64,000 bases of DNA, from assembly GCF_014042165.1 (NCBI RefSeq), contig NZ_JACDZE010000005.1, positions 1 to 64,000 of the forward strand, written 5' to 3'. This DNA comes from Moheibacter lacus. Lineage in GTDB: Bacteria > Bacteroidota > Bacteroidia > Flavobacteriales > Weeksellaceae. The notes beneath the pieces were generated by a model that had not been told where the DNA came from, made no database searches, and saw only the letters and a program-made list of their open reading frames with translations. The position numbers and the translations under genes are program-made. Shown piece by piece: positions 1 to 64,000 of this stretch. Each line of letters starts with the position of its first letter. Position 1 is the stretch's first letter.

Positions 1-102
1 CAATTCCTCCCCGATTTTCCTGTAAATATTATCGGCCGGTACCAGTCTTTCCAAACTCAGTTCATAAAACAATTTTGGCCTAAATTCTTTTCGTCCTTGC
101 AT
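1..102 (-). pseudogene. IS1182-family transposase, N-terminal fragment
   Basis: The minus strand reads MQGRKEFRPKLFYELSLERL and onward, the start of an IS1182-type transposase (the DUF772-like N-terminal domain). The reading frame runs off the left edge of the window. An in-frame TAG lies two codons before the ATG, where copy 2 has TTG, so translation here could begin only at MQGRK. Since the other copies are internally deleted, this one is probably also non-functional, but its remaining part cannot be seen. Confidence 0.65.
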
Positions 103-223
103 GTACTAATTTACATAAAAATTATCACTCAAACAATTGACTTGAAGTGTTTTATATCAATTTTCAATCAATTTATTTGTGGGGTTTAATTCTTTGCCTA
201 TTTTTGATCAGGAGTTGTGCAAC
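1..223 (-). mobile_element. IS1182-family derivative, copy 1 (cut by window edge)
   Basis: Right end of a short IS derivative. The terminal inverted repeat GGAGTTGTGCAAC is at 211-223. The sequence is nearly identical to the right third of the complete copies at 1878-2522 and 3360-4005. It holds the first codons of a minus-strand transposase and a short AT-rich leader. The left end lies outside the window. The family call rests on the transposase N-terminus in the complete copies. Confidence 0.8.
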
Positions 224-320
224 AGGGACAGCGGATTTGCTAAATCCCTACGGTTTTTTTGTATCTTCGATACACAAAACACCTTCGGGAATTCGCAAAG
301 CCGGCGGGCCGTTAGTGGTA
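224..320 (+). other. attC-like cassette-boundary fold, site A (right part)
   Basis: Between IS copy 1 and the glycosyltransferase lies a long imperfect palindrome. The arm at 231-248 (GCGGATTTGCTAAATCCC) pairs with 287-305 (GGGAATTCGCAAAGCCGGC). An inner hairpin at about 254-279 is built on GTATC-TTC-GATAC. The site ends in GGGCCGTTAGTGGTA (306-320), the start of the following gene unit. The layout (outer GTT-containing arm, inner arm, variable hairpin) matches sites B and C and recalls integron attC sites. The left outer arm lies beyond IS copy 1, outside the window. Confidence 0.55.
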
Positions 321-340
321 ATTTTAATAGACACCTCTCA

Positions 341-1864
341 ATGAGAAGAAAAACGATAATTTTAATAGGTTTCATTGGACTTAAATTCTTCCTGCAATAC
401 TTTCTATTTAGTAGTGACTATGAACTGCACCGAGACGAATATTTGCATCTTGACCAAGCAAATCACTTGGCTTGGGGTTATCTTTCGGTTCCACCCTTTA
501 CTTCTTGGACATCTTATTTTATTCAATTACTTGGCAATTCATTTTTTTGGATTAAGTTCCTTCCTGCGTTGTATGGGGCATTGACAATTTATGTTGTTTG
601 GGAAGCCATAGAAGAATTAAATGGAAATCTGTTTGCATTGATTATAGGTGCAACTTGTGTTTTATTTTCTGCACTTTTGCGACTAAATACTTTGTACCAA
701 CCCAATTCTTTTGACGTATTAAGTTGGACTGTTTTATACTTTATATTGCTGAAATATATCAAAACGGATGATACAAAGTGGATGTATTTAGCAGCAATAG
801 CATTTGCAATCGGCTTTTTAAATAAGTATAACATTGCTTTTCTATTAATCGGACTTGTACCTTCATTGTTGATTACTGAGCATAGGAAAATATTTTTAAA
901 ACCTACTTTATATTTTGCCATTTTAGTAGGCTTGGTTTTAATCTTGCCTAATCTTGTTTGGCAATACAATAATAATTTCCCAGTCTTTCACCATTTAAAA
1001 GAATTGACAGAAACTCAATTAGTAAATGTAAATAGATTTGATTTTTTGAAGAATCAGTTGCTCTTTTTTATGGGTTCACTAATAGTAATTTTTGCATCAT
1101 TTTATGCTTTGCTTTTTTACAAGCCTTTCAACAAGTATAGACTATTCTTTTTCTCTATCCTCTTTACTTTAATAGCTTTTATTTATTTTAAGGCAAAAGA
1201 CTATTATGCCATTGGTATTTACCCAATTTATATTGCTTTTGGTTCTGTTTATATTGCAGACATTTTAAAAGACGGTTGGAGAAAATATTTACAACCAGTT
1301 GCAATTGCTGTACCCATACTATTATTTATTCCAATTTATAATGTTGCGTTTCCGAATAAAAGCCCAGAATACATTGTTCAGCATTCAGAAAAATATAAAA
1401 AGTTGGGTTTGTTACGTTGGGAAGATGGCAAAGACCATTTAATACCACAGGATTTTGCAGATATGCTTGGTTGGAAAGAATTAGCCTTGAAAGTTGATAG
1501 CATATACTCAAAAATACCGAATAAAGAAAAGACACTAATTCTTTGCGACAACTATGGACAAGCAGGAGCAATAAATTATTATACACGACAAAAAATAAAG
1601 GCAGTTTCATTCAACGCTGACTATATAGAATGGTTTGACCTCACTAAAAGCTATTTGAACTTAATCAGAATTAAAGAAGTAAATCAAACAGATTCTGAAC
1701 TTAAAGAAACATCTCCTTTTTTTCAAAATTCAATTTTTGCAGACTCAATAACTAACCAATATGCAAGAGAGTTTGGGACAGGAATATTTGTCTTTACAGG
1801 TGCAAAAATTGACATTAGACAAAGAATTAAAGATGAAATTGCCGAAAAGAAAAACTACCGCTAA
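341..1864 (+). CDS. Glycosyltransferase family 39-like membrane protein
   Basis: A 507-residue polytopic membrane protein of the ArnT/PMT type (GT39, GT-C fold), which transfers sugars from polyprenyl-phosphate donors at the membrane. The N-terminal helix is followed by HRDEYLHLDQ (residues 30-39) carrying the Asp-Glu pair typical of the catalytic loop, then PPFTSW, then about ten hydrophobic segments. A soluble C-terminal domain of about 130 residues follows. I start it at the ATG at 341 (MRRKTIILIG). The frame is open upstream to 179, but that part runs through the attC-like fold and the IS end. The stop codon lies inside the cassette-end motif CCGCTAAC. It is the first passenger of the cassette-like array. 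Acceptor and donor are unknown. Confidence 0.8.
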   Translation: MRRKTIILIGFIGLKFFLQYFLFSSDYELHRDEYLHLDQANHLAWGYLSVPPFTSWTSYFIQLLGNSFFWIKFLPALYGALTIYVVWEAIEELNGNLFALIIGATCVLFSALLRLNTLYQPNSFDVLSWTVLYFILLKYIKTDDTKWMYLAAIAFAIGFLNKYNIAFLLIGLVPSLLITEHRKIFLKPTLYFAILVGLVLILPNLVWQYNNNFPVFHHLKELTETQLVNVNRFDFLKNQLLFFMGSLIVIFASFYALLFYKPFNKYRLFFFSILFTLIAFIYFKAKDYYAIGIYPIYIAFGSVYIADILKDGWRKYLQPVAIAVPILLFIPIYNVAFPNKSPEYIVQHSEKYKKLGLLRWEDGKDHLIPQDFADMLGWKELALKVDSIYSKIPNKEKTLILCDNYGQAGAINYYTRQKIKAVSFNADYIEWFDLTKSYLNLIRIKEVNQTDSELKETSPFFQNSIFADSITNQYAREFGTGIFVFTGAKIDIRQRIKDEIAEKKNYR

Positions 1865-1877
1865 CACAAGGGTAGCC
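1857..1877 (+). other. Cassette 1 3' boundary (left part of site B)
   Basis: ACCGCTAACACAAGGGTAGC directly precedes IS copy 2. TACCGCTAAC (1856-1865) is the reverse complement, with one mismatch, of GTTAGTGGTA at the start of the same gene unit (311-320). It overlaps the stop codon of the glycosyltransferase. This is the place of the R'' box of an integron attC site. Confidence 0.5.
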
Positions 1878-2522
1878 GTTGCACAACTCCATTTTTTTGA
1901 TAAAATTCACAAAAAACCAAGAAAATCTGACCGATTTTAAAGCGCTCTAAGCGCAGCAAAATTCAAATTGATTTAGAATTCCCTCCATTTTTGACTATCT
2001 TAAATCCAAGCTTTTTCCCTTCTCAAAACAGCTTCAAGCAATTGCCACAATCTTCCCTTTGGGAAGGTTCAGGATTTGGGCTTGGGTTTTTACTTTTTTC
2101 ACCTTGAACTTCAGAAGTTTCTTCAGATAAAAAAACGGATATCCAGACAATTACCGCAATATTGGAGCAAAGCCCGATCGCTGTTCAAACTGTTCAAATA
2201 ACCCACCAATAAAATCTTGTAAAAAACCACCGGATCCAAACTCTGCTGGCCTTCTGTTCCATAATACTTTTTAGTCGAATCGTACAGAAATTGAAAATCC
2301 AATTCCTCCCCGATTTTCCTGTAAATATTATCGGCCGGTACCAGTCTTTCCAAACTCAGTTCATAAAACAATTTTGGCCTAAATTCTTTTCGTCCTTGCA
2401 TGTACAAATTTACATAAAAATTATCACTCAAACAATTGATTTGAAGTGTTTTATATTAATTTTTAATCAATTTATTTGTGGGGTTTAATTCTTTGCCTAT
2501 TTTTGATCAGGAGTTGTGCAAC
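1878..2522 (-). mobile_element. IS1182-family derivative, copy 2 (complete, MITE-like)
   Basis: A 645-bp element bounded by perfect 13-bp inverted repeats, GTTGCACAACTCC (1878-1890) and GGAGTTGTGCAAC (2510-2522). Inside are only the N-terminal ~100 codons of a minus-strand transposase and about 230 bp of former 3' sequence. The catalytic core is missing. It is nearly identical to the element at 3360-4005, including the internal junction, so both descend from one deleted parent. No convincing target duplication is visible. The left flank always ends in GGTAGC or a near variant, and the right flank begins AGGGACA. Confidence 0.85.
2123..2431 (-). pseudogene. Truncated IS1182-family transposase
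   Basis: 102 codons survive of a protein normally well over 400 residues long. The N-terminal helical domain is intact (LERLVPADNIYRKIGEEL, then SLDPVVFYKILLVGYLNSLN, then CGNCLDIRFFI). The frame then stops, just where full-length relatives continue into the catalytic DDE core. Copy 3 has one extra base in the A-run at about 2128 and reads on for about 20 residues. The product cannot be an active transposase. The element must have been moved by a full-length relative elsewhere, if it moves at all. Confidence 0.8.
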
Positions 2523-2667
2523 AGGGACAATGGCTATAAGTAATTGCTTGTTCTCGCCCACTTCTGAACCCCGAAGCTTCGGGGCTCGCGGATTTTCAGT
2601 TTGGTGTGTACTTGCAAAGTTAAGTGCTAAACCACGCAACTACTCATAGCCGAGACCGTTGCCCACA
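2523..2667 (+). other. attC-like cassette-boundary fold, site B (right part)
   Basis: The arm GGCTATAAGTAATTGC (2532-2547) pairs with GCAACTACTCATAGCC (2636-2651), 14 of 16 positions. In the loop, CCCCGAAGCTTCGGGG (2569-2584) is a perfect 16-bp palindrome. The outer part GACCGTTGCCCACA (2654-2667) starts the next gene unit. Its complement TGTGGGCAAC is found not at 1857-1865 but at the end of the same gene unit (3340-3349). That is the arrangement expected if units are excised and inserted as circles. Confidence 0.6.
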
Positions 2668-2689
2668 ATTTGAAGAAACCTCGAAATCA

Positions 2690-3334
2690 ATGAAAATAAG
2701 TCTATTAATTGGAATTTTATTTTGCTCAACAATATTCGCGTGCGGAAATAAAAACCAAGAACGATTTATTTTTTTTCTACACAACCGATTTTTAGAAACA
2801 CACGATTTAAATGAATTACACCCTGAATTTGGACGAACTGAATATCGTAAAATTATAAACGAATTTAGAAGCAACGGATTTACAGTAATAAGCGAAAAAA
2901 GAAACGGAAACGTAAATGCGAGAGATTATGCGATTGAAGTAATCAACCAAATTGACAGCTTAATAAAACACGGAGCCGACCCCAATAAAATTACGGTAAT
3001 CGGAACTTCAAAAGGTGGATATATTGCTCAGTACGTTTCAACTTTGGCGAATAATCCTAATTTAAATTTTATATTTATTGCCAGTTTTAGAAATTCTGAT
3101 ATTCAAAACATACCAGAAATTAATTATTGCGGGAATATCTTGACGATTTACGAAAAAACAGACCCATTTGGAGTTTCAGCTGTGGAACGAAAAGAAAATT
3201 CCACTTGCAAAATAGAGCACTTTAAGGAAATAGAACTCAATACGGGAATGGGACACGGATTTATATTCAAAGCCCTAAAGGAATGGATTGAACCGAGTAT
3301 AAAGTGGGCGAATGGAAATTACAACGCGGAATAA
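2690..3334 (+). CDS. Alpha/beta hydrolase, predicted lipoprotein
   Basis: 214 residues. The N-terminus MKISLLIGILFCSTIFAC is a lipoprotein signal with the lipidated cysteine at 18, so the mature enzyme should be membrane-anchored in the periplasm or outer membrane. GTSKGG (residues 105-110) is a nucleophile elbow with Ser107. Asp159 (TDPFG) and His189 (MGHGF) are placed to complete a Ser-Asp-His triad. The substrate is unknown, and esterase or thioesterase activity is possible. The ATG at 2690 was chosen because it gives a proper signal; the frame is open upstream to 2624 across the boundary site. Second passenger of the cassette-like array, with 350-700 bp of repeat on both sides. Confidence 0.75.
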   Translation: MKISLLIGILFCSTIFACGNKNQERFIFFLHNRFLETHDLNELHPEFGRTEYRKIINEFRSNGFTVISEKRNGNVNARDYAIEVINQIDSLIKHGADPNKITVIGTSKGGYIAQYVSTLANNPNLNFIFIASFRNSDIQNIPEINYCGNILTIYEKTDPFGVSAVERKENSTCKIEHFKEIELNTGMGHGFIFKALKEWIEPSIKWANGNYNAE

Positions 3335-3339
3335 AAAAC

Positions 3340-3359
3340 TGTGGGCAACAACGGTAGCT
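3340..3359 (+). other. Cassette 2 3' boundary (left part of site C)
   Basis: TGTGGGCAACAACGGTAGC follows the hydrolase stop and abuts IS copy 3. TGTGGGCAAC is the exact reverse complement of GTTGCCCACA at the start of the same unit (2658-2667). AACAACGG is shared with the end of unit 3 (4706-4713). Confidence 0.55.
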
Positions 3360-4005
3360 GTTGCACAACTCCATTTTTTTGATAAAATTTACAAAAAACC
3401 AAGAAAATCTGACCGATTTTAAAGCGCTCTAAGCGCAGCAAAATTCAAATTGATTTAGAATTCCCTCCATTTTTGGCTATCTTAAATCCAAGCTTTTTCC
3501 CTTCTCAAAACAGCTTCAAGCAATTGACCCAATCTTCCCTTTGGGAAGGTTCAGGATTTAGGCTTGGGTTTTTACTTTTTTCACCTTGAACTTCAGAAGT
3601 TTCTTCAGATAAAACAAACGGATATCCAGACAATTACCGCAATATTGGAGCAAAGCCCGATCGCTGTTCAAATTGTTCAAATAACCCACCAGTAAAATCT
3701 TGTAAAAAACCACCGGATCCAAACTCTGCTGGCCTTCGCTACCGTAATAATTTTTAGTCGAATCGTACAGAAAGTGAAAATCCAATTCCTCCCCGATTTT
3801 CCTGTAAATATTATCGGCCGGTACCAGTCTTTCCAAACTCAGTTCATAAAACAATTTTGGCCTAAATTCTTTTCGTCCTTGCATATACTAATTTACATAA
3901 AAATCATCACTCAAACAATTGATTTGAAGTGTTTTATATCAATTTTCAATCAATTTATTTGTGGGTTTTAATTCTTTGGCTATTTTTGATCAGGAGTTGT
4001 GCAAC
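3360..4005 (-). mobile_element. IS1182-family derivative, copy 3 (complete, MITE-like)
   Basis: 646 bp with the same 13-bp terminal inverted repeats (3360-3372 and 3993-4005) and the same internal deletion as copy 2. It differs by scattered substitutions and one base in an A-run. Like copy 2 it sits between the AACGGTAG end of one gene unit and the inner arm of the next boundary fold. The passenger genes on either side are unrelated, so the pair of copies does not bound one composite transposon in an obvious way. Confidence 0.85.
3558..3884 (-). pseudogene. Truncated IS1182-family transposase
   Basis: 108 codons starting at MQGRKEF. The first ~90 are the transposase N-terminal domain as in copy 2. 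After LDIRLF the frame passes the deletion junction and ends in a lysine-rich tail (KKLLKFKVKKVKTQA) that is probably the former C-terminus. The DDE catalytic residues are absent. The upstream in-frame TAG seen in copy 1 is also present here. Confidence 0.75.
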
Positions 4006-4137
4006 AGGGACATTGTATAACCGCAATTATGGCGGATTCGACTACGTCCGAATCCACTCGGAATTGCTAACGTCAGTGCTTAACCGAAAAAAATCGCTAA
4101 TTTAACCCGTAACTGACGGTTATACGGGACCGTTAGC
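4006..4137 (+). other. attC-like cassette-boundary fold, site C (right part)
   Basis: GTATAACCGCAATTA (4015-4029) pairs with TAACTGACGGTTATAC (4110-4125) apart from one bulge and a mismatch. In the loop, GGATTCG (4034-4040) and CGAATCC (4049-4055) form a perfect 7-bp stem. The site ends in GGGACCGTTAGCTGAAACTC (4126-4145), the start of the acetyltransferase unit. Its complement, GAGCTTCTGCTAAC, is at 4696-4709 directly after that gene. Confidence 0.6.
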
Positions 4138-4197
4138 TGAAACTCTTCCCAATGGCAGTTATAACAGGATACTTATTTAGTTGTAATAAATTAAAAA

Positions 4198-4692
4198 ATG
4201 ATAATTACTAAAATTGAACCTTTAGAAGAAAAACATAAGAAAGAGATTTTTGAAATCTATAAACTAGGAATAGAAACAAAAAATGCTACTTTCAATACAA
4301 AAGTTCCGACTTGGGAAGAATGGAATAATGGACATTTAAAACATTCTAGATTTGTTATCAAACTAAATGATAAAACTGTAGGTTGGATTGCTCTATCTCC
4401 TGTTTCAAATCGTTGCAATTATTCTGGTGTAGCTGAAGTTAGTGTATATATTCATCCTGATTTTAATGGAAAAAAATTGGCTTCTCAATTAATGAGAAAA
4501 ATGATTTCAGAAAGTGAAAAAAATGGAATATGGACCTTACAATCGAGTATTTTTCCTGAAAACAAAGCTAGTTTAAAACTTCACAAAAATTTTGATTTCA
4601 GAATTGTTGGAACTCGTGAAAAAATATCGAAAATGGACGATAAATGGAGAGATACAATTTTACTTGAAAGAAGAACTAAAAAAAATATATGA
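4198..4692 (+). CDS. GNAT-family N-acetyltransferase (phosphinothricin acetyltransferase-like)
   Basis: 164 residues, full length for a single-domain GNAT enzyme that transfers acetyl from acetyl-CoA to a small amine. The central strand VAEVSVYIHPDFNGKKLA (residues 78-95) is motif A with the acetyl-CoA pyrophosphate loop, of the NGKKLAS type rather than the commoner RGxGxG/A. The N-terminus (YKLGIETKNATF) and the NKASLKLHKNFDFRIVG segment resemble the Pat/Bar subgroup, which acts on phosphinothricin, methionine sulfoximine or related amino acids. The real substrate is unknown. Third passenger of the array. It is strongly A-rich compared with the core genes to its right. Confidence 0.8.
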   Translation: MIITKIEPLEEKHKKEIFEIYKLGIETKNATFNTKVPTWEEWNNGHLKHSRFVIKLNDKTVGWIALSPVSNRCNYSGVAEVSVYIHPDFNGKKLASQLMRKMISESEKNGIWTLQSSIFPENKASLKLHKNFDFRIVGTREKISKMDDKWRDTILLERRTKKNI

Positions 4693-4695
4693 AAT

Positions 4696-4719
4696 GAGCT
4701 TCTGCTAACAACGGTAGCC
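4696..4719 (+). other. Cassette 3 3' boundary
   Basis: GAGCTTCTGCTAAC (4696-4709) is complementary at 12 of 14 positions to the start of the same unit (4132-4145), and is followed by AACGGTAGC and an IS end. No further boundary fold follows, so the array ends here. Confidence 0.5.
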
Positions 4720-4750
4720 GTTGCACAACTCCATTTTTTTGATAAAATTC
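4720..4750 (-). repeat. Solo left end of the IS1182-family derivative
   Basis: 31 bases identical to the left end of copies 2 and 3, including GTTGCACAACTCC (4720-4732) and the following T-run to GATAAAATTC. Similarity then stops abruptly. This is a deleted fourth copy that marks the right edge of the accessory island. The next 180 bases up to 4930 show no gene. Confidence 0.8.
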
Positions 4751-4930
4751 TCCATAAACTGATATAACTTAACCTCTTTAATTCTTCGATAAGCTCATAA
4801 ACCAGATTTAAAGGAGGTTTGTTTCTCTTTGGGTCTATATTTTGAATTTTAATGGGCTTAATTCATTGATATGAGGATCTTATTTTGCAGATTTAAAAGA
4901 TGCTAGGACCTGGCAATCGCTTAAATTTCA

Positions 4931-5941
4931 CTATTGAGCTAATGCATTTGCGATCGTCCCCGATTTTAGTTCGGTTTCTTCCCATTCCTTTTCAGGATTA
5001 CTTTCAGCCGTGATGCCACCGCCTACGTAAATTTGGATTTGGTTTTGAAAAAATGCTGCAGAACGAAGATTAACAAAATAGGTTTTTGAATTTTCTCTTT
5101 CTATACCGATGTATCCTGAATAAAATCCCCGGTCATGGCCTTCATTTTTGAGGATAAAGTCAAATGCTTCCTTTTTTGGCAAACCACAAACCGCCGGAGT
5201 CGGATGCAAATTCTTCAACAATAAATTCAAATCAAAACTTTCTGAAATCTCCGCAGAAATATAAGATTTTAAATGTTGGAATTTACCGGCCTGAACAGTT
5301 TCCGGACCGGAAATTTTGAGATTTTTAAAATCCGAAAATTCATGGGCAATAAAATCTGTAACGAACTGCTGTTCCTCGATTTCTTTTTCGGTCCAATCCT
5401 TTTCCGGACGTTTCGTACCGGCAAGAGATACGGTTTGGACTTGATTGCCGGATTGTTGCAACAATAATTCTGGCGTTGCACCTATCCAAGTGTCTTCACC
5501 TGGTCGATTCCAAAAATACACCAAGGCTCGTGGATGTTGTTCCAATAAATTTTTAAAAGTTTGAAACAAATCAAATCCTTTATTTTCCATCATTTTTTTT
5601 CGGCTGATGACGATTTTTTGAATTGCCGAACCCTTAATTTCATCTATTGTTTTTTGAATCAATTGTTCATAATTTTCTTTTGAAATCGAATCTTCCCATT
5701 CCTGATGCTTAAGATCTAATTTCGAATCGAATTGAAATTCGCTTTGCAAAATCTGAATGGGATCTGCGTCAGAAATCGATTTTTCTATTGTAGAATCAAA
5801 AGCATGCAATAAAAATCGGTTTTTACCGGAATCGTCCTGAACGTTCAATTGGATGGTCGACTCATCCGGAAAACGGAACAAAACAAATGGAACATCATTT
5901 TGAATGGCAACTTGAAGTTTGTGGGAAAAACTGGGATTCAT
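4931..5941 (-). CDS. menF: Isochorismate synthase family (chorismate-binding enzyme)
   Basis: 336 residues, similar in length to the catalytic domain of MenF/EntC enzymes, which convert chorismate to isochorismate, the first step of menaquinone synthesis. Visible family signatures are GATPELLL, LAGTKRP, HPTPAVCGLPKKEA (about residue 247), DRGFYSGYIGI, and the C-terminal Mg-binding YVGGGITAESNPEKEWEETE. The Lys-Gly/Ala-type C-terminal motif argues for isochorismate rather than anthranilate or aminodeoxychorismate synthase, and no aminotransferase partner is adjacent. The next gene upstream encodes a hotdog thioesterase, which fits the later DHNA-CoA hydrolysis step of the same pathway. Menaquinone is the usual quinone of Flavobacteriia. 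Confidence 0.85.
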   Translation of the reverse strand: MNPSFSHKLQVAIQNDVPFVLFRFPDESTIQLNVQDDSGKNRFLLHAFDSTIEKSISDADPIQILQSEFQFDSKLDLKHQEWEDSISKENYEQLIQKTIDEIKGSAIQKIVISRKKMMENKGFDLFQTFKNLLEQHPRALVYFWNRPGEDTWIGATPELLLQQSGNQVQTVSLAGTKRPEKDWTEKEIEEQQFVTDFIAHEFSDFKNLKISGPETVQAGKFQHLKSYISAEISESFDLNLLLKNLHPTPAVCGLPKKEAFDFILKNEGHDRGFYSGYIGIERENSKTYFVNLRSAAFFQNQIQIYVGGGITAESNPEKEWEETELKSGTIANALAQ

Positions 5942-5989
5942 GTCTTTTTAAATTGAACTGAGATTTGTTCAATCGAACTAATTTTTGAA

Positions 5990-6415
5990 TTAAACATAAT
6001 CATTTGAAACGATAGAATTGGTCAAATGACAATAAGAAATCAGCTGTCCAGATTCATCTTTAATTTCGATTTTCACCACGTGAACGGTTCTCCCTTTTTT
6101 CACAAATTCAGCTCTGGCTGTGATGATTCCATCTCTTTTTGGGCGCAAATGATTGGACGTCATCTGCATTCCTACCGATTTAAATTTTTTATGATCAATC
6201 GAAGTAGCGGAAAGAACACTTCCTACCGTTTCAGCTAATGCGATGCTCGCACCACCATGTAAAATGCCATACGGCTGATGTACTTTTGAAGTCACCGGCA
6301 TAGTAGCTTCCAGAAAATCTTCTCCTACATCTGAAAAACGAATTTCTAATGTTTCCATCAGCGTATTTTGGTTCATTTCGTTGAGTTTGTTCAATTTGGC
6401 TTGTTTGTCCATCAA
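5990..6415 (-). CDS. PaaI-family hotdog thioesterase (possible DHNA-CoA thioesterase)
   Basis: 141 residues forming one hotdog domain. The segment HGGASIALAETVGS (residues 53-66) carries the catalytic Glu62 after the HGG helix start, as in PaaI/YdiI thioesterases that hydrolyse aromatic acyl-CoA esters. It lies 48 bp upstream of the isochorismate synthase on the same strand. This suggests, without proving, a role as MenI, hydrolysing 1,4-dihydroxy-2-naphthoyl-CoA. Its start codon overlaps the end of the acyltransferase by 4 bp (ATGA), so the two are probably translationally coupled. A general acyl-CoA role is the alternative. Confidence 0.75.
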   Translation of the reverse strand: MMDKQAKLNKLNEMNQNTLMETLEIRFSDVGEDFLEATMPVTSKVHQPYGILHGGASIALAETVGSVLSATSIDHKKFKSVGMQMTSNHLRPKRDGIITARAEFVKKGRTVHVVKIEIKDESGQLISYCHLTNSIVSNDYV

Positions 6416-6972
6416 AAAATTTTTGGATTATAGTTTTCGGGGAATTTCCCTTTAATGTCTTTGTAAAATGCTTCAATTTCGGTCAAAACTTCTTCTTGGG
6501 TTTTGTTTTCCAAATAAATGACTTTTCCTATTCCGGCGATTTTCTTTTCATAATCGCAATAAGCCAATAAAATCGGAACTCCTGCTCTATCTGCGATAAA
6601 ATAAAATCCGGTTTTCCATTTTTCGGCCCAAGCGCGAGAGCCTTCAGGTGTGTTGAGCAAATATAAATTTTCATCGTTTCGAAGTAGATTGACCGCAAAA
6701 TCAACTTTGTTCGACCTTTCAGATCGGTTGATCCCTATTCCGCCAACTGCTTTTATGAGGAACCCATACCAAGGTTTGGTCCAACTGTCTTTGATGAAAA
6801 ATTTCATGGGAATGCCCATCGCCCAAAAAGAAAATACGGCATAAAAAAAATCCCAATTGGTCGTATGTGGCGCTGCCACCAAAACCGATTTTGAAATGGA
6901 ATGAACGGGAACCGAAATGTCAAGTTTCCAGCCCATGATGCGTAAAAAGAATTTACCTAAAAATTGCTTCAT
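6412..6972 (-). CDS. PlsC-like acyltransferase
   Basis: 186 residues. HTTNWD (36-41) is the H-x4-D catalytic motif of glycerolipid acyltransferases, and TPEGSRA (108-114) is the second, substrate-binding motif (usually EGTRS-like). The family esterifies lysophosphatidic acid or a related lipid at the inner membrane. It is shorter than classical PlsC (about 240), like the compact Bacteroidota members. First gene of a three-gene minus-strand run with the thioesterase and isochorismate synthase. The physiological acceptor is not evident, and ornithine- or glycine-lipid synthesis is an alternative. Confidence 0.75.
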   Translation of the reverse strand: MKQFLGKFFLRIMGWKLDISVPVHSISKSVLVAAPHTTNWDFFYAVFSFWAMGIPMKFFIKDSWTKPWYGFLIKAVGGIGINRSERSNKVDFAVNLLRNDENLYLLNTPEGSRAWAEKWKTGFYFIADRAGVPILLAYCDYEKKIAGIGKVIYLENKTQEEVLTEIEAFYKDIKGKFPENYNPKIF

Positions 6973-7082
6973 GGCACAAAGATAAGGTTTCGACCAATAA
7001 AAAAGCCGGAATTAAACATCCGACTTTTCCTTGCACTTTCGTGAGTTCTTTCTTTTATCAATTGATGATTGAAATGATGAAT

Positions 7083-8801
7083 TCAATTACCAGAGATGTT
7101 AATGTTAATAGAATCTGTACCATCAGAAATATTGATTTTATTTTTTTCTATAATTACTTTATCCTTACCGTCTATGATTTTCACACCATCTTTGGATACA
7201 CTTACACCAGCACTATCAGCATCAAAATGCGTTTCTATATTTTCATCGTCTGAAAAATCTTCTACACAATTTTGACAGATGTATTGATTATCAACAAATT
7301 TATAAAATTTATTGGTTCCGTCTTTATAATCTCGGTCATTTTCCAATTCATCATGAAAAATCAGGTCGTCGACATTTTTTGAATGAATGGTTTTTCCTTT
7401 TGGCACATAAACGATCAAGGTCACCAATTGATCTCTGAATTTGGCATTGTCAGGAAGCGAAAGATAATTGTCAAAAACCAATTCTCCATTTGCATTCATG
7501 GTATAATTGTATTGGATCATTTCGGCATTTTCTCTTGCATTGTCCATATTTGATCCTTTTGAATAATTCATGATTTCGACATAAACCAAATCATTTGGAG
7601 AGGTTTTGATTTCGACATCGTCATAAATTTTTCTATGTAATTTTCCGTCAAACTGGACAAATCCGCCCATATCGTCATTGATCCCCCATTTGATTTTACG
7701 TTTGCCTACGTTTTTGTATTCTTCAAACGAAATCACCAAAGTATCTTGCGTTATGGAAAAGGATTTTTTATCGGCAAATTCTATGTCTCGGGTAAAGTTT
7801 TTGGCCAAACTTACGCCTAGAATGGAAGCTGCAATTAAAGCGATGAACCAAAGCGCCATCGAGCTCCAAACAAAGGTTTTGTTGACCTTAATGCGGTTTG
7901 AAATCAATCGAGCACCCAAAATAATCAACAATAAAGCCGGGATGATCATCAATATGAGCATCAGAGCTTTTGCACCCCAATCTTGCCAATCATAATCTAC
8001 GATGTATCCAAATACCTGCATCGGAAGTTCGGCCGATGAAGTAATGAGAAGGGCGATGGCTCCGATGATCAGTCCGATTCCCGTACAAATCAACATAATA
8101 CCTAAGAAGAACAGGATGATTTTCCCCAGTACATGGAATATTTTCCCAAGTGTGCCGGAGGCATCACGAGCCACTCCCTTCATTTCAGTAGCGGCTTGGC
8201 TGGCGTTTTTTTTTATGGTTTCAAAATCGCCGGCTTGACCGTACATCTCATATTTTTGTGTAGCTGTTTCAGCTTTTGGAAGGATGATCCATAGCACGAT
8301 ATAACTGATGATCGTCAAAGAAGCTCCGGAAATAAATACATCTGAAAAGAACAATACGATCCAAAGCACTCGTGTCACCCAGGTTTCGACACCTAAATAA
8401 TGCGCCAAACCGGAAAGTACACCGGCGATGATTTTATCGTTTGGATCACGGTATAATTTTCTTTTTACTTTTTCACCGGAACCGGACTGTTTATAAGAAG
8501 AACCGGATGAAGAATAAGATGTAGGAGTTTCTTCATTGTCTTCATCTATATATTGTTCAGGTTTCCCCATCACACCGATGATATGATCAACATCCATTTC
8601 ATTTACAACTTCTCTTACGCCCAACTTTTCTTTGAATAGTTCTGCAATTCGGATTTCTACATCCGAAATGATATCTTCAGTTCCTTCCATTCCGTGAAGC
8701 GAACGTCTGATGTCGTCCAAATAATTCTTTAATTTGAAGAAAGCACGGTCGTCCACGATAAATGAAAAACCGCCTAAACTGATTGAGATCGTCTTATCCA
8801 T
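7083..8801 (-). CDS. PspC-domain membrane protein
   Basis: 572 residues. An N-terminal region of about 100 residues, possibly cytoplasmic, contains two helical repeats. The PspC domain at about 116-180 (YRDPNDKIIAGVLSGLAHYL, then a membrane helix) follows. Three or four further membrane segments lead to a C-terminal beta-rich periplasmic domain, which ends in a run of short strands (VSVSKDGVKIIDGKDKVII). PspC-type proteins sense membrane stress and control partner factors. The gene overlaps the end of a PadR-type regulator by 8 bp on the same strand, a frequent Bacteroidota pairing, so the regulator probably controls this operon. Confidence 0.8.
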   Translation of the reverse strand: MDKTISISLGGFSFIVDDRAFFKLKNYLDDIRRSLHGMEGTEDIISDVEIRIAELFKEKLGVREVVNEMDVDHIIGVMGKPEQYIDEDNEETPTSYSSSGSSYKQSGSGEKVKRKLYRDPNDKIIAGVLSGLAHYLGVETWVTRVLWIVLFFSDVFISGASLTIISYIVLWIILPKAETATQKYEMYGQAGDFETIKKNASQAATEMKGVARDASGTLGKIFHVLGKIILFFLGIMLICTGIGLIIGAIALLITSSAELPMQVFGYIVDYDWQDWGAKALMLILMIIPALLLIILGARLISNRIKVNKTFVWSSMALWFIALIAASILGVSLAKNFTRDIEFADKKSFSITQDTLVISFEEYKNVGKRKIKWGINDDMGGFVQFDGKLHRKIYDDVEIKTSPNDLVYVEIMNYSKGSNMDNARENAEMIQYNYTMNANGELVFDNYLSLPDNAKFRDQLVTLIVYVPKGKTIHSKNVDDLIFHDELENDRDYKDGTNKFYKFVDNQYICQNCVEDFSDDENIETHFDADSAGVSVSKDGVKIIDGKDKVIIEKNKINISDGTDSININISGN

Positions 8802-9138
8802 GTTGATTTGTATCTAAGGTTACTTTGTTTACTGCGTTTTGTAGTTGGTTCCAGGTTTCTGCTAATTCTTGCAAAAAATTCACTCCGTCTTCTGTCAAGG
8901 TATAATATTTCCTAGGAGGTCCGGAGGTTGATTCTTCCCAACGGTAATTGAGAAGATTCTCATTTTTTAATCGCGTCAATAAAGGATAAAGTGTGCCTTC
9001 CACCACGATCATCTCCGATTTTTTTAATTCATCGATGATATCGGACGCATAGGCATCTCCTCCTCTTTTGATGATGCTGAGAATGCAATACTCCAGTATC
9101 CCCTTTCTCATTTGCGTTTTTGTTTTTTCTATATCCAT
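8794..9138 (-). CDS. PadR-family transcriptional regulator
   Basis: 114 residues from the ATG at 9138 (MDIEKTKTQMRKGILEYCIL), the normal PadR length. The frame is open further upstream but adds residues not typical of the family. The winged-helix core is clear: ILEYCILSIIKRGGDAYASD, EGTLYPLLTRLKNENLL and GPPRKYYTLTEDG. PadR proteins bind as dimers at palindromic operators near their own promoter and are released by a ligand or by stress. It is the first gene of the pair with the PspC-domain protein, and autoregulation is likely but not shown here. Confidence 0.88.
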   Translation of the reverse strand: MDIEKTKTQMRKGILEYCILSIIKRGGDAYASDIIDELKKSEMIVVEGTLYPLLTRLKNENLLNYRWEESTSGPPRKYYTLTEDGVNFLQELAETWNQLQNAVNKVTLDTNQHG

Positions 9139-9294
9139 CTCGATATCTTTATATGTATTGCAAATATATAAACAAAATATAGTATTATGCAAAACAAAGT
9201 ACTGGAAAATTTCAAATTGACGATATATGGATGATTTAACTAATTCTATTTCAGTGATTTAATTAATTATAAATTTTTGAAAAAATTTAATCCA

Positions 9295-9326
9295 ATAAAA
9301 AAATCACCCCGAAATGAGGTGATTTA
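9295..9326 (-). terminator. Intrinsic terminator of the PorP/SprF-like gene
   Basis: AAATCACC (9301-9308) and GGTGATTT (9318-9325) form a hairpin preceded on the plus strand by an A-run. On the minus strand it is a stem followed by U residues, about 25 bp after the stop codon of the gene at 9348-10310. Confidence 0.65.
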
Positions 9327-9347
9327 TTAATCTATATTAAGCAATTT

Positions 9348-10310
9348 TTATCTAAAATCAGGATTGAAAGGATTGGCAAAATCATATCCCAAACTGAACA
9401 ATATTCCGTTTCCGGCTTCTTTTGCAATATCCGAAAGTCCTACGTCATAAGCCATCCCAATGCGCAATCCTCCTATTTTCATTTTCATCACAGGGGAAAT
9501 GGTCAATCCTTGAGAACCGTTTTTATCGATGTCTTGACGATAAGATACTCCCAGATCCAATCCCTGCTCCTGTTCTCCAAATGCAATATGCCCCATTAAA
9601 TTCAAATCAAATTGACGTTCCGAATTCGAATTCAAATTCATCACGACTGAAGGTTCCAAACGAAATCCTTCTCCAAAATACACTTGGTATCCCAACATGA
9701 AATAATACCAAGTAGGCAAAGGTTCGATTCCATTGGCCACAGCTTGGTTATCCTGTAAAGGAATATCCAAAATGGACACACCTCCAAAAGCACCGGCATA
9801 TTTAAAGGAAACACCCAGATTAAAATGATTGAGGTTATAGTTCGGGTCGTCTAGAACGGGATCAGAAGGATCTGCAACTACGATTTGATCCAAATCCAAT
9901 CTTTGTTGGAAAAAGTTATAGGATAAACCAAATGAAAACAAATCTTCGGTTTCTCCATATCGATATTCGCGATCAGAATTAATCGGGATATGATAAGCGG
10001 CAGATAAATTTGCACCTCTTAAACTCGACAAACCATTTCGGTCATTGAATACATAGAAACCAAATGCCAAACGATCTACAACTGTGGTATGAACACTCAA
10101 AGTTTGGGTGTTTGGGCTTTCCGGTAAATCTGCCCATTGATTCCGGTAACTACCCGTAACGCTTAAAATCTCCGGATTGGCTCCCGCATAAGAAGGATTG
10201 ATCAAATACCGGTCACTGACCAGGTAGTGCTTATAAAAAGGTAATCCTTCCTGACCCATTGCCTGAAAGGATAAAATGATCAATACTGCCGTAATTAATA
10301 CTTTTCTCAT
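9348..10310 (-). CDS. PorP/SprF-family outer membrane protein
   Basis: 320 residues. A signal peptide (MRKVLITAVLIILSFQAMGQ) is followed by GLPFYKHYLVSDRYLINPSY, the typical opening of the family, and by alternating amphipathic strands of a predicted 14-strand barrel ending in FSLGYDFANPF. PorP/SprF-like proteins accompany type IX secretion and often hold or help export one large adhesin with a type B C-terminal domain. That partner is the 1287-residue gene immediately upstream on the same strand, with 285 bp between them and a hairpin in that gap. Confidence 0.88.
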   Translation of the reverse strand: MRKVLITAVLIILSFQAMGQEGLPFYKHYLVSDRYLINPSYAGANPEILSVTGSYRNQWADLPESPNTQTLSVHTTVVDRLAFGFYVFNDRNGLSSLRGANLSAAYHIPINSDREYRYGETEDLFSFGLSYNFFQQRLDLDQIVVADPSDPVLDDPNYNLNHFNLGVSFKYAGAFGGVSILDIPLQDNQAVANGIEPLPTWYYFMLGYQVYFGEGFRLEPSVVMNLNSNSERQFDLNLMGHIAFGEQEQGLDLGVSYRQDIDKNGSQGLTISPVMKMKIGGLRIGMAYDVGLSDIAKEAGNGILFSLGYDFANPFNPDFR

Positions 10311-10545
10311 GTGTGTTTCTATCTTTTCCTAACGCTATTATGCCCTTTATATTTTAAATCAACCCATTTCTCCATTATGGATGATCTTATATTTCTTTGT
10401 TTTAAACGTATCAAATATTTAGAATCCCGAATCTACAAAGATTTTCTTAAATCGGTCAAATTATTTAACACTAGTTTTGACCATAAAATCCAATCTCTAT
10501 CTTCATTCCTTATTCATTTCTATTTTTTTAACCTGTTCTTTAAAA

Positions 10546-10573
10546 AGGGACTATCCATCTGACAGTCCCTCTA
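10546..10573 (-). terminator. Hairpin after the giant repeat gene
   Basis: AGGGACT (10546-10552) and AGTCCCT (10564-10570) make a 7-bp stem, with A residues at 10542-10546 giving a U-tract on the minus strand. It lies 23 bp past the stop of the 1287-residue gene and would limit read-through into the SprF-like gene. Confidence 0.6.
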
Positions 10574-10595
10574 TTTCAATTGATTAGTATTTCCT

Positions 10596-13500
10596 TTATT
10601 TATTCCGAACCGAAATATGTCCTACAAATTTTCGCTCCTGGAGAATTCCATCTGAAGGAATCTGAATGATGTACCAATAATCGCCTGAAGGAACATTGTT
10701 CCCTAAATATTTTCCATTCCATTCATAATTTCCCTCAAAATTGGTGTCCACAAATATTTTTCCATATCGGTCAAATATTTTCACTGTTGCACCCGGCGTC
10801 ACTTCAATTCCACGAATGGTCCAGGTATCGTTTTTACCGTCACCGTTTGGTGAAATAAAATTCGGAACACTCAAAAGCGTTATATCGTATTTCTCGATCA
10901 TACATCCGCTGGATCGCACCCAAATGGTGTAAGTTTCACCCGGAATCAGATTGTTAAACTGTGGACTGTTTTGCCAAAGGATACCATCCAGTGAATATTC
11001 CAACGGTCCCTCGCCTCCATTTGTAGCATCAACGATGACATAATTATCACCCATCTCTATTCCGTTGAATACTGGTTGGGTCGGTAAATTTACGGTCAAG
11101 GTTCTTTCTTCACTTCTACATCCATCCGCACTATAGGCAATGACGGTATGCGTACCAAATTGATTGATGGTTTGGATCGGACCAGTCAAAATGGTTCCGT
11201 CTTCCAATGTCCATTCAAAAGTTGCAGTTGGATCATCACTGGTTGCAGTGGCTTCAAAACTATCGTCTGCACAGAGAATCATGGAAGATTCAGATATTGA
11301 TAAACTTGGGGTTGGTAATAATGTAAATTGAATTTCGGCCAAAACCGGACATTTTCCTGCCATTTCTAATCGTACATATACCGAATTATTTCCTTGAGGA
11401 GAAAATTCGTTTATATTCATAATAGGATTTGTTCCGTTTTCAGCATCGTTCAATGAATTATGATAACTAAAATCGACAGTTTCATTTGTAATTTCAATTT
11501 CAGAATCTTGTAAGTTGATTAAATGTTCTGCACAATACTCCAAAGGTCCTATCACAGGATTTATGAGATTAATGGATTCTCCTTGAACAAATCTTACTTC
11601 TACCGGTTCGGAACGACACTCATCAGTTGTCTCTGCAACTACCCATAAATCAAAAGGTAAAATATTAATTGGATAGTTATTCCATTGATTTTGAGGAATA
11701 GCATTTAAATCAGACTGTGCATCTGAGAGTGATGTAAAATACTGAAAACCTAAATCATTTGGATTTGCAATAAGTTGAGAATCCAATTCAGTCAAATTAT
11801 ATTCAAAAACACCATCAAAGTTAGGATCGCACAATTCAATTTCTAATCCGTTCATTAAAGTTGCTGTTTCTCCCGGATATAAATTCAAAATAGTTGTCTT
11901 AAAACAGTTTGTAGCAGAATTTTCAATTCTAACATAAATCGTAGTGGTTGAACCTACTGGGATCTGATAGCTTCCAGGATTTGGAATCGGATCCAAACCT
12001 AGATCAGCATCATTTTGGGAGGTATGGTAACTAAAATTGTAATTTGCAGGATCATCATCTACCCATTCAGGTCTATGTTGGGTTAAATCATAAGGAATAT
12101 TTCCTGAAATTTCTGTCGAACAAAATGCTTGATTGTCTAAATCATTGACTACCGGATTAGAATTAAAAGTGATCATGACACTTCTAAAGTCTGGACAGCC
12201 ATCTACCTCTACCCGTATAACTATCTCTGTTGGGGTATTTACCGGAATTGGATAATTATTAATATTCGTTATTGTATTTTCAGAATTTTGAGCGTCTGTC
12301 AGATTTGTATAATAAGAAAAGATATAATCAGCCGGATTGGAAATCAAAAGCGGATTAAATAAAGTCAAATCATATGGAATCGTTCCATCAACTTGATCCA
12401 CACAATCGGTAACCTCATCCAAATCATTTAAAATAGGTCGTTCTACGATGACATAAGTAATAGAACGGACTCTATAACAATCATTTGAATCATACTTCAC
12501 TCGGATATAAATCGTTTCGGTAGTTCCAGCATCAATCGGATGGTTTTCCGGATCTAAAATTGGATTTGTTCCTAATTCTGCTTCGTTTGGATCAGTATGG
12601 TAACTTATATCAAAAGGTCCGGGATCTGTTCCTATAAAATAAGCTTCATTATCAGTCAAATTAACTATTACTTCACCATCTCCATCTTCATCACAAATCG
12701 GATCTAATGTTAAATCATCACTCAATACAGGATTTGAATGAATGGAAATGTCAACTGTACCTACATTTGGACAACCTTGATTTTCTACTCGTATGTAAAC
12801 TGTCACAGTGGAATTAATCGAAATAGGATAGGCATCTTCAGGATCAATCGGATCAAGTCCGTCATCTGCATCTTCTTGACTTGTATGATAGGTAATATCA
12901 TAATCAGCAGGATTATTAACAATTTGACCATCAAAAACGGTTAAATCAAATAGGTGATCTCCAGAAACTTCATCTACACACATATCTACATTACTCATTG
13001 CATTTAATTCCGGACGTGTTAAAGTAGAAAAATGAATTTCACTGATTATATAACATCCGTTTGTTGGGTGTTCTAATCTGACATAGATAATATCATTGTT
13101 TCCAGCAGTTATTGGAAAATTTTCAGGATCTAGAATATTATTAGTTGGAACTGTGGCATCTAAAGCATTTTCATAATAAGTAATTGTAAAATCTTCGGGA
13201 TTATTTGGAGGTAGAACCAATTGATTTACATAATCTGTCAAATCAATTATTACTTCACCATCACCATCTTCATCACAAATTGCATCTGGAGTTAAAGAAA
13301 TGGTATTCAAACCAAAATCAAAAATTTCCAAATTAATTTCTCCTACGACATAACATCCATCTTCATTTCCAATCAAAGCCCCCGTCTCAACTCTTACATA
13401 TATCGTTTGTGTACCTGATGAATATGAAGCTGGAGTATTGATGAAATTAGCATTTCCCGCATCGGCATCATCAGGATCTTCATAGTAAATAAAATTATAA

Positions 13501-14459
13501 ATACTTGGGTCTGACACCAAAAAAGGCTCTGCCTCTCTCAAATCGAAAACTTCTTCCCCATCTCCTAAAATATCACATTTAGGATCAAGCGCTATTGGTG
13601 AAGTAACTTGGGGCAATCGATTAACAAAAAGTGTAACTTGAATCACCCGGAGAAATGTATTATTTTCTTCTACCCTCGCATATAAAATAGTACCGTTATC
13701 AAATCCATCTCCATCTGTATCATTAAAAGTAACTAAATAGGGAGAAATTTCAGTATTTGCATTTCCAGCTTGCGCATCTGTTTCATCTTCATAAAAATCA
13801 ACTGTTTGATTGGGAGCACCATCTATAATATCATCTTCAATTAAATTTAAATCAAACAACTCTTGATTATCATTATCCAAATCACATTGACCATAATTTT
13901 CTCCCAAAATCGTACAATCCAACTCAGAGTCTCCACCAAAAGTCAAAGTGTAATCAGAAGATTGGCTAGACCATCTATCAACAGCAATTACCACTATATC
14001 ACCGGGTTGCACATCCAAATGTCGAACCATTCCGTCAACCAAGCCCCCCCCTCCAGCGCCTTCGCAAAAATCGGTCTCATTTAACATCAACCCTGTATCA
14101 TATTCGCCAGCTGCTGGTGCATCAAACGATCCTCTATCAGCTACTCCTAAATCATTACAATCCTCAGGATTCAACCAAACGGCAAAATCATAATCAATAT
14201 TTACATCCGGTTCAATTACAAACGTAAAAGTAGTCCCCGACTGTATCTGAATCACATACCATGCTGTATTATTAGATTGCAGTGTTTGACAAGTTGTAAC
14301 TATTGTTTCTCCAGGATTAGATGTTGGAGATCCTGCTTCTATATCTTCATTTGAACACAATGGTGTAATAAAATCACAATCTAATTGTCCAAAAGAAGAG
14401 CCAATAAATAATAAAAACAATAAAACAGTTGATATCCTTGAAGTAAAAGATAATTCCAT
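10596..14459 (-). CDS. Large T9SS type B secreted repeat protein (gliding-motility C-terminal domain)
   Basis: 1287 residues with a signal peptide (ending SSFGQ). Residues ~25-180 form a bacterial pre-peptidase-like beta domain. About nine repeats of roughly 95-100 residues follow, each opening with a CDEDGDGE-like acidic turn (possible Ca2+ site) and containing a YVRVE-type strand. Next come PKD/Ig-like stretches with LCADDSFEATATS. The last ~85 residues are the CHU_C/gliding-motility domain (VPNFISPNGDGKNDTW... ending RKFVGHISVRNK), which routes cargo through the type IX secretion system. The protein should be an elongated cell-surface adhesin. The downstream SprF-like gene is its likely partner. 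Neighbouring repeats share long near-identical segments, suggesting recent internal duplication. Confidence 0.88.
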   Translation of the reverse strand: MELSFTSRISTVLLFLLFIGSSFGQLDCDFITPLCSNEDIEAGSPTSNPGETIVTTCQTLQSNNTAWYVIQIQSGTTFTFVIEPDVNIDYDFAVWLNPEDCNDLGVADRGSFDAPAAGEYDTGLMLNETDFCEGAGGGGLVDGMVRHLDVQPGDIVVIAVDRWSSQSSDYTLTFGGDSELDCTILGENYGQCDLDNDNQELFDLNLIEDDIIDGAPNQTVDFYEDETDAQAGNANTEISPYLVTFNDTDGDGFDNGTILYARVEENNTFLRVIQVTLFVNRLPQVTSPIALDPKCDILGDGEEVFDLREAEPFLVSDPSIYNFIYYEDPDDADAGNANFINTPASYSSGTQTIYVRVETGALIGNEDGCYVVGEINLEIFDFGLNTISLTPDAICDEDGDGEVIIDLTDYVNQLVLPPNNPEDFTITYYENALDATVPTNNILDPENFPITAGNNDIIYVRLEHPTNGCYIISEIHFSTLTRPELNAMSNVDMCVDEVSGDHLFDLTVFDGQIVNNPADYDITYHTSQEDADDGLDPIDPEDAYPISINSTVTVYIRVENQGCPNVGTVDISIHSNPVLSDDLTLDPICDEDGDGEVIVNLTDNEAYFIGTDPGPFDISYHTDPNEAELGTNPILDPENHPIDAGTTETIYIRVKYDSNDCYRVRSITYVIVERPILNDLDEVTDCVDQVDGTIPYDLTLFNPLLISNPADYIFSYYTNLTDAQNSENTITNINNYPIPVNTPTEIVIRVEVDGCPDFRSVMITFNSNPVVNDLDNQAFCSTEISGNIPYDLTQHRPEWVDDDPANYNFSYHTSQNDADLGLDPIPNPGSYQIPVGSTTTIYVRIENSATNCFKTTILNLYPGETATLMNGLEIELCDPNFDGVFEYNLTELDSQLIANPNDLGFQYFTSLSDAQSDLNAIPQNQWNNYPINILPFDLWVVAETTDECRSEPVEVRFVQGESINLINPVIGPLEYCAEHLINLQDSEIEITNETVDFSYHNSLNDAENGTNPIMNINEFSPQGNNSVYVRLEMAGKCPVLAEIQFTLLPTPSLSISESSMILCADDSFEATATSDDPTATFEWTLEDGTILTGPIQTINQFGTHTVIAYSADGCRSEERTLTVNLPTQPVFNGIEMGDNYVIVDATNGGEGPLEYSLDGILWQNSPQFNNLIPGETYTIWVRSSGCMIEKYDITLLSVPNFISPNGDGKNDTWTIRGIEVTPGATVKIFDRYGKIFVDTNFEGNYEWNGKYLGNNVPSGDYWYIIQIPSDGILQERKFVGHISVRNK

Positions 14460-14595
14460 AATTGTTCCCTCAATTTGTGTTAATTAATATTTGTAAAATT
14501 TAAATCTGCCTCATCAGATTTAGGTTAGTTTTCTTTTACAAACTCTCAAATATATATATTTTTTTAGATTTAATGATTATTTAACAAAGTCGGAA

Positions 14596-14632
14596 AATAA
14601 AAAATCCGATGAAATTCATCGGATTTTTTTGG
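14596..14632 (-). terminator. Intrinsic terminator of the macAB-like operon
   Basis: AATCCGATGAA (14604-14614) pairs with TTCATCGGATT (14616-14626), with an A-run before and a T-run after, directly beyond the stop of the adaptor gene at 14640. The stem is strong and could act on both strands. Confidence 0.75.
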
Positions 14633-14639
14633 TTTTTCT

Positions 14640-15782
14640 TTATCTTCTCGGCGGTCCGCCTGCATTTTCTGTTTCCAAATCGGTGTTGAAAACTTTGACT
14701 TTGTCTCCTTTTTTTAGACCCGATTTAATTTCTACAAAAACCCCATCTGAAATCCCGATTTCCAACATTTTTTTCTGGTAAACCGGTTGGTCGTATTTTT
14801 CCGTTCCCGGTTTTAAAATCTCCACAAATGCTTTTCCTTTATCGTCATATTGGATATGTGCCGATTCGAGTGCTACTACATTTTTGGCTTCTGAGAGCAT
14901 TACTTCTGCGTTAGCACTGTAATTGGCACGTAAAAAAATATCTTCTTTCAGATTCACATCGGCCTTGATTTCAAATTGGACGATTCCACTGGTATCCACT
15001 CCGGAAGGAGAAATATAGTTTAGCACGCCTTCAAATTGTTCGTCAGGAAGCGCACCGATCGTGATGGTCATTTTCATTCCTTCTTTTAGTTTCCCTACAT
15101 CGGCTTCGTCCACATTTCCCTCAAAAATCATCTGACTGACATCAGCCATCGTAGCGATAGTCGTTCCCACAGAGAAATTATTGATTTCCTGGACCGTATT
15201 TCCGATCTCCACCGGAATAGACAATATCATACCGGAAATCGTAGCCCGTATTTGAATGGTGGCATATTGCTCCAATCCCGGTGCTATGCCAGTTTGTGCA
15301 ATTTTATAATCGCTTTGCGCTGCTTTTAAATTTTGCTGCGCCATCTGATAACTGGCCAATGCATTGTCGAAATCCTGTTTGGGCAAAACACCTTGATCAT
15401 AAAGCGATTTGGTACGGTTAAATTGGATTTTTTCGTTGTTCAATGTAATCCTTGCCGAATTGATCTGTTGTTGGGCAGCATTTAAACTGCTTACATTTGG
15501 GATCACGCGCAATGTCGCTATTAATGCACCTTTCTCCACTGTCTCCCCTTCTTCTACATGGATTTCAGAAATGACACCGGAAATATTGGGTTTGATTTCG
15601 ATGACTTCTCTCGGTTTTACGGCACCGGTAGCGACTGCTTTTGTCGAAATATCCTTTACCTGAACTTCCGTTGTTTCAAATTCCACATTTTCAGCTGTAC
15701 TGGTTTTGTACATGTAGAAAATAGCTGCGACTACCGCAACAACGAACAAAATAATCAATAATATTTTTAAACCTTTTTTCAT
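14640..15782 (-). CDS. HlyD/MacA-like periplasmic adaptor protein
   Basis: 380 residues. An N-terminal membrane anchor (residues 5-25) is followed by the first lipoyl half-motif (VKPREVIEIKPNISGVISEI), an alpha-helical hairpin (about 95-160: NSARITLNNEKIQFNRTKSL), the second lipoyl half, a beta-barrel domain, and a membrane-proximal domain ending near FVEIKSGLKKGDKV. Adaptors of this family bridge an inner membrane transporter and a TolC-like channel. It is the last gene of the minus-strand operon with two MacB-type permeases and an ATPase. No TolC gene is in the window. Substrate unknown; peptides, macrolides or lipids are family options. Confidence 0.88.
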   Translation of the reverse strand: MKKGLKILLIILFVVAVVAAIFYMYKTSTAENVEFETTEVQVKDISTKAVATGAVKPREVIEIKPNISGVISEIHVEEGETVEKGALIATLRVIPNVSSLNAAQQQINSARITLNNEKIQFNRTKSLYDQGVLPKQDFDNALASYQMAQQNLKAAQSDYKIAQTGIAPGLEQYATIQIRATISGMILSIPVEIGNTVQEINNFSVGTTIATMADVSQMIFEGNVDEADVGKLKEGMKMTITIGALPDEQFEGVLNYISPSGVDTSGIVQFEIKADVNLKEDIFLRANYSANAEVMLSEAKNVVALESAHIQYDDKGKAFVEILKPGTEKYDQPVYQKKMLEIGISDGVFVEIKSGLKKGDKVKVFNTDLETENAGGPPRR

Positions 15783-15805
15783 TTTCTCTTTATTTCGTTT
15801 TGCGA

Positions 15806-15821
15806 TCCCGAAGTATCGGGA
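15806..15821. repeat. Short palindrome between permease and adaptor genes
   Basis: TCCCGAAGTATCGGGA is a near-perfect palindrome in the 108-bp gap of the export operon. It resembles the palindrome CCCCGAAGCTTCGGGG at 2569-2584. It may be a processing or attenuation hairpin, or a member of a dispersed palindrome family. A T-rich stretch follows on the plus strand only. Confidence 0.45.
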
Positions 15822-15890
15822 CGAAATTCGCTTTTTTATTCTATACTCTAATTTCTCTCCTAACTCTACAACTCAACCACTCAAAAACCA

Positions 15891-17141
15891 TCACTCGTCA
15901 CGCAAAGCATCAATCGGTTTTATGGCAATGGCTCGCTGCGCAGGAATAAGTCCGGCTAACATGGCCATAACTATCATAATTAGTAAAGCAAATCCCAAAG
16001 TTGTTACATCAACCGATGCATTTATAAATGGAAAATCTCCGGCACCATTGGCGACAATAGAATTGACAATAAACAAAACCAAACTGGCGCCGACGATTCC
16101 GGAAAGACCGGCAATTAAAGTCAGGACGATGGATTCCAATAATATTTGGGAACGAATTTGATTGGGAACTGCGCCCAGAGCTCTTCTGATTCCAAATTCT
16201 TTGGTTCGTTCTGAAACCGTAATCAACAATATACTCGCAATAGCGATGACTCCTGAAAATAAGGTCAAAGCGCCTACGACTATTGCCAATAATTGCAATC
16301 CGTTCATGAACGAAAACATTTTATTTAAGTTTTCTCCCAAATTAAATCCGCCTATAGCTTGCGTATCGTCAGGATGCACCCTCTTTTTTTCTTTTAAATA
16401 TTCTTTGATTTGTTTTTCAAATTGCACAATGTCCACATTGTCTTTGGCATTGATGATCACATAATTCACAACGCCTTGCCGATTGTAAACCCGCTGAAAA
16501 GTGGTAAATGGAATTTGGATTTCGTTATTCCTTCCGATGGCCATTGCACCTTGTTGATACATGCCCACGACTGTGTACATTCCACTTCCGATTTGGATCA
16601 TTTCGCCCAATGGATTGACGCCATCCGGGAAGATTTCATCGCGAATATCGGTTCCGATTACTGCAACTTTTCGCCCATATTTGACATCATCATCATTCAG
16701 AAACCTACCTTGGATAATCGTTTTTTTGAACATTTCATTTTGAACCGGATAATCTCCATAAACGCCATAATTTCCATATTTCGTCCCAAATTTCACGGTT
16801 ACACTTCCCTCCTGACTTCGCGGAGCGATCATTTTGATTTGAGGGAATTTTCCTTGAATGGCTTCTATATCTTCCATTTTCAATTCAAGTGTACGACCGC
16901 GTTGATAGCCTTCAAAAGGAATTGCAGTTTGCTGCATCCAAACAAATAAACTATTGGTCGCAGCGTTGGCAAATATTTTATCGAAACCATTTTGAACACC
17001 TCGGGAAGCGCCCAATAAAGCGACAAAAAGGAACATCCCCCAAGCCACACCGATCATGGTCAGCATCGTCCGCATTTTGTTTTTGCGAATTGCGGCATAA
17101 ACTTCAGCCCAAGCATCTCTATCTAAAATTATCGGTTTCAC
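15891..17141 (-). CDS. MacB-like ABC transporter permease (FtsX family), copy 2
   Basis: 416 residues. Membrane helix 1 (residues ~22-42: MRTMLTMIGVAWGMFLFVAL) is followed by a ~220-residue periplasmic MacB_PCD domain and three C-terminal helices in the FtsX fold (LLAIVVGALTLFSGVIAIAS onward), ending IKPIDALRDE. It has no nucleotide-binding domain, so it needs the separate ATPase at 18533-19222. It resembles its neighbour (17216-18448) throughout, and the two probably form a heterodimeric mechanotransmission unit with the adaptor. Confidence 0.88.
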   Translation of the reverse strand: MKPIILDRDAWAEVYAAIRKNKMRTMLTMIGVAWGMFLFVALLGASRGVQNGFDKIFANAATNSLFVWMQQTAIPFEGYQRGRTLELKMEDIEAIQGKFPQIKMIAPRSQEGSVTVKFGTKYGNYGVYGDYPVQNEMFKKTIIQGRFLNDDDVKYGRKVAVIGTDIRDEIFPDGVNPLGEMIQIGSGMYTVVGMYQQGAMAIGRNNEIQIPFTTFQRVYNRQGVVNYVIINAKDNVDIVQFEKQIKEYLKEKKRVHPDDTQAIGGFNLGENLNKMFSFMNGLQLLAIVVGALTLFSGVIAIASILLITVSERTKEFGIRRALGAVPNQIRSQILLESIVLTLIAGLSGIVGASLVLFIVNSIVANGAGDFPFINASVDVTTLGFALLIMIVMAMLAGLIPAQRAIAIKPIDALRDE

Positions 17142-17215
17142 TTTTATTAATTCAATTTTTTAATTGTTTAAAGGTTCAATCCCTTATCCACTTATCCACT
17201 TATCCACTTAACCCC

Positions 17216-18448
17216 TTATTTCTCGTCTCGTAAAGCATCGATCGGTTTAATTTTGGCCGCATACCTCGCCGGAAGAAATCCTGCCAAAAACCCGGCGACA
17301 AACAATATCAAACAAGCCATCACCAAGGATTCCGTACTTACGCCCGGATCATATATAAAATAATCGGCCAGTCCTTCGTTTATATTTTCTACCAAAAAGG
17401 TAGCCACCAAAATCCCGATGAGTCCAAACAACAACGTAATCATCACCGCTTCCTGCATAATCAACGTGATAATTTTATAAGGCGTTGCGCCCAAAGCTTT
17501 TCGGATCCCGATTTCCTTGGTTCTTTCTTTCACACTGAAAACCATGATGTTACCTATACTCACTACACCAGCAACCAAACTTCCACCACCGATGACAAAA
17601 ACAATGATGGTCAGCACAAAGAAAAAAGCGTTGGTATCGCTCATTTGTTCTGAAGAATCCCAGATCCTGATTCCGTTTGGATCCGTTGGGCTTATGTCGT
17701 GTCGGGATTTTAAATCGCTTCGCAAATCTTCTGAAAATTCACCAATTTCCGCTGTAGAAACACCATCTTTGGGTGTGACGGTAATCGTCGGTAAATCCCG
17801 TGTTCCATAAATCGTTTGCAAAGTCGTAATCGGCACAAAAATCATCCGTTCTTCACGATCATCATTGGTTTTACTCGAAACAATTCCCACGATTTCATAC
17901 ATTCCCGACCCGATGTTGATGAATTCGCCGATGGCGTCTCTTCCCTTCATTAAATCCTCGATAACCATTCGCCCCACAACCACCGATTTGGTTTGTTTTT
18001 TTAAATCCTCTGATTTTAAAAATCTTCCTTTATCGATTTGGTAGTTGACCATATTGATATAATCCGCATTTACGCCTTTTACCGAATAACTTCCTGATTC
18101 TCCACCAAATTTTACGGAAAGTTGTTGGTCATATTCGCCGCTTATGTATTTGATTTTCTCCGAATAATTCTCCAAAATATAATCCAAATCATCATTCTCC
18201 AAAACGATGTTTCGCCCTTTTTGATAACCGGCATAGGTTTCGGAAGTTTGGGTACCGAAAATGTACATATTCATCGCTCCGGCTTGGAAAAATTCTTTTT
18301 GGAAACCGTTTTGCAATCCATTTCCCATCCCAAATAAAACGATGAATACAAATAATGCCAAGGAAATGGTAAATCCTGAAAGGATTGTCCTTAGTTTATT
18401 GCTTGCAATCGAAGCCCATATTTCTCGCCAACGGTCTATATCAAACAT
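17216..18448 (-). CDS. MacB-like ABC transporter permease (FtsX family), copy 1
   Basis: 410 residues with the same layout as the next gene: helix 1 (residues ~19-40), periplasmic MacB_PCD domain, and three C-terminal helices (FFFVLTIIVFVIGGGSLVAG and following), ending IKPIDALRDEK. The shared KERTKEIGIRKALGATP loop is the conserved cytoplasmic segment contacting the ATPase. It lies 84 bp after the ATPase gene and 74 bp before the second permease. The intergenic sequence before the second permease is a short tandem run of TTATCCAC-like units (about 17180-17212). Confidence 0.88.
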   Translation of the reverse strand: MFDIDRWREIWASIASNKLRTILSGFTISLALFVFIVLFGMGNGLQNGFQKEFFQAGAMNMYIFGTQTSETYAGYQKGRNIVLENDDLDYILENYSEKIKYISGEYDQQLSVKFGGESGSYSVKGVNADYINMVNYQIDKGRFLKSEDLKKQTKSVVVGRMVIEDLMKGRDAIGEFINIGSGMYEIVGIVSSKTNDDREERMIFVPITTLQTIYGTRDLPTITVTPKDGVSTAEIGEFSEDLRSDLKSRHDISPTDPNGIRIWDSSEQMSDTNAFFFVLTIIVFVIGGGSLVAGVVSIGNIMVFSVKERTKEIGIRKALGATPYKIITLIMQEAVMITLLFGLIGILVATFLVENINEGLADYFIYDPGVSTESLVMACLILFVAGFLAGFLPARYAAKIKPIDALRDEK

Positions 18449-18532
18449 ATTGATTTACGATTTACGAAGTTTGATTTACGATTTATGAAATTCACTAAAT
18501 ATTTACTTAATCATTCTCCTACTCTATTACGC

Positions 18533-19222
18533 TCAAACTCTGACTTGCTTCACGCGTTCATCACTCATGATCACACCGTCTTTCAGTCGCACAATTCTTT
18601 TGCACATGTGCGCGATATCATCCTCGTGTGTTACCATCAAAATGGTTTTTCCTTCGTCGTTGATTTCCTGAATCAGTCGCATGACTTCCTGTGAAGTTTT
18701 GGAATCGAGAGCTCCTGTTGGCTCGTCTGCCAACAACAATTTTGGTTTTGCGGCCAAAGCTCTGGCAATCGCAACTCTTTGTTTCTGCCCACCGGAAAGT
18801 TCGTTAGGCAAATGATGCGCCCAAGGCCCTAAACCTACTCGCTCCAAATAATTCATCGCCAATTCCGCTCGTTTACCACGACTAACTCCTTGATAATAAA
18901 GCGGTAAGGAAACATTTTCCAAAACGTTTTTGAAATTGATCAAATTATAGGATTGGAAAATGAAACCGAGGAATTTGTTTCGGTAATTGGCTGCTTTTTT
19001 TTCGGTCAATTTCTCGATGACGAATTCATCCAGTTCATACAAACCGGTGTCATGCGTATCGAGCATCCCGATGATGTTCAACAAAGTCGACTTTCCGGAA
19101 CCTGAAGATCCCATGATTGCCACAAATTCGCCTTCTTCCACATCCAAATCGATACCTTTCAGAACATGAAGTGAATTGGCTCCCATTTTATAGGATTTAT
19201 TTAAATCTCGGATTTTGATCAT
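18533..19222 (-). CDS. MacB/LolD-type ABC transporter ATP-binding protein
   Basis: 229 residues, a lone nucleotide-binding domain. Walker A is GSSGSGKST (residues ~38-46), the signature is LSGGQKQR (~141-148), and Walker B is [13 protein letters not shown] with the switch His in MVTHEDD. The [12 protein letters not shown] stretch is typical of the MacB/LolD/FtsE group. It energises the two permeases encoded downstream. Its ATG overlaps the stop of the 61-codon gene upstream (ATGA at 19219-19222), so the two are translationally coupled. Confidence 0.9.
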
Positions 19223-19404
19223 TTTTCTAAAACTATCATTGCATAAATATAACCGGAATAACCTGTCATCTCAAAATCAACCGTGATGACTTTGCATCCT
19301 TCAGCTACTTTTCGGTTCAACAATTCTTCCGTTTCTTTTCTCAAGTCTTCTGTGCTGTTGGAGCTAAAAGACTTCCGGATTCTATGCACTTCATAAGATT
19401 TCAT
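19219..19404 (-). CDS. Small conserved-looking protein, first gene of the export operon
   Basis: 61 residues with no signal peptide or membrane segment. A charged N-terminal half (KSFSSNSTEDLRKETEELLN) is followed by two short strands (KVITVDFEMTG and [10 protein letters not shown]). The 4-bp overlap with the ATPase start is the main evidence that it is translated. The order (acidic helix, then strand pair ending in AMI) loosely recalls the small Cse60-like proteins, but I cannot assign it to that family. It may help regulate or couple the ATPase. Function unknown. Confidence 0.6.
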   Translation of the reverse strand: MKSYEVHRIRKSFSSNSTEDLRKETEELLNRKVAEGCKVITVDFEMTGYSGYIYAMIVLEK

Positions 19405-19486
19405 TTCGATTGTTTCGTTTATAGGTAGGCGTTTCCTATAAAATGTTACGGATCATTTCAGATTTTTATATGGCTACGCCAAATCT

Positions 19487-21946
19487 TTATTGGGGATCCA
19501 CATCGATCTCAATCCGAACAGAACGAAAAGCCTGAACTGTATACAGAGAAGCTATTCCCTTTTCGATCAGGTTTTTCACACTCTGAGGCGATGCGTTTTC
19601 CGGAATTTTGATCAAAACATTTTTGATGTACAAATTCCTGATCCGACTGATGGAAGGTTCTTCCGGCCCTAATAGATGTTTTTCGTCAAAATTGGGTTTT
19701 AACAAATTGACAAATGCTTCTGAAACCTTATCGACTTTTTCTTTTTTGGCGTGACGGAAAGTGATTTGAATCAAACGCAAAAAAGGCGGATACAAAAAAG
19801 ATTTCCTCTCGTATAAAATATCTTTGGCAGTTTTCTCAAAATCATATCGGGTTACATTTTGAAGAATTTCATGGTCCGGATTATAGGTTTGGATCAAAAC
19901 TTTCCCTTGTTCATTTCTTCTTCCGGCTCTACCAGCAACTTGCGTCAACAATTGAAATGCTTTTTCATGCGCCCTGAAATCAGGAAAATTCAACATAGAA
20001 TCAGCTCGGATAACGCCCACCAAACCCACATTTGAAAAATCCAATCCTTTGGCAATCATCTGCGTTCCAACAATGATATCGATTTCTCGTTCCTCAAAAG
20101 CTTCCAACGTTTTTTCATAAGCAAACTTTCTGCGCATCGCATCGACATCCATTCGGGCAATTTTCAATTTCGGGAAGATTGATTCCAATTGCACTTCAAT
20201 TTGCTCCGTCCCAATTCCTTTGGTATCCAATTCCAAACTCTGACAATTGGAACATTTACTCGGTTTGGCTTGTGAATGACCACAATAATGGCATTTCAAC
20301 AAATTGGACATTTTATGTAGCGTAAGTGGAACGTCACAGTTAGGACAAAAAGGTGAATGCCCGCAAGACGTACATTCCACAACCGGCGCAAATCCTCTCC
20401 TGTTCTGGAAAATTAAAACTTGTTTTCCTTCTTTTATGGTTTCGATGATGGCTTCGCGAAGCAAATTTGAAATATCACCTGTGATTTCTTTTGACCGCAT
20501 CGCAGCACGTAGATCGATGAGTTCTATCTTTGGCAATGGCACATCTGTAAAGCGTTTGGTCAATTGGACATGGCCATATTTTCCGGTTTGGGCATTTTGA
20601 TAGGTTTCCAACGAAGGCGTTGCTGAACCAAGAATGACGTTGGCTTGGTAAAAATTCGCCAAAACCAATGCCATATCTCGTGCATGAAAATATGGTCTGG
20701 AATCGGTTTGTTTGTATGCCGTTTCTTGCTCTTCATCAACGATGATCAAACCTAAATTTTGAAAAGGCAGAAACAATGCAGAACGTGCTCCGATGATGAT
20801 TTTGTATTCGTCATTCAGCGTTTTGTTCCATAATTCTACCCGCTCATTTTGATTGAATTTCGAATGGTAAATTCCGACTTTATCACCAAAATATTTGCGG
20901 ATTCTTTGCACCATTTGAGACGATATCGAAATTTCCGGTAACAGAAACAAAGTCGTTTTATCTTCTTCTAAATTTTGTTCGATGAGTTTGATGTAAACCT
21001 CCGTTTTTCCACTTGAAGTCACACCGTGCAACAAAACGGTTTTCTTTTCTTCGAAATAATTTCCGATGGTCTTCAAAGCTTGATTTTGTTCAAAATTTAA
21101 AGCTTCTGAATCGATGGTTTTATTATCAATTTCATCAATTCTAGAGATTTCCAAATCATAAATTTCCACCATTCCTTTTTCTTCCATCGATCGAAACATC
21201 GCATGATTTCCACCAAATTTTTTGATGAATTTTGAAATTTTGATGGGTTTGGATGATTGAGATTCCTCGACGATGAGTTGCAACAAAGTTTCCCTTTGTT
21301 TGGCTGCATTTTTTAATTTCTCCAGTGAAGAATTGAAAAATTTTTCGTCCGATTTTAATTCGGGGTTGACTTTGATGAACAATTCAACTTTGGGCGTATA
21401 TTTTTCTTTCAGGACTTCGTCGAGTTGGATGATGCCTTTTTCCCAAAGCGATTTGATGATTTTAATCGTCGATTTTTTATCCACCAATTTCGCGATTTCG
21501 CTCACTGCCAAAATTCCTTTTTTATCCAAAGCATTGACCACCATCCATTCAGATTCGGAGAGGTTTTCTTCGATTTGGGCAACCGTTCCGATGAATTTCA
21601 CAAAAGTTTCACTCTCCCATTTCAGTGCGGTCGGAAAAGCATTTCGGTAAACATCGCCGAGCGAGCACATATAGTATTTTGCGATCCATTCCCAGAATTG
21701 AATTTGAATTTCCGTGATCAAAGGTTCTGTATCCAAAACCGAATCGATGAATTTGGTTTTGAACAATTCGGGTTTGTTTTGATGAAAAGAATGAACGATT
21801 CCGGTGTAAAGTTTATTGGTCCCAAATGGAACCGAAACCCTTTGTCCAACTTTTAGATAAGGTTGATCTTCAGGAGAAATTTCATAAGTGAAGGTTCCCG
21901 GCAAAGCTAGAGGTAAAATGATTTCTGCGAAATAATTTGCTGCCAT
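19487..21946 (-). CDS. priA: Primosomal protein N' (PriA helicase)
   Basis: 819 residues. PriA reloads the replicative helicase at stalled forks. An N-terminal 3'BD domain (FAEIILPLALPGTFTYEI) and winged helix come first. The helicase core carries Walker A GVTSSGKT, motif II DEEQ (in IIVDEEQETAYKQ), and motif III GSATPS. Eight cysteines follow in two zinc clusters (CTSCGHSPFCPNC and CHYCGHSQAKPSKCSNC), then motif VI QVAGRAGR. All domains are present. The oddity is motif II, where classical PriA has DEEH. dnaB lies two genes away on the same strand. Confidence 0.93.
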   Translation of the reverse strand: MAANYFAEIILPLALPGTFTYEISPEDQPYLKVGQRVSVPFGTNKLYTGIVHSFHQNKPELFKTKFIDSVLDTEPLITEIQIQFWEWIAKYYMCSLGDVYRNAFPTALKWESETFVKFIGTVAQIEENLSESEWMVVNALDKKGILAVSEIAKLVDKKSTIKIIKSLWEKGIIQLDEVLKEKYTPKVELFIKVNPELKSDEKFFNSSLEKLKNAAKQRETLLQLIVEESQSSKPIKISKFIKKFGGNHAMFRSMEEKGMVEIYDLEISRIDEIDNKTIDSEALNFEQNQALKTIGNYFEEKKTVLLHGVTSSGKTEVYIKLIEQNLEEDKTTLFLLPEISISSQMVQRIRKYFGDKVGIYHSKFNQNERVELWNKTLNDEYKIIIGARSALFLPFQNLGLIIVDEEQETAYKQTDSRPYFHARDMALVLANFYQANVILGSATPSLETYQNAQTGKYGHVQLTKRFTDVPLPKIELIDLRAAMRSKEITGDISNLLREAIIETIKEGKQVLIFQNRRGFAPVVECTSCGHSPFCPNCDVPLTLHKMSNLLKCHYCGHSQAKPSKCSNCQSLELDTKGIGTEQIEVQLESIFPKLKIARMDVDAMRRKFAYEKTLEAFEEREIDIIVGTQMIAKGLDFSNVGLVGVIRADSMLNFPDFRAHEKAFQLLTQVAGRAGRRNEQGKVLIQTYNPDHEILQNVTRYDFEKTAKDILYERKSFLYPPFLRLIQITFRHAKKEKVDKVSEAFVNLLKPNFDEKHLLGPEEPSISRIRNLYIKNVLIKIPENASPQSVKNLIEKGIASLYTVQAFRSVRIEIDVDPQ

Positions 21947-22019
21947 AAACGAATGGGCAATTTAGCACAAATGGTGTAGTTTACAAACTGACTCAATTTA
22001 AATTAAGCCAAACTCAAAC

Positions 22020-23195
22020 TTACTTTGCACGTTTTCTTCGCTCGATTTCTTTTTCGATCAAAGAAAGTTCTCTTCCCGTCTGTCCTGCGACTGAAGTATT
22101 TTCTTGTGCTCTGCGAATTAAATAGGGCATCACTTCTTTGATCGGTCCATAAGGCAAATATTTGGCGACGTTATATCCCATGCTCGCCAATTTAAAACTG
22201 ATGTTGTCACTCATCCCAAACAATTGTCCAAACCAAATCTTATGGATCCCATTTTCCAAATTGTTTTTTTGCATCAATTCCGTCAATAATTCACTGCTCT
22301 TTTCGTTATGCGTTCCCGCAAAAAGTGAAATTCTATGGTGATGTTGAACGATGAATTCCAGTGCCAAATTATAATCCCGATCTGATGAAGCTTTGTCAGG
22401 CTGAATCGGTGATGGATAATTTTCCTCCTCCGCTCTTGCTCTTTCCTTTTCCATATAAGCACCGCGAACGACCTTAAATCCGATGAAATAATTTTCAGCC
22501 TCTGCTTTTTGATAGATTTTTTTGAGATAATTCAAACGATCATGACGATACATTTGCAGCGTATTGCAAACCACACAACGTTCTTTGTTGTATTTCTGCA
22601 TCATTTCATCCACCAAATCATCGGCCGCATCTTGCATCCAACTCTCCTCTGCATCGACCATCATCGTGATGTCATTTTCAAATCCGGCTTTGCAAACTTC
22701 GTCAAAACGATTTCGGATGGCTTCCCATTTTTGTTTTTCATCCTCATTCATCGGAAGGTTTTTCCCGACTTTTTCATAAAGATCAATTCGTCCAAATCCC
22801 GTTGGTTTAAACACCACAAAAGGAATTTCTTTTGGATTTTCTTTTGCGATTTTAATCAGACGTAAAATTTCATCTTTCACACTGTCAAATTCCTTTTCTG
22901 ATTCCTGTCCTTCCACCGAATAATCCATGATCGACCCGACGTTGTATTGCGACAGTTCTTTGGCTACTTTCAGACAGTCAGCCGTCGTCTCACCTCCTAC
23001 AAATTGTTTGTAAATTGTATTTCGGATGATGGGTTTGACGAGTGGTAAATCGGTGATAAACGGAATTTTAAAGGTAAAAGTCCCCAATTTTGTCAACGTA
23101 GGATTGGCGATCAATTTAAAAAGAGTCAATCCTTTTTTTAAATCTTTGTCCGATTTAGATTCAAAAGCAGTTTGGGTATCGTCAAATAAAGGCAT
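22020..23195 (-). CDS. Proline dehydrogenase
   Basis: 391 residues, a monofunctional PutA-type beta/alpha barrel that oxidises proline to pyrroline-5-carboxylate with FAD and passes electrons to the quinone pool. Seen are MVDAEESWMQ, the VVRGAYMEKERARA segment and a C-terminal YLPYGPIKEVMPYLIRRAQE, the substrate-binding helix carrying the paired arginines that hold the proline carboxylate. No P5C dehydrogenase domain is fused, and none is adjacent. Not obviously in an operon: 73 bp to priA, which has its own start region. Confidence 0.9.
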   Translation of the reverse strand: MPLFDDTQTAFESKSDKDLKKGLTLFKLIANPTLTKLGTFTFKIPFITDLPLVKPIIRNTIYKQFVGGETTADCLKVAKELSQYNVGSIMDYSVEGQESEKEFDSVKDEILRLIKIAKENPKEIPFVVFKPTGFGRIDLYEKVGKNLPMNEDEKQKWEAIRNRFDEVCKAGFENDITMMVDAEESWMQDAADDLVDEMMQKYNKERCVVCNTLQMYRHDRLNYLKKIYQKAEAENYFIGFKVVRGAYMEKERARAEEENYPSPIQPDKASSDRDYNLALEFIVQHHHRISLFAGTHNEKSSELLTELMQKNNLENGIHKIWFGQLFGMSDNISFKLASMGYNVAKYLPYGPIKEVMPYLIRRAQENTSVAGQTGRELSLIEKEIERRKRAK

Positions 23196-23278
23196 TTGTT
23201 TGCATGTTTTGGATGCGCAAATTTAACCAATGTTTTTTGAATGTTAAATTCTAAATTTTAAAATAATTTTCCGAAAAA

Positions 23279-24844
23279 TTAAAACGGCATATCATCGTCT
23301 TCCTCTTCAAAATCTGAACTGAATTCGTCCAGAGAACCAAAAGAATCTTGCGGATTTCCAACAGGTAGATTGATGGAACTTCCGATTTCCATGCTGCCTG
23401 AATTCTCTTTGTTCATCGAGCTTTGGAACTCAAAATCCCCAAAATCTTCTTCCAAATCCATGAATTTGGCTTGTTCATTTACAAAACGAAGTCGGATGTT
23501 TTCAAGCGCACCGTTTCGGTGTTTGGCGATGATAAATTCGGCTTGACCTGCACAAGGCGTTCCATGTTCGTCATCCCAAGCGTCGAGTTTGTAATATTCG
23601 GGACGATAAATAAAGGAAACGATATCCGCATCCTGCTCGATCGCTCCCGATTCACGCAAATCCGAAAGTAAAGGCCTTTTATTTCCACCGCGGGTTTCAA
23701 CAGATCGCGACAACTGCGACAACGCAATTACTGGAATGTTCAACTCTTTTGCGATGGCTTTTAGGTTTCGGGAAATGGTAGAAATTTCCTGTTCCCGATT
23801 TCCGGTAGATTTCCCGCCGCCCAACGTCATCAATTGCAAATAGTCAATGATGATCAATTTCACTTCATGCTGCGAAACCAATCGTCTGGCTTTTGCACGC
23901 AAATCAAAAATCGACAAAGCCGGCGTATCATCTATATACAAAGGTGCATCTTCCAGCGCTTTTACTTTGTTGTACAATTGTTTCCATTCGTGGTTTTCAA
24001 GCGTAGCTTTTCTCAATTTCTCAGAAGAAATACCCGTTTCACTCGAAATCATACGTGTTATCAACTGCACACTGGACATCTCCAAAGAAAAAATCGCCGT
24101 AGGAATTTTCATGTCTACCGACATATTTCGCGCCATGGAAAGGACAAATGCGGTTTTTCCCATCCCGGGACGAGCGGCCAGAATCACCAAATCCGATTCT
24201 TGCCAACCTGAAGTGATTTTATCGACTTGCGTAAATCCGGAAGGAACACCACTCATTCCTTCTTTTTCAGACATGGCTTTGATTTTATCGATCGCCTCAC
24301 GAACCAAAGTATTGGAATCTGTAAAACTTCTTTTGATACCGCCTTCTGTGATTTCAAATAATTTGCTTTCGGAAAAATCGAGCAAATCAAATACATCAGT
24401 GGTTTCATCGTAAGATTTATCGATGATATTGGACGAAATCTCGATCAATTGCCTCAAAATGTATTTTTCAATCAACACACGCGAATGGTATTCAATATGC
24501 GCTGCGGATGAAACTTTTTGGGTCAATTGGACCAAATAATAATCACCTCCTACCAAATCCAGTTTTCCTTCATTTCGAAGTTCGTTGGCAACGGTCAACA
24601 GATCAATGGGTTGTGTATTATTGAATAATTTACGGATGGCAGCATAAATGGTTTGATGCTGAATCCGGTAAAACATTTCAGGTAAAAGCACGTCGATGAT
24701 TTCATCGATTCCTTTTTTATCGATCATCATCGCACCGAGCACGGCTTCTTCTAAATCAATGGCTTGAGGTGGAAGTTTTCCACGATCTAAGTTAATGATT
24801 CTCTGACCTTTAGCTTGAAATGATTTTGTTGTGTCCAAATTTTC
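23279..24844 (-). CDS. dnaB: Replicative DNA helicase DnaB
   Basis: 521 residues from the ATG at 24844 (MENLDTTKSFQAKG). A longer reading from 24889 adds 15 residues without family similarity. The N-terminal all-helical DnaB domain (residues ~25-125) contains the usual LEEAVLGAMMID. The RecA-like C-terminal domain has Walker A AARPGMGKTAF and the DnaB signature KLIIIDYLQLM, followed by ELNIPVIALSQLSRSVE. An acidic C-terminal tail ends SSDFEEEDDDMPF, as in other Bacteroidota. Unwinds DNA at the fork. Confidence 0.93.
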   Translation of the reverse strand, partial: ENLDTTKSFQAKGQRIINLDRGKLPPQAIDLEEAVLGAMMIDKKGIDEIIDVLLPEMFYRIQHQTIYAAIRKLFNNTQPIDLLTVANELRNEGKLDLVGGDYYLVQLTQKVSSAAHIEYHSRVLIEKYILRQLIEISSNIIDKSYDETTDVFDLLDFSESKLFEITEGGIKRSFTDSNTLVREAIDKIKAMSEKEGMSGVPSGFTQVDKITSGWQESDLVILAARPGMGKTAFVLSMARNMSVDMKIPTAIFSLEMSSVQLITRMISSETGISSEKLRKATLENHEWKQLYNKVKALEDAPLYIDDTPALSIFDLRAKARRLVSQHEVKLIIIDYLQLMTLGGGKSTGNREQEISTISRNLKAIAKELNIPVIALSQLSRSVETRGGNKRPLLSDLRESGAIEQDADIVSFIYRPEYYKLDAWDDEHGTPCAGQAEFIIAKHRNGALENIRLRFVNEQAKFMDLEEDFGDFEFQSSMNKENSGSMEIGSSINLPVGNPQDSFGSLDEFSSDFEEEDDDMPF

Positions 24845-24961
24845 CATAGGACTTGCGAAGTTATGAATTTGAATTGCAATAGAACTCAATTTTAAGAAAA
24901 TAAAGTTTTGAACAATCGAGAATTTGTTAAAGTTTCATCCTTTAACAGTTGTGGGCATAAA

Positions 24962-25037
24962 TTTTGAAACATGACAAATATCATGATGAATTAAGATTGA
25001 CACATTTGAATTCAAAAGCAATTAAAATGTTTCAAAA
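24962..25037. promoter_or_regulatory. Inverted repeats between dnaB and the TonB-like gene
   Basis: TTTTGAAACAT (24962-24972) and ATGTTTCAAAA (25027-25037) are an exact 11-bp inverted repeat 54 bp apart. Inside lies a smaller one, CATGA-N6-TCATG (24971-24986). They sit in the divergent intergenic region and could be operator half-sites or an RNA stem in the leader of the TonB-like gene. No function is known. Confidence 0.35.
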
Positions 25038-25080
25038 ATTTCGGAATCGAAGCTTGTGTTTAACTTTTTACCTTTTAAAA

Positions 25081-25986
25081 ATGAAAAAAAATCAACAATT
25101 GTCTTGGAATGATTATCTTTTTGAAAATCGCCACAAAGCTTATGGAGCATATGAATTAAGAACCGAAGAAGGAAATAACCTTTTGAAATCGCTACTATTG
25201 GTAGGTTTTTTCGTTGGAATTTTGGTTACAGTTTTATCTTTTACTGGTAAAGATACAACTGAAGAAGGAACAACAACCTATTGTCCTATTGATGTAAACG
25301 TAGATTTTACGGAAGAAATCGAACCACCAGTTTCCCCTCCTTCTGTTACGCCAAATGTAATTCCGGCGGCAACAGTCGAAAACAAAGACAGTGACATCAT
25401 CCCGGAACCAAAGGAAAAACCGGAAGTAGAAAAACCATTGACGGAACAAAAAGACATCGGGAAACTCGTGATGCCGGAAGTTGGAAATGCCGGAAATGAA
25501 GGAAGCATCAAATCGACAGGAAACATTGGAAGCTCCGGTACGGGAGAGAATACAGGAACGAAAGAACCTGAAGTGATCAAAGAAGTCAAATCCACTTTTA
25601 GCCCACGAGAAGTAACTAAAATGGCTGTCTTTCCGGGTTGTGAAAAAGTTGGAAATTCTAAAAAAGCTTTGCAGGATTGTATGGCAGAAAAATTATCGGG
25701 AGAATTGGGAATTCAACTGGATGGTTTTGGAGAATTGGCCAAAAAGGAAAACATCCATCAAGCCAGTGCCAAATTGAATTTCATCGTGGATAAATCGGGA
25801 AAAATCATCGAAGTTAAAGCCATGAACGGCGGCAATCAAGCATTTGGTAAAGAAGCCCAACAAGCATTGAAAAGAATATCAGATCGTTTGGTGAAAAAAG
25901 GCAAATATTTGGAACCAGCAGAATTGGACGACGGAAGCAAAGTGAATATGTCTTTTACCATTCCAGTTCAATTCAATTTGAATTAA
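25081..25986 (+). CDS. TonB-like energy transducer
   Basis: 301 residues. I start it at the ATG at 25081 (MKKNQQLSWNDYLFENRHKA). The frame is open to 24964, but the extra residues are unlike the family. The N-terminal DYLFENRHKAYGAYELR box precedes one membrane helix (residues ~36-55), as in Bacteroidota TonB proteins. A Pro/Glu/Lys-rich periplasmic spacer (~60-150) and a glycine-rich stretch follow. A C-terminal TonB domain (~195-301: MAVFPGCEKVGN..., VKAMNGGNQAFGKEAQQAL) would touch TonB-dependent receptors. No ExbB/ExbD genes are adjacent. Confidence 0.85.
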   Translation: MKKNQQLSWNDYLFENRHKAYGAYELRTEEGNNLLKSLLLVGFFVGILVTVLSFTGKDTTEEGTTTYCPIDVNVDFTEEIEPPVSPPSVTPNVIPAATVENKDSDIIPEPKEKPEVEKPLTEQKDIGKLVMPEVGNAGNEGSIKSTGNIGSSGTGENTGTKEPEVIKEVKSTFSPREVTKMAVFPGCEKVGNSKKALQDCMAEKLSGELGIQLDGFGELAKKENIHQASAKLNFIVDKSGKIIEVKAMNGGNQAFGKEAQQALKRISDRLVKKGKYLEPAELDDGSKVNMSFTIPVQFNLN

Positions 25987-26063
25987 TTAAATCAAAGAAT
26001 TAAATTTCCTTGGGCATTCAACATATAACTCCTCCGGAGTTTAACCTTGAATAAATTATGAAT

Positions 26064-26094
26064 AAAAAAGCTCTGTTGACCGCAGAGCTTTTTT
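26064..26094. terminator. Bidirectional terminator between convergent genes
   Basis: AAAAAAGCTCTG (26064-26075) and CAGAGCTTTTTT (26083-26094) form a 12-bp stem with a short loop. It serves the TonB-like gene on the plus strand and the small minus-strand gene whose stop codon (26093-26095) touches the stem. Confidence 0.85.
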
Positions 26095-26395
26095 ATGCCA
26101 CATTTCTGAAATCAAAATTCACAAAAACAAAAGGATGTTCTTCGGGATTTCGAGAAATGGTCATTTTACGGATGGATTTGTCTTGCACGATTTCAGTGGA
26201 AGCTAAAATCCAACTTTTCAGTTCTTCATCGGTTTTCAATTGGAGATCATCTGAAAGAAAAATCAAAGAATTTCCTTGAATATGGTCGTATACCCAAGCT
26301 TGGAATACACAATCCAAATCCCCAAATTTCAAATTGGAACTCAATAAAATTTTGGTGTCGTCATCCATCGGGATGTTTTTAAATTTATCATTCAT
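26093..26395 (-). CDS. Conserved-looking hypothetical protein, 100 aa
   Basis: A soluble 100-residue protein without signal peptide or membrane segment: an acidic N-terminal third, a predicted strand-helix mix (GDLDCVFQAWVYDHIQGNSL), a Lys/Asp-rich helix (TDEELKSWILASTE) and a C-terminal strand (EEHPFVFVNFDFRN). I do not recognise the family. It looks real because it has a clean start, ends exactly in a strong bidirectional terminator, and is divergent from the following gene across a region with a CGACA/TGTCG palindrome. Confidence 0.65.
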   Translation of the reverse strand: MNDKFKNIPMDDDTKILLSSNLKFGDLDCVFQAWVYDHIQGNSLIFLSDDLQLKTDEELKSWILASTEIVQDKSIRKMTISRNPEEHPFVFVNFDFRNVA

Positions 26396-26491
26396 ATTGT
26401 AATTGTTTTTAAATTCAATTCAAATCTAACCATCAACTACGACAAAATATGTCGCTTAAAAATAGAAGTAAATTTTATTACCTTTGTCTCA

Positions 26492-26683
26492 ATGATCAGA
26501 AATTACATCAACATCATCATGGGAATCCTCTATGCATTCATCGGAGGATTTGTCATCGCAAGAAACTGGTTCTTAATGGATTTAAGCCCGATTGCCGCAA
26601 TATCATTGGGCGTATTATTTATCGCTTATGGGATTTTCAGAGTATACAGAGCTATCAAAGCCATTCGGTCAAATGAGGATTAA
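26492..26683 (+). CDS. Small two-helix membrane protein
   Basis: 63 residues with two membrane helices (residues ~4-27 and ~34-52) and a short basic C-terminal tail (YRAIKAIRSNED). Its end overlaps the ATG of the phosphate-binding-like lipoprotein by 11 bp in another frame, so the two genes form a coupled pair. TACCTTTG lies 6-13 bp before the ATG and resembles the Bacteroidota -7 element, so the transcript may start very near the start codon. Family unknown to me; perhaps a partner or anchor of the lipoprotein. Confidence 0.7.
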   Translation: MIRNYINIIMGILYAFIGGFVIARNWFLMDLSPIAAISLGVLFIAYGIFRVYRAIKAIRSNED

Positions 26684-27557
26684 ATTTACCCTACTTTTTA
26701 TCATTTCTTTTTTCATTATCCAATGCAAAAGTGGAAAGGAAACTTCACATCAAGAAGGTGAATTGACGATTTACGTAGATCCGTCCAATCAAAGTTTGTT
26801 AGAAGCCTTGACCGATATTTATGAGATGAAATATCCAAAAGTCAAATTCAACTTTGTTTATCAATCTGAAAATAAAATCCTAAAAGCCTTGCAAGATACA
26901 GTTGCAAAGGCTGCATTTATCAACCAACCTTTAAGTGAACAACAAACCAAATACATCGCGCAAAAATCTGACATCACTCCCAGATCTACTTTACTGGCTT
27001 ATGATGCCGTAATTTTTATCACTTCAATTGAAAATCCGATTGAATCCATTTCTTTGGATCAAATCAAAAATGGAATACTGGAAGGAAAGAACCAATTTAT
27101 TTTTGATGATGGAAATTCCGGAAATTTCAATACGGTTAAAGATGTTTTAGAACTCGAGATTCCAGAAGGAAAATCCATTCAGGCAGAAGAAAATATAGAC
27201 CAATTGATCGAATTTCTTCAAAAATCACCAAGTTCTATTGGGATCATCGGACTCAATGAAATCAGTGAAAAAGACAATCCGAGAGTCAAAGAAATCCTTT
27301 CCAAAGTTAAAACCCTTTCCGTTTTAGATGAAAAAGGGATTGCCCAAGCGCCTTCTGTTTCCAACATTCTCGCATCTAATTATCCATTTTCAAAAGGTGT
27401 TTATTTTATCTTAAGCGAATCAGGATTTGGAATAGGAAATGGATTTTCAAGATTTGCCGGATCCAACCAAGGACAACTCATCGTCAAACGTGAAGGACTT
27501 CAACCCAACTTTTTATACGATCGTGAAGTTCAGATCAATTTGGAAAATGTAGAATAA
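26673..27557 (+). CDS. Phosphate-binding-like lipoprotein (PstS-type solute-binding protein)
   Basis: 294 residues from the ATG at 26673. The lipobox FFIIQC (residues ~14-19) shows a lipoprotein. The mature part is a type II periplasmic binding fold: GELTIYVDPSNQSLLEAL opens the first lobe, and FINQPLSEQQ and DDGNSGNFNTVKDVLELE are equivalents of phosphate-contact loops, the latter with the SGT-like segment replaced by NSGN. No pst permease or ATPase is nearby. It may act as a sensor or as a phosphate-scavenging subunit for a distant transporter. The translational overlap with the upstream small membrane protein is the main context. Confidence 0.75.
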   Translation: MRIKFTLLFIISFFIIQCKSGKETSHQEGELTIYVDPSNQSLLEALTDIYEMKYPKVKFNFVYQSENKILKALQDTVAKAAFINQPLSEQQTKYIAQKSDITPRSTLLAYDAVIFITSIENPIESISLDQIKNGILEGKNQFIFDDGNSGNFNTVKDVLELEIPEGKSIQAEENIDQLIEFLQKSPSSIGIIGLNEISEKDNPRVKEILSKVKTLSVLDEKGIAQAPSVSNILASNYPFSKGVYFILSESGFGIGNGFSRFAGSNQGQLIVKREGLQPNFLYDREVQINLENVE

Positions 27558-27567
27558 ATCGATGTAA

Positions 27568-27593
27568 GATTTACGAAGTTCGATTTACGATTT
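27568..27593. repeat. Intergenic repeat, copy 2
   Basis: GATTTACGAAGTTCGATTTA followed by CGATTT differs by one base from 18459-18484 in front of the export permease. Both lie in intergenic DNA. The unit is a partial tandem of GATTTACGA. Its role is unknown. Confidence 0.5.
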
Positions 27594-27686
27594 AAAAAGT
27601 GTAGGAGTTCAACGAAAAAACATCCATCTTCCCTCTTCCATCATCCATCCTTTCCTTTATCTTTGCAGCGTTTTTGAAAAGGAATT

Positions 27687-29318
27687 ATGATTACAGTCAA
27701 TGATGTAGCGGTTCAATTTGGCGCTACGACTTTATTTAGTGGAGTAAGTTTTGTCATCAATGAAAACGACAAAATCGCACTGATGGGAAAAAACGGTGCC
27801 GGAAAATCAACACTTTTAAAAATCGTCGCAGGCATCAACAAACCGAGTTCTGGCAATATTTCTGCTCCGAAAGATGCCGTAATCGCTTATTTACCACAAC
27901 ATTTATTGACCGAAGACAATTGCACCGTGCGTGAAGAAGCTTCCAAAGCTTTTGAGGAATTTCTTTCCATGAAAAGAGAAATTGACGAGATCAATGAACA
28001 ATTGACCACCCGAACGGATTATGAAAGCGATTCCTACATGAATCTGATCGAACGTGTGTCTGAATTGAGTGAGAAATTTTATTCGATAGAAGAAGTCAAT
28101 TACGAATCGGAAGTTGAAAAAGTGCTGAAAGGAATGGGCTTTTCCCAAAATGATTTGGATAGACCGACGTCAGAATTTTCCGGCGGATGGCGCATGCGCA
28201 TCGAATTGGCCAAAATATTATTGAGGAAACCCGATTTGATTTTGCTCGATGAGCCAACCAATCATTTGGACATCGAATCGATTCAATGGCTAGAAGATTT
28301 CTTAAAAAACCAAGCCAAAGCCGTGATGGTGATTTCGCATGACCGTGCTTTTGTAGACAATATCACCAACCGAACCATCGAAGTCACGATGGGAAGAATC
28401 TATGACTACAAAGCCAAATATTCTGATTATTTGATTCTCCGTCAAGAACGACGAGAACAACAACAAAAACACTACGAGGAGCAACAAAAAATGATTGCCG
28501 AAAACAAAGAATTCATCGAAAGATTCAAAGGTACCTATTCCAAAACTTTACAAGTCCAATCCCGTGTAAAAATGTTGGAAAAATTGGTCATCATCGAGGT
28601 AGATGAAGTGGACAATTCTGCTTTAAAATTGCGCTTCCCTCCTGCTCAAAGAACAGGCCAATATCCGGTTACCGTAAAAGATTTATCTAAAAATTACGAT
28701 GATTTTGTAGTTTTCAAAAATGCCGAAATGGTCATCGAACGTGGGCAAAAAATCGCATTGGTCGGTAAAAATGGAGAAGGAAAATCCACGATGATCAAAG
28801 CGATCATGAACGAAATCGAATTTGACGGTCAAATCGAAATCGGACATAACGCCAAAATCGGTTATTTTGCACAAAATCAAGCTTCGTTGCTCGATGAAGA
28901 TTTGACGATTTTTGAAACGGTAGACCGAATTGCGGAAGGCGACATCCGAACCCAAATCAAAAACATTCTCGGGGCATTTATGTTCAAAGGTGATGATATC
29001 GATAAAAAAGTAAAAGTACTGTCCGGTGGTGAAAAAACGCGTTTGGCGATGGTCAAATTATTGCTCGAACCTTATAATGTTTTAATTCTCGATGAGCCTA
29101 CCAACCATCTCGACATGAAAACCAAAGACATCATCAAAGCTGCACTAAAGGAATTTGAAGGAACGGTAATTTTGGTTTCTCATGACCGTGATTTTTTGGA
29201 CGGATTGGCTGAAAAGGTATTTGAATTTGGAAACAAAAGAGTCCGAGAACATTTTGAAGATATCAAAGGATTTTTGGCAACTAAAAAAATGGAGAGTTTG
29301 AAGGAGATTGAGGCGTAG
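27687..29318 (+). CDS. ABC-F family ATPase
   Basis: 543 residues with two nucleotide-binding domains and no membrane segments. Domain 1 has Walker A GKNGAGKST, signature SGGWRMR and Walker B ILLDEPTNHLD. A basic linker of about 80 residues (EQQQKHYEEQQKMIAENKEF, residues ~250-290) is the P-site arm. Domain 2 has Walker A GKNGEGKST and signature LSGGEKTR. ABC-F proteins act on the ribosome, either as general translation factors or in drug protection. The length fits the housekeeping EttA/YbiT-like groups. A TATCTTTG box at 27658-27665 precedes the start by about 20 bp. Confidence 0.9.
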   Translation: MITVNDVAVQFGATTLFSGVSFVINENDKIALMGKNGAGKSTLLKIVAGINKPSSGNISAPKDAVIAYLPQHLLTEDNCTVREEASKAFEEFLSMKREIDEINEQLTTRTDYESDSYMNLIERVSELSEKFYSIEEVNYESEVEKVLKGMGFSQNDLDRPTSEFSGGWRMRIELAKILLRKPDLILLDEPTNHLDIESIQWLEDFLKNQAKAVMVISHDRAFVDNITNRTIEVTMGRIYDYKAKYSDYLILRQERREQQQKHYEEQQKMIAENKEFIERFKGTYSKTLQVQSRVKMLEKLVIIEVDEVDNSALKLRFPPAQRTGQYPVTVKDLSKNYDDFVVFKNAEMVIERGQKIALVGKNGEGKSTMIKAIMNEIEFDGQIEIGHNAKIGYFAQNQASLLDEDLTIFETVDRIAEGDIRTQIKNILGAFMFKGDDIDKKVKVLSGGEKTRLAMVKLLLEPYNVLILDEPTNHLDMKTKDIIKAALKEFEGTVILVSHDRDFLDGLAEKVFEFGNKRVREHFEDIKGFLATKKMESLKEIEA

Positions 29319-29394
29319 ATTTTAGTGATTAGTGAATGGTAATTAGATTATTAATGACTCAAATTGACTAATAAAATTTAATGTTTATTCTATG

Positions 29395-29453
29395 AACTTA
29401 TAACTTTGAACCTTGAACCTTAAACTTTAAACCTTAAACTTTAAACCTTGAAT
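29395..29453. repeat. Short tandem repeat
   Basis: Four or five units of a CTTTAAACCTTAAA-like sequence with small variations lie between the ABC-F gene and the structured element. Such AT-rich runs recur in intergenic DNA of these genomes. No coding content. Confidence 0.5.
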
Positions 29454-29459
29454 TGAATT

Positions 29460-29603
29460 AGCCCGGATGGTAGTGAATATCCTTTTTACGGAGGCGCCAA
29501 TTTTTGTCGGGTAAAAAGAGTGAAACGCAGTGGAACTCCTTTTTTCCCGTTACAAAAAGCGCGAAAACGGAAAAAGATAGAAACGGACAGCCGGATTGGC
29601 TCC
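29460..29603 (+). ncRNA. Structured intergenic element, copy 1 (possible Flavobacteria RNA)
   Basis: A long hairpin-like element. Outer AGCC (29460-29463) pairs with GGCT (29598-29601). The inner stem TATCCTTTTT (29478-29487) pairs with GGAAAAAGATA (29569-29579). Between outer and inner stems lie GATGGTAGTG on one side and AGAAACGGACAGCC on the other. These single-stranded stretches recur in copy 2 (49737-49812), while the stem bases and loop differ, which points to a conserved RNA or DNA fold. Rfam's Flavo-1 is one candidate family; I could not compare it. It sits between the ABC-F gene and tatA. Confidence 0.5.
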
Positions 29604-29640
29604 AAAACTTTAAGATAGTTTTATCAAAAGGACTGCAAGC

Positions 29641-29680
29641 ATTTTGGAAATATTCTATTTAGTTGGTTATCTTTGTCAGA
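29641..29680 (+). promoter_or_regulatory. Candidate promoter of tatA (possibly leaderless)
   Basis: TTG at 29644-29646 and TATCTTTG at 29668-29675, 21 bp apart, resemble the Bacteroidota -33 TTTG and -7 TAnnTTTG elements. The ATG at 29680 is only 4 bp beyond the -7 box, so the transcript would have almost no leader. Confidence 0.4.
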
Positions 29681-30012
29681 TGAATTTCTTGGTTCTATTA
29701 CCTGCTTTTATCAGTTTTGAAGAAATCACCGTTATTTTGATTTTGTCCGTGCTTATTTTTGGTCCAAAAAAAATACCGGAAGTAGCGCGTGGATTGGGTG
29801 AGGGATTGCGTGCGATGCGGAAAGCAACGGATGACATCAAACAAGAATTGATGAAACCGGTAGACGATATCAATCCGGTAAAGGACATTCAAGACACCAT
29901 TCAAAAATCAAAAGAACAATTGACCGATTCCATAACGGATAGTCTTCCCGATCCAAAAAAAGAAATAGAAACTAATCTGGACGATCTCACCGGTCCTATA
30001 AAACGCAAATAG
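29680..30012 (+). CDS. tatA: Sec-independent protein translocase TatA/TatB-like
   Basis: 110 residues. The N-terminal helix (EEITVILILSVLIFGPKKI) ends in the FGPKK hinge of TatA/TatB. An amphipathic helix (PEVARGLGEGLRAMRKATDD) and an unstructured acidic-basic tail follow. It would form the pore or docking unit that exports folded twin-arginine proteins. No tatC is adjacent. The ATG at 29680 was chosen because earlier codons do not fit the short N-terminus of the family. Its TAG stop overlaps the GTG start of the PAP2 gene by one base. Confidence 0.85.
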   Translation: MNFLVLLPAFISFEEITVILILSVLIFGPKKIPEVARGLGEGLRAMRKATDDIKQELMKPVDDINPVKDIQDTIQKSKEQLTDSITDSLPDPKKEIETNLDDLTGPIKRK

Positions 30013-30590
30013 TGCAGGAAATCATTCAGCTGGACAAAGAAGCTTTTATATACCTCAACACCCTTGGATCAACGACATGGGATTGGTTTTGGGTGTTTTT
30101 ATCGGAAAGAACCTATTGGATCCCATTTTATTTGTTTCTCTTGTATTTATTGTTTCGAAATTTTGGTTGGAAAAAAACAGGTGTAGTTCTGGCTTTGACG
30201 CTTTTGATGGTTTTGTTTACCGATCAAATTACCAATCTTCTAAAAGATGGCTTCCAACGACCTCGACCATGCTTTACGCCTGAATTTGAAGGCATTATGC
30301 GGGGGGTAGGCTGTGAACGAAGAGGGCTTTATGGGTTTACTTCTGCACATGCGTCCAACCATATTGCGATCGCTTTATTCCTTGGATTGGTATTCCGAAA
30401 TACGTATAAATGGATGCTTCCTTTTTTATTGATTTGGGCAGCATTGATTTCTTATAGTCGGATTTATCTCGGTGTACATTTTCCGCTGGATGTGATTTGT
30501 GGTGGAATGATCGGACTCATACTTGGTTTTGCGTATTATCGTTTTTATCTGTATTTGACGACGAAATACGCAGAGAAATTGGAAAAATAA
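30012..30590 (+). CDS. PAP2-family membrane phosphatase
   Basis: 192 residues. GTG start with a TAGTG overlap with tatA's stop. Four to six membrane segments. The phosphatase motifs are K-x6-RP (KDGFQRPRP), SAH (YGFTSAHASNH) and the C-terminal R-x5-H (RIYLGVHFPLDV). The family dephosphorylates lipid pyrophosphates or phosphatidic acid on the outer face of the membrane, for example recycling undecaprenyl pyrophosphate. Co-transcription with tatA looks likely. Confidence 0.88.
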   Translation: MQEIIQLDKEAFIYLNTLGSTTWDWFWVFLSERTYWIPFYLFLLYLLFRNFGWKKTGVVLALTLLMVLFTDQITNLLKDGFQRPRPCFTPEFEGIMRGVGCERRGLYGFTSAHASNHIAIALFLGLVFRNTYKWMLPFLLIWAALISYSRIYLGVHFPLDVICGGMIGLILGFAYYRFYLYLTTKYAEKLEK

Positions 30591-30596
30591 ATTGGC

Positions 30597-30917
30597 TTAT
30601 TTCTTTTTCAATCTCTTCTTCAAAATCTTCAGTACATCCCGCAATTTAAATCCTCTTGCGTGTAATGCCATCAGATAATAAAAAAACACATCGGCCGCTT
30701 CTTCCAGAAAATTCGCATCACTTCCCTGTTCTGAAGCGATGACCATTTCTACAGATTCCTCTCCCATTTTTTTGGCAATTTGGGAAGTTCCGCGTTGGTA
30801 ATAACGTTTGATTTTATTTTCGGGAGCATCCGGACGTTTTCCGTTTTCGATTTTTTCCTCCAACTTTTTCAAGTAAGGAAAATCTTTTGCAGTTTCAGTT
30901 TTTTTAGGTGTTTCCAT
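30597..30917 (-). CDS. hisE: Phosphoribosyl-ATP pyrophosphohydrolase
   Basis: 106 residues, the second step of histidine synthesis (PR-ATP to PR-AMP). The all-alpha HisE/MazG-like core carries KMGEESVEMVIAS and LEEAADVFFYYLMALHARG with the metal-binding acidic residues. Here it is a free HisE, not the HisIE fusion usual in many bacteria, and no other his gene is adjacent. A related MazG-like nucleotide pyrophosphohydrolase is the alternative. It is convergent with the PAP2 gene with 6 bp between them. Confidence 0.75.
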   Translation of the reverse strand: METPKKTETAKDFPYLKKLEEKIENGKRPDAPENKIKRYYQRGTSQIAKKMGEESVEMVIASEQGSDANFLEEAADVFFYYLMALHARGFKLRDVLKILKKRLKKK

Positions 30918-30985
30918 CTATGATTTCTGAACCGTAAAAATATCAAAAAATTGGATTAAAAAAAATGGAATTTTTCTATTCTAAT

Positions 30986-32032
30986 TCAAATCTCTTCTCT
31001 AATTCTTCGATCACTTCGCTTTTTATGAACCAAAACCCTTTCGTTTGAAGATACATCCATTTTCTCTTTGGATTCCCAACCAAATATTTTGAACGAATAT
31101 TCATGTTTGTCGAGCAAATAATCATAAGGTCCTTTTGGTGAAATCAATTTGACCAAAACCGGAGCCATTTCGAGTGAAATAAATACACCCATTATAAATA
31201 AAGAAGCAATTCCTAAAATCTTATTGTTTTTGGTCAATTCATTCAAAGCCTGCATACGCGCTGCAAATCCGGTGTAGCCTTCTTCCGTTGGTTTGGCTGC
31301 GTCCAACTCCTTTTGTTTGTTCTGGCTTAGTAAATCAATTTCTTTGTCCAATTCCGCCAAGCGGGGTTGCATTTGCACCAAATAGGCATCCAATTCTTCT
31401 TTTTTTGCAGTTTTCAACTCTTCTTTCCGTTTGGCATTTGGGCCGTATCCGACTTTTCCGGTTGTGGTTTCGGTTGCGGTTCCGACGACTTCTTTTTCCA
31501 ATTCGGTCGATGCTAAATTGTATTCGCCTCGCAAAGCATTAATTCGTGCATAAATTTCATTTCGTTCATTTGAAAAACTTCCAGCCAATTGGGTGTAACG
31601 TGCATTGACAGAATCCTGCAAAGCCGTTTTATTTCGGTTGATGATGACGTTCAATTGTTTATCGATTTCCTTTTCAAATATCCGCAATTCCAAAGGTTTT
31701 GAAATCACGATTCCCAAAAGTGCAGCCAAAATAATCCGTGGCGTCGCTGCAAAAAACTGCCGAAAAAAATTGCCCGATTTCCGCATGGAAGCGACGATGA
31801 ATCGGTCGAGATTGAAGATCATCAATCCCCAAAGCAACCCAAATCCGATGGCTGCCCAATGGTTATCAAACACCGAATACAAAGCATATCCGGAAGATAA
31901 TGCAGCTAAAATTGCGGTAAACAAAATCACACCACCGATTCCGACGTGTTTGTTGATTTCGGTAGGTGATTTTTCTAAGAGTTTGAGGTTACTCCCGGAG
32001 CAAATCAGCAAAAATTTTTCAAACCAATTCAT
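30986..32032 (-). CDS. DUF4407-type membrane protein
   Basis: 348 residues. Three N-terminal membrane segments (residues ~30-110) come first. A ~170-residue charged coiled-coil-like segment follows (DKQLNVIINRNKTALQDSVN through EIDLLSQNKQKELDAAKPTE). A fourth helix (ASLFIMGVFISLEMAPVLVK) precedes a basic cytoplasmic tail (VHKKRSDRRIREEI). The architecture matches the uncharacterised DUF4407 family found across Bacteroidota. No operon partner is near. Function unknown. Confidence 0.75.
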   Translation of the reverse strand: MNWFEKFLLICSGSNLKLLEKSPTEINKHVGIGGVILFTAILAALSSGYALYSVFDNHWAAIGFGLLWGLMIFNLDRFIVASMRKSGNFFRQFFAATPRIILAALLGIVISKPLELRIFEKEIDKQLNVIINRNKTALQDSVNARYTQLAGSFSNERNEIYARINALRGEYNLASTELEKEVVGTATETTTGKVGYGPNAKRKEELKTAKKEELDAYLVQMQPRLAELDKEIDLLSQNKQKELDAAKPTEEGYTGFAARMQALNELTKNNKILGIASLFIMGVFISLEMAPVLVKLISPKGPYDYLLDKHEYSFKIFGWESKEKMDVSSNERVLVHKKRSDRRIREEI

Positions 32033-32196
32033 AAGCAGGTACTTTGTTTAACCTAATAACGAAAAATTATGCCAAATGTTTTAGATTTTGTAAAAATAAT
32101 TCTGAGGATTTGTGATTTTTGAACCTATTGATAGAAAATAAAACTTCAAAGGATCTACCACTTTATGATGAACTCGAATATAATTGTATTTTTAAT

Positions 32197-32214
32197 GCAC
32201 GGATTGCAAATCGG
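32197..32214 (-). repeat. REP-like palindrome, partial copy
   Basis: GCACGGATTGCAAATCGG matches the REP core of the RAYT region (GCACGGATTGCAAATCCGCG) in inverted orientation, lacking the end. It lies 16 bp before the lipoprotein gene's start. Confidence 0.6.
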
Positions 32215-32229
32215 ATAATTGGAAAGTAT

Positions 32230-32676
32230 ATGAAAAAAATTTATATTGTTGTATTCTATATATTTATTATGATTTCTTGTAAGAATCATTTTTCTTTAGA
32301 ACGATACATTGATGACGGAGATATGGTACTTTGGGGGATTTCAGAATATCTGTATTATGATGAAATCCATGATGTTTTTAATGACTATTATTTCGGCTCT
32401 AATGGTATTTTTTTTGAAATCGAAAATGAATGTTCTGTCCCGATTGTTTATCAAGAAGGTTGGAAAAAAGAGGACTCAAAAGGCAAGTGGTATATTAATG
32501 AAGAATTAATGGAGATGACTATTGACTCCAAAAATGAATATCTAAATGGTACATATAAAATATGTGTTGATGAAAATGACAAAACATTAAGATTAAAATC
32601 AGATAGTGTTAAAATCATTTTAAAAAGACCCTATCCCAGTTCTTCACAAATTAAAAATAAATGGAAGTGTAAATAA
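32230..32676 (+). CDS. Hypothetical lipoprotein, 148 aa
   Basis: The N-terminus MKKIYIVVFYIFIMISCKN has a lipobox with cysteine at 17. The mature 130 residues are acidic and aromatic-rich (GDMVLWGISEYLYYDEIHDV) with a Lys-rich end. I do not recognise a domain. It lies in the REP-bearing patch, and its base composition is strongly A/T-rich, so it may be recently acquired. The start was chosen at the ATG giving the signal. The open frame extends to 32119 across the REP-like repeat. Confidence 0.55.
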   Translation: MKKIYIVVFYIFIMISCKNHFSLERYIDDGDMVLWGISEYLYYDEIHDVFNDYYFGSNGIFFEIENECSVPIVYQEGWKKEDSKGKWYINEELMEMTIDSKNEYLNGTYKICVDENDKTLRLKSDSVKIILKRPYPSSSQIKNKWKCK

Positions 32677-32686
32677 CTCGCTAACC

Positions 32687-32716
32687 CCCGATAGCGCGGA
32701 TTTGCAATCCGTGCTT
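32687..32716 (+). repeat. REP palindrome, left of the RAYT gene
   Basis: CCCCGATAGCGCGGATTTGC then AATCCGTGC. The core GCGCGGATTTGC/GCAATCCGTGC is a hairpin. It is the inverse of the copy at 33390-33416 on the other side of the transposase gene, and identical in its core to 34013-34041. Confidence 0.75.
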
Positions 32717-32773
32717 TTCTTATCTGCAATTCGGGTCAGATCAAAACTCAAAAACCCGTAACTTTCATCAAAA

Positions 32774-33346
32774 ATGTCTACAAAGTACAAAGCATTAGAA
32801 ATTGAAAAAGCTTATTTCTTGACTATAACAACAGTTGGCTGGGTGAATGTCTTTACAAGATTCGCACAAAAAGAAGTAATCATTTCTTCCTTGAAACATT
32901 GTCAAATGAACAAAGGTTTGACCCTGTTTTCATTTTGTTTGATGCACAGCCATTTGCATTTATTTTGTAGGGCAGATGGGAATTTTACTTTATCAGAAAT
33001 CATGCGGGATTTTAAGAAATTCACTTCTAAAAAAATCATAGAAACAATTCTAGATGAGCCTGAAAGCAGAAGAAAGTGGATACTCGAGTATTTTCAGAAA
33101 TCATGTGAACATTTGAAAAGACCCCAAACTTTTAAAGTTTGGCAGGATGGATATCATGCTGAGGAAATATTTTCCAATAAATGGATAAAAGAAAAAATCA
33201 ACTACATCCACCAAAATCCTGTTGTGGAAAAAATCGTTACAGCACCTGAACACTATTATTATAGTTCAGCGAGAAATTATGCAGGTTTAGATGCACCGCT
33301 TGACATTGTCTTGGCTTTGGACGGTTGGGACAATCATCGTATTTGA
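32774..33346 (+). CDS. REP-associated tyrosine transposase (RAYT)
   Basis: 190 residues of the Y1/IS200-like transposase superfamily. The HUH metal site is in MHSHLHLFCR (His60 and His62), and the catalytic Tyr144 is in YIHQNPV. This is the usual fold of single-copy domesticated RAYT proteins, which cut REP hairpins as single strands. The gene is bracketed by inverted REP palindromes (32687-32716 and 33390-33416), and further copies lie at 32197 and 34013. These REPs are presumably its substrates. It is intact and full length for a RAYT. Confidence 0.88.
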   Translation: MSTKYKALEIEKAYFLTITTVGWVNVFTRFAQKEVIISSLKHCQMNKGLTLFSFCLMHSHLHLFCRADGNFTLSEIMRDFKKFTSKKIIETILDEPESRRKWILEYFQKSCEHLKRPQTFKVWQDGYHAEEIFSNKWIKEKINYIHQNPVVEKIVTAPEHYYYSSARNYAGLDAPLDIVLALDGWDNHRI

Positions 33347-33389
33347 TTTTTAATCGTACTTTTAGAGCATGTTTAATAATGGGTTTAGT

Positions 33390-33416
33390 CACGGATTGCA
33401 AATCCGCGCCATCGGG
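33390..33416 (-). repeat. REP palindrome, right of the RAYT gene
   Basis: CACGGATTGCAAATCCGCGC followed by CATCGGG, the reverse complement of the left copy apart from one base. It begins 44 bp after the RAYT stop codon. Confidence 0.75.
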
Positions 33417-33516
33417 AAGGCCATAAATCAAATGCCTACAGCTGCAACCCAAAACGCAGCTACGATTATGGTTAATACTCCCTACTCTATAGTAGAACAA
33501 GGTTTAAATCAACGAT

Positions 33517-33930
33517 ATGGTGGACAATAGTATGAAGTGGTGGAAGATTTTCTTTTCTATTTTTTTTGGTATAATATTTATATATTTTATTCTAGGAACA
33601 TTTTTTCGATATGACACAAAAAAAAATCATGTCTTTTTTGTAGCAACGATAACAGAAATTGAGTACATAGGAAGAAGTGCAACTAGCCGGGTTAAATTCG
33701 AATACTACGATAATAAGAATATAGTAACAGGAGAAGATAGGTTCATAAATGACAGTACTGAATTCTACAAGTCTCAAATCGGCAAGCGATTCATAGTGAA
33801 AATGAATAATAAAGCGTGGATAAACCGCTTGTTTTTTACATATACTTTATATATTAATAAACCAATCCCAGATACCATCAAAGAAACCCCACCTCATGGT
33901 TGGAACGAATTGCCGGAATGGATAAATTAA
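33517..33930 (+). CDS. Hypothetical membrane-anchored protein, 137 aa
   Basis: One N-terminal membrane helix (residues ~8-28: WKIFFSIFFGIIFIYFILGT) and a soluble domain of about 100 residues with VFFVATITEIEYIGRS and FIVKMNNKAWINRLFFTYTL. I do not recognise a family. A second ATG at 33532 (MKWWKIFF) is equally possible as start. It lies between REP copies at 33390 and 33962-34041 and has the same A/T-rich style as 32230-32676. It may be a recent arrival. Confidence 0.5.
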   Translation: MVDNSMKWWKIFFSIFFGIIFIYFILGTFFRYDTKKNHVFFVATITEIEYIGRSATSRVKFEYYDNKNIVTGEDRFINDSTEFYKSQIGKRFIVKMNNKAWINRLFFTYTLYINKPIPDTIKETPPHGWNELPEWIN

Positions 33931-33961
33931 TATTATTTGATAGCACATTCTATGGAAATAA

Positions 33962-34041
33962 CCCGATGGTGCGGATTTAGCTTCGCTCAGTTCGGCTTTG
34001 CTTGGGGTGAAACCCCGATAGCGCGGATTTGCAATCCGTGC
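33962..34041 (+). repeat. REP-like palindrome cluster
   Basis: A degenerate copy (CCCGATGGTGCGGATTTA at 33962-33979) is followed by a complete one at 34013-34041 (CCCCGATAGCGCGGATTTGC then AATCCGTGC). Between them a GC-richer stretch contains TTCGCTC and GGCTTTGC. The cluster is the last REP before the enolase promoter. Confidence 0.65.
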
Positions 34042-34162
34042 TTTATCCTCAAAATAGAAATCTACATTTAAACAATTAAGTAAGATTCATGGGATTCGAA
34101 ATTGAAAAACCTTTTTTCAATTAATTTAATCTGATATTTTTCACTAAGATTTCCATTTTCCT

Positions 34163-34170
34163 TACATTTG
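34163..34170 (+). promoter_or_regulatory. Candidate -7 element of the enolase promoter
   Basis: TACATTTG matches TAnnTTTG, the Bacteroidota -7 consensus, about 25 bp before the ATG. A clear -33 TTTG is not visible at the expected distance. Confidence 0.35.
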
Positions 34171-34191
34171 GGCATCAAAAAAAAATTATAG

Positions 34192-35487
<1,296 letters not shown>

Positions 35488-35567
35488 TTCGATAGCGAAA
35501 ATTGATAAATCTCATTTTGAGAATTGAATGAGTTTATTGTATATTGCTGTCCAAACAAAAAAATAAA

Positions 35568-36854
35568 ATGTCAGATAAAGCAAAATTTATTCATAACGGA
35601 AACGAATTGGAATTTGATGTACCACAAGGTACAATGGATGAAAAATATGTCGATTTTTCCAATTTCCGTTCTCAAACCGGGGGAATCATTACACTTGATC
35701 CCGGATACAAAAATACAGGTTCATGTAAAAGCGAAATCACTTATTTGGATGGTGAAGAAGGAGTCTTAATGTACAGAGGTTATCCTATCGAACAATTGGC
35801 TGAAAAATCCAATTTCACGGAAGTGATGTACCTTTTATTGAACGGAGAACTTCCACAAGCAGACCAATTGTCAAAATTTGAAAATGACATCAAGGACCAT
35901 GATATGGTTTCAGAAGATATTACCAAAATTTTGGCGGCATTTCCTAGTTCTGCCCATCCTATGGGTGTACTATCTACATTGACCAGCTCTCTTACGGCTT
36001 TTAACCCAAAAGCAGTAAACGTAAAATCGGAAGCCGATATGTACCGTGCAGCTGTTACTTTACTTGGGAAATTCCCTGTTTTGGCCTCTTGGACATTACG
36101 TAAAATGAAAGGATGGCCTTTGAATTATTCGGACAATAAGTTGGGGTATGTAGAAAATTTCTACCAATTGATGTTCAAACAACCCAATAAAGATTTGGAA
36201 ATGGATCCAATTGTGATTGATGCATTGGATAAATTATTGATTTTACATGCAGACCACGAGCAAAATTGTTCCACTTCAACCGTTCGATTGGTAGGATCAG
36301 CTCACACAGGATTATTCGCTTCTATTTCTTCAGGTGTTTCTGCGCTTTGGGGACCGCTTCACGGTGGCGCCAACCAAGCAGTAGTCGAAATGTTGGAATT
36401 GATCCAAGAAGATGGTGGGAATGTTCAGAAATGGGTAGACAAAGCAAAAGATAAAAACGATGATTTCCGTTTGATGGGCTTTGGACACAGAGTATACAAA
36501 AACTTTGACCCAAGAGCGAGAATCATCAAAAAAGCAGCTGACCAGATTTTGGATAAATTGGGTATTCAAGATGAAGCTTTGGAAATTGCTAAAAAATTGG
36601 AACAAGCAGCTTTGGAAGACGATTATTTCGTAAGCAGAAAATTGTATCCAAACGTAGATTTCTATTCCGGAATCATCTACAAAGCATTGGGTATCCCAAC
36701 TGAAATGTTTACCGTGATGTTTGCAGTAGGTCGTTTACCAGGTTGGATCGCACAATGGATTGAAATGCGTAAAAACAATGAACCAATCGGTCGTCCGCGT
36801 CAAATTTACACAGGACCGGCCAAAAGAGATTATCTTGATATTTCAGCACGATAG
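35568..36854 (+). CDS. gltA: Citrate synthase
   Basis: 428 residues from the ATG at 35568 (MSDKAKFIHNGNELEF). The frame opens 24 bp earlier without family similarity. Type II hexameric citrate synthase condensing oxaloacetate and acetyl-CoA. Visible: LMYRGYPIEQLAE, the HADHEQNCSTSTVRLVGSAH region with catalytic His, GPLHGGANQAVVEML, MGFGHRVYKNFDPRA, and the C-terminal GRLPGWIAQWIEM with RPRQIYTG. A hairpin terminator follows at 36875-36904. Confidence 0.96.
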   Translation: MSDKAKFIHNGNELEFDVPQGTMDEKYVDFSNFRSQTGGIITLDPGYKNTGSCKSEITYLDGEEGVLMYRGYPIEQLAEKSNFTEVMYLLLNGELPQADQLSKFENDIKDHDMVSEDITKILAAFPSSAHPMGVLSTLTSSLTAFNPKAVNVKSEADMYRAAVTLLGKFPVLASWTLRKMKGWPLNYSDNKLGYVENFYQLMFKQPNKDLEMDPIVIDALDKLLILHADHEQNCSTSTVRLVGSAHTGLFASISSGVSALWGPLHGGANQAVVEMLELIQEDGGNVQKWVDKAKDKNDDFRLMGFGHRVYKNFDPRARIIKKAADQILDKLGIQDEALEIAKKLEQAALEDDYFVSRKLYPNVDFYSGIIYKALGIPTEMFTVMFAVGRLPGWIAQWIEMRKNNEPIGRPRQIYTGPAKRDYLDISAR

Positions 36855-36874
36855 TTCATTTTAAAATAATGTAT

Positions 36875-36904
36875 AAGGCATTCCGAAAGGTTTGCCTTTT
36901 TTTG
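36875..36904 (+). terminator. Intrinsic terminator of gltA
   Basis: AAGGCA (36875-36880) and TGCCTT (36893-36898), followed by seven T residues, 21 bp past the stop. The stem is short, but the U-tract is good. Confidence 0.65.
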
Positions 36905-36940
36905 TTGCCCAAGTTTCCAATTCTGATGAAAAAATTTATG

Positions 36941-36948
36941 TAGATTTG
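36941..36948 (+). promoter_or_regulatory. Candidate -7 element before the nitronate monooxygenase gene
   Basis: TAGATTTG fits TAnnTTTG and ends 20 bp before the ATG, after the gltA terminator. The -33 region is not recognisable. Confidence 0.35.
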
Positions 36949-36968
36949 TTATTCAAGCATAGTAAATC

Positions 36969-37931
36969 ATGACCTTAGAAAAATTCAAATCATCACTAGA
37001 CTTACCCATCATCGCTTCACCGATGTTTATCGTTTCCGGAACCAAATTGGTCACCGAATGTTGCAAAAACGGAATCGTCGGAACTTTTCCTGCTTTAAAC
37101 GGTCGGACTTCAGCTGATTTTGAAAATATGCTGAATGAAATTCAGACCGAATTAAAAGAATTCGAAGAAACAACCGGTAAAAAACCAGCTCCGTTTGGGG
37201 TGAATTTAATTGTCAATAAAACCAATCCTCGCCTCCTACCCGATTTGGAAATCTGTATCAAACATCAAGTTCCACTGATTATCACTTCACTCGGAGCTGT
37301 AAAAGAAATCGTCGATGCTGTGCATGGTTATGGAGGATTGATATTTCATGATGTGGTAAAAAAACGGCATGCCGAAAAAGCAGCTGAAGCCGGTGTTGAT
37401 GGAATCATTTGTGTTTCCGCCGGAGCCGGTGGACATGCCGGAACAGCACATCCTTTTGCATTGATCAATGAAATCAAATCTTTTTTTAAGGGCGCGATCA
37501 TCATGGCGGGAAGTATCAATACAGGAAATGAGGTTTTGGCAGCAGAAATAGCCGGAGCTGATTTTGCTTATATGGGAACAAGATTTATCGCTACGAGAGA
37601 ATGTTTGGCTTCTGATGCTTATAAAGAAATGATTGTCAACTCCGGAATCGATGATGTCCTTTATACTGATGGTGTTTCTGGTGTGAATGCCAATTTTTTA
37701 AAGAAAAGCATCGAAAATGCGGGAATAGATCTTTCAGAAAAAAAAGAAGAGGATTTCTCCAAATTGAGCGGCGAACACGCCAAAGCTTGGAAAGACATTT
37801 GGTCGGCGGGCCATGGTGTTGCAGAAATTAAAGATGTTCCTTCTGTTTCAGAATTGGTTGATCGACTGAAATCGGAATATAAATTGGCAGTAAAAAAAGC
37901 ATCAGAAATTCAGGAACGAATCTCATTTTAA
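36969..37931 (+). CDS. Nitronate monooxygenase (2-nitropropane dioxygenase family)
   Basis: 320 residues, an FMN-binding TIM barrel. The N-terminal LPIIASPMFIVSG is the typical first strand. DGIICVSAGAGGHAG (residues ~137-151) is the phosphate-binding glycine loop with the conserved His, and IIMAGSINTGNEVLAAEIAGADFAYMGTRF completes the FMN site. The family oxidises propionate-3-nitronate and similar toxic nitronates; FabK-like enoyl reductases are an alternative within the superfamily. One base separates its stop from the TesB gene's start, so the two form an operon. Confidence 0.8.
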   Translation: MTLEKFKSSLDLPIIASPMFIVSGTKLVTECCKNGIVGTFPALNGRTSADFENMLNEIQTELKEFEETTGKKPAPFGVNLIVNKTNPRLLPDLEICIKHQVPLIITSLGAVKEIVDAVHGYGGLIFHDVVKKRHAEKAAEAGVDGIICVSAGAGGHAGTAHPFALINEIKSFFKGAIIMAGSINTGNEVLAAEIAGADFAYMGTRFIATRECLASDAYKEMIVNSGIDDVLYTDGVSGVNANFLKKSIENAGIDLSEKKEEDFSKLSGEHAKAWKDIWSAGHGVAEIKDVPSVSELVDRLKSEYKLAVKKASEIQERISF

Positions 37932-37932
37932 T

Positions 37933-38802
37933 ATGAAATCAACAAAGGACTTAATTGATCTAATCGAACTTCAATCTATTTCCGAAACTCAATTTGAAGG
38001 AAGAAGTGAAACCGTCGGAAGCCGAACAGTTTTTGGTGGTCAAGTTTTGGCTCAAGCCTTAAATGCAGCAAGAAGGACAGTTCCTCATGAAAGGGTTTGT
38101 CATTCATTGCATGGCTATTTTATTTTACCGGGAGATTTGGAAAAAACCATTAAGTTTAAAGTCCTAAAAGTTCGGGATGGTGGAAGTTTTACGACAAGAT
38201 ATGTGACGGCTGAGCAGGATGGAAATTCCATTTTTGTGTTGGCTTGTTCGTTTCAAAAGGAAGAGGAAGGCTATGAATTCCAGACCAAAATGCCGGAAGT
38301 TCAATCCCCTGAATCTTTGCTGAGTTGGGAGGAAATTTATGAACAAACAAAAGATTTCATGCCGGAGAATTTTACGCGATTTCTGGGTTTACCTCGTCCG
38401 GTCATTTTCAAACAAACCGTCATCAACAATCCCTTGGATCCGACAGATTTACCTCCTTTACAAAATGTTTGGTTCAAATTCAAAGAAGTTCCGGAAGATT
38501 TATCACTTCCTCATTTTCAGGAAATTTTGGCCTACGTTTCTGACTACAACATTTTAATTTCGGCGCTTCAACCACATGCTTCAAAAGCGCATTTCGGCAA
38601 TACGCAATTGGCGAGTTTGGATCATGCCATGTGGTTTCATCGAACGCCCGATGATTTTTCAGATTGGTTTCTCTATCATATCGAAGTCCCAAGTACTTCG
38701 AATGCAAGAGGTTTGACCAGTGGCAAAATTTTCAGTCGGGATGGGAAATTAATTGCAACAGTTTCACAGGAAGGTTTGATGCGAAAGATGAATCCGAAAT
38801 AA
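37933..38802 (+). CDS. tesB: Acyl-CoA thioesterase II (TesB-like)
   Basis: 289 residues forming a double hotdog. The N-terminal half has FGGQVLAQALNAARR. The C-terminal half has the Asp in ASLDHAMWFHR and the HIEVPSTSNARGLTSGKIFS signature with Thr and Gln nearby, together giving the TesB catalytic Asp/Thr/Gln set. Hydrolyses medium- and long-chain acyl-CoA. It starts one base after the stop of the nitronate monooxygenase. The two may act together on oxidised acyl chains, but this is inference. Confidence 0.9.
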   Translation: MKSTKDLIDLIELQSISETQFEGRSETVGSRTVFGGQVLAQALNAARRTVPHERVCHSLHGYFILPGDLEKTIKFKVLKVRDGGSFTTRYVTAEQDGNSIFVLACSFQKEEEGYEFQTKMPEVQSPESLLSWEEIYEQTKDFMPENFTRFLGLPRPVIFKQTVINNPLDPTDLPPLQNVWFKFKEVPEDLSLPHFQEILAYVSDYNILISALQPHASKAHFGNTQLASLDHAMWFHRTPDDFSDWFLYHIEVPSTSNARGLTSGKIFSRDGKLIATVSQEGLMRKMNPK

Positions 38803-38866
38803 GTTTTCCGCAACCTAAAAATTGAGTTTCCTAAATTTGATTAAATTTGGGTAAACTTAATCCTAA

Positions 38867-39994
38867 ATGCAAATTTCTTTTCTACAAATTTTGATGTTAC
38901 TGGGTGCATTTCAAGGTTTTATCTTTAGTGGTTTTGCATTTTTTTCCAATAAATTTAAAAGTCGAAGCAATTTGTTTTTAGGACTGTTGATCCTGACATT
39001 CTCCTATAACATCCTTCAGAATTTTTTAATTATTTCCGGAATATTAAATCAATTTAACTATTTCGAAACTTTTCATATTCCTTTATCTTCCGTATTTCTG
39101 GTTTTATTCTATTTATATGTGTTGTATTTTCTTCATCCCAATCTAAAAAACAGAAAATCGCATTTTCTATTATTTGTTCCTTTTTTGATTGCGCTGCTGG
39201 AATCAATTTTAGAAAAGATTGGATTTGCGACAAAACTGTTTGATCAAAGGGATATTATTTATTTTAATTATTTCAGAATAGGATTTGAAATTTTCAATGT
39301 CATTTTTTCACTCATCCTCATTCTGGCGAGTTTTCGATTGATTCAAAATTATGAGCGAAATAGAATAGTCAAATCAAACAAACATCCCAAAATGGTAGTT
39401 AGATGGTTAAAAACCATCAGCTTCATTTTATTGGTATTGTGTCTTTATTGGCCAATTCCATTGTATTTCGAAATCAACCATGATTTGGAAACCTCAGAAC
39501 TATACTTTTATCCATTATGGTTAGGTTTAGCTGTAACCATTTATACATTGGGACACATCGGATTGTATCAATATGGTGTCGTTCAGGAACAAAAAAGCAT
39601 CAGAAATTATTCCAACAACCAAACAATTGCGATACATGTTGAAGTTGAAAATTCAAAAAATGAAAATGTTGAAGCATTTGAAAATTACATAAAAATTGAG
39701 AAAAATTACCAAAATCCTGACCTTTCCTTAGAATTAGTTGCTGATGAATTGGGGATCAATAAAAGTTATCTTTCAAGAATTATCAACAACGAAATAGGAA
39801 AAAGTTTTACAGATTATGTCAACGAAATGCGGGTAGAAGAAGCCAAAATCTATCTGGCCAATCCTGATTTTAAAAATTATACATTGTTGGCAATCGGTCT
39901 GGAAGCTGGATTTAATTCTAAATCAGTTTTCAATGCGGCTTTTAAAAAATTTACGGGAATGACTCCTTCCGAATACCGGAATTCAATTAAATAA
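38867..39994 (+). CDS. AraC-family regulator with seven-helix membrane domain
   Basis: 375 residues. Six or seven N-terminal membrane helices (residues ~5-235) precede a ~100-residue C-terminal AraC domain with two helix-turn-helix units: LELVADELGINKSYLSRIIN and FKNYTLLAIGLEAGFNSKSV, ending FKKFTGMTPSEYRNS. It belongs to a Bacteroidota group of membrane-bound regulators that respond to an unknown extracellular or lipid signal. TAAATTTG boxes at 38832-38839 and 38842-38849 lie before the start. Confidence 0.85.
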   Translation: MQISFLQILMLLGAFQGFIFSGFAFFSNKFKSRSNLFLGLLILTFSYNILQNFLIISGILNQFNYFETFHIPLSSVFLVLFYLYVLYFLHPNLKNRKSHFLLFVPFLIALLESILEKIGFATKLFDQRDIIYFNYFRIGFEIFNVIFSLILILASFRLIQNYERNRIVKSNKHPKMVVRWLKTISFILLVLCLYWPIPLYFEINHDLETSELYFYPLWLGLAVTIYTLGHIGLYQYGVVQEQKSIRNYSNNQTIAIHVEVENSKNENVEAFENYIKIEKNYQNPDLSLELVADELGINKSYLSRIINNEIGKSFTDYVNEMRVEEAKIYLANPDFKNYTLLAIGLEAGFNSKSVFNAAFKKFTGMTPSEYRNSIK

Positions 39995-40019
39995 AAACGA
40001 GCCAATTGAGTTGGCTCGC
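39994..40019 (-). terminator. Terminator between convergent genes
   Basis: CGAGCCAA (39998-40005) and TTGGCTCG (40011-40018) form an 8-bp stem preceded by an A-run, giving a U-tract on the minus strand after the beta-propeller gene. It may also act on the AraC-type gene whose stop is just left. Confidence 0.7.
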
Positions 40020-40059
40020 CTAAGGTAGGTCAGTACAGAATATTTAAGCAGAGAGGATT

Positions 40060-41754
40060 CTATTTTTTGATCAATTTTTTATGTTCAATTGTTTTCCCAG
40101 ATTGAATTCTTGCGATGTAAACTCCTTTTGGTAAATCGCTTAAATTGATTTGAACTTCGTTCGCATTAAAGTTTTGCTTGAAATAAACCCTTCCATCCAT
40201 TCCTATAATTTCTACGGAATCAATGGTTTGGCTCATCGAAATATTTAGAAGATTTTGAACCGGATTTGGATATATAGAAACATAGGTCCATTCATTTTCT
40301 TCTATTCCTAATGAATCTTGACTCAATTTCTGAACGAAAACATCCCATTCCCCGACTGAAGTATGCATATCAGTTTCTGAACTCGGGTTAAAATCTAAAG
40401 TCCCTGCAAAATAACCTGTTGTATAAATATTATTTTCTCCATCTATATCGATACCCAAACTTGTCTCTCTTTCAGTGCCACCAAATGCTTGCGCCCAGAT
40501 AAATTCTCCGGCAGGATTTAATTTTTGAATAAAAATATCTCGATCACCGACAGCAGTATAACTTGCAGTTCCTGCTCCCGGATCAAAATCTGAAGTTCCG
40601 CTAAAAAAACCTGTCGTATAAACATTGCCTGAATTGTCAATGGCTACGGAATGTCCACCGTCGGCACAAAATTCACAATCTCCTCCAAAGCTTTTTGCCC
40701 ATTGGAAATTTCCTGAAGCATCCAATTTCAGGATAAAAACATCATTATTCCCATTTGAAGTGAGTGTAAAAACCTCATCACTAGGATCATAATCACCTGG
40801 AAAATCAAATGAACCTGTCGTATAGACATTTCCTGATGCATCCACTGTACTCACCGGTGGATGGTAGTTATAAGCACCTCCAAATGCTTTTGCCCAAATA
40901 AAATTTCCGGAATTGTCCATTTTTTGAACATAATTTCCATAACCAAATACACTAGTAAGTGATACCGTTCCTGCACCCGGATCAAAGTCAGCTTCACCTG
41001 TCATCATACCTGTAGTATATATATTTTCTTCCGAATCAAGATTGATCGACATCCCCCAGTTTGCTTCACCATAAAAAGATTTTGCCCAAACATAGTTACC
41101 CGAGCTGTCTAGCTTAAGAATAAAGGTATTTGCCGTAGTTTCCCCCGTCGTTGAAAGCAAAGCGATTCCAGTCCCAGGGTCAAAATCTACTGTATCATAA
41201 AATACTCCTGTTGTATAAACACTTCCAGAATTGTCTACCTTGATTCCATATCCTACATCCTGACCAGAGGCTCCAATTGATTTAGCCCATAGAAAATTTC
41301 CGTTAGTATCTAATTTTAAAATAAATATATCCCAACTCCCTTCTGAACTGAGGTTTGAAACTCCTACTCCAGGATCAAAATCTACAGTTTCTTGAAAAAA
41401 TCCTGTAACATAAACATTCCCAGATGGATCAATATCAATAGAATAAGAACTATCTGTTGAAGTTCCACCAAATGCTTTTCCCCAAAGGAAATTTCCATCG
41501 GCATCCAGTTTCTGAATAAAAACATCTCTCATGCCTAATGATGTTTGATTCTCCATACCAGAACCAGGATCCAAATCTATGGTTTCATAAAAAGCTCCAG
41601 TTGTATAAACATTTCCTGAAATATCCACTGCTATTGCATTTCCATTATCCGATATAGTTCCGCCAAAAGTGTGAGCCCATTCAAAATCTTGCGCATTTAA
41701 ATACATTCCTATGGACAAAATCCATAAAGAAATACTGAGTATTCGTTTTCTCAT
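40060..41754 (-). CDS. Secreted SBBP-repeat beta-propeller protein with T9SS type A sorting tail
   Basis: 564 residues with a signal peptide (ending YLNAQ). About eight repeats of ~55 residues follow, each with the pattern FxWAKxFGG... DSSGNVYTTGxFxxTxDFDPG, the SBBP repeat that builds a beta-propeller. The last ~75 residues (SIYPNPVQNLLNISMS... to KLIKK) are the type A C-terminal domain that directs export by the type IX system and cleavage or anchoring at the surface. That tail is nearly the same as the one on the peptidase at 41772-43208, 17 bp downstream of its start side. Function of the propeller unknown. Confidence 0.85.
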   Translation of the reverse strand: MRKRILSISLWILSIGMYLNAQDFEWAHTFGGTISDNGNAIAVDISGNVYTTGAFYETIDLDPGSGMENQTSLGMRDVFIQKLDADGNFLWGKAFGGTSTDSSYSIDIDPSGNVYVTGFFQETVDFDPGVGVSNLSSEGSWDIFILKLDTNGNFLWAKSIGASGQDVGYGIKVDNSGSVYTTGVFYDTVDFDPGTGIALLSTTGETTANTFILKLDSSGNYVWAKSFYGEANWGMSINLDSEENIYTTGMMTGEADFDPGAGTVSLTSVFGYGNYVQKMDNSGNFIWAKAFGGAYNYHPPVSTVDASGNVYTTGSFDFPGDYDPSDEVFTLTSNGNNDVFILKLDASGNFQWAKSFGGDCEFCADGGHSVAIDNSGNVYTTGFFSGTSDFDPGAGTASYTAVGDRDIFIQKLNPAGEFIWAQAFGGTERETSLGIDIDGENNIYTTGYFAGTLDFNPSSETDMHTSVGEWDVFVQKLSQDSLGIEENEWTYVSIYPNPVQNLLNISMSQTIDSVEIIGMDGRVYFKQNFNANEVQINLSDLPKGVYIARIQSGKTIEHKKLIKK

Positions 41755-41771
41755 TTTTAATTAGGTTTAGG

Positions 41772-43208
41772 TTATTCTTTGATAAACTTTTTATGTTCAA
41801 CCGTATTTCCTGATTTAATACGAAGGATATATACGCCTTTTGGTAAATTACTGATGTTGATCTGTGCTTGTTTGGAAGTAACGTTTTGTTGGCTGAAGAC
41901 TCTTCCGTCCATTCCTAAGACATTTACAGAATCAATTGGTTTATCAAATGCTACATTAATTGTATTTTTTGCAGGATTTGGATAAACGGAAAGAATTGAA
42001 TTCTCCCTATCATCAAGACCCAATTCGGTATTAATTCCAAAAATCGTTTCGTAGGAATTCCCGCCAAAAGTTGCCGTTATCGTATACACACCGTCTATCC
42101 AGGTATTATCCGTTGCAAATTCCCAAAATCCATACGATGTCGGATAAAAATCTCCCCAATCACACACCCAATCCCAACTGTACATGATGTCGCCATTTGG
42201 ATTTTTAAATTCGATATGTGTAGTATCTCCATGATTGATATCTCTGAAAAATAATTTCAAATAGAGCATATCACCCGGGATGAAATTGATTTTTTCATAA
42301 GTATTTTCAACGACCGGACAGTCTACATCCTGCGTTGCAACCGAATGCGTAGAAATCGTATTGATTCGTGGAACGGCATAAGCCTCTTGTACCTGCCACC
42401 AACTGTTATCATTCATGGAATTACAATCTCCGGTATAAGGATCGATGACATTGTTTTCGCTATCCCGCACTTCGAAATGCAAATGCGGAATGGTGCTGCT
42501 TCCTGAACTTCCGGCTACGCCTAAATATTCGCCAGCCACAACCGTTTCACCGATTTCCTTTTCATTCAGCGTATTTTTTTTGAAATGCATATAAATGGTT
42601 TGAGAACCGTCTGCATGTTCTATCACAAATCCATTCCAATTTGGATTCCCATTATTCAAACAGTTTTGATCGAAATGTCCATCTCTTTTGTTCACGATAA
42701 TTCCATCAGCTGCGGCGACCACTTCCATGACATTTTCATCCATTCTTTTCCATGGATAAGGCCAAAGAATATAATCCGTTCCCTGATGATTTCCCGTTGC
42801 CCAGTCATAGGTACGATCACCACAATTATAATCCAATAACTGGTTGTTAGGCGTTAAATTCTGGTCAACTTGATTTTGTAACGTATGGTAACCATATTCG
42901 TCAAGTCCGGATTTTGGTTGATAAGGATCTACAAACATCACAGTTCCACCGCCTAAATTTGAAAAAGCATCAGGGTTATTTTGTAAAATGATGGCTTTGT
43001 TCTGAGCGATTTCGACTTCCATCTGAAATCGAGCTTGATCGGTTAAACATTCTGAATTTTCAAATTCTACCGAAACAAATTTGGACGACTGAATCGAAAC
43101 ACCCGGAGTCGAAAAAATTACTTGATTTGAAATGTCATGGAAACGTTCTTGAACTTGCGCGCTCATAAAAATGGGAACGCACAAAAAATGGAGTACTAAT
43201 CTTTTCAT
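41772..43208 (-). CDS. Secreted M23-family peptidase with T9SS type A sorting tail
   Basis: 478 residues with a signal peptide (MKRLVLHFLCVPIFMSAQ). The catalytic domain lies at ~150-265: GNHQGTDYILWPYPW with the first zinc His/Asp, then GVAGSSGSSTIPHLHFEVRD with the HxH zinc motif. The Lysostaphin-type fold cuts peptidoglycan peptides or glycine-rich proteins. A beta-sandwich domain follows, then the type A tail (SVYPNPAKNTINVAF... to KKFIKE). It reaches the cell surface or medium by type IX secretion. The gene lies directly upstream of the beta-propeller gene on the same strand, probably in one transcript. Confidence 0.88.
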   Translation of the reverse strand: MKRLVLHFLCVPIFMSAQVQERFHDISNQVIFSTPGVSIQSSKFVSVEFENSECLTDQARFQMEVEIAQNKAIILQNNPDAFSNLGGGTVMFVDPYQPKSGLDEYGYHTLQNQVDQNLTPNNQLLDYNCGDRTYDWATGNHQGTDYILWPYPWKRMDENVMEVVAAADGIIVNKRDGHFDQNCLNNGNPNWNGFVIEHADGSQTIYMHFKKNTLNEKEIGETVVAGEYLGVAGSSGSSTIPHLHFEVRDSENNVIDPYTGDCNSMNDNSWWQVQEAYAVPRINTISTHSVATQDVDCPVVENTYEKINFIPGDMLYLKLFFRDINHGDTTHIEFKNPNGDIMYSWDWVCDWGDFYPTSYGFWEFATDNTWIDGVYTITATFGGNSYETIFGINTELGLDDRENSILSVYPNPAKNTINVAFDKPIDSVNVLGMDGRVFSQQNVTSKQAQINISNLPKGVYILRIKSGNTVEHKKFIKE

Positions 43209-43334
43209 GGTATAAATTTTAAAGTTGAAACAAATCTAATTATCCATGATTTTTTGAAGTACCAAATCTTGACAATGTCAAAAATCAGCACGAATAAAAT
43301 TCATAAAATGCTGATTTACAACAATGTGATTAAT

Positions 43335-43366
43335 AAAAAAACGACACAAATCAAGGTGTCGTTTTT
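43335..43366 (-). terminator. Intrinsic terminator of the lipoprotein pair
   Basis: AAACGACAC (43339-43347) pairs with GTGTCGTTT (43356-43364), with A and T runs on the outside. It follows the stop of the gene at 43416-43895 on the minus strand. Confidence 0.7.
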
Positions 43367-43415
43367 CATTATTCAGTTAAATGATTGAAATTCTAATTCA
43401 TTCTTTTAGAAAAAA

Positions 43416-43895
43416 TCACTCGATTTTCATCGAATTTTTTAAATAATAAGCTTCCAAAATTTCAGCCATCGGATAGTCAAACCAATCGGTTTGTTTTTTG
43501 ATTTTTTGATTTTGATCTAATTCTAAACAAATCACAAATCGAGTTCCTTCCACTTGTTTTCCGTTATAAGCATAAGGCATGGTCGTTCCGATAGCGATGA
43601 TGGTAGAATCATTGCTCAGGATTTCATCTACTGCGATGGTTGCTTCGCTACCATATTGAAAACCTGTATCATTCCAACCATAAAATTCTTCATAAAGAAA
43701 TTTAGGATCATCTGTTTCTGATTCAAATCCTACATTTTCATATTTGAATTGGTCAGCATAAAAAGACAGCATTTTATCCACTTCTTTTCTTTTTGAATAG
43801 GTTTCAAAAAAGCGTTCGCCTATCTGTTGGGTTTTGTTTTCTTTGGAACAAGAAACTATAAACAAAACTGTGATTATCAGCAAAATACGATTCAT
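43416..43895 (-). CDS. NTF2/SnoaL-like lipoprotein
   Basis: 159 residues. The lipoprotein signal MNRILLIITVLFIVSC has its Cys at 16. The mature part has the helix-then-curved-sheet order of a small NTF2-like fold (IGERFFETYSKRKEVDKMLS, FYADQFKYENVGF, TRFVICLELDQNQKI). Such folds bind small molecules or act as polyketide cyclases and stress proteins; the ligand is unknown. It begins immediately after the stop of the next lipoprotein gene, so the two are one transcript. Confidence 0.6.
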   Translation of the reverse strand: MNRILLIITVLFIVSCSKENKTQQIGERFFETYSKRKEVDKMLSFYADQFKYENVGFESETDDPKFLYEEFYGWNDTGFQYGSEATIAVDEILSNDSTIIAIGTTMPYAYNGKQVEGTRFVICLELDQNQKIKKQTDWFDYPMAEILEAYYLKNSMKIE

Positions 43896-44312
43896 TTAGT
43901 CGGGGATTCTTTTTAAATATTGTTCTGGTTCGATATAAGTCAAACTATCTTTTCCGGTCATCGCCACCCAGGTATCATTATCAGACCAACCATAAAATTT
44001 GATGGCAACTGTTCCACTTTTTGGTTCCAATTCTATGATGGTTCCATCATCAACTTTGGACCAATTTCCATGAGCTCTTTTTCCGTTTTCTGAAGTTTCA
44101 AATGTATCTCCGTTTAATTTCAGTTCTGTTTCTTTTCCATTTATTTTCCCCTTAAATGTTCCTTCATAACTGATTTCTTCAGAATTAACAAGGGAAGTTT
44201 CTTCCATGGATTCGATGGTTTCTTGACTCAATTCGCCATCGGCTAATTTTTCTTTTTCCCCACATGAAACCATTAAAATTCCGGCAATCAATGGGATTAA
44301 AATTCTATTCAT
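43896..44312 (-). CDS. NlpE-like lipoprotein
   Basis: 138 residues from the ATG at 44312. An alternative ATG at 44333 would add seven residues before the signal. Lipobox GILMVSC with Cys ~16. The mature domain contains YEGTFKGKINGKETELKLNG and GTIIELEPKSGTV, a beta-barrel arrangement similar to NlpE/META-like domains, but without the usual CxxC. A role in envelope or metal-stress sensing is a guess. Translational stop touches the start of the neighbouring lipoprotein. Confidence 0.55.
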   Translation of the reverse strand: MNRILIPLIAGILMVSCGEKEKLADGELSQETIESMEETSLVNSEEISYEGTFKGKINGKETELKLNGDTFETSENGKRAHGNWSKVDDGTIIELEPKSGTVAIKFYGWSDNDTWVAMTGKDSLTYIEPEQYLKRIPD

Positions 44313-44349
44313 AAAATTGTCTTTAACTTTCAACGATGTATTTAGTATG

Positions 44350-45534
44350 TTATTTTTTTACAAAATTTTCGACATCTGATTTCGAAACCGGATTGGCACC
44401 CAAAATGAGCAATCTTTCCACGACATTTCTTAATTCTCTGATGTTTCCGGTCCAATCATATTTCTCCAAGGTTTTGACCGCATCTGCCGAAAAAGACTTT
44501 TGTGCCATACCTGTGGCATCTGCGATTTGAACCGCAAAATGATTGACCAATTCTGAAATATCTTCTTTCCGGTCATTTAATCCCGGAACTTCTATCACGA
44601 TTACGGCTAATCGATGGTACAAATCTTCCCTAAATTTCCCTTCCGCAATTTCTTTTCGCAAGTCTTTGTTGGTCGCTGCCAATACACGCACATCTACTTT
44701 TATTTCCCGGTCTGCTCCTACTCTGGAGATTTTTCCTTCTTGTAATGCACGTAAAACTTTTGCTTGAGCTGAAAGGCTCATATCCCCAATTTCATCCAAA
44801 AAAATCGTTCCTCCATTGGCCAATTCAAATTTACCTTCTTTGTCTTTATGTGCACCGGTAAATGATCCCTTCACATGACCAAACAACTCACTTTCAATTA
44901 ATTCCGATGGAATCGCCGCACAGTTCACTTCTATCAAAGGCATTTTATTGCGCGAACTTTTTTCATGGATATGATGCGCCACCAATTCTTTTCCCGAACC
45001 ATTTGGGCCGGTGATCAAAATACGGGCTTCCGTGTCCGCAACTTTATCGATGATCTCTCTGATGGTATTCAATGCAGAAGAATCGCCGACCATTTCATAT
45101 TGTTTGGCTACTTTTCGTTTCAGAGCTTTGTTTTCAGTAGTAAGTTCTTTGTTTTTGGTTAGCAATACTTTTTTGTCCAAAGCATTTCTGACTGTACTCA
45201 AAAAACGATTCAAATCCGGTGGTTTGGAAATATAATCAAAAGCGCCTTTCTTGATGCAATCAACTGCTGTCTCTATATCTCCATGACCCGAAATCATCAA
45301 AAATGATAAATCAGGATTGTTTTCAAGCGCTTCAACCAAAACCTGTACGCCATCTTTTTTTGGCATTTTTATATCACTGATAATCAGATCATAATCCGTC
45401 TCATTGATTTTATTCAATCCATCCATTCCATCTTCTGCTACCTCAACTTCGTAAGATTTGTCCTCATCAAGCAGAATGTTCTTTATCACATTTCGAATGG
45501 CTGCTTCATCTTCAATTATCAATATTTTGGGCAT
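44350..45534 (-). CDS. Sigma-54-type response regulator without DNA-binding domain
   Basis: 394 residues. Receiver domain 1-120 with phospho-acceptor Asp54 (ISDIKMPKKDG) and Lys104. AAA+ domain ~150-380: Walker A GPNGSGKE (176-183), the sigma-54 contact loop as GSFTGA (223-228, normally GAFTGA), Walker B GTIFLDEIGDM, and the arginine-finger region. The protein ends at VENFVKK (394), directly after the AAA+ lid, where NtrC-type regulators have a Fis-like DNA-binding helix-turn-helix of about 40 residues. It may activate sigma-54 promoters without an upstream site, or act on a partner. No sensor kinase is adjacent. Confidence 0.85.
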   Translation of the reverse strand: MPKILIIEDEAAIRNVIKNILLDEDKSYEVEVAEDGMDGLNKINETDYDLIISDIKMPKKDGVQVLVEALENNPDLSFLMISGHGDIETAVDCIKKGAFDYISKPPDLNRFLSTVRNALDKKVLLTKNKELTTENKALKRKVAKQYEMVGDSSALNTIREIIDKVADTEARILITGPNGSGKELVAHHIHEKSSRNKMPLIEVNCAAIPSELIESELFGHVKGSFTGAHKDKEGKFELANGGTIFLDEIGDMSLSAQAKVLRALQEGKISRVGADREIKVDVRVLAATNKDLRKEIAEGKFREDLYHRLAVIVIEVPGLNDRKEDISELVNHFAVQIADATGMAQKSFSADAVKTLEKYDWTGNIRELRNVVERLLILGANPVSKSDVENFVKK

Positions 45535-45595
45535 AATTTTTTAAAATTTGAATCCCAAATATAATGGCAAATTGTGAAATGATGAAATGCCTTTC

Positions 45596-45964
45596 TTATT
45601 TCTTGAAAATAAAATAAACAGCCAGCACCAAAAAAGCAAAACCAATTAAATGATTGGTTCGGAAACTTTCATTTTTAAATACTAAAAGGGTAAAAAAAGA
45701 AAAAACGATAAGGGTGATGACCTCCTGAATTACTTTCAGCTGCCAAAGGGTAAACGGGCCGCCATTTCCTACAAATCCTATTTTATTGGCCGGTATCATC
45801 GCCATGTATTCAAAAAGCGCAATCATCCAGCTGAGAAAGATAATTTTCATAAGACTCATATTGGAAAACCAGTCATATTCTTTGAATTTCAGATGACCGT
45901 ACCAGGCAAAAGTCATAAAAACATTGGAAACAATCAATAAACCGATGGTGTAAAACGCTTTCAT
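45596..45964 (-). CDS. DUF486-family membrane protein (DMT-like)
   Basis: 122 residues, four membrane helices, full length for DUF486. FAWYGHLKF, WMIALFEYMAMIPANKIG and FTLWQLKVIQEVITL are the conserved patches. It resembles small multidrug-resistance or DMT half-transporters, although no activity is established. Single gene between the response regulator and the tRNA cluster. Confidence 0.8.
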   Translation of the reverse strand: MKAFYTIGLLIVSNVFMTFAWYGHLKFKEYDWFSNMSLMKIIFLSWMIALFEYMAMIPANKIGFVGNGGPFTLWQLKVIQEVITLIVFSFFTLLVFKNESFRTNHLIGFAFLVLAVYFIFKK

Positions 45965-46094
45965 TTAGACGAATTGGATTCGGCAAATATATTTCAGAAT
46001 TTCTTCTGAATTGAAAAAATTTAAGGGGAAAATATGGGGATAAGTTAAAAAAAGAAATCCGCAAACTCTTTAATATTAAGCGCTTACGGATTAA

Positions 46095-46113
46095 AAGTGA
46101 TCGCGATAGGATT
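46095..46113 (-). repeat. 19-bp duplicate of the tRNA-Arg 3' end
   Basis: AAGTGATCGCGATAGGATT is identical to 46271-46289, the 3' end (acceptor and T-arm) of the tRNA-Arg gene, 176 bp away in direct orientation. After it the sequences diverge (attgcatgatcc against cgaacctatg). Such partial tRNA copies can mark an old integration event. Confidence 0.6.
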
Positions 46114-46230
46114 ATTGCATGATCCTATGTTTCTCCTTAGTCTAAATGCAAAACACAAAATCAAAGATTTTGCTTTTTTCGTTCATTCTTCTCCTCGCTG
46201 AAATAAATTTCGCTCGTCGAATTCTAAACA

Positions 46231-46263
46231 AAAAAACGCTCACAGTAACCTGCGAGCGTTTTG
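46231..46263 (-). terminator. Intrinsic terminator of the tRNA cluster
   Basis: AAAACGCTC (46233-46241) pairs with GAGCGTTTT (46254-46262); the minus-strand transcript ends in U residues after the stem. It lies 8 bp beyond the tRNA-Arg 3' end and can end the tRNA-Ser/Pro/Arg transcript. Confidence 0.7.
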
Positions 46264-46273
46264 CATCCTTAAG

Positions 46274-46347
46274 TGATCGCGATAGGATTCGAACCTATGA
46301 CCGTCTGCTTAGAAGGCAGATGCTCTATCCAGCTGAGCTACGCGACC
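46274..46347 (-). tRNA. tRNA-Arg (anticodon TCT)
   Basis: On the minus strand GGTCGCG begins the acceptor stem, GCTCAGCTGGATAGAGC forms the D arm, CTGCCTTCTAAGCAG gives anticodon TCT, and ATAGGTTCGAATCCTAT gives the T arm. CCA is not encoded. Reads AGA codons, which are frequent in this AT-rich genome. Confidence 0.93.
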
Positions 46348-46366
46348 CTAGTTGCGTTGGGAAGCT

Positions 46367-46399
46367 GCCTGTCCGCCGTAGTGAAACGAAGGAGAAGGC
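46367..46399. repeat. Imperfect palindrome between tRNA genes
   Basis: GCCTGTCCGCCGTA and its approximate inverse ACGAAGGAGAAGGC surround a GTGAA loop. Short palindromes of this kind (GTCCGCCGTA-like) are common in intergenic DNA of related genomes as far as I recall. Not verified. Confidence 0.35.
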
Positions 46400-46477
46400 T
46401 ATGCAACCTACTGTCTTAAAAATTAAAATCTCAAAATTTCTTCACCTAAGTTACTTGAAATTTTGAGATTTAAAAAG

Positions 46478-46552
46478 TCGGGGTGGCAGGATTCGAACCT
46501 GCGACCTCCTGGTCCCAAACCAGGCGCGATGACCGGGCTACGCTACACCCCG
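46478..46552 (-). tRNA. tRNA-Pro (anticodon TGG)
   Basis: Minus strand CGGGGTG begins the acceptor stem. CTGGTTTGGGACCAG holds anticodon TGG, and GCAGGTTCGAATCCTGC is the T arm. CCA not encoded. Second of three tRNA genes in the cluster. Confidence 0.93.
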
Positions 46553-46566
46553 AGTATTTCAAGTTG

Positions 46567-46650
46567 CGGAGAGACAGGGACTCGAACCCTGGCGACACTT
46601 TCGCGTCGACAGATTAGCAATCTGCTCCATTACCACTCTGGCACCTCTCC
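46567..46650 (-). tRNA. tRNA-Ser (anticodon GCT)
   Basis: Minus strand GGAGAGGTGCC begins it. CAGATTGCTAATCTG holds anticodon GCT, a long variable arm (GACGCGAAAGTGTC) identifies a serine tRNA, and CAGGGTTCGAGTCCCTG is the T arm. First gene of the Ser-Pro-Arg transcript. Confidence 0.93.
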
Positions 46651-46807
46651 TCCTGTCTTCCTACTTTAACGTTAATCAGTTAACGAAAGCGGATGCAAAA
46701 GTAAATCCTTAGTTTCAATTTTGCAAATTCTTTTTGGTTTATTTTCATTTTTTTCTTCAATTTCTTTTTAACTATTTTTGTTTCAGCAAACTATTTAATC
46801 CAAAAAA

Positions 46808-47743
46808 GTGAAAAATCTATCATTCCTCATTGTCCTCACATTTTTTATTATCACCTCTTGTGCTTCTCAACCTCCAAAAATCATCAAAGAAGTGGTCAGA
46901 GATACCGTCGTCATCAATAAGATTACGGAACGATATGAATCTGCAAGAATTGCAAAATTGGACAATTATAAAATTTCGACTTCCCACTACCCTGCCAAAG
47001 GTCAAGACGAACGCATTAGGTTTTTAGTGATGCACTACACAGCTTTGGATAACGAAAAATCTTTAAATGTTCTGACCCAACAAGAAGTTAGTTCCCATTA
47101 TTTAGTTCCTAATGACCGTACGGACTCTATTTTTGTACTCGTTGATGAAACCAAGCGCTCTTGGCATGCCGGTGCCAGTTACTGGAAAAATGTAAACAAC
47201 ATCAACTTTTCTTCTATCGGAATTGAAATCGTCAATTTCGGGTACTCGACCGCCGATCCAGTTTCTGGAGATCCCGATTTGGCTTTTACACAAAGAAACT
47301 TTTATGATTTTCCAAAAAATCAAATCGATAAAGTAGCTGAATTGGCCAAAGACATCATCGACCGATATAATATAGAACCGGTAAATGTTTTGGCGCATTC
47401 AGATGTTGCCCCACAGCGCAAACATGATCCAGGCCCAAAATTTCCTTGGAAAGAATTGTATACCAAACACCAAATAGGCGCTTGGTATGAAGATGCACAA
47501 AAAAATATATTTTTAGGTCAATTCCCTTATGCAGAAAAGGATTCTACTTCCTTTATCCTATCCGTTCAACAAGATTTTGAAAAATACGGATATGAAATTC
47601 AAAAAACCGGAATCTGGGATACCCAAACCCAAAAAGTCATCACGGCTTTCCAATATCATTTCCGTCCGGAACGTTATGATGGGATTTTGGATGCCGAAAC
47701 CTGGGCGATTTTAAAAGCTTTGATACTGAAATACAGAAGTTAA
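46808..47743 (+). CDS. N-acetylmuramoyl-L-alanine amidase, lipoprotein (AmiD-like)
   Basis: 311 residues from a GTG start. Signal and lipobox FFIITSC with Cys ~18, so it is anchored in a membrane. The Amidase_2 domain (~60-220) contains MHYTALDNEKS (first zinc His), SWHAGASYWKN, and the second His/Lys patch in HSDVAPQRKHDPGPKFPW. The last ~70 residues form a PG_binding_1 domain (KTGIWDTQTQKVITAFQYHF, ILDAETWAILKAL). Cleaves the lactyl-alanine bond of peptidoglycan or recycled muropeptides. Spaced 3 bp before the deformylase-like gene, forming one operon. Confidence 0.9.
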   Translation: MKNLSFLIVLTFFIITSCASQPPKIIKEVVRDTVVINKITERYESARIAKLDNYKISTSHYPAKGQDERIRFLVMHYTALDNEKSLNVLTQQEVSSHYLVPNDRTDSIFVLVDETKRSWHAGASYWKNVNNINFSSIGIEIVNFGYSTADPVSGDPDLAFTQRNFYDFPKNQIDKVAELAKDIIDRYNIEPVNVLAHSDVAPQRKHDPGPKFPWKELYTKHQIGAWYEDAQKNIFLGQFPYAEKDSTSFILSVQQDFEKYGYEIQKTGIWDTQTQKVITAFQYHFRPERYDGILDAETWAILKALILKYRS

Positions 47744-47746
47744 AGG

Positions 47747-48379
47747 ATGAAACTATTTTTAGCCATTCTGATTTTGGGTTTTGGGTCAAATTCATTTGGA
47801 CAAAAATTTGAAAAAATATCAGAAACCGAAAAACAATTGATTGGATCGAATTCGACCGAAATGATGCGGGTTTATAACAGAAATTCCCCAACTGATTCCA
47901 TCACATTAAAAGCCATTTCCCATCCGATTAAACCCAAAAACAAATGGACCCAAGTTTTAGCTGAACGCATGCTTCTCTCTGTAAAAAATGAAGGTGGAGT
48001 AGGCATCGCAGCACCTCAAGTCGGCATCAACAGAAGGATGGTTTGGGTTCAAAGATTTGACAAACCGGAAAAACCATTTGAATTGTTCATCAATCCTGAA
48101 ATCATTTGGCAATCTGTATTGATGCAAAAAGGACCAGAAGGTGATTTGTCATTTGATGAAAGAGGTTTGGTGATGCGTCATTACGCTATTCAAGTTCGTT
48201 ATCAAAATTTAATTGGTGAAACTTTAACTGAGATGATGGAAGGATTTACGGCGGTAATTTTCCAACATGAAAGGGATCATTTGGATGGTATTTTATTGAC
48301 AGATCGAATCAAAGAACAAGAAAACATGAATTTTGAACCATCTTCTGTTAGGTCTAATTTATATTATCTTAAAAACTAA
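47747..48379 (+). CDS. Exported peptide-deformylase-like protein (motif-2 Cys replaced by Asp)
   Basis: 210 residues. Unlike ordinary peptide deformylase it has a signal peptide (MKLFLAILILGFGSNSFGQ), so it is likely periplasmic. Motif 1 GVGIAAPQVG (84-93) and motif 3 HERDH (174-178) are intact. Motif 2, normally EGCLS with a metal-binding Cys, reads EGDLS with Asp133. The metal ligand set would be His-His-Asp. Canonical deformylase works on nascent chains in the cytosol, so this copy probably has a different role, perhaps an amidase or peptidase of envelope substrates. It follows the lipoprotein amidase with a 3-bp gap, which supports a cell-wall role. Confidence 0.8.
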   Translation: MKLFLAILILGFGSNSFGQKFEKISETEKQLIGSNSTEMMRVYNRNSPTDSITLKAISHPIKPKNKWTQVLAERMLLSVKNEGGVGIAAPQVGINRRMVWVQRFDKPEKPFELFINPEIIWQSVLMQKGPEGDLSFDERGLVMRHYAIQVRYQNLIGETLTEMMEGFTAVIFQHERDHLDGILLTDRIKEQENMNFEPSSVRSNLYYLKN

Positions 48380-48427
48380 TCGGGAAAGTTTGAAAAAACT
48401 TAGTTTTGCAAATCAAACCAAACAAAA

Positions 48428-49645
48428 GTGAACAAGCAATTTATCCTTTTCTTATTTTTGATTTTAAGTACATTCTCATTTGGACAAATTATCAAATACG
48501 ATACTTTACGCGAAACCCAATACGCGGCGTTGCCTTATTACAGCTATGGTAAAGGTTTGGGATTGACTTCTCCTGATAGCATTTTCCAATTGAACATACG
48601 TTTCCGTATGCAAAACAGAGCTACATTTTATGAAGATGAATTTGGAGATGAATCGATCGATGCACAAATCAGAAGATTGCGTCTTCGTTTCGATGGTTAT
48701 GTGGGAAATCCGAAATTCATGTATTCCATCCAGCTTTCTTTTGCACCGGAAGATGTAGGTGAATTGGAAGATGGTGGCAACATCAACATCATCCGAGATG
48801 CAGTTGTAGTCTATAAACCAAATGAACATTGGGATTTCAGTTTTGGACAAACCAAATTACCGGGAAACCGACAACGACTCAATTCTTCTGGAGGATTACA
48901 ATTGACCGATCGAACGATCAACAATGCAAAGTTTAACATCGACCGAGATTTCGGTTTACAGATTCACAATACGAATGAATTTGAAGATAAATTGTCCTAT
49001 AATTTCCGTGGATCTATTTCCATGGGTGAAGGAAGAAATTGGACGGACAATAATGACACCGGTCTAGCGCTTACCGGTAAAGCGGAGCTCTATCCATTTG
49101 GGTCATTTAAAAAAACTGGTGCTTATTTTGAAGGAGATTTGATGCGGGAAACCAAACCGAAATTGATGCTTTCTGCCGCTTATAGCCAAAACAATCAAGC
49201 CAAAAGAGAAAGAGGACAATTGGGCAAGGAATTGTTTGCTTCCAGAACCATGCGTTCCGTTTTTGGGGATTTGATTTTTAAATATGACGGTTGGGCGTTT
49301 ATGTCTGCTTTTATGACCAGAATGGCAGATGATCCGGTTACGGTCAATCCTGAAGATGCAAATGACATCCGCTATGTGTTTGTCGGAAAAGGAGTTGATT
49401 TCCAAGGGAGTTATTTGTTCAAAAATAATTTTGAGGTCATCGGCAGGTATTCTAACCAATGGGTGGATGATGAAATCCGAAATTTCGAGCCCAATACACA
49501 ACAATTCAGTTTGGGCCTTACCAAATACATTTGGGAGCATGCTTTCAAACTTCAAGCAGAAGCAACTTACGAAACGCACGATTACTTTTTGGATGAAAAC
49601 ACCAACAATTGGTATGTTCGTTTTCAGGTAGAAATTGGGATATAG
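48428..49645 (+). CDS. Phosphate-selective-porin-like outer membrane protein
   Basis: 405 residues, GTG start, signal peptide (ending TFSFGQ). The mature protein is a beta-barrel of the OprP/OprO group: QLNIRFRMQNRATFYEDE, RLRLRFDGYVGNPKFMYSIQ, FGQTKLPGNRQRLNSSGG and the C-terminal RFQVEIGI ending in an aromatic-poor residue. It would pass small anions, with phosphate or polyphosphate a family possibility. The stop is followed by a terminator at 49672-49697. Its neighbour at the end is the structured element and dnaK. Confidence 0.8.
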   Translation: MNKQFILFLFLILSTFSFGQIIKYDTLRETQYAALPYYSYGKGLGLTSPDSIFQLNIRFRMQNRATFYEDEFGDESIDAQIRRLRLRFDGYVGNPKFMYSIQLSFAPEDVGELEDGGNINIIRDAVVVYKPNEHWDFSFGQTKLPGNRQRLNSSGGLQLTDRTINNAKFNIDRDFGLQIHNTNEFEDKLSYNFRGSISMGEGRNWTDNNDTGLALTGKAELYPFGSFKKTGAYFEGDLMRETKPKLMLSAAYSQNNQAKRERGQLGKELFASRTMRSVFGDLIFKYDGWAFMSAFMTRMADDPVTVNPEDANDIRYVFVGKGVDFQGSYLFKNNFEVIGRYSNQWVDDEIRNFEPNTQQFSLGLTKYIWEHAFKLQAEATYETHDYFLDENTNNWYVRFQVEIGI

Positions 49646-49669
49646 AAATACAAATTATCAAGTAAATTT

Positions 49670-49698
49670 AAACCTCCAAATATTTCTTGGAGGTTTCT
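49670..49698 (+). terminator. Intrinsic terminator of the porin gene
   Basis: AACCTCCAA (49671-49679) and TTGGAGGTT (49687-49695) form a stem with a 7-bp loop, followed by TTCTTT. About 25 bp past the stop codon. Confidence 0.75.
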
Positions 49699-49736
49699 TT
49701 ATATGAACCTCAGAGAATTATTAAAACGGTATAAAT

Positions 49737-49812
49737 GCGTGAGGGATAGTAGCGGCATCCTTTTGCGAAATGCAATGAAGCAAAAGATACAGCGGATAGC
49801 CAGTTCCCGTTG
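49737..49812 (+). ncRNA. Structured intergenic element, copy 2 (possible Flavobacteria RNA)
   Basis: The inner stem GCATCCTTTTGC (49755-49766) pairs with GCAAAAGAT (49780-49788), and outer GGGA (49743-49746) with TCCC (49805-49808). Between them the strings GATAGTAGCG and ACAGCGGATAGCC repeat those of copy 1 (29460-29603), though the loop is shorter and the stems have different bases. Compensatory difference in the stems with conserved internal loops suggests a structured RNA. It lies 185 bp before dnaK, past the porin terminator. Confidence 0.5.
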
Positions 49813-49895
49813 CGAGAATATTTAAAATCAATAATCGAATTTTCATACAACGGGGCACGCCAAAAAGAACATTAAAAACCCAAAATATGCCAAGC

Positions 49896-49913
49896 TGTCA
49901 TAAGTTCCTGACA
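49896..49913. promoter_or_regulatory. Inverted repeat upstream of dnaK
   Basis: TGTCATAAGTTCCTGACA: 5-bp arms TGTCA and TGACA separated by 8 bp, 84 bp before the dnaK start. It could be an operator of a heat-shock or stress regulator. No CIRCE element is visible. I cannot say which protein would bind. Confidence 0.35.
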
Positions 49914-49996
49914 AAATTTTCTAATTCTTCCATTGGCATAGTCATTGCCTATTTAGAAGAAAATCAAACTTTAATTAGAAAATAAAAAAATAGAAA

Positions 49997-51904
49997 ATGA
50001 GTAAAATAATTGGAATTGACTTAGGAACAACAAACTCCTGTGTAGCAGTGATGGAAGGTAGCGACCCAACCGTTATTCCAAACGCAGAAGGTAAAAGAAC
50101 GACTCCTTCTATCGTTGCCTTTGTAGAAGGTGGCGAGAGAAAAGTAGGAGATGCGGCAAAAAGACAAGCCGTAACCAATCCGCAAAAAACGATTTATTCG
50201 ATCAAACGTTTCATGGGAACTAAATTCTCTGAAGATGCAAAAGAGATTGAAAACGTTCCTTATACCGTAGTAAAAGGAGACAATGATACGCCACGCGTAG
50301 AAATTGATGGAAGAACCTATACGCCACAAGAAATTTCGGCGATGATTCTTCAAAAAATGAAGAAAACAGCTGAAGATTATTTGGGACAAGAAGTAACCCG
50401 TGCGGTCATCACCGTTCCGGCTTACTTTAACGACGCCCAACGTCAAGCGACCAAAGAAGCAGGTGAAATCGCAGGACTAAAAGTAGAAAGAATCATCAAT
50501 GAACCTACGGCAGCTGCACTTGCTTATGGTTTGGACAAAGGAACAGGCGATAAAAAAATCGCTGTTTATGACTTAGGAGGTGGTACATTTGATATTTCCA
50601 TTTTGGAATTAGGTGACGGAGTTTTTGAAGTATTGTCCACAAATGGTGATACCCATTTGGGTGGGGATGATTTTGACAATGTGATCATCAATTGGTTAGC
50701 AAGCGAATTCAACGCTGAAGAGTCTGTCGATTTGAAAAAAGATCCGATGGCATTACAACGTTTGAAAGAAGCAGCTGAAAAAGCCAAAATCGAATTGTCT
50801 TCTTCTTCTCAAACCGAAATCAATTTGCCGTATATCACAGCAACGGCTTCGGGACCGAAACACTTGGTAAAAACTTTAACAAGAGCCAAATTTGAACAGT
50901 TGAGCGATGATTTGATCCGTCGTTCTATGGAGCCTTGTAAAAAAGCATTGAACGATGCAGGCCTTTCAGCTTCCGATATAGACGAAGTAATTCTGGTAGG
51001 TGGTTCAACCCGAATCCCAAAAATTCAGGAGGAAGTCGAAAAATTCTTCGGAAAAGCGCCTTCAAAAGGTGTTAACCCGGACGAAGTAGTTGCCATCGGT
51101 GCTGCAATTCAAGGTGGGGTTTTGACTGGAGATGTGAAAGACGTATTGTTGCTAGACGTAACACCATTGTCTTTAGGAATCGAAACTTTGGGTGGTGTTT
51201 TCACTAAGTTGATTGACGCCAACACGACGATTCCAACCAAAAAGTCTGAAACTTTCTCTACGGCTGCGGACAATCAGCCTGCTGTAACATTGAGAGTTGG
51301 ACAAGGAGAAAGATCCATGTTTAACGACAACAAAGAAATCGGTCGATTTGATTTGACTGACATCCCGCCTGCTCCGCGAGGTGTTCCACAGATCGAAGTC
51401 ACCTTTGACATCGATGCAAACGGTATCCTAAATGTGTCTGCAAAAGACAAAGGAACCGGAAAAGAACAATCGATCAAAATCGAAGCTTCTTCAGGACTAA
51501 GCGATGCGGACATCGAGCGCATGAAAAAAGAAGCACAAGAAAATGCTGCAAAAGACGCCGAAGCCAAAGAGAAAATCGAGAAAATCAATGGTGCTGATGC
51601 CTTAATCTTCCAAACGGAAAAACAATTGAAAGAGTTTGGGGATAAGATTCCGGCCGATAAAAAAGCGCCGATTGAATCTGCATTGGAAGACTTGAAAGCG
51701 GCTCATGCGACACAAGAAGTTGCACAAATCGATCCGGCAGTTGAAAAACTAAATGAGGTTTGGGCAGCGGCTTCTCAGGAAATTTATGCAGCGATGAATG
51801 AACAACAAGGAGGTGCAAATCCGGGCGCAAACACTGAGTCTACAAACGAAACAGCCGATGCAGATGATCAAGTGGAAGATGTAGATTTTGAAGAAGTGAA
51901 ATAA
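49997..51904 (+). CDS. dnaK: Chaperone protein DnaK (Hsp70)
   Basis: 635 residues, full length. ATPase domain 1-~385: [46 protein letters not shown] and [14 protein letters not shown]. Substrate-binding domain ~390-500: [19 protein letters not shown], and a helical lid with the acidic tail ending [12 protein letters not shown]. Folds and protects proteins in the cytosol with DnaJ and GrpE, neither of which is adjacent. A terminator follows at 51926-51957. Confidence 0.98.
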
Positions 51905-51925
51905 TAAATTAGAATTTTCCATAGT

Positions 51926-51957
51926 AAAACCTTGGCAGAAATGTCAAGGTTTTTTTT
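51926..51957 (+). terminator. Intrinsic terminator of dnaK
   Basis: AAACCTTG (51928-51935) and CAAGGTTT (51945-51952) form the stem, followed by T residues. About 25 bp past the stop codon. Confidence 0.75.
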
Positions 51958-52105
51958 ATTCCAATTATCTATTTAGATTTTAACCAAATAAGATCGTTCA
52001 GATTTTTAGTTGATAAGATGTAATTTATTCTTTCAAAAAAGAAGAGATAATTCAAATTATTGTTATACATTCGCTGGAACTAAACTAATCTAATCTATTT
52101 TAAAA

Positions 52106-52789
52106 TTGAAGGCCTATTTAAAAGCTACTTCAAAAAAACATACCGTACCTATAACCTATTCATTTCCAATTCGGATATTGTTTTTTTGCACTTTTTTATT
52201 TTTTCTTCCTCCCTGTATAAATGCTCAGGCGAATGGGGAGAAAAGTTTGGCTATCCAGAATAGTGAGGAACCCACATCCATTTCCGATACGCTGTCTATC
52301 CCATCTCCTGAATTTCAGAAAAATAAACCTGAAATAATTCACATAAAGGGAAATACCAAAATTTACATCGCAGAAAACACGACAACTACTCTGTCAAAAA
52401 TCAATAGTGAATTTATCATTATCCAGAAAGTTGAGGAACCTCAAGTAGAAAAAACATCTCCGAAAAAAGAAAAAAGACCCCAGAAAATTGCCCAAATAAA
52501 AGAAACAAAAACCGAGGAGAAAATAACGAAAAAAAGCCCATCGAACTATCTTTCATTTCCGTTCAACGAAAGCCAAAGTTATGGTCAAGGTTATTTTCCC
52601 GGTGTTGCTTCTGCCAATCCTTTTTCATGGACAAAAAAACAAAATTCGGCCGTTGATTTGGTGAAACATGATTTCTATCCTATTCTTATAAATAGTTCCG
52701 GAATCATTTCCTATTCACGCGAAATCAAATCGGTCTTTTCTGAAAATCAACCCTATATTTCCAGACCACCTCCTGCCCGGCTATCATAA
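52106..52789 (+). CDS. Hypothetical secreted protein, 227 aa
   Basis: TTG start by position; an ATG start is not available nearby. A hydrophobic segment (residues ~20-40, ILFFCTFLFFLPPCINAQ) acts as a signal peptide. The mature protein has a Ser/Thr-rich stretch, a Lys/Glu-rich middle (EEPQVEKTSPKKEKRPQKIA), and a C-terminal part with YGQGYFPGVASANPFSW. I do not recognise a family. It precedes the two larger secreted proteins at 53004-55912, with a gap of 214 bp, and may belong with them. Confidence 0.5.
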   Translation: MKAYLKATSKKHTVPITYSFPIRILFFCTFLFFLPPCINAQANGEKSLAIQNSEEPTSISDTLSIPSPEFQKNKPEIIHIKGNTKIYIAENTTTTLSKINSEFIIIQKVEEPQVEKTSPKKEKRPQKIAQIKETKTEEKITKKSPSNYLSFPFNESQSYGQGYFPGVASANPFSWTKKQNSAVDLVKHDFYPILINSSGIISYSREIKSVFSENQPYISRPPPARLS

Positions 52790-53003
52790 GTTTTATCAAT
52801 TCAGATAAAAATGGAAAGCCATCTCATTTAAGATATTTCGATACTTATTTCAACTGTTTTTTTTCAGTAATTAAGAACCCGCCTTTTCTTATTTCTTTCC
52901 CGTTTTTCCAAAAATTGCTAAATCAATTTCCATTAAGTTGCACAAGTTGCGATTTATACAAAATAGCCTGACAGGCAAATTTATACCTAACTAAAATTAT
53001 CAT

Positions 53004-55370
53004 ATGAAAAACATTAAACAGATTTTTGCTGATTTATTCAGCACCTCTTTACTATTACTTTTGACCTTATTATGCAGCGTTCCGTTATTGGCAGATGGTT
53101 CCAAAGATCTTTACCCATCCGGAGCCCCAGGAGTCCGGGCGTATTTACGCTCATCTACCGCTGCAACTGAAAACTGGCCTTTCCCTACGGAAGGAACGCA
53201 CTATGTATATGCAAAAGCAGGAGAAAGAATTACCCTTGCCTCCAGCGTACAAAACTTATCGGGAAATCCCAGAATTCGCTTAATTTCTCCAAGCGGAACA
53301 ACTGTAGTTAACAATACCAATACCGGAAGAATCACCAACCGTACGGCAGAATTAGCAGGTCCCCAACTATTTGGACAAACCGGAGGGAATCGGTATACGC
53401 CTATTTATTATACAGTTCCCGTAGGTGGAGATGGGATTTACCGTGTTGAATTTGTTGGCAGAACAACAGCTACACCCAGTACCACCTATAATGCAAACGA
53501 TAATTGGTCCCAGGGAAGTGACGGTATAGTGGCTTGGGATGTTTCCGTTATCAATACTGCAAATACAGGATTCATAAAAGGCCGTGTTTATGCTAACGTT
53601 TTGAATTTCACCAATGGAACAAACCAAGCGAACTCGAGCGGGTTCTATGGACGTATGTATACACGCACCAAAGATGGTTATACCTATCGGGTAAACAACA
53701 ATGGGAACAACGGTCTTTATTTCACCTTTTTTGTCAATAACAATGGTTTCTTAGATGAAACTACACAGGAACCTATATACAAAAGTTTAAATGGTTCAAC
53801 TTCCACCTTTTTAGATGGAAAAGTACATGACCCGAGAATTGCCGACACTTCCATAAACATCACACATAAAATCTTCTATACATTACCGTCTACTGACTTA
53901 CCTACATCTTCAAGCGGTGCGGTTCCCGGTGGAACAACTTGGTTGAGTAATCCGGTGACGGTTCCAACGGTGTCAAATGTTGTCGTAACAGGAGTTGAAG
54001 GTACTCCGGGGCAAGTAAGTAATAAAGGCGGATATATAGAGTTTGATGCAGATGTACAGGGAAATTACAATATCGTGATTGAAAGCACTCCTTCCAATCC
54101 TACTTTTGCCACAAGAGTAATTACCGGTTCGTCAACAGCCGGTCATAATACCATCTATTGGGATGGAGAAGACGGCAACGGAAACGAATCTCCGGTAGGA
54201 ACATTCCCTGTCAATATAACCGTACAATTACAAGGAGCGGAAGTGCATTTCCCCTATATAGATATGGAGTACAACCGATTCGGAACAATTTTAGAATTAT
54301 TGAATCATAACAATCTGAACGTTGTTGTATCAGACATTGTATATTGGGATGACAGAGATATAGCCAATGTTACGAACGGCTCCAATCCATCTCCTAAAAA
54401 TAATTCCCATCTACCCCCTGCAAACAGTACCGGAATCAGCAGTACTAGTAATGGTCATAAATGGGGAGTAGGTGGTTCAGGTGTTTCCGGTCAGTTTGGA
54501 GATGAAAAAGCTATAGACACCTGGACATTTATAAAAGGAGAGGAAGTTACCATCCAAGCAGAAGTAATCGTAAAAATTGCCGATTTATTGATCTCAAGTC
54601 TTTCAGCAGATGAATCGATTATTTATGAAGGAAGCGAATTATTGTACACTGTCGGTGTAAAAAATGACGGGCCAAGCGATGTTGAAGATGCCGGATTTTT
54701 CTTTACGGTTCCGGAAGGATTTACACCTGTATCCTATGTGTTTCAGACAAATTCCTGTGGAATCGAAAGCACAGCTTTGACCTTTAACCCGACCACAAAC
54801 ACCTATACGTCAAAATTGGATTTACCTTCCGGTTGTGAAATCACCTATTTGATTACAATTGAAGCAACCAATTTGGTAACTCCGGGAGCACAAGAAGTGG
54901 AAGCGGCAATATTACGTCCAAACGACGTAACCGACCCTGATGCCACCAATTCAGATATCACAATTCCACCTACAGATCCTCATTTTGAATGCGACAACAA
55001 CGGTCAAGGAGGCAATTGTAATAACATAATGATTCATAATAACGTGACATTTGACAGCCCCTGTGTCAAACCGGGTCTTGCCGGAACACCAAGCGGTTAT
55101 TCAAAAACCGGAATATTGACCAAAGGAAAACCTTCCGTAGCCAACTGGCCGAATGTTGTACCAAACGGCTATTTGGTTCTAGATGCAGCCCAAAAAGGAA
55201 TGGTCATTACCCATATGAACACTTTGCAAAGAGACGCGCTGACACCTGTAGAAGGTATGATTATTTACAATACAGAGTTAAAATGCGTCCAACTTTACAG
55301 AGGAAGCACCCCTGGAGTTGACACCGCAAGAACCGGTTGGAATTGTATTGACAAAGGATGTAACGAATAA
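53004..55370 (+). CDS. Secreted DUF11-domain protein, 788 aa
   Basis: Signal peptide (TLLCSVPLLA, cut near residue 31). A beta-rich N-terminal part (residues ~35-500) contains FFVNNNGFLDETTQEPIYKS and GWDGEDGNGNESP-like turns (YWDGEDGNGNESPVGTFPVN). A DUF11-type repeat domain (~520-650: LLISSLSADESIIYEGSELL, YTVGVKNDGPSDVEDAGF) follows. The C-terminal ~130 residues (GYLVLDAAQKGMVITHMNTL, LTPVEGMIIYNTELKCVQLY) resemble the whole of the next gene. It lies at the cell surface or outside. No recognisable sorting tail, so the export route is not clear. Confidence 0.65.
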   Translation: MKNIKQIFADLFSTSLLLLLTLLCSVPLLADGSKDLYPSGAPGVRAYLRSSTAATENWPFPTEGTHYVYAKAGERITLASSVQNLSGNPRIRLISPSGTTVVNNTNTGRITNRTAELAGPQLFGQTGGNRYTPIYYTVPVGGDGIYRVEFVGRTTATPSTTYNANDNWSQGSDGIVAWDVSVINTANTGFIKGRVYANVLNFTNGTNQANSSGFYGRMYTRTKDGYTYRVNNNGNNGLYFTFFVNNNGFLDETTQEPIYKSLNGSTSTFLDGKVHDPRIADTSINITHKIFYTLPSTDLPTSSSGAVPGGTTWLSNPVTVPTVSNVVVTGVEGTPGQVSNKGGYIEFDADVQGNYNIVIESTPSNPTFATRVITGSSTAGHNTIYWDGEDGNGNESPVGTFPVNITVQLQGAEVHFPYIDMEYNRFGTILELLNHNNLNVVVSDIVYWDDRDIANVTNGSNPSPKNNSHLPPANSTGISSTSNGHKWGVGGSGVSGQFGDEKAIDTWTFIKGEEVTIQAEVIVKIADLLISSLSADESIIYEGSELLYTVGVKNDGPSDVEDAGFFFTVPEGFTPVSYVFQTNSCGIESTALTFNPTTNTYTSKLDLPSGCEITYLITIEATNLVTPGAQEVEAAILRPNDVTDPDATNSDITIPPTDPHFECDNNGQGGNCNNIMIHNNVTFDSPCVKPGLAGTPSGYSKTGILTKGKPSVANWPNVVPNGYLVLDAAQKGMVITHMNTLQRDALTPVEGMIIYNTELKCVQLYRGSTPGVDTARTGWNCIDKGCNE

Positions 55371-55387
55371 TTAAAAAATAAATTAAA

Positions 55388-55912
55388 ATGAATACAACAT
55401 ATTTTAAAATAATTGCCCTTTTAGGACTTTTAGCAGTAAACTTCGGATTTTCACAAATAGCCATCGGAAAACCAACTGTCGCCAATTCCAGCGTATTACT
55501 GGATTTTGGAACAGATGGCAAAGGAATTATTTTACCTTCGGTAGATACAGCCCCTGGAGCAGTAGGCGGAACTTTTATCTTTAATACGACAGAAAATACC
55601 GTTCAGGTTTGGGAAGGTAAAAACACAGGCGGAACAGGTGGATGGACAAATCTAACCGTCCAGGGAGATGCAGTATCCCATTCTTTTATCAATGCAGGAT
55701 CTGATACGGGTGATGGTGTAATTATCGGTGCCAGTTCCTCTTCAAAACCGGGTGTTTTGGTTTTGGAATCAACCGATAAAGCCATGGTTCTGCCTCTAAT
55801 CGCCAGTCCTCACCTGAACATGGTCGGAGCAATTGCCGGTACGATGGTTTATGATACCGATGCCGATATGATTGCAATCTATGACGGTGCAAACTGGAAT
55901 TATTGGAAATAA
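55388..55912 (+). CDS. Secreted companion protein, 174 aa
   Basis: Signal peptide (LLGLLAVNFGFSQ). The mature part contains SSVLLDFGTDGKGIILPSVD and GTFIFNTTENTVQVWEGKNT, and a second repeat of the same type (PGVLVLESTDKAMVLPLIAS, GTMVYDTDADMIAIYDGANW). This is the module that also ends the 788-residue protein 17 bp upstream. The two genes are one operon and share a terminator at 55934-55969. Function unknown. Confidence 0.65.
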   Translation: MNTTYFKIIALLGLLAVNFGFSQIAIGKPTVANSSVLLDFGTDGKGIILPSVDTAPGAVGGTFIFNTTENTVQVWEGKNTGGTGGWTNLTVQGDAVSHSFINAGSDTGDGVIIGASSSSKPGVLVLESTDKAMVLPLIASPHLNMVGAIAGTMVYDTDADMIAIYDGANWNYWK

Positions 55913-55933
55913 TCAAGCAGGATTATTGAACAT

Positions 55934-55969
55934 AAAAAACCGTCTCAATTTGATATTGAGACGGTTTTT
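55934..55969. terminator. Bidirectional terminator
   Basis: AAAAACCGTCTCAAT (55935-55949) pairs with ATTGAGACGGTTTTT (55955-55969), a 15-bp stem with A and T runs on both sides. It ends the secreted pair on the plus strand and the membrane gene at 56022 on the minus strand. Confidence 0.85.
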
Positions 55970-56021
55970 ATATTCTAATTACTACGTGAAAATCTACCTA
56001 AATTGAGCGCAACTGTTTCCG

Positions 56022-56414
56022 TCAATATTTGATTTGAATTTTCTTTATTTTTTCATCGAAACAATTTAACTGGCTTTTGCGAATATGGTTTCGTTTGATC
56101 CGGATCTCTTTCTCAGCATTTCGAAATGTCCATTCGCCATCATAAGTAAATACCTGTCGGATGTCCGCAATGTCAATTTTTTTCCTATCAAAAATACGGA
56201 TAGAAGAAATATGGTCTTCAGTAATTTCACAATATCCTTTTCCATTTCGCCAAACCACTTCCATTAGCGCTTCTACCCATAGCAAAATCGTCGCAATCCA
56301 AAACACTTCACCCACCCAAAGGGCTATATAAAGAAATACCAAAGAAGGAATAAATCGAACCAGAAAAATGGAAAATAATTTTTTACGGGAATAATGGAAA
56401 AGCATTTGATTCAT
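56022..56414 (-). CDS. Hypothetical membrane protein with PH-like C-terminal part
   Basis: 130 residues. Two membrane helices (residues ~17-55: FSIFLVRFIPSLVFLYIALW) are followed by a beta-rich cytoplasmic domain (GYCEITEDHISSIRIFDRKK, DIADIRQVFTYDGEWTFRNA) with a bacterial PH-like order. I cannot assign a family with confidence. Three residues before MLFHYS may not be translated. It is a single gene next to tRNA-Leu. Confidence 0.6.
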   Translation of the reverse strand: MNQMLFHYSRKKLFSIFLVRFIPSLVFLYIALWVGEVFWIATILLWVEALMEVVWRNGKGYCEITEDHISSIRIFDRKKIDIADIRQVFTYDGEWTFRNAEKEIRIKRNHIRKSQLNCFDEKIKKIQIKY

Positions 56415-56464
56415 TCTTAAAAATTAAAAAATCCTGAAAACCAAATGGTAATCAGGATTTTAAG

Positions 56465-56548
56465 TACCCCAGGCGGGACTTGAACCCGCACGGACTAATG
56501 TCCACAGGATTTTAAGTCCTGCGTGTCTACCAATTCCACCACCAGGGC
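56465..56548 (-). tRNA. tRNA-Leu (anticodon TAA)
   Basis: Minus strand GCCCTGGTGGTGG begins it. CAGGACTTAAAATCCTG holds anticodon TAA. The long variable arm (TGGACATTAGTCCG) marks a leucine tRNA, and GCGGGTTCAAGTCCCGC is the T arm. The acceptor stem contains several G-U pairs. Confidence 0.93.
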
Positions 56549-56576
56549 ATGGTAATTTTCTATTTCAAATAAATAG

Positions 56577-56649
<73 letters not shown>

Positions 56650-56698
56650 AATTGGGACGCAAATATAAACATTCCCTTTTATCTTTTACAAATAATTT

Positions 56699-57565
56699 TT
56701 ACTTTTTTGCAGCAGCTTTCTCTACTCCCGTAGGCATCAATAGGTTAATGGATTCGGAAATTTGCTTTTTCAACATTTTGCGGTGTACAATCATGTCCAA
56801 AAATCCTTTTTCCAATAAAAATTCAGAGGTTTGGAATCCTTCCGGTAAGTCTCTACCGATGGTTTCTTTGATGACCCTTGGTCCTGCAAACCCAATTAAA
56901 GCTCTGGGTTCTGCAATCACCAAATCTCCAACTGATGCAAATGATGCCGTTACACCTCCATAAGTTGGATTGGTCAAAACAGAAATATAAGGAAGTTTTG
57001 CATCGGCCATTTTGGTAAGCATCGCTTCTACTTTTGCCATTTGCATAAGTGAAATCGCTGCTTCCATCATACGAGCACCACCTGATTGGGAAATCAAAAT
57101 ATAAGGTAAATTGTTTTTTAAACAATAAGCCATCGCTCGGACGATTTTTTCCCCCATCGCAGAACCTAGTGATCCGCCGATGAATTTAAAATCCATCGCA
57201 CTGACCACGACATCCCTTCCATTCATTTTCCCGGTCGCAGAGCGGAGTGCATCTGTTAGTCCCGTTTTCTTTTTCACATCTTTCAGACGGTCTTTGTATT
57301 TCTGAGAGTCGCTCCAACTCAATGGGTCTTTGCTCTCTACTTTCGCATCCAGTTCTTTGAATTTACCATCATCAAAAAGGATTTCAAAATATTCTTGACT
57401 CCCTATTTGAACATGAAAATCATCATCCGGACTCACATACATATTGGCTCTTAACTCCTCTGTATCGATGATTTTACCACTTGGAGACTTGTACCAAAGT
57501 CCTTTGGGAACATCTTTTTTCTGTTCCGTCGTGATATTTTTTTTCGTTCGTCTAAACCACGCCAT
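56699..57565 (-). CDS. accD: Acetyl-CoA carboxylase carboxyltransferase subunit beta, without zinc ribbon cysteines
   Basis: 288 residues from the ATG at 57565 ([10 protein letters not shown]). An upstream ATG at 57616 adds residues not seen in the family. It transfers the carboxyl group from biotin to acetyl-CoA with AccA. The crotonase-fold core is complete: [20 protein letters not shown] and [18 protein letters not shown]. The N-terminal zinc ribbon of E. coli AccD has four cysteines. At the equivalent place here the sequence reads [20 protein letters not shown] then [10 protein letters not shown], with no cysteine left. The fold may persist without metal. Next gene on the strand is the aldolase, 43 bp upstream. 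Confidence 0.9.
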
Positions 57566-57608
57566 TTTTTTCTTACCTTGGTTTTCGTTATCGTATATGT
57601 TTTCTAAA

Positions 57609-58679
57609 TTATCCAAGTCGATTGATATTATTTAAATCTTCACAAGCTTGAATCAACCTGTCTTTAAATGATACTTCTCCTTCTCTCAACCAAACTCTTG
57701 GATCATAGATTTTTTTGTTCGGTTTATCGTCTCCTTCCGGATTTCCGATTTGCGCTTGTAAATAATCTTTTTTCGCATCAAAATATTTACGCACACCTTC
57801 CATAAATGCAAATTGCAAATCGGTATCGATGTTCATTTTGATCACACCATATCCGATGGCTTCTCTGATTTCTTCTAGTGTAGAACCAGAACCTCCATGG
57901 AATACGAAATCAACCGGATTTTTATTTGTTCCAAATTTTTCTTCGATGAATTTTTGCGAATTATCCAATATCTTTGGTGTCAAAACCACATTTCCGGGTT
58001 TGTAAACACCATGCACATTTCCAAATGCCGCAGCTACCCAGAAATTGTCACTTACTGATTTCAATTGCTCATAAACATAAGCAACTTCTTCCGGTTGTGT
58101 ATATAATAAAGAATTGTCCACACCACTATTGTCAACTCCATCTTCTTCTCCACCCGTGATACCCAATTCGATTTCCAATGTCATTTCAACTTTGGACATT
58201 CTTTCCAAATATTTCTTCGAAATCTCCATGTTTTCTTCCAATGGTTCTTCTGAAAGATCCAACATATGTGAGCTAAAAAGCGTTTTTCCGGTTTTATGGT
58301 AAAAGTCTTCGTTTGCATCCATTACTCCGTCGATCCATGGCAATAAATTTTTGGCGCAATGGTCTGTATGCAAAATAACCGTCGCTCCATAAGCCTCTGC
58401 CAAAGCATGAATATGTAAAGCACCTGCGATAGAACCTTTGATGGCTGCTAATTGGTTTTCACCTTTCAAACCCTTTCCGGCATTATAAGCAGCACCTCCA
58501 TTTGAGAATTGAATGATCAATGGAGAATTTACTTGAACTGCAGCTTCCATAGCGGCATTCACAGTACTTGACCCAATAACATTACAAGCCGGCAAAGCAT
58601 AGTGATTTTCTTTTGCGTCTTGAATGATTTCTTTTACTAATGAGCCGGTAGCTACACCGGCAGGAAATTTTCTACTCAT
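57609..58679 (-). CDS. fbaA: Class II fructose-bisphosphate aldolase
   Basis: 356 residues, a zinc-dependent TIM barrel that splits fructose-1,6-bisphosphate. The catalytic [18 protein letters not shown] with zinc His and the Asp of the HTDH motif is at ~105-120. The zinc ligands continue in [16 protein letters not shown] and [20 protein letters not shown], and the substrate loop [20 protein letters not shown] is present. Lengths and motifs fit the type A, E. coli-like group. Upstream of accD on the same strand, a common Bacteroidota neighbourhood. Confidence 0.95.
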
Positions 58680-58731
58680 AATTGATTTTTTGATGCTTTA
58701 TCTCTCGACAAATATAGAGAACTTAAATTAT

Positions 58732-61359
58732 TTAAAAAGGATAATTGATTCCAAATGCTAAGCGTGGTTTGAGAATATTCAAATTGTCAAATTGCCATCG
58801 GTCGCCAAGCGGATAACTCGGGTCGTGAATTTTATAAGCCAAATCCAAACGAATGATCAAATAGGTCAAATCCAAACGCAAACCAAATCCTGAACCTATA
58901 CCCAATTCTTTGTAAAAATCCTTGAATCTAAAGAGTGTCAACTCATTGTCTTTATCAGTCCCCCAAATATTTCCGGCATCCACAAAAAAAGCACCGTGAA
59001 ATAAATCGGTCATTTTAAATCGGTATTCGACATTGAACAATAATTTCAAACGCTCGATAGCAAAAACATCATCTCCTCCTGCATATCTCGGGAAATCTGC
59101 AGGGCCCAATGTTGCTGCCGTCCAACCTCGGACGTCATTGGCTCCACCTGCGGTGTAACTACGTGAAAAAGGTATGAAATCCGTATTTCCATAAGGTTGG
59201 ATAAATCCAAATAATGCACGAGTTGCCAATGTTGATTTGGAATTGATATTAAAATATTTGCGGATGTCAACATCCAATTTTACAAATTGCGAATAAGGAA
59301 CATTGAAAACCATCCCTGACTCATCTCCTTGTTCGTTTTCTGTTTGGTAAAAACCAAAAGCATTATCGAGTAAACTCAAAATATTTCCTGAAGTTTCTAC
59401 TCTTCCTTTGAATAACCAAGGATTTTTTACATTTCGACGCTGACTTTGGTCCCAAGTGTATTGATAAATCAGCGATGTAATCAACACGTCTTGCGTAATG
59501 GTTTGTCTTCTGAAATTCATGTTTTCAAAAATGGACAAAGATTCTAAACCATCTTCATCAAGAGAAGTTAAAAAAGCTTGATCATCATAAATCATTTCTA
59601 TTACATCTATGTCCGATAACTCTCCATTATAATGCTGAATTGCCGCTGCAGGGTTATACATAAAGTAATATTGATTGAAAAAATTATTTTTAATGTTTTT
59701 ATCACCTTCAAATACATTGAAATAATTTTCCTTTTGAAGATTGTTCACAAACTCTGTATTCAACACACTCAACATGTGCGAGTGAGTGTCCCGGTAAGAA
59801 ATATTATAATCCAATCCGGTCGAATAAGTAACCCTTCCCAATCCGATGTTTCGCTGAACGGAAGTACCGATTCTGAAGTCGGTTTGTTTATAAAAGCGTT
59901 TGGAAAATAGATTATCTACTTTTAAAGGAAATAATAAATACGGAAAACCGATTTTTGACTGAAAAGCCAATTCAAAAGCATTGAAAAAACTGCCTTCGTC
60001 TGTAAATTTTTTGTTGACATTTCCGAGCGTTCCTCTTACGGTTGTTTCCAGATTTTCTCCTCCACCAAAAAGATTTCGAGCCACCAAAGACACTCTAGGT
60101 GAAATCCCGAAATTCATGAATTCAGACCAAGAAAGTTCTGCACCATAATAGATATCGTATTTCTTTTTTGCCCGGAAATACAAATCCACATCTAGGATAC
60201 TGTCATTTCTGATCAATTCAGCATTTTGTTCATCCCATTTATAGGAAAAGGATGTTAAATTGATTCCTTCCCTTTTGGAGAAATTTCGTTTGGTTTGAGA
60301 TTCAGAAATAAATCGATACAGTGAAGAATCACGAACAACCATTGCGTCTGTAAAAAATTTAGGACGGTATTTCATCTTTGGATCTACATAGTGCAGATGA
60401 TAACCTTCATAAATGGTATCATAATAAACCGGCGGTTCTTTATCTTGCGGAACAGGGTCAGAATCGGGATAAAGGTGGATTTCTCCATAACGGTATTTTG
60501 CAAACTTTTCTTTCACCCTTATGGAATCTTTATCGGCTCCTTTTGGGATCAATAACGTAATTGCGAGTTGTTTATCACTCAAAGTCGTATCAGCCGTAAA
60601 TTCTACCGCTTGACCGTCTTCATTGAACTTCCAATATCCTCTGTTTTTAAAATATTCTTCTATTTTATCGCGTTCTGACATGAAGTTATCCATGTCATAA
60701 CGCTCTCCCACTTTGATATCAGAACCTCTTTTTACCAAATTTTCATATTGGCGCAATAGGGCTGTATCTTTTATGATGTGTGCATAAGATTCGATTATAG
60801 AAACTTCACCGGGTTGGATGTTATAAATCACTTCACCCTTTTTTGCAGCACTGTCCAAATCATGTTCAGATTTCACTTCGGCATCAAAATAGCCGCGATC
60901 AAAATAATAATTCTCCAAATTTTCTTCCGAAAAAGCGGACATCGCAGTATCGATTAAAACCGGAGGTTCGCCTTGGTTGTATCGAAATCTTTTTAGCCAA
61001 AGAGAATTCCCGGTATATTCTTCCAAACCATTTTTCTGCAACAAACTATCCAAAGACTCTTGCGTCCTACGCTTTTTGGTCAAATCATAATATTCGGCAA
61101 ACGTGGTATCAAATTTAGCCGGAACAGAATTGTACAATAATAATTTTAAAGGAAACAATCCAAAGAGCGCTCCACCATTTGGCTTTTGTTTGACGTAATC
61201 CGGTAAATTGGATTTAAAAGGTTTTTCTTTTTCTTCGAATTTGAATTCGTTTTTGGTAAGCAGATGTTGTCCCTCAGGAACTTTTTTTGTTACGTTACAA
61301 CTATAGACAATCATCAACAGAATAACGAATAATATTATCTTTGCATTTAGATACTTCAT
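58732..61359 (-). CDS. TamL-like BamA-family outer membrane lipoprotein
   Basis: 875 residues. Signal MKYLNAKIILFVILLMIVYS is followed by Cys21, the lipoprotein cysteine that separates TamL of Bacteroidota from ordinary BamA/TamA. POTRA-like domains occupy ~25-430 (GEVIYNIQPGEVSIIESYAH, VKRGSDIKVGERYDMDNFMS). A 16-strand D15/BamA barrel fills the rest (PRVSLVARNLFGGGENLETT, RSYTAGGANDVRGWTAATLG, ending KPRLAFGINYPF). The VRGW box and the terminal Phe are visible. It takes part in assembly of outer membrane proteins with TamB. It is divergent from the methyltransferase gene. Confidence 0.88.
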   Translation of the reverse strand: MKYLNAKIILFVILLMIVYSCNVTKKVPEGQHLLTKNEFKFEEKEKPFKSNLPDYVKQKPNGGALFGLFPLKLLLYNSVPAKFDTTFAEYYDLTKKRRTQESLDSLLQKNGLEEYTGNSLWLKRFRYNQGEPPVLIDTAMSAFSEENLENYYFDRGYFDAEVKSEHDLDSAAKKGEVIYNIQPGEVSIIESYAHIIKDTALLRQYENLVKRGSDIKVGERYDMDNFMSERDKIEEYFKNRGYWKFNEDGQAVEFTADTTLSDKQLAITLLIPKGADKDSIRVKEKFAKYRYGEIHLYPDSDPVPQDKEPPVYYDTIYEGYHLHYVDPKMKYRPKFFTDAMVVRDSSLYRFISESQTKRNFSKREGINLTSFSYKWDEQNAELIRNDSILDVDLYFRAKKKYDIYYGAELSWSEFMNFGISPRVSLVARNLFGGGENLETTVRGTLGNVNKKFTDEGSFFNAFELAFQSKIGFPYLLFPLKVDNLFSKRFYKQTDFRIGTSVQRNIGLGRVTYSTGLDYNISYRDTHSHMLSVLNTEFVNNLQKENYFNVFEGDKNIKNNFFNQYYFMYNPAAAIQHYNGELSDIDVIEMIYDDQAFLTSLDEDGLESLSIFENMNFRRQTITQDVLITSLIYQYTWDQSQRRNVKNPWLFKGRVETSGNILSLLDNAFGFYQTENEQGDESGMVFNVPYSQFVKLDVDIRKYFNINSKSTLATRALFGFIQPYGNTDFIPFSRSYTAGGANDVRGWTAATLGPADFPRYAGGDDVFAIERLKLLFNVEYRFKMTDLFHGAFFVDAGNIWGTDKDNELTLFRFKDFYKELGIGSGFGLRLDLTYLIIRLDLAYKIHDPSYPLGDRWQFDNLNILKPRLAFGINYPF
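61336..61343 (+). promoter_or_regulatory. Candidate -7 element of the methyltransferase promoter
   Basis: TATCTTTG fits TAnnTTTG, 21 bp before the ATG at 61365 and inside the first codons of the divergent TamL-like gene. No clear -33 element is seen. Confidence 0.35.
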
Positions 61360-61364
61360 TTCAG

Positions 61365-62105
61365 ATGCTTACAAATAATGAAACCAAACTAATCAATTCT
61401 TTGGTCAAAAAAAAATTTAGGCAAAAATACAATAACTTTATCGTTGAGGGTGTTAAAATCATCGATGAAGCATTGAAAAGCCCGCTGAAAATACACAAAG
61501 TTTATTCCATAGATCATGTTTTTGGAGAGAAAAATGCTTTTGTAGAATTGATTTCTGAAAGAGAATTAAAAAAAATCAGCCAATTGGTACAACCCAATAC
61601 AGCATTGGCTCTCTGTGAAATACCTGATGAAAAACCCATTCAAACCGAAGGATTGATTTTGGTTTTGGATGACATCAGAGATCCGGGAAATTTAGGAACA
61701 ATCATTCGTTTGGCAGATTGGTTTGGTATCGAACAAATCGTTTGTTCTACAGAAACAGTTGACGTTTACAATCCAAAAGTGATCCAATCCACGATGGGCT
61801 CTTTCCTACGCGTTCAGATCAATTATACCGATTTACCTACTTTTTTTGATCAGTATAAGTATCCGGTTTTAGGAACTTTCATGGAAGGTAAAAATATCTA
61901 CCAATCTCAATTTCCTGAAAATGCAGCGTTGGTTTTAGGTAATGAGGCCAATGGAATTTCTGATGAATTGGTTCCCTATATTTCAGAAAAAATCAGCATT
62001 CCACGTCTTGGCAACCTTCAACAAACGGAAAGTTTAAATGTAGCGATGGCAACGGGAATTATTCTCGGCGAAATCGCTTCACATCATTTTAAGCTGAATT
62101 CTTAG
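61365..62105 (+). CDS. SpoU/TrmH-family RNA methyltransferase
   Basis: 246 residues from the ATG at 61365 (MLTNNETKLINSLVKKKFRQ). An ATG at 61341 overlaps the divergent gene's start and adds nothing typical. The N-terminal substrate-binding domain (YNNFIVEGVKIIDEALKSPL) precedes the SPOUT knot: motif 1 LDDIRDPGNLGTIIRLADWF, motif 2 VLGNEANGISDELV, motif 3 PRLGNLQQTESLNVAMATGI. It methylates 2'-OH of a ribose in 23S rRNA or tRNA; the exact site cannot be told from sequence. Confidence 0.9.
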   Translation: MLTNNETKLINSLVKKKFRQKYNNFIVEGVKIIDEALKSPLKIHKVYSIDHVFGEKNAFVELISERELKKISQLVQPNTALALCEIPDEKPIQTEGLILVLDDIRDPGNLGTIIRLADWFGIEQIVCSTETVDVYNPKVIQSTMGSFLRVQINYTDLPTFFDQYKYPVLGTFMEGKNIYQSQFPENAALVLGNEANGISDELVPYISEKISIPRLGNLQQTESLNVAMATGIILGEIASHHFKLNS

Positions 62106-62290
62106 CAAAAAGTTAATTATTTGTTTTGGAAATTAGTTTTGCAGTAAATTGGCTCGCAAACAAAACACACAAAAGAAATTTGACGAAATGAAACCTACAT
62201 GATTAAAATTATTATTAGTCACACAGTGAAATGATTATTTTAATCTTCAAAGGTTACATGTGAACATTGAAAAGCAATAAAAATAAACAC

Positions 62291-63628
62291 ATGAAAAATT
62301 GGAACTGGCTTCTACTTATCCCTTTACTTATCAACTTTACACAATGTAAGAATTCTAAAACCGACCAACTTCAAACTTCAAAAAACATCAACGACACGAT
62401 CCCTCAATTTGATTCGATCAATTGGGCATCAGCATATCAATTTCAAAAAATAGATCTGGTTGACCAAGCCAACAAATACCGGTTTTTGGACAAATTTTAT
62501 CATGATTTTTGGATGCATAAAAATGTAAGCGGCGGCTTTTTAGTTGCCCAACATGGAAAAATCATTTATGAAGGTTATTCGGGATTTTCAGACATTGAAA
62601 ATCAAATTCCGCTCACTGCTGAAACGCCCATCCATATAGCGTCAATCACAAAGGTACTTACAGGATTGGCCATATTAAAATTGGTAGAATTTGACAAAAT
62701 CAAATTGAACCATAAAGTTTCAAAATACCTCAAAGGATTTCCTTATGAAGATGTAACGATTGAAGATCTCATGAATCATCGAAGCGGTTTACCCAATTAT
62801 CTTCATTTGTCGGACGATAAAAACTATTGGGACAATTCAAAAAAAATGACCAATCAAGATGTTTTGGAGATATTGATTCAGAAAAAACCGGAAGCAACCG
62901 GGCCAGCCGGTAAAAATTTCTCCTATAACAATACCAATTTTGTATTGCTAGCGCTTATCATAGAAAAAGTAACCGGACTGAGTTACCCAAAAGCCATGAA
63001 AAAAATGGTCTTTAACCCGCTGGGGATGAAAAACACCTTCGTGATGGAATTTGAAAAAGATTCAGCTCGCGTTTCCAAATCTTACTATAATAATGGACGC
63101 CCTTGGAACTATGATCACCTCGATGTTACGTACGGTGATAAGAATATTTATTCGACACCCAGGGATTTATTCCAAATGGATCTTGCGATGTATTCGGACC
63201 AATTTTTACCCAAAAAATTAAAAGAAAAAGCATGGAAAGGCTATAGTTATGAGTCGAAAGGAGTGAAAAATTATGGACTGGGAATCAGGCTTATGGAATG
63301 GGACAATGGTGGCAAAATCCTTTACCACAACGGTTGGTGGCATGGAAACAACACGACTTATGTAAGGGATTTTGAAAATGAAGCAACCATCATTTCACTT
63401 GGCAACCGAAAGAACAGAACGATTTACAGTACTTTCAGATTGGTGAGTTTGTTTGGGGATTACCCATTTCGGTTTCCGGACGCTTCCGATAGCCACTCTG
63501 GAAAATCGGAAGATTCCTTAAAAAATCTAGAAAAACAAATGGACAGTGTGAAACAGAAAACGCGAAAAGATAAAGTTGAACATTTGGAAGAAAAAGTGGA
63601 TTCCATCAAGGGGAAAATAAAAAAATAA
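62291..63628 (+). CDS. Serine hydrolase of the beta-lactamase fold, lipoprotein
   Basis: 445 residues from the ATG at 62291 (MKNWNWLLLIPLLINFTQCK) with lipobox FTQC. The class C/PBP-type fold: SITKVLTGL is the SxxK motif with nucleophile Ser, and YNNTNF the YxN motif. LYHNGWWHGNNTTYVRD replaces the usual HTG or KTG motif with HNGWW. The C-terminus ends in a Lys/Glu-rich coiled-coil-like tail (EKQMDSVKQKTRKDKVEHLE). Esterase, D-amino acid peptidase or penicillin-binding activity are possible. Single gene with its own terminator at 63634-63661. Confidence 0.85.
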   Translation: MKNWNWLLLIPLLINFTQCKNSKTDQLQTSKNINDTIPQFDSINWASAYQFQKIDLVDQANKYRFLDKFYHDFWMHKNVSGGFLVAQHGKIIYEGYSGFSDIENQIPLTAETPIHIASITKVLTGLAILKLVEFDKIKLNHKVSKYLKGFPYEDVTIEDLMNHRSGLPNYLHLSDDKNYWDNSKKMTNQDVLEILIQKKPEATGPAGKNFSYNNTNFVLLALIIEKVTGLSYPKAMKKMVFNPLGMKNTFVMEFEKDSARVSKSYYNNGRPWNYDHLDVTYGDKNIYSTPRDLFQMDLAMYSDQFLPKKLKEKAWKGYSYESKGVKNYGLGIRLMEWDNGGKILYHNGWWHGNNTTYVRDFENEATIISLGNRKNRTIYSTFRLVSLFGDYPFRFPDASDSHSGKSEDSLKNLEKQMDSVKQKTRKDKVEHLEEKVDSIKGKIKK

Positions 63629-63633
63629 ATAAA

Positions 63634-63661
63634 AAAAGGTGTCTGATGCTGACACCTTTTC
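63634..63661 (+). terminator. Intrinsic terminator of the serine hydrolase gene
   Basis: AAAAGGTGTC (63634-63643) pairs with GACACCTTTT (63651-63660), with an A-run in front. It also faces tRNA-Ser and could act on both strands. Confidence 0.8.
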
Positions 63662-63668
63662 TATTTTG

Positions 63669-63755
63669 CAGAGAGGAAGGGATTCGAACCCTCGATACAG
63701 TTACCCGTATACTACCTTTCCAGGGTAGCTCCTTCAACCACTCGGACACCTCTCT
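63669..63755 (-). tRNA. tRNA-Ser (anticodon GGA)
   Basis: Minus strand AGAGAGGTGTCCG begins it, and CTACCCTGGAAAGGTAG holds anticodon GGA. A long variable arm (TATACGGGTAACTGTA) identifies serine, and GAGGGTTCGAATCCCTT is the T arm. The first base pair is A-U, unlike the G-C of tRNA-Ser(GCT) at 46567. Confidence 0.92.
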
Positions 63756-63795
63756 GTTTGGGTTGGCAAATGTAAAAAAATAAATTCAGTTTGTA

Positions 63796-64000
63796 TCAAT
63801 ATTCTTTTAAATAGGTCAATTCCCCTCTTAAATCCATCTCATACAGCTTCTTAAATTCTGCAGAATTAAGATTTTGACCTAACAAATAAATGGTTTTAGC
63901 GATAGAAGCCTCTGTCGTCAGATCAAATCCATTGATCGCACCGATTTCCTGAAAGATCTCACTGGTTTCATAACGACCGATTTCTACCATTCCACCCGCA
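63796..64000 (-). CDS. Type I L-asparaginase, C-terminal part (runs off the window)
   Basis: The C-terminal 68 codons only; the frame continues beyond 64000. GGMVEIGRYETSEIFQEIGA, then DLTTEASIAKTIYLLGQNLN, correspond to the C-terminal domain of bacterial cytosolic type I asparaginases, where the GGMVExGRYETS strand and the DLTTEAAIAK helix are conserved. It would hydrolyse asparagine to aspartate and ammonia. The visible ATG at 63990 is internal. The active-site threonines lie outside the window. Confidence 0.8.
   Translation of the reverse strand, partial: AGGMVEIGRYETSEIFQEIGAINGFDLTTEASIAKTIYLLGQNLNSAEFKKLYEMDLRGELTYLKEY

Follow-up and report, generated by a model that had tools for sequence, protein, structure and literature searches.

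A predicted exported peptide-deformylase-like protein with aspartate in place of the metal-binding cysteine in Moheibacter lacus

The locus and its gene product

Our analysis concerns a stretch of 64,000 nucleotides from Moheibacter lacus (positions 1 to 64,000 of the forward strand of contig NZ_JACDZE010000005.1, assembly GCF_014042165.1), hereafter the window, in which a gene for a peptide deformylase (PDF)-like protein lies between genes for a lipoprotein amidase and a porin-type protein (Table 1). The preliminary description of this open reading frame, which placed Asp133 at the position of the metal-binding Cys and read motif 1 and HERDH as intact, is borne out by the sequence.

Table 1. 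Features of the PDF-like gene and its neighbours, with coordinates in the window
Feature	Coordinates	Strand	Basis
Upstream lipoprotein, Amidase_2 and PG_binding_1, 3 bp before the gene	46808..47743	+	Sequence, profile match; linkage seen only in Moheibacter
Gene for predicted exported peptide-deformylase-like protein, 210 aa, EGDLS form	47747..48379	+	ATG start, ORF, profile and AF2 model
Signal peptide, residues 1-18, predicted cut Gly18/Gln19 (Q-rule)	47747..47800	+	Sequence, script scan, PMC5837995
Motif 1, GVGIAAPQ, residues 84-91, including Gln91	47996..48019	+	G84, G86 and Q91 each 103/103 in EGDLS proteins
Motif 2, EGDLS, residues 131-135	48137..48151	+	Sequence and residue conservation counts
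Codon GAT, Asp133 replacing the metal-binding Cys	48143..48145	+	Codon reading; alignment column of 164 family proteins
Motif 3, HERDH, residues 174-178, two His ligands and Glu175	48266..48280	+	H174, E175 and H178 each 103/103
Downstream Porin_O_P-type protein	48428..49645	+	Profile match, locus comparison

By profile and fold the window protein is a member of the PDF family, yet it lacks the Cys ligand that defines the family. The Pfam profile Pep_deformylase (PF01327) matches it at 9.4e-35, with 119.9 bits against a cut-off of 22.8, and the NCBIfam equivalog TIGR00079 scores 109.3 bits (cut-off 103.95); automatic annotation by this equivalog would name an exported, ligand-swapped paralogue 'peptide deformylase'. 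An AF2 model of the mature protein, built from 54 aligned sequences and holding no metal, has a pLDDT of 96.6 and a pTM of 0.92. Comparison of this model with the PDB (997 chains aligned) gave a Z of at least 8 for 161 chains, and all of the 50 entries listed are PDFs by title, the top match being the PDF of T. maritima (1lme_B, Z 23.2, rmsd 1.2 over 146 residues). Motif 1 keeps its two Gly and the Gln and motif 3 has the HExxH form, while motif 2, which in PDFs reads EGCLS and supplies the Cys metal ligand, carries Asp133. The codons for residue 133 are TGY where it is Cys and GAY where it is Asp; the swap thus takes two base changes, which rules out a single base error as its cause, and the recurrence of Asp at the aligned column across the family makes it more than chance.

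The protein begins with MKLFLAILILGFGSNSFG before the predicted cut and Gln after it, a typical Bacteroidota signal. The Q-rule for signal peptide cleavage in Bacteroidetes (PMC5837995, excerpt) makes a cut after Gly18 the most likely, so that of the signal peptide earlier given as residues 1-19 the signal itself stands, while its extent becomes residues 1-18.

The lipoprotein amidase said to lie 3 bp upstream is present as claimed. It precedes the PDF-like gene in all five Moheibacter genomes that carry the gene, and the porin follows in four of the five (not at L116); Moheibacter sediminis, of the same genus, carries the family gene as well, the protein from genome G461 (L115) being identical to that on a contig named as M. 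sediminis (L004). Neither amidase nor porin was found at any non-Moheibacter relative's locus examined, where the flanks mostly span about 1.2-1.5 kb. The amidase had been taken as a clue to the role of the protein, a use that its confinement to the loci of five Moheibacter genomes does not bear out: the neighbours differ between groups, and the context therefore names no substrate. At 67 loci (for example L257) a signal-bearing protein with an FGELH motif, which we take to be ChaN-like, is encoded upstream on the same strand, with a gap of 188-333 bp to the gene at the eight loci measured. At 20 loci of a fusion described below (the group of L191 and L209-L230) the upstream gene lies on the opposite strand and is presumably YqgF-like. 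Within the window, positions 41772-43208 on the reverse strand encode a protein that has a signal, a stretch reading HLHFEV and an end resembling a type IX sorting domain, presumably a secreted M23-type peptidase.

Conservation, export signal and origin of the aspartate

Within its taxonomic family, relatives of the window protein (E<=1e-20) are present in 245 of the 320 genomes and 10 of the 33 genera. Of 196 genomes drawn from across the order, 22 had a match below about 1e-40 (among the 29 listed for the window's family), and all 22 hold at least one further PDF match; ten more genomes yielded the family gene in nine, each of these also with an EGCLS PDF, and a fragment only in the tenth (G464). 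M. lacus itself follows this arrangement: in its genome (G000, 2.77 Mb, 13 contigs) PF01327 matches one further protein, which has 196 aa, EGCLS and no signal (C1:1413374-1413862), so that the cytosolic EGCLS copy, whose existence the preliminary description left to be checked, does exist. A formyltransferase C-domain match is found elsewhere in the same genome. Beyond the window's own order, matches occur in 23 of 151 genomes of the order of genome G808, which we assume to be Sphingobacteriales. In 19 of these 23 genomes the PDF-like domain is preceded by a stretch with a PYCAYS..CP.PP-type motif; in the one such protein scanned (L191, from G808) that stretch is DUF1684 (PF07920, 5.6e-44).

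The loci provided 164 distinct family proteins, which are a sample of the matches, and the residue-133 column was counted in them without selection on the motif. Only two residues occur there, Asp in 105 proteins and Cys in the other 59. In 121 other distinct PDFs the same position is Cys in 118, Ser in three and Asp in none, two further fragments that do not cover the position standing outside this count. Second PDF-like genes on alphaproteobacterial contigs (L064, L021 and L019) carry an EEAS-type motif in which Ser stands where the metal Cys would be. Two family rows are damaged: L178 (genome G427) is an EGDLS gene broken by one in-frame TGA, and L116 (G463) is an EGDLS copy of which one run is masked in the assembled sequence. 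Without them the set comprises 103 EGDLS, 52 EGCLS and seven DGCLS proteins.

Across the 103 EGDLS proteins the residues G84, G86, Q91, E131, G132, L134 and S135 are each invariant, as are R144, Q173, H174, E175, D177, H178 and G181; variation is seen at Ala89 of motif 1 (Ala in 99 of the 103) and at residue 176 of motif 3. Among 120 pairs sampled out of 1186, 50 had a usable dS (0.15<dS<1.5), and these close pairs give a median dN/dS of 0.051 (0.016-0.147). The window gene has no partner close enough for this measure, with a dS of 1.8 to L003 and an undefined value to two others. The invariance of ligand and catalytic residues, a dN/dS of about 0.05 and the separate cytosolic EGCLS enzyme together suggest that the EGDLS protein is maintained and probably catalytic.

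Whether the EGDLS form is always exported, a point raised in the preliminary description, can be answered from the signal: our own script finds one with Gln at +1 in all 103 scorable EGDLS proteins, and we consider their export almost certain. The 52 EGCLS relatives divide by the same script into 37 with a signal and Gln, six with a lipobox and nine with neither, and the DGCLS relatives have a lipobox in seven of seven. Of the nine script-negative proteins, four (L163, L169, L277 and L295) visibly carry a signal, the N-terminus of L105 is hydrophobic but has no Gln, and none is seen in L007, L008, L009 and L227. The signal-less proteins, which are three close relatives (two from Myroides, one from a Flavobacteriaceae MAG) and L227, all keep the Cys in EGCLS. 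The predicted export signal is therefore wider in the family than the Asp. The earlier claim that Asp goes with export as such fails on these counts, and export as a simple cause of the Asp is rejected: many signal-bearing relatives keep Cys, which means that a protein can be exported without the swap. The script gave no hits in 114 other PDFs, a weak control, since many of these are proteobacterial, where the Q-rule fails, and since signals without Gln are missed, as in L018. This last protein, from a Parachlamydiales MAG, is a PDF of the EGCFS form whose signal-like N-terminus lacks Gln, and is perhaps an independent exported PDF.

A quick tree with the ligand column kept places one change to Asp, and a careful tree with that column removed places two, with one change in 16% of 200 bootstrap trees. 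The two changes follow from the position of the Moheibacter group, which is placed, with weak support, beside the Cys-form proteins from the order of G808. A single Asp clade is not rejected (p-AU 0.316), and the Asp has perhaps one origin or two. An EGDLS gene on a Flavobacterium solisilvae contig (L005:4989-5627) groups with Moheibacter in the tree (62% identity), and may reflect either horizontal transfer or contamination.

Cysteine, formylated N-termini and the proposed role

From residue 28 on, 101 of the 103 EGDLS proteins are free of Cys, and over the same span the metal Cys is the sole Cys in 43 of the 59 Cys-form relatives; it is the sole Cys in 25 of 111 canonical PDFs, which were chosen as EGCLS. 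Among the other proteins at the fetched loci, 66 of the 75 with the same kind of signal are Cys-free and 22 of the remaining 176, all of these counts resting on related sequences that are not phylogenetically independent, with many of the control neighbours homologous to each other. Since exported neighbours are mostly Cys-free as well, Cys-freedom is weakened as a PDF-specific sign, and the Asp form fits what looks like a general tendency of these bacteria to keep Cys out of their exported proteins. The DGCLS lipoproteins (L135-L141, genus g75) have two additional Cys, which align with residues 127 and 189 of the window protein and could pair as a disulfide.

The Cys ligand of PDF is a known target of oxidation. 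H2O2 oxidizes it along with the iron, and it must be reduced for reactivation; in E. coli without Grx1 and Trx2, PDF activity under H2O2 is no worse (PMC10751367, excerpt). NO nitrosylates PDF at Cys90 (PMC7683392, excerpt), and type 3 PDFs have been proposed as perhaps suited to oxidative stress (PMC12690207, excerpt). Formylated N-termini outside the cytosol, which the preliminary description had held to be absent, have likewise been described: SRP keeps signal sequences of the SRP type from being deformylated, and fMet can persist on N-out proteins (PMC5454389, excerpt), while the proteins that generally escape PDF are said to be membrane or exported ones (PMC12690207, excerpt). The SRP block means that N-termini which still carry the formyl group can arrive at the membrane and on its outer side.

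From the literature on Cys oxidation and SRP-blocked deformylation, and from the catalytic residues kept in the family, we propose with about even confidence that the EGDLS protein is an extracytoplasmic metallo-deformylase for formyl groups missed by the cytosolic enzyme, in which Asp replaces the peroxide-sensitive Cys. In this model the window protein would be exported, cut before Gln19 and folded as a class I PDF, holding one metal by His174, His178 and Asp133 instead of by two His and a Cys. With Glu175 and Gln91 it would hydrolyse the N-formyl groups that the cytosolic PDF had left in place, its substrates being signal peptides after their release and also N-out membrane or exported proteins. 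The ligand would have changed from Cys to Asp because the metal-thiolate oxidizes easily and is hard to repair outside the cytoplasm. Of the components of this model, an active metallohydrolase is probable, a redox reason for the swap is somewhat more likely than not, and a formyl-peptide substrate is slightly favoured.

A ligand set of two His and an Asp is typical of other HExxH zinc hydrolases, such as ordinary zinc peptidases, and together with the amidase upstream in five of five Moheibacter genomes it gives some credit to a neofunctionalized envelope hydrolase, whose site would cleave another amide, in a peptide or a cell-wall cross-link, alongside the amidase. We consider this unlikely, as the amidase is at no other relative's locus examined and the PDF-specific residues are invariant in the EGDLS proteins. 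Their pocket residues also stay hydrophobic, with F167 and I171 each in 103/103 and Val or Ile at position 170 (V170) in 103/103; we assume that these three align with the methionine pocket of PDF. A catalytically dead or regulatory pseudo-enzyme, binding formyl-peptides only, would accord with the Salmonella PDF, where Cys90 is needed for activity and C90S gives no rescue (PMC7683392, excerpt), and with some type 3 PDFs whose motif changes leave them weak or inactive (PMC12690207, excerpt). It is nevertheless rather improbable for a protein that retains Glu175, both His and Gln91 in 103/103 cases, whose close relatives are under strong purifying selection, and in which Cys was swapped for another metal-binding residue and not for an inert one. 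The accessory PDF of Vibrio cholerae that reduces actinonin susceptibility (PMC12690207, excerpt) offers a precedent for a decoy that mops up actinonin-type PDF inhibitors outside the cytoplasm and shields the essential cytosolic PDF; this is decidedly improbable here, since the presence of a relative in 245 of the family's 320 genomes fits a housekeeping role better. That the protein is an ordinary cytosolic accessory PDF whose N-terminus is no real signal peptide, as the signal-less EGCLS proteins of Myroides, the Flavobacteriaceae MAG and L227 might suggest, is scarcely credible given the Gln +1 signal in all 103 scorable EGDLS proteins, the lipobox forms among relatives, and a Cys avoidance in EGDLS proteins like that of exported proteins.

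In the usual teaching, PDF works in the cytosol in association with the ribosome and requires its metal Cys. A conserved exported PDF with a natural Asp ligand would, if the proposed extracytoplasmic deformylase is real, mean that deformylation goes on after export. The Asp form would possibly provide an oxygen-stable PDF to study, and it offers a natural test case for the question why the usual PDF ligand is a Cys that oxidizes readily. We found no periplasmic, secreted, exported, extracellular or lipoprotein deformylase in the literature searched, which leaves subscription journals mostly outside, and no report of a C90D peptide deformylase, for which an older Cys-ligand mutant study may exist in those journals. 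In its available portion, a 2025 survey of accessory PDFs describes no exported PDF, its one mention of the periplasm concerning a plasmid signal (PMC12690207, excerpt). On a wider and more tentative scale, Bacteroidota might have an undescribed class of extracytoplasmic PDFs that remove fMet from exported proteins and signal peptides once these have been translocated. In one or two lineages this class would have made a thiol-free, peroxide-proof site from HExxH and Asp, and formyl-peptide signals outside the cell could as a side effect be fewer.

Comparison with known deformylases

The cytosolic enzyme of the same genome shares PF01327 and an HExDH motif with the window protein, and differs from it in having no signal, in its EGCLS and GVGLAAPQ motifs, and in overall sequence (29% identity, alignment A1). 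A structural counterpart to our AF2 model is the class I type b PDF of A. baumannii (6jf3 series; 6jf3_B, Z 23.1, rmsd 1.1 over 143 residues), which has the fold in common with it, a GVGIAAPQ-type motif 1 and an HExDH motif 3; relative to this enzyme the window protein has Asp for the Cys ligand, an N-terminal signal and extension, and predicted export. Type 3 PDFs are, like the window protein, accessory proteins with substitutions in conserved motifs. They are characterized by substitution of motifs I and II and by low or absent activity, whereas in the window protein motif II is substituted and motif I is intact; they are described as weak or inactive, that of T. brucei being active, and the available portion of the survey describes neither a signal peptide nor an Asp ligand for them (PMC12690207, excerpt). 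A further comparison is with the predicted exported or lipoprotein Cys-form relatives in Bacteroidota, which belong to the same subfamily as the window protein, carry a signal or lipobox and keep the catalytic residues, and which differ from it in having EGCLS or DGCLS and, in the one member checked, a fusion to DUF1684.
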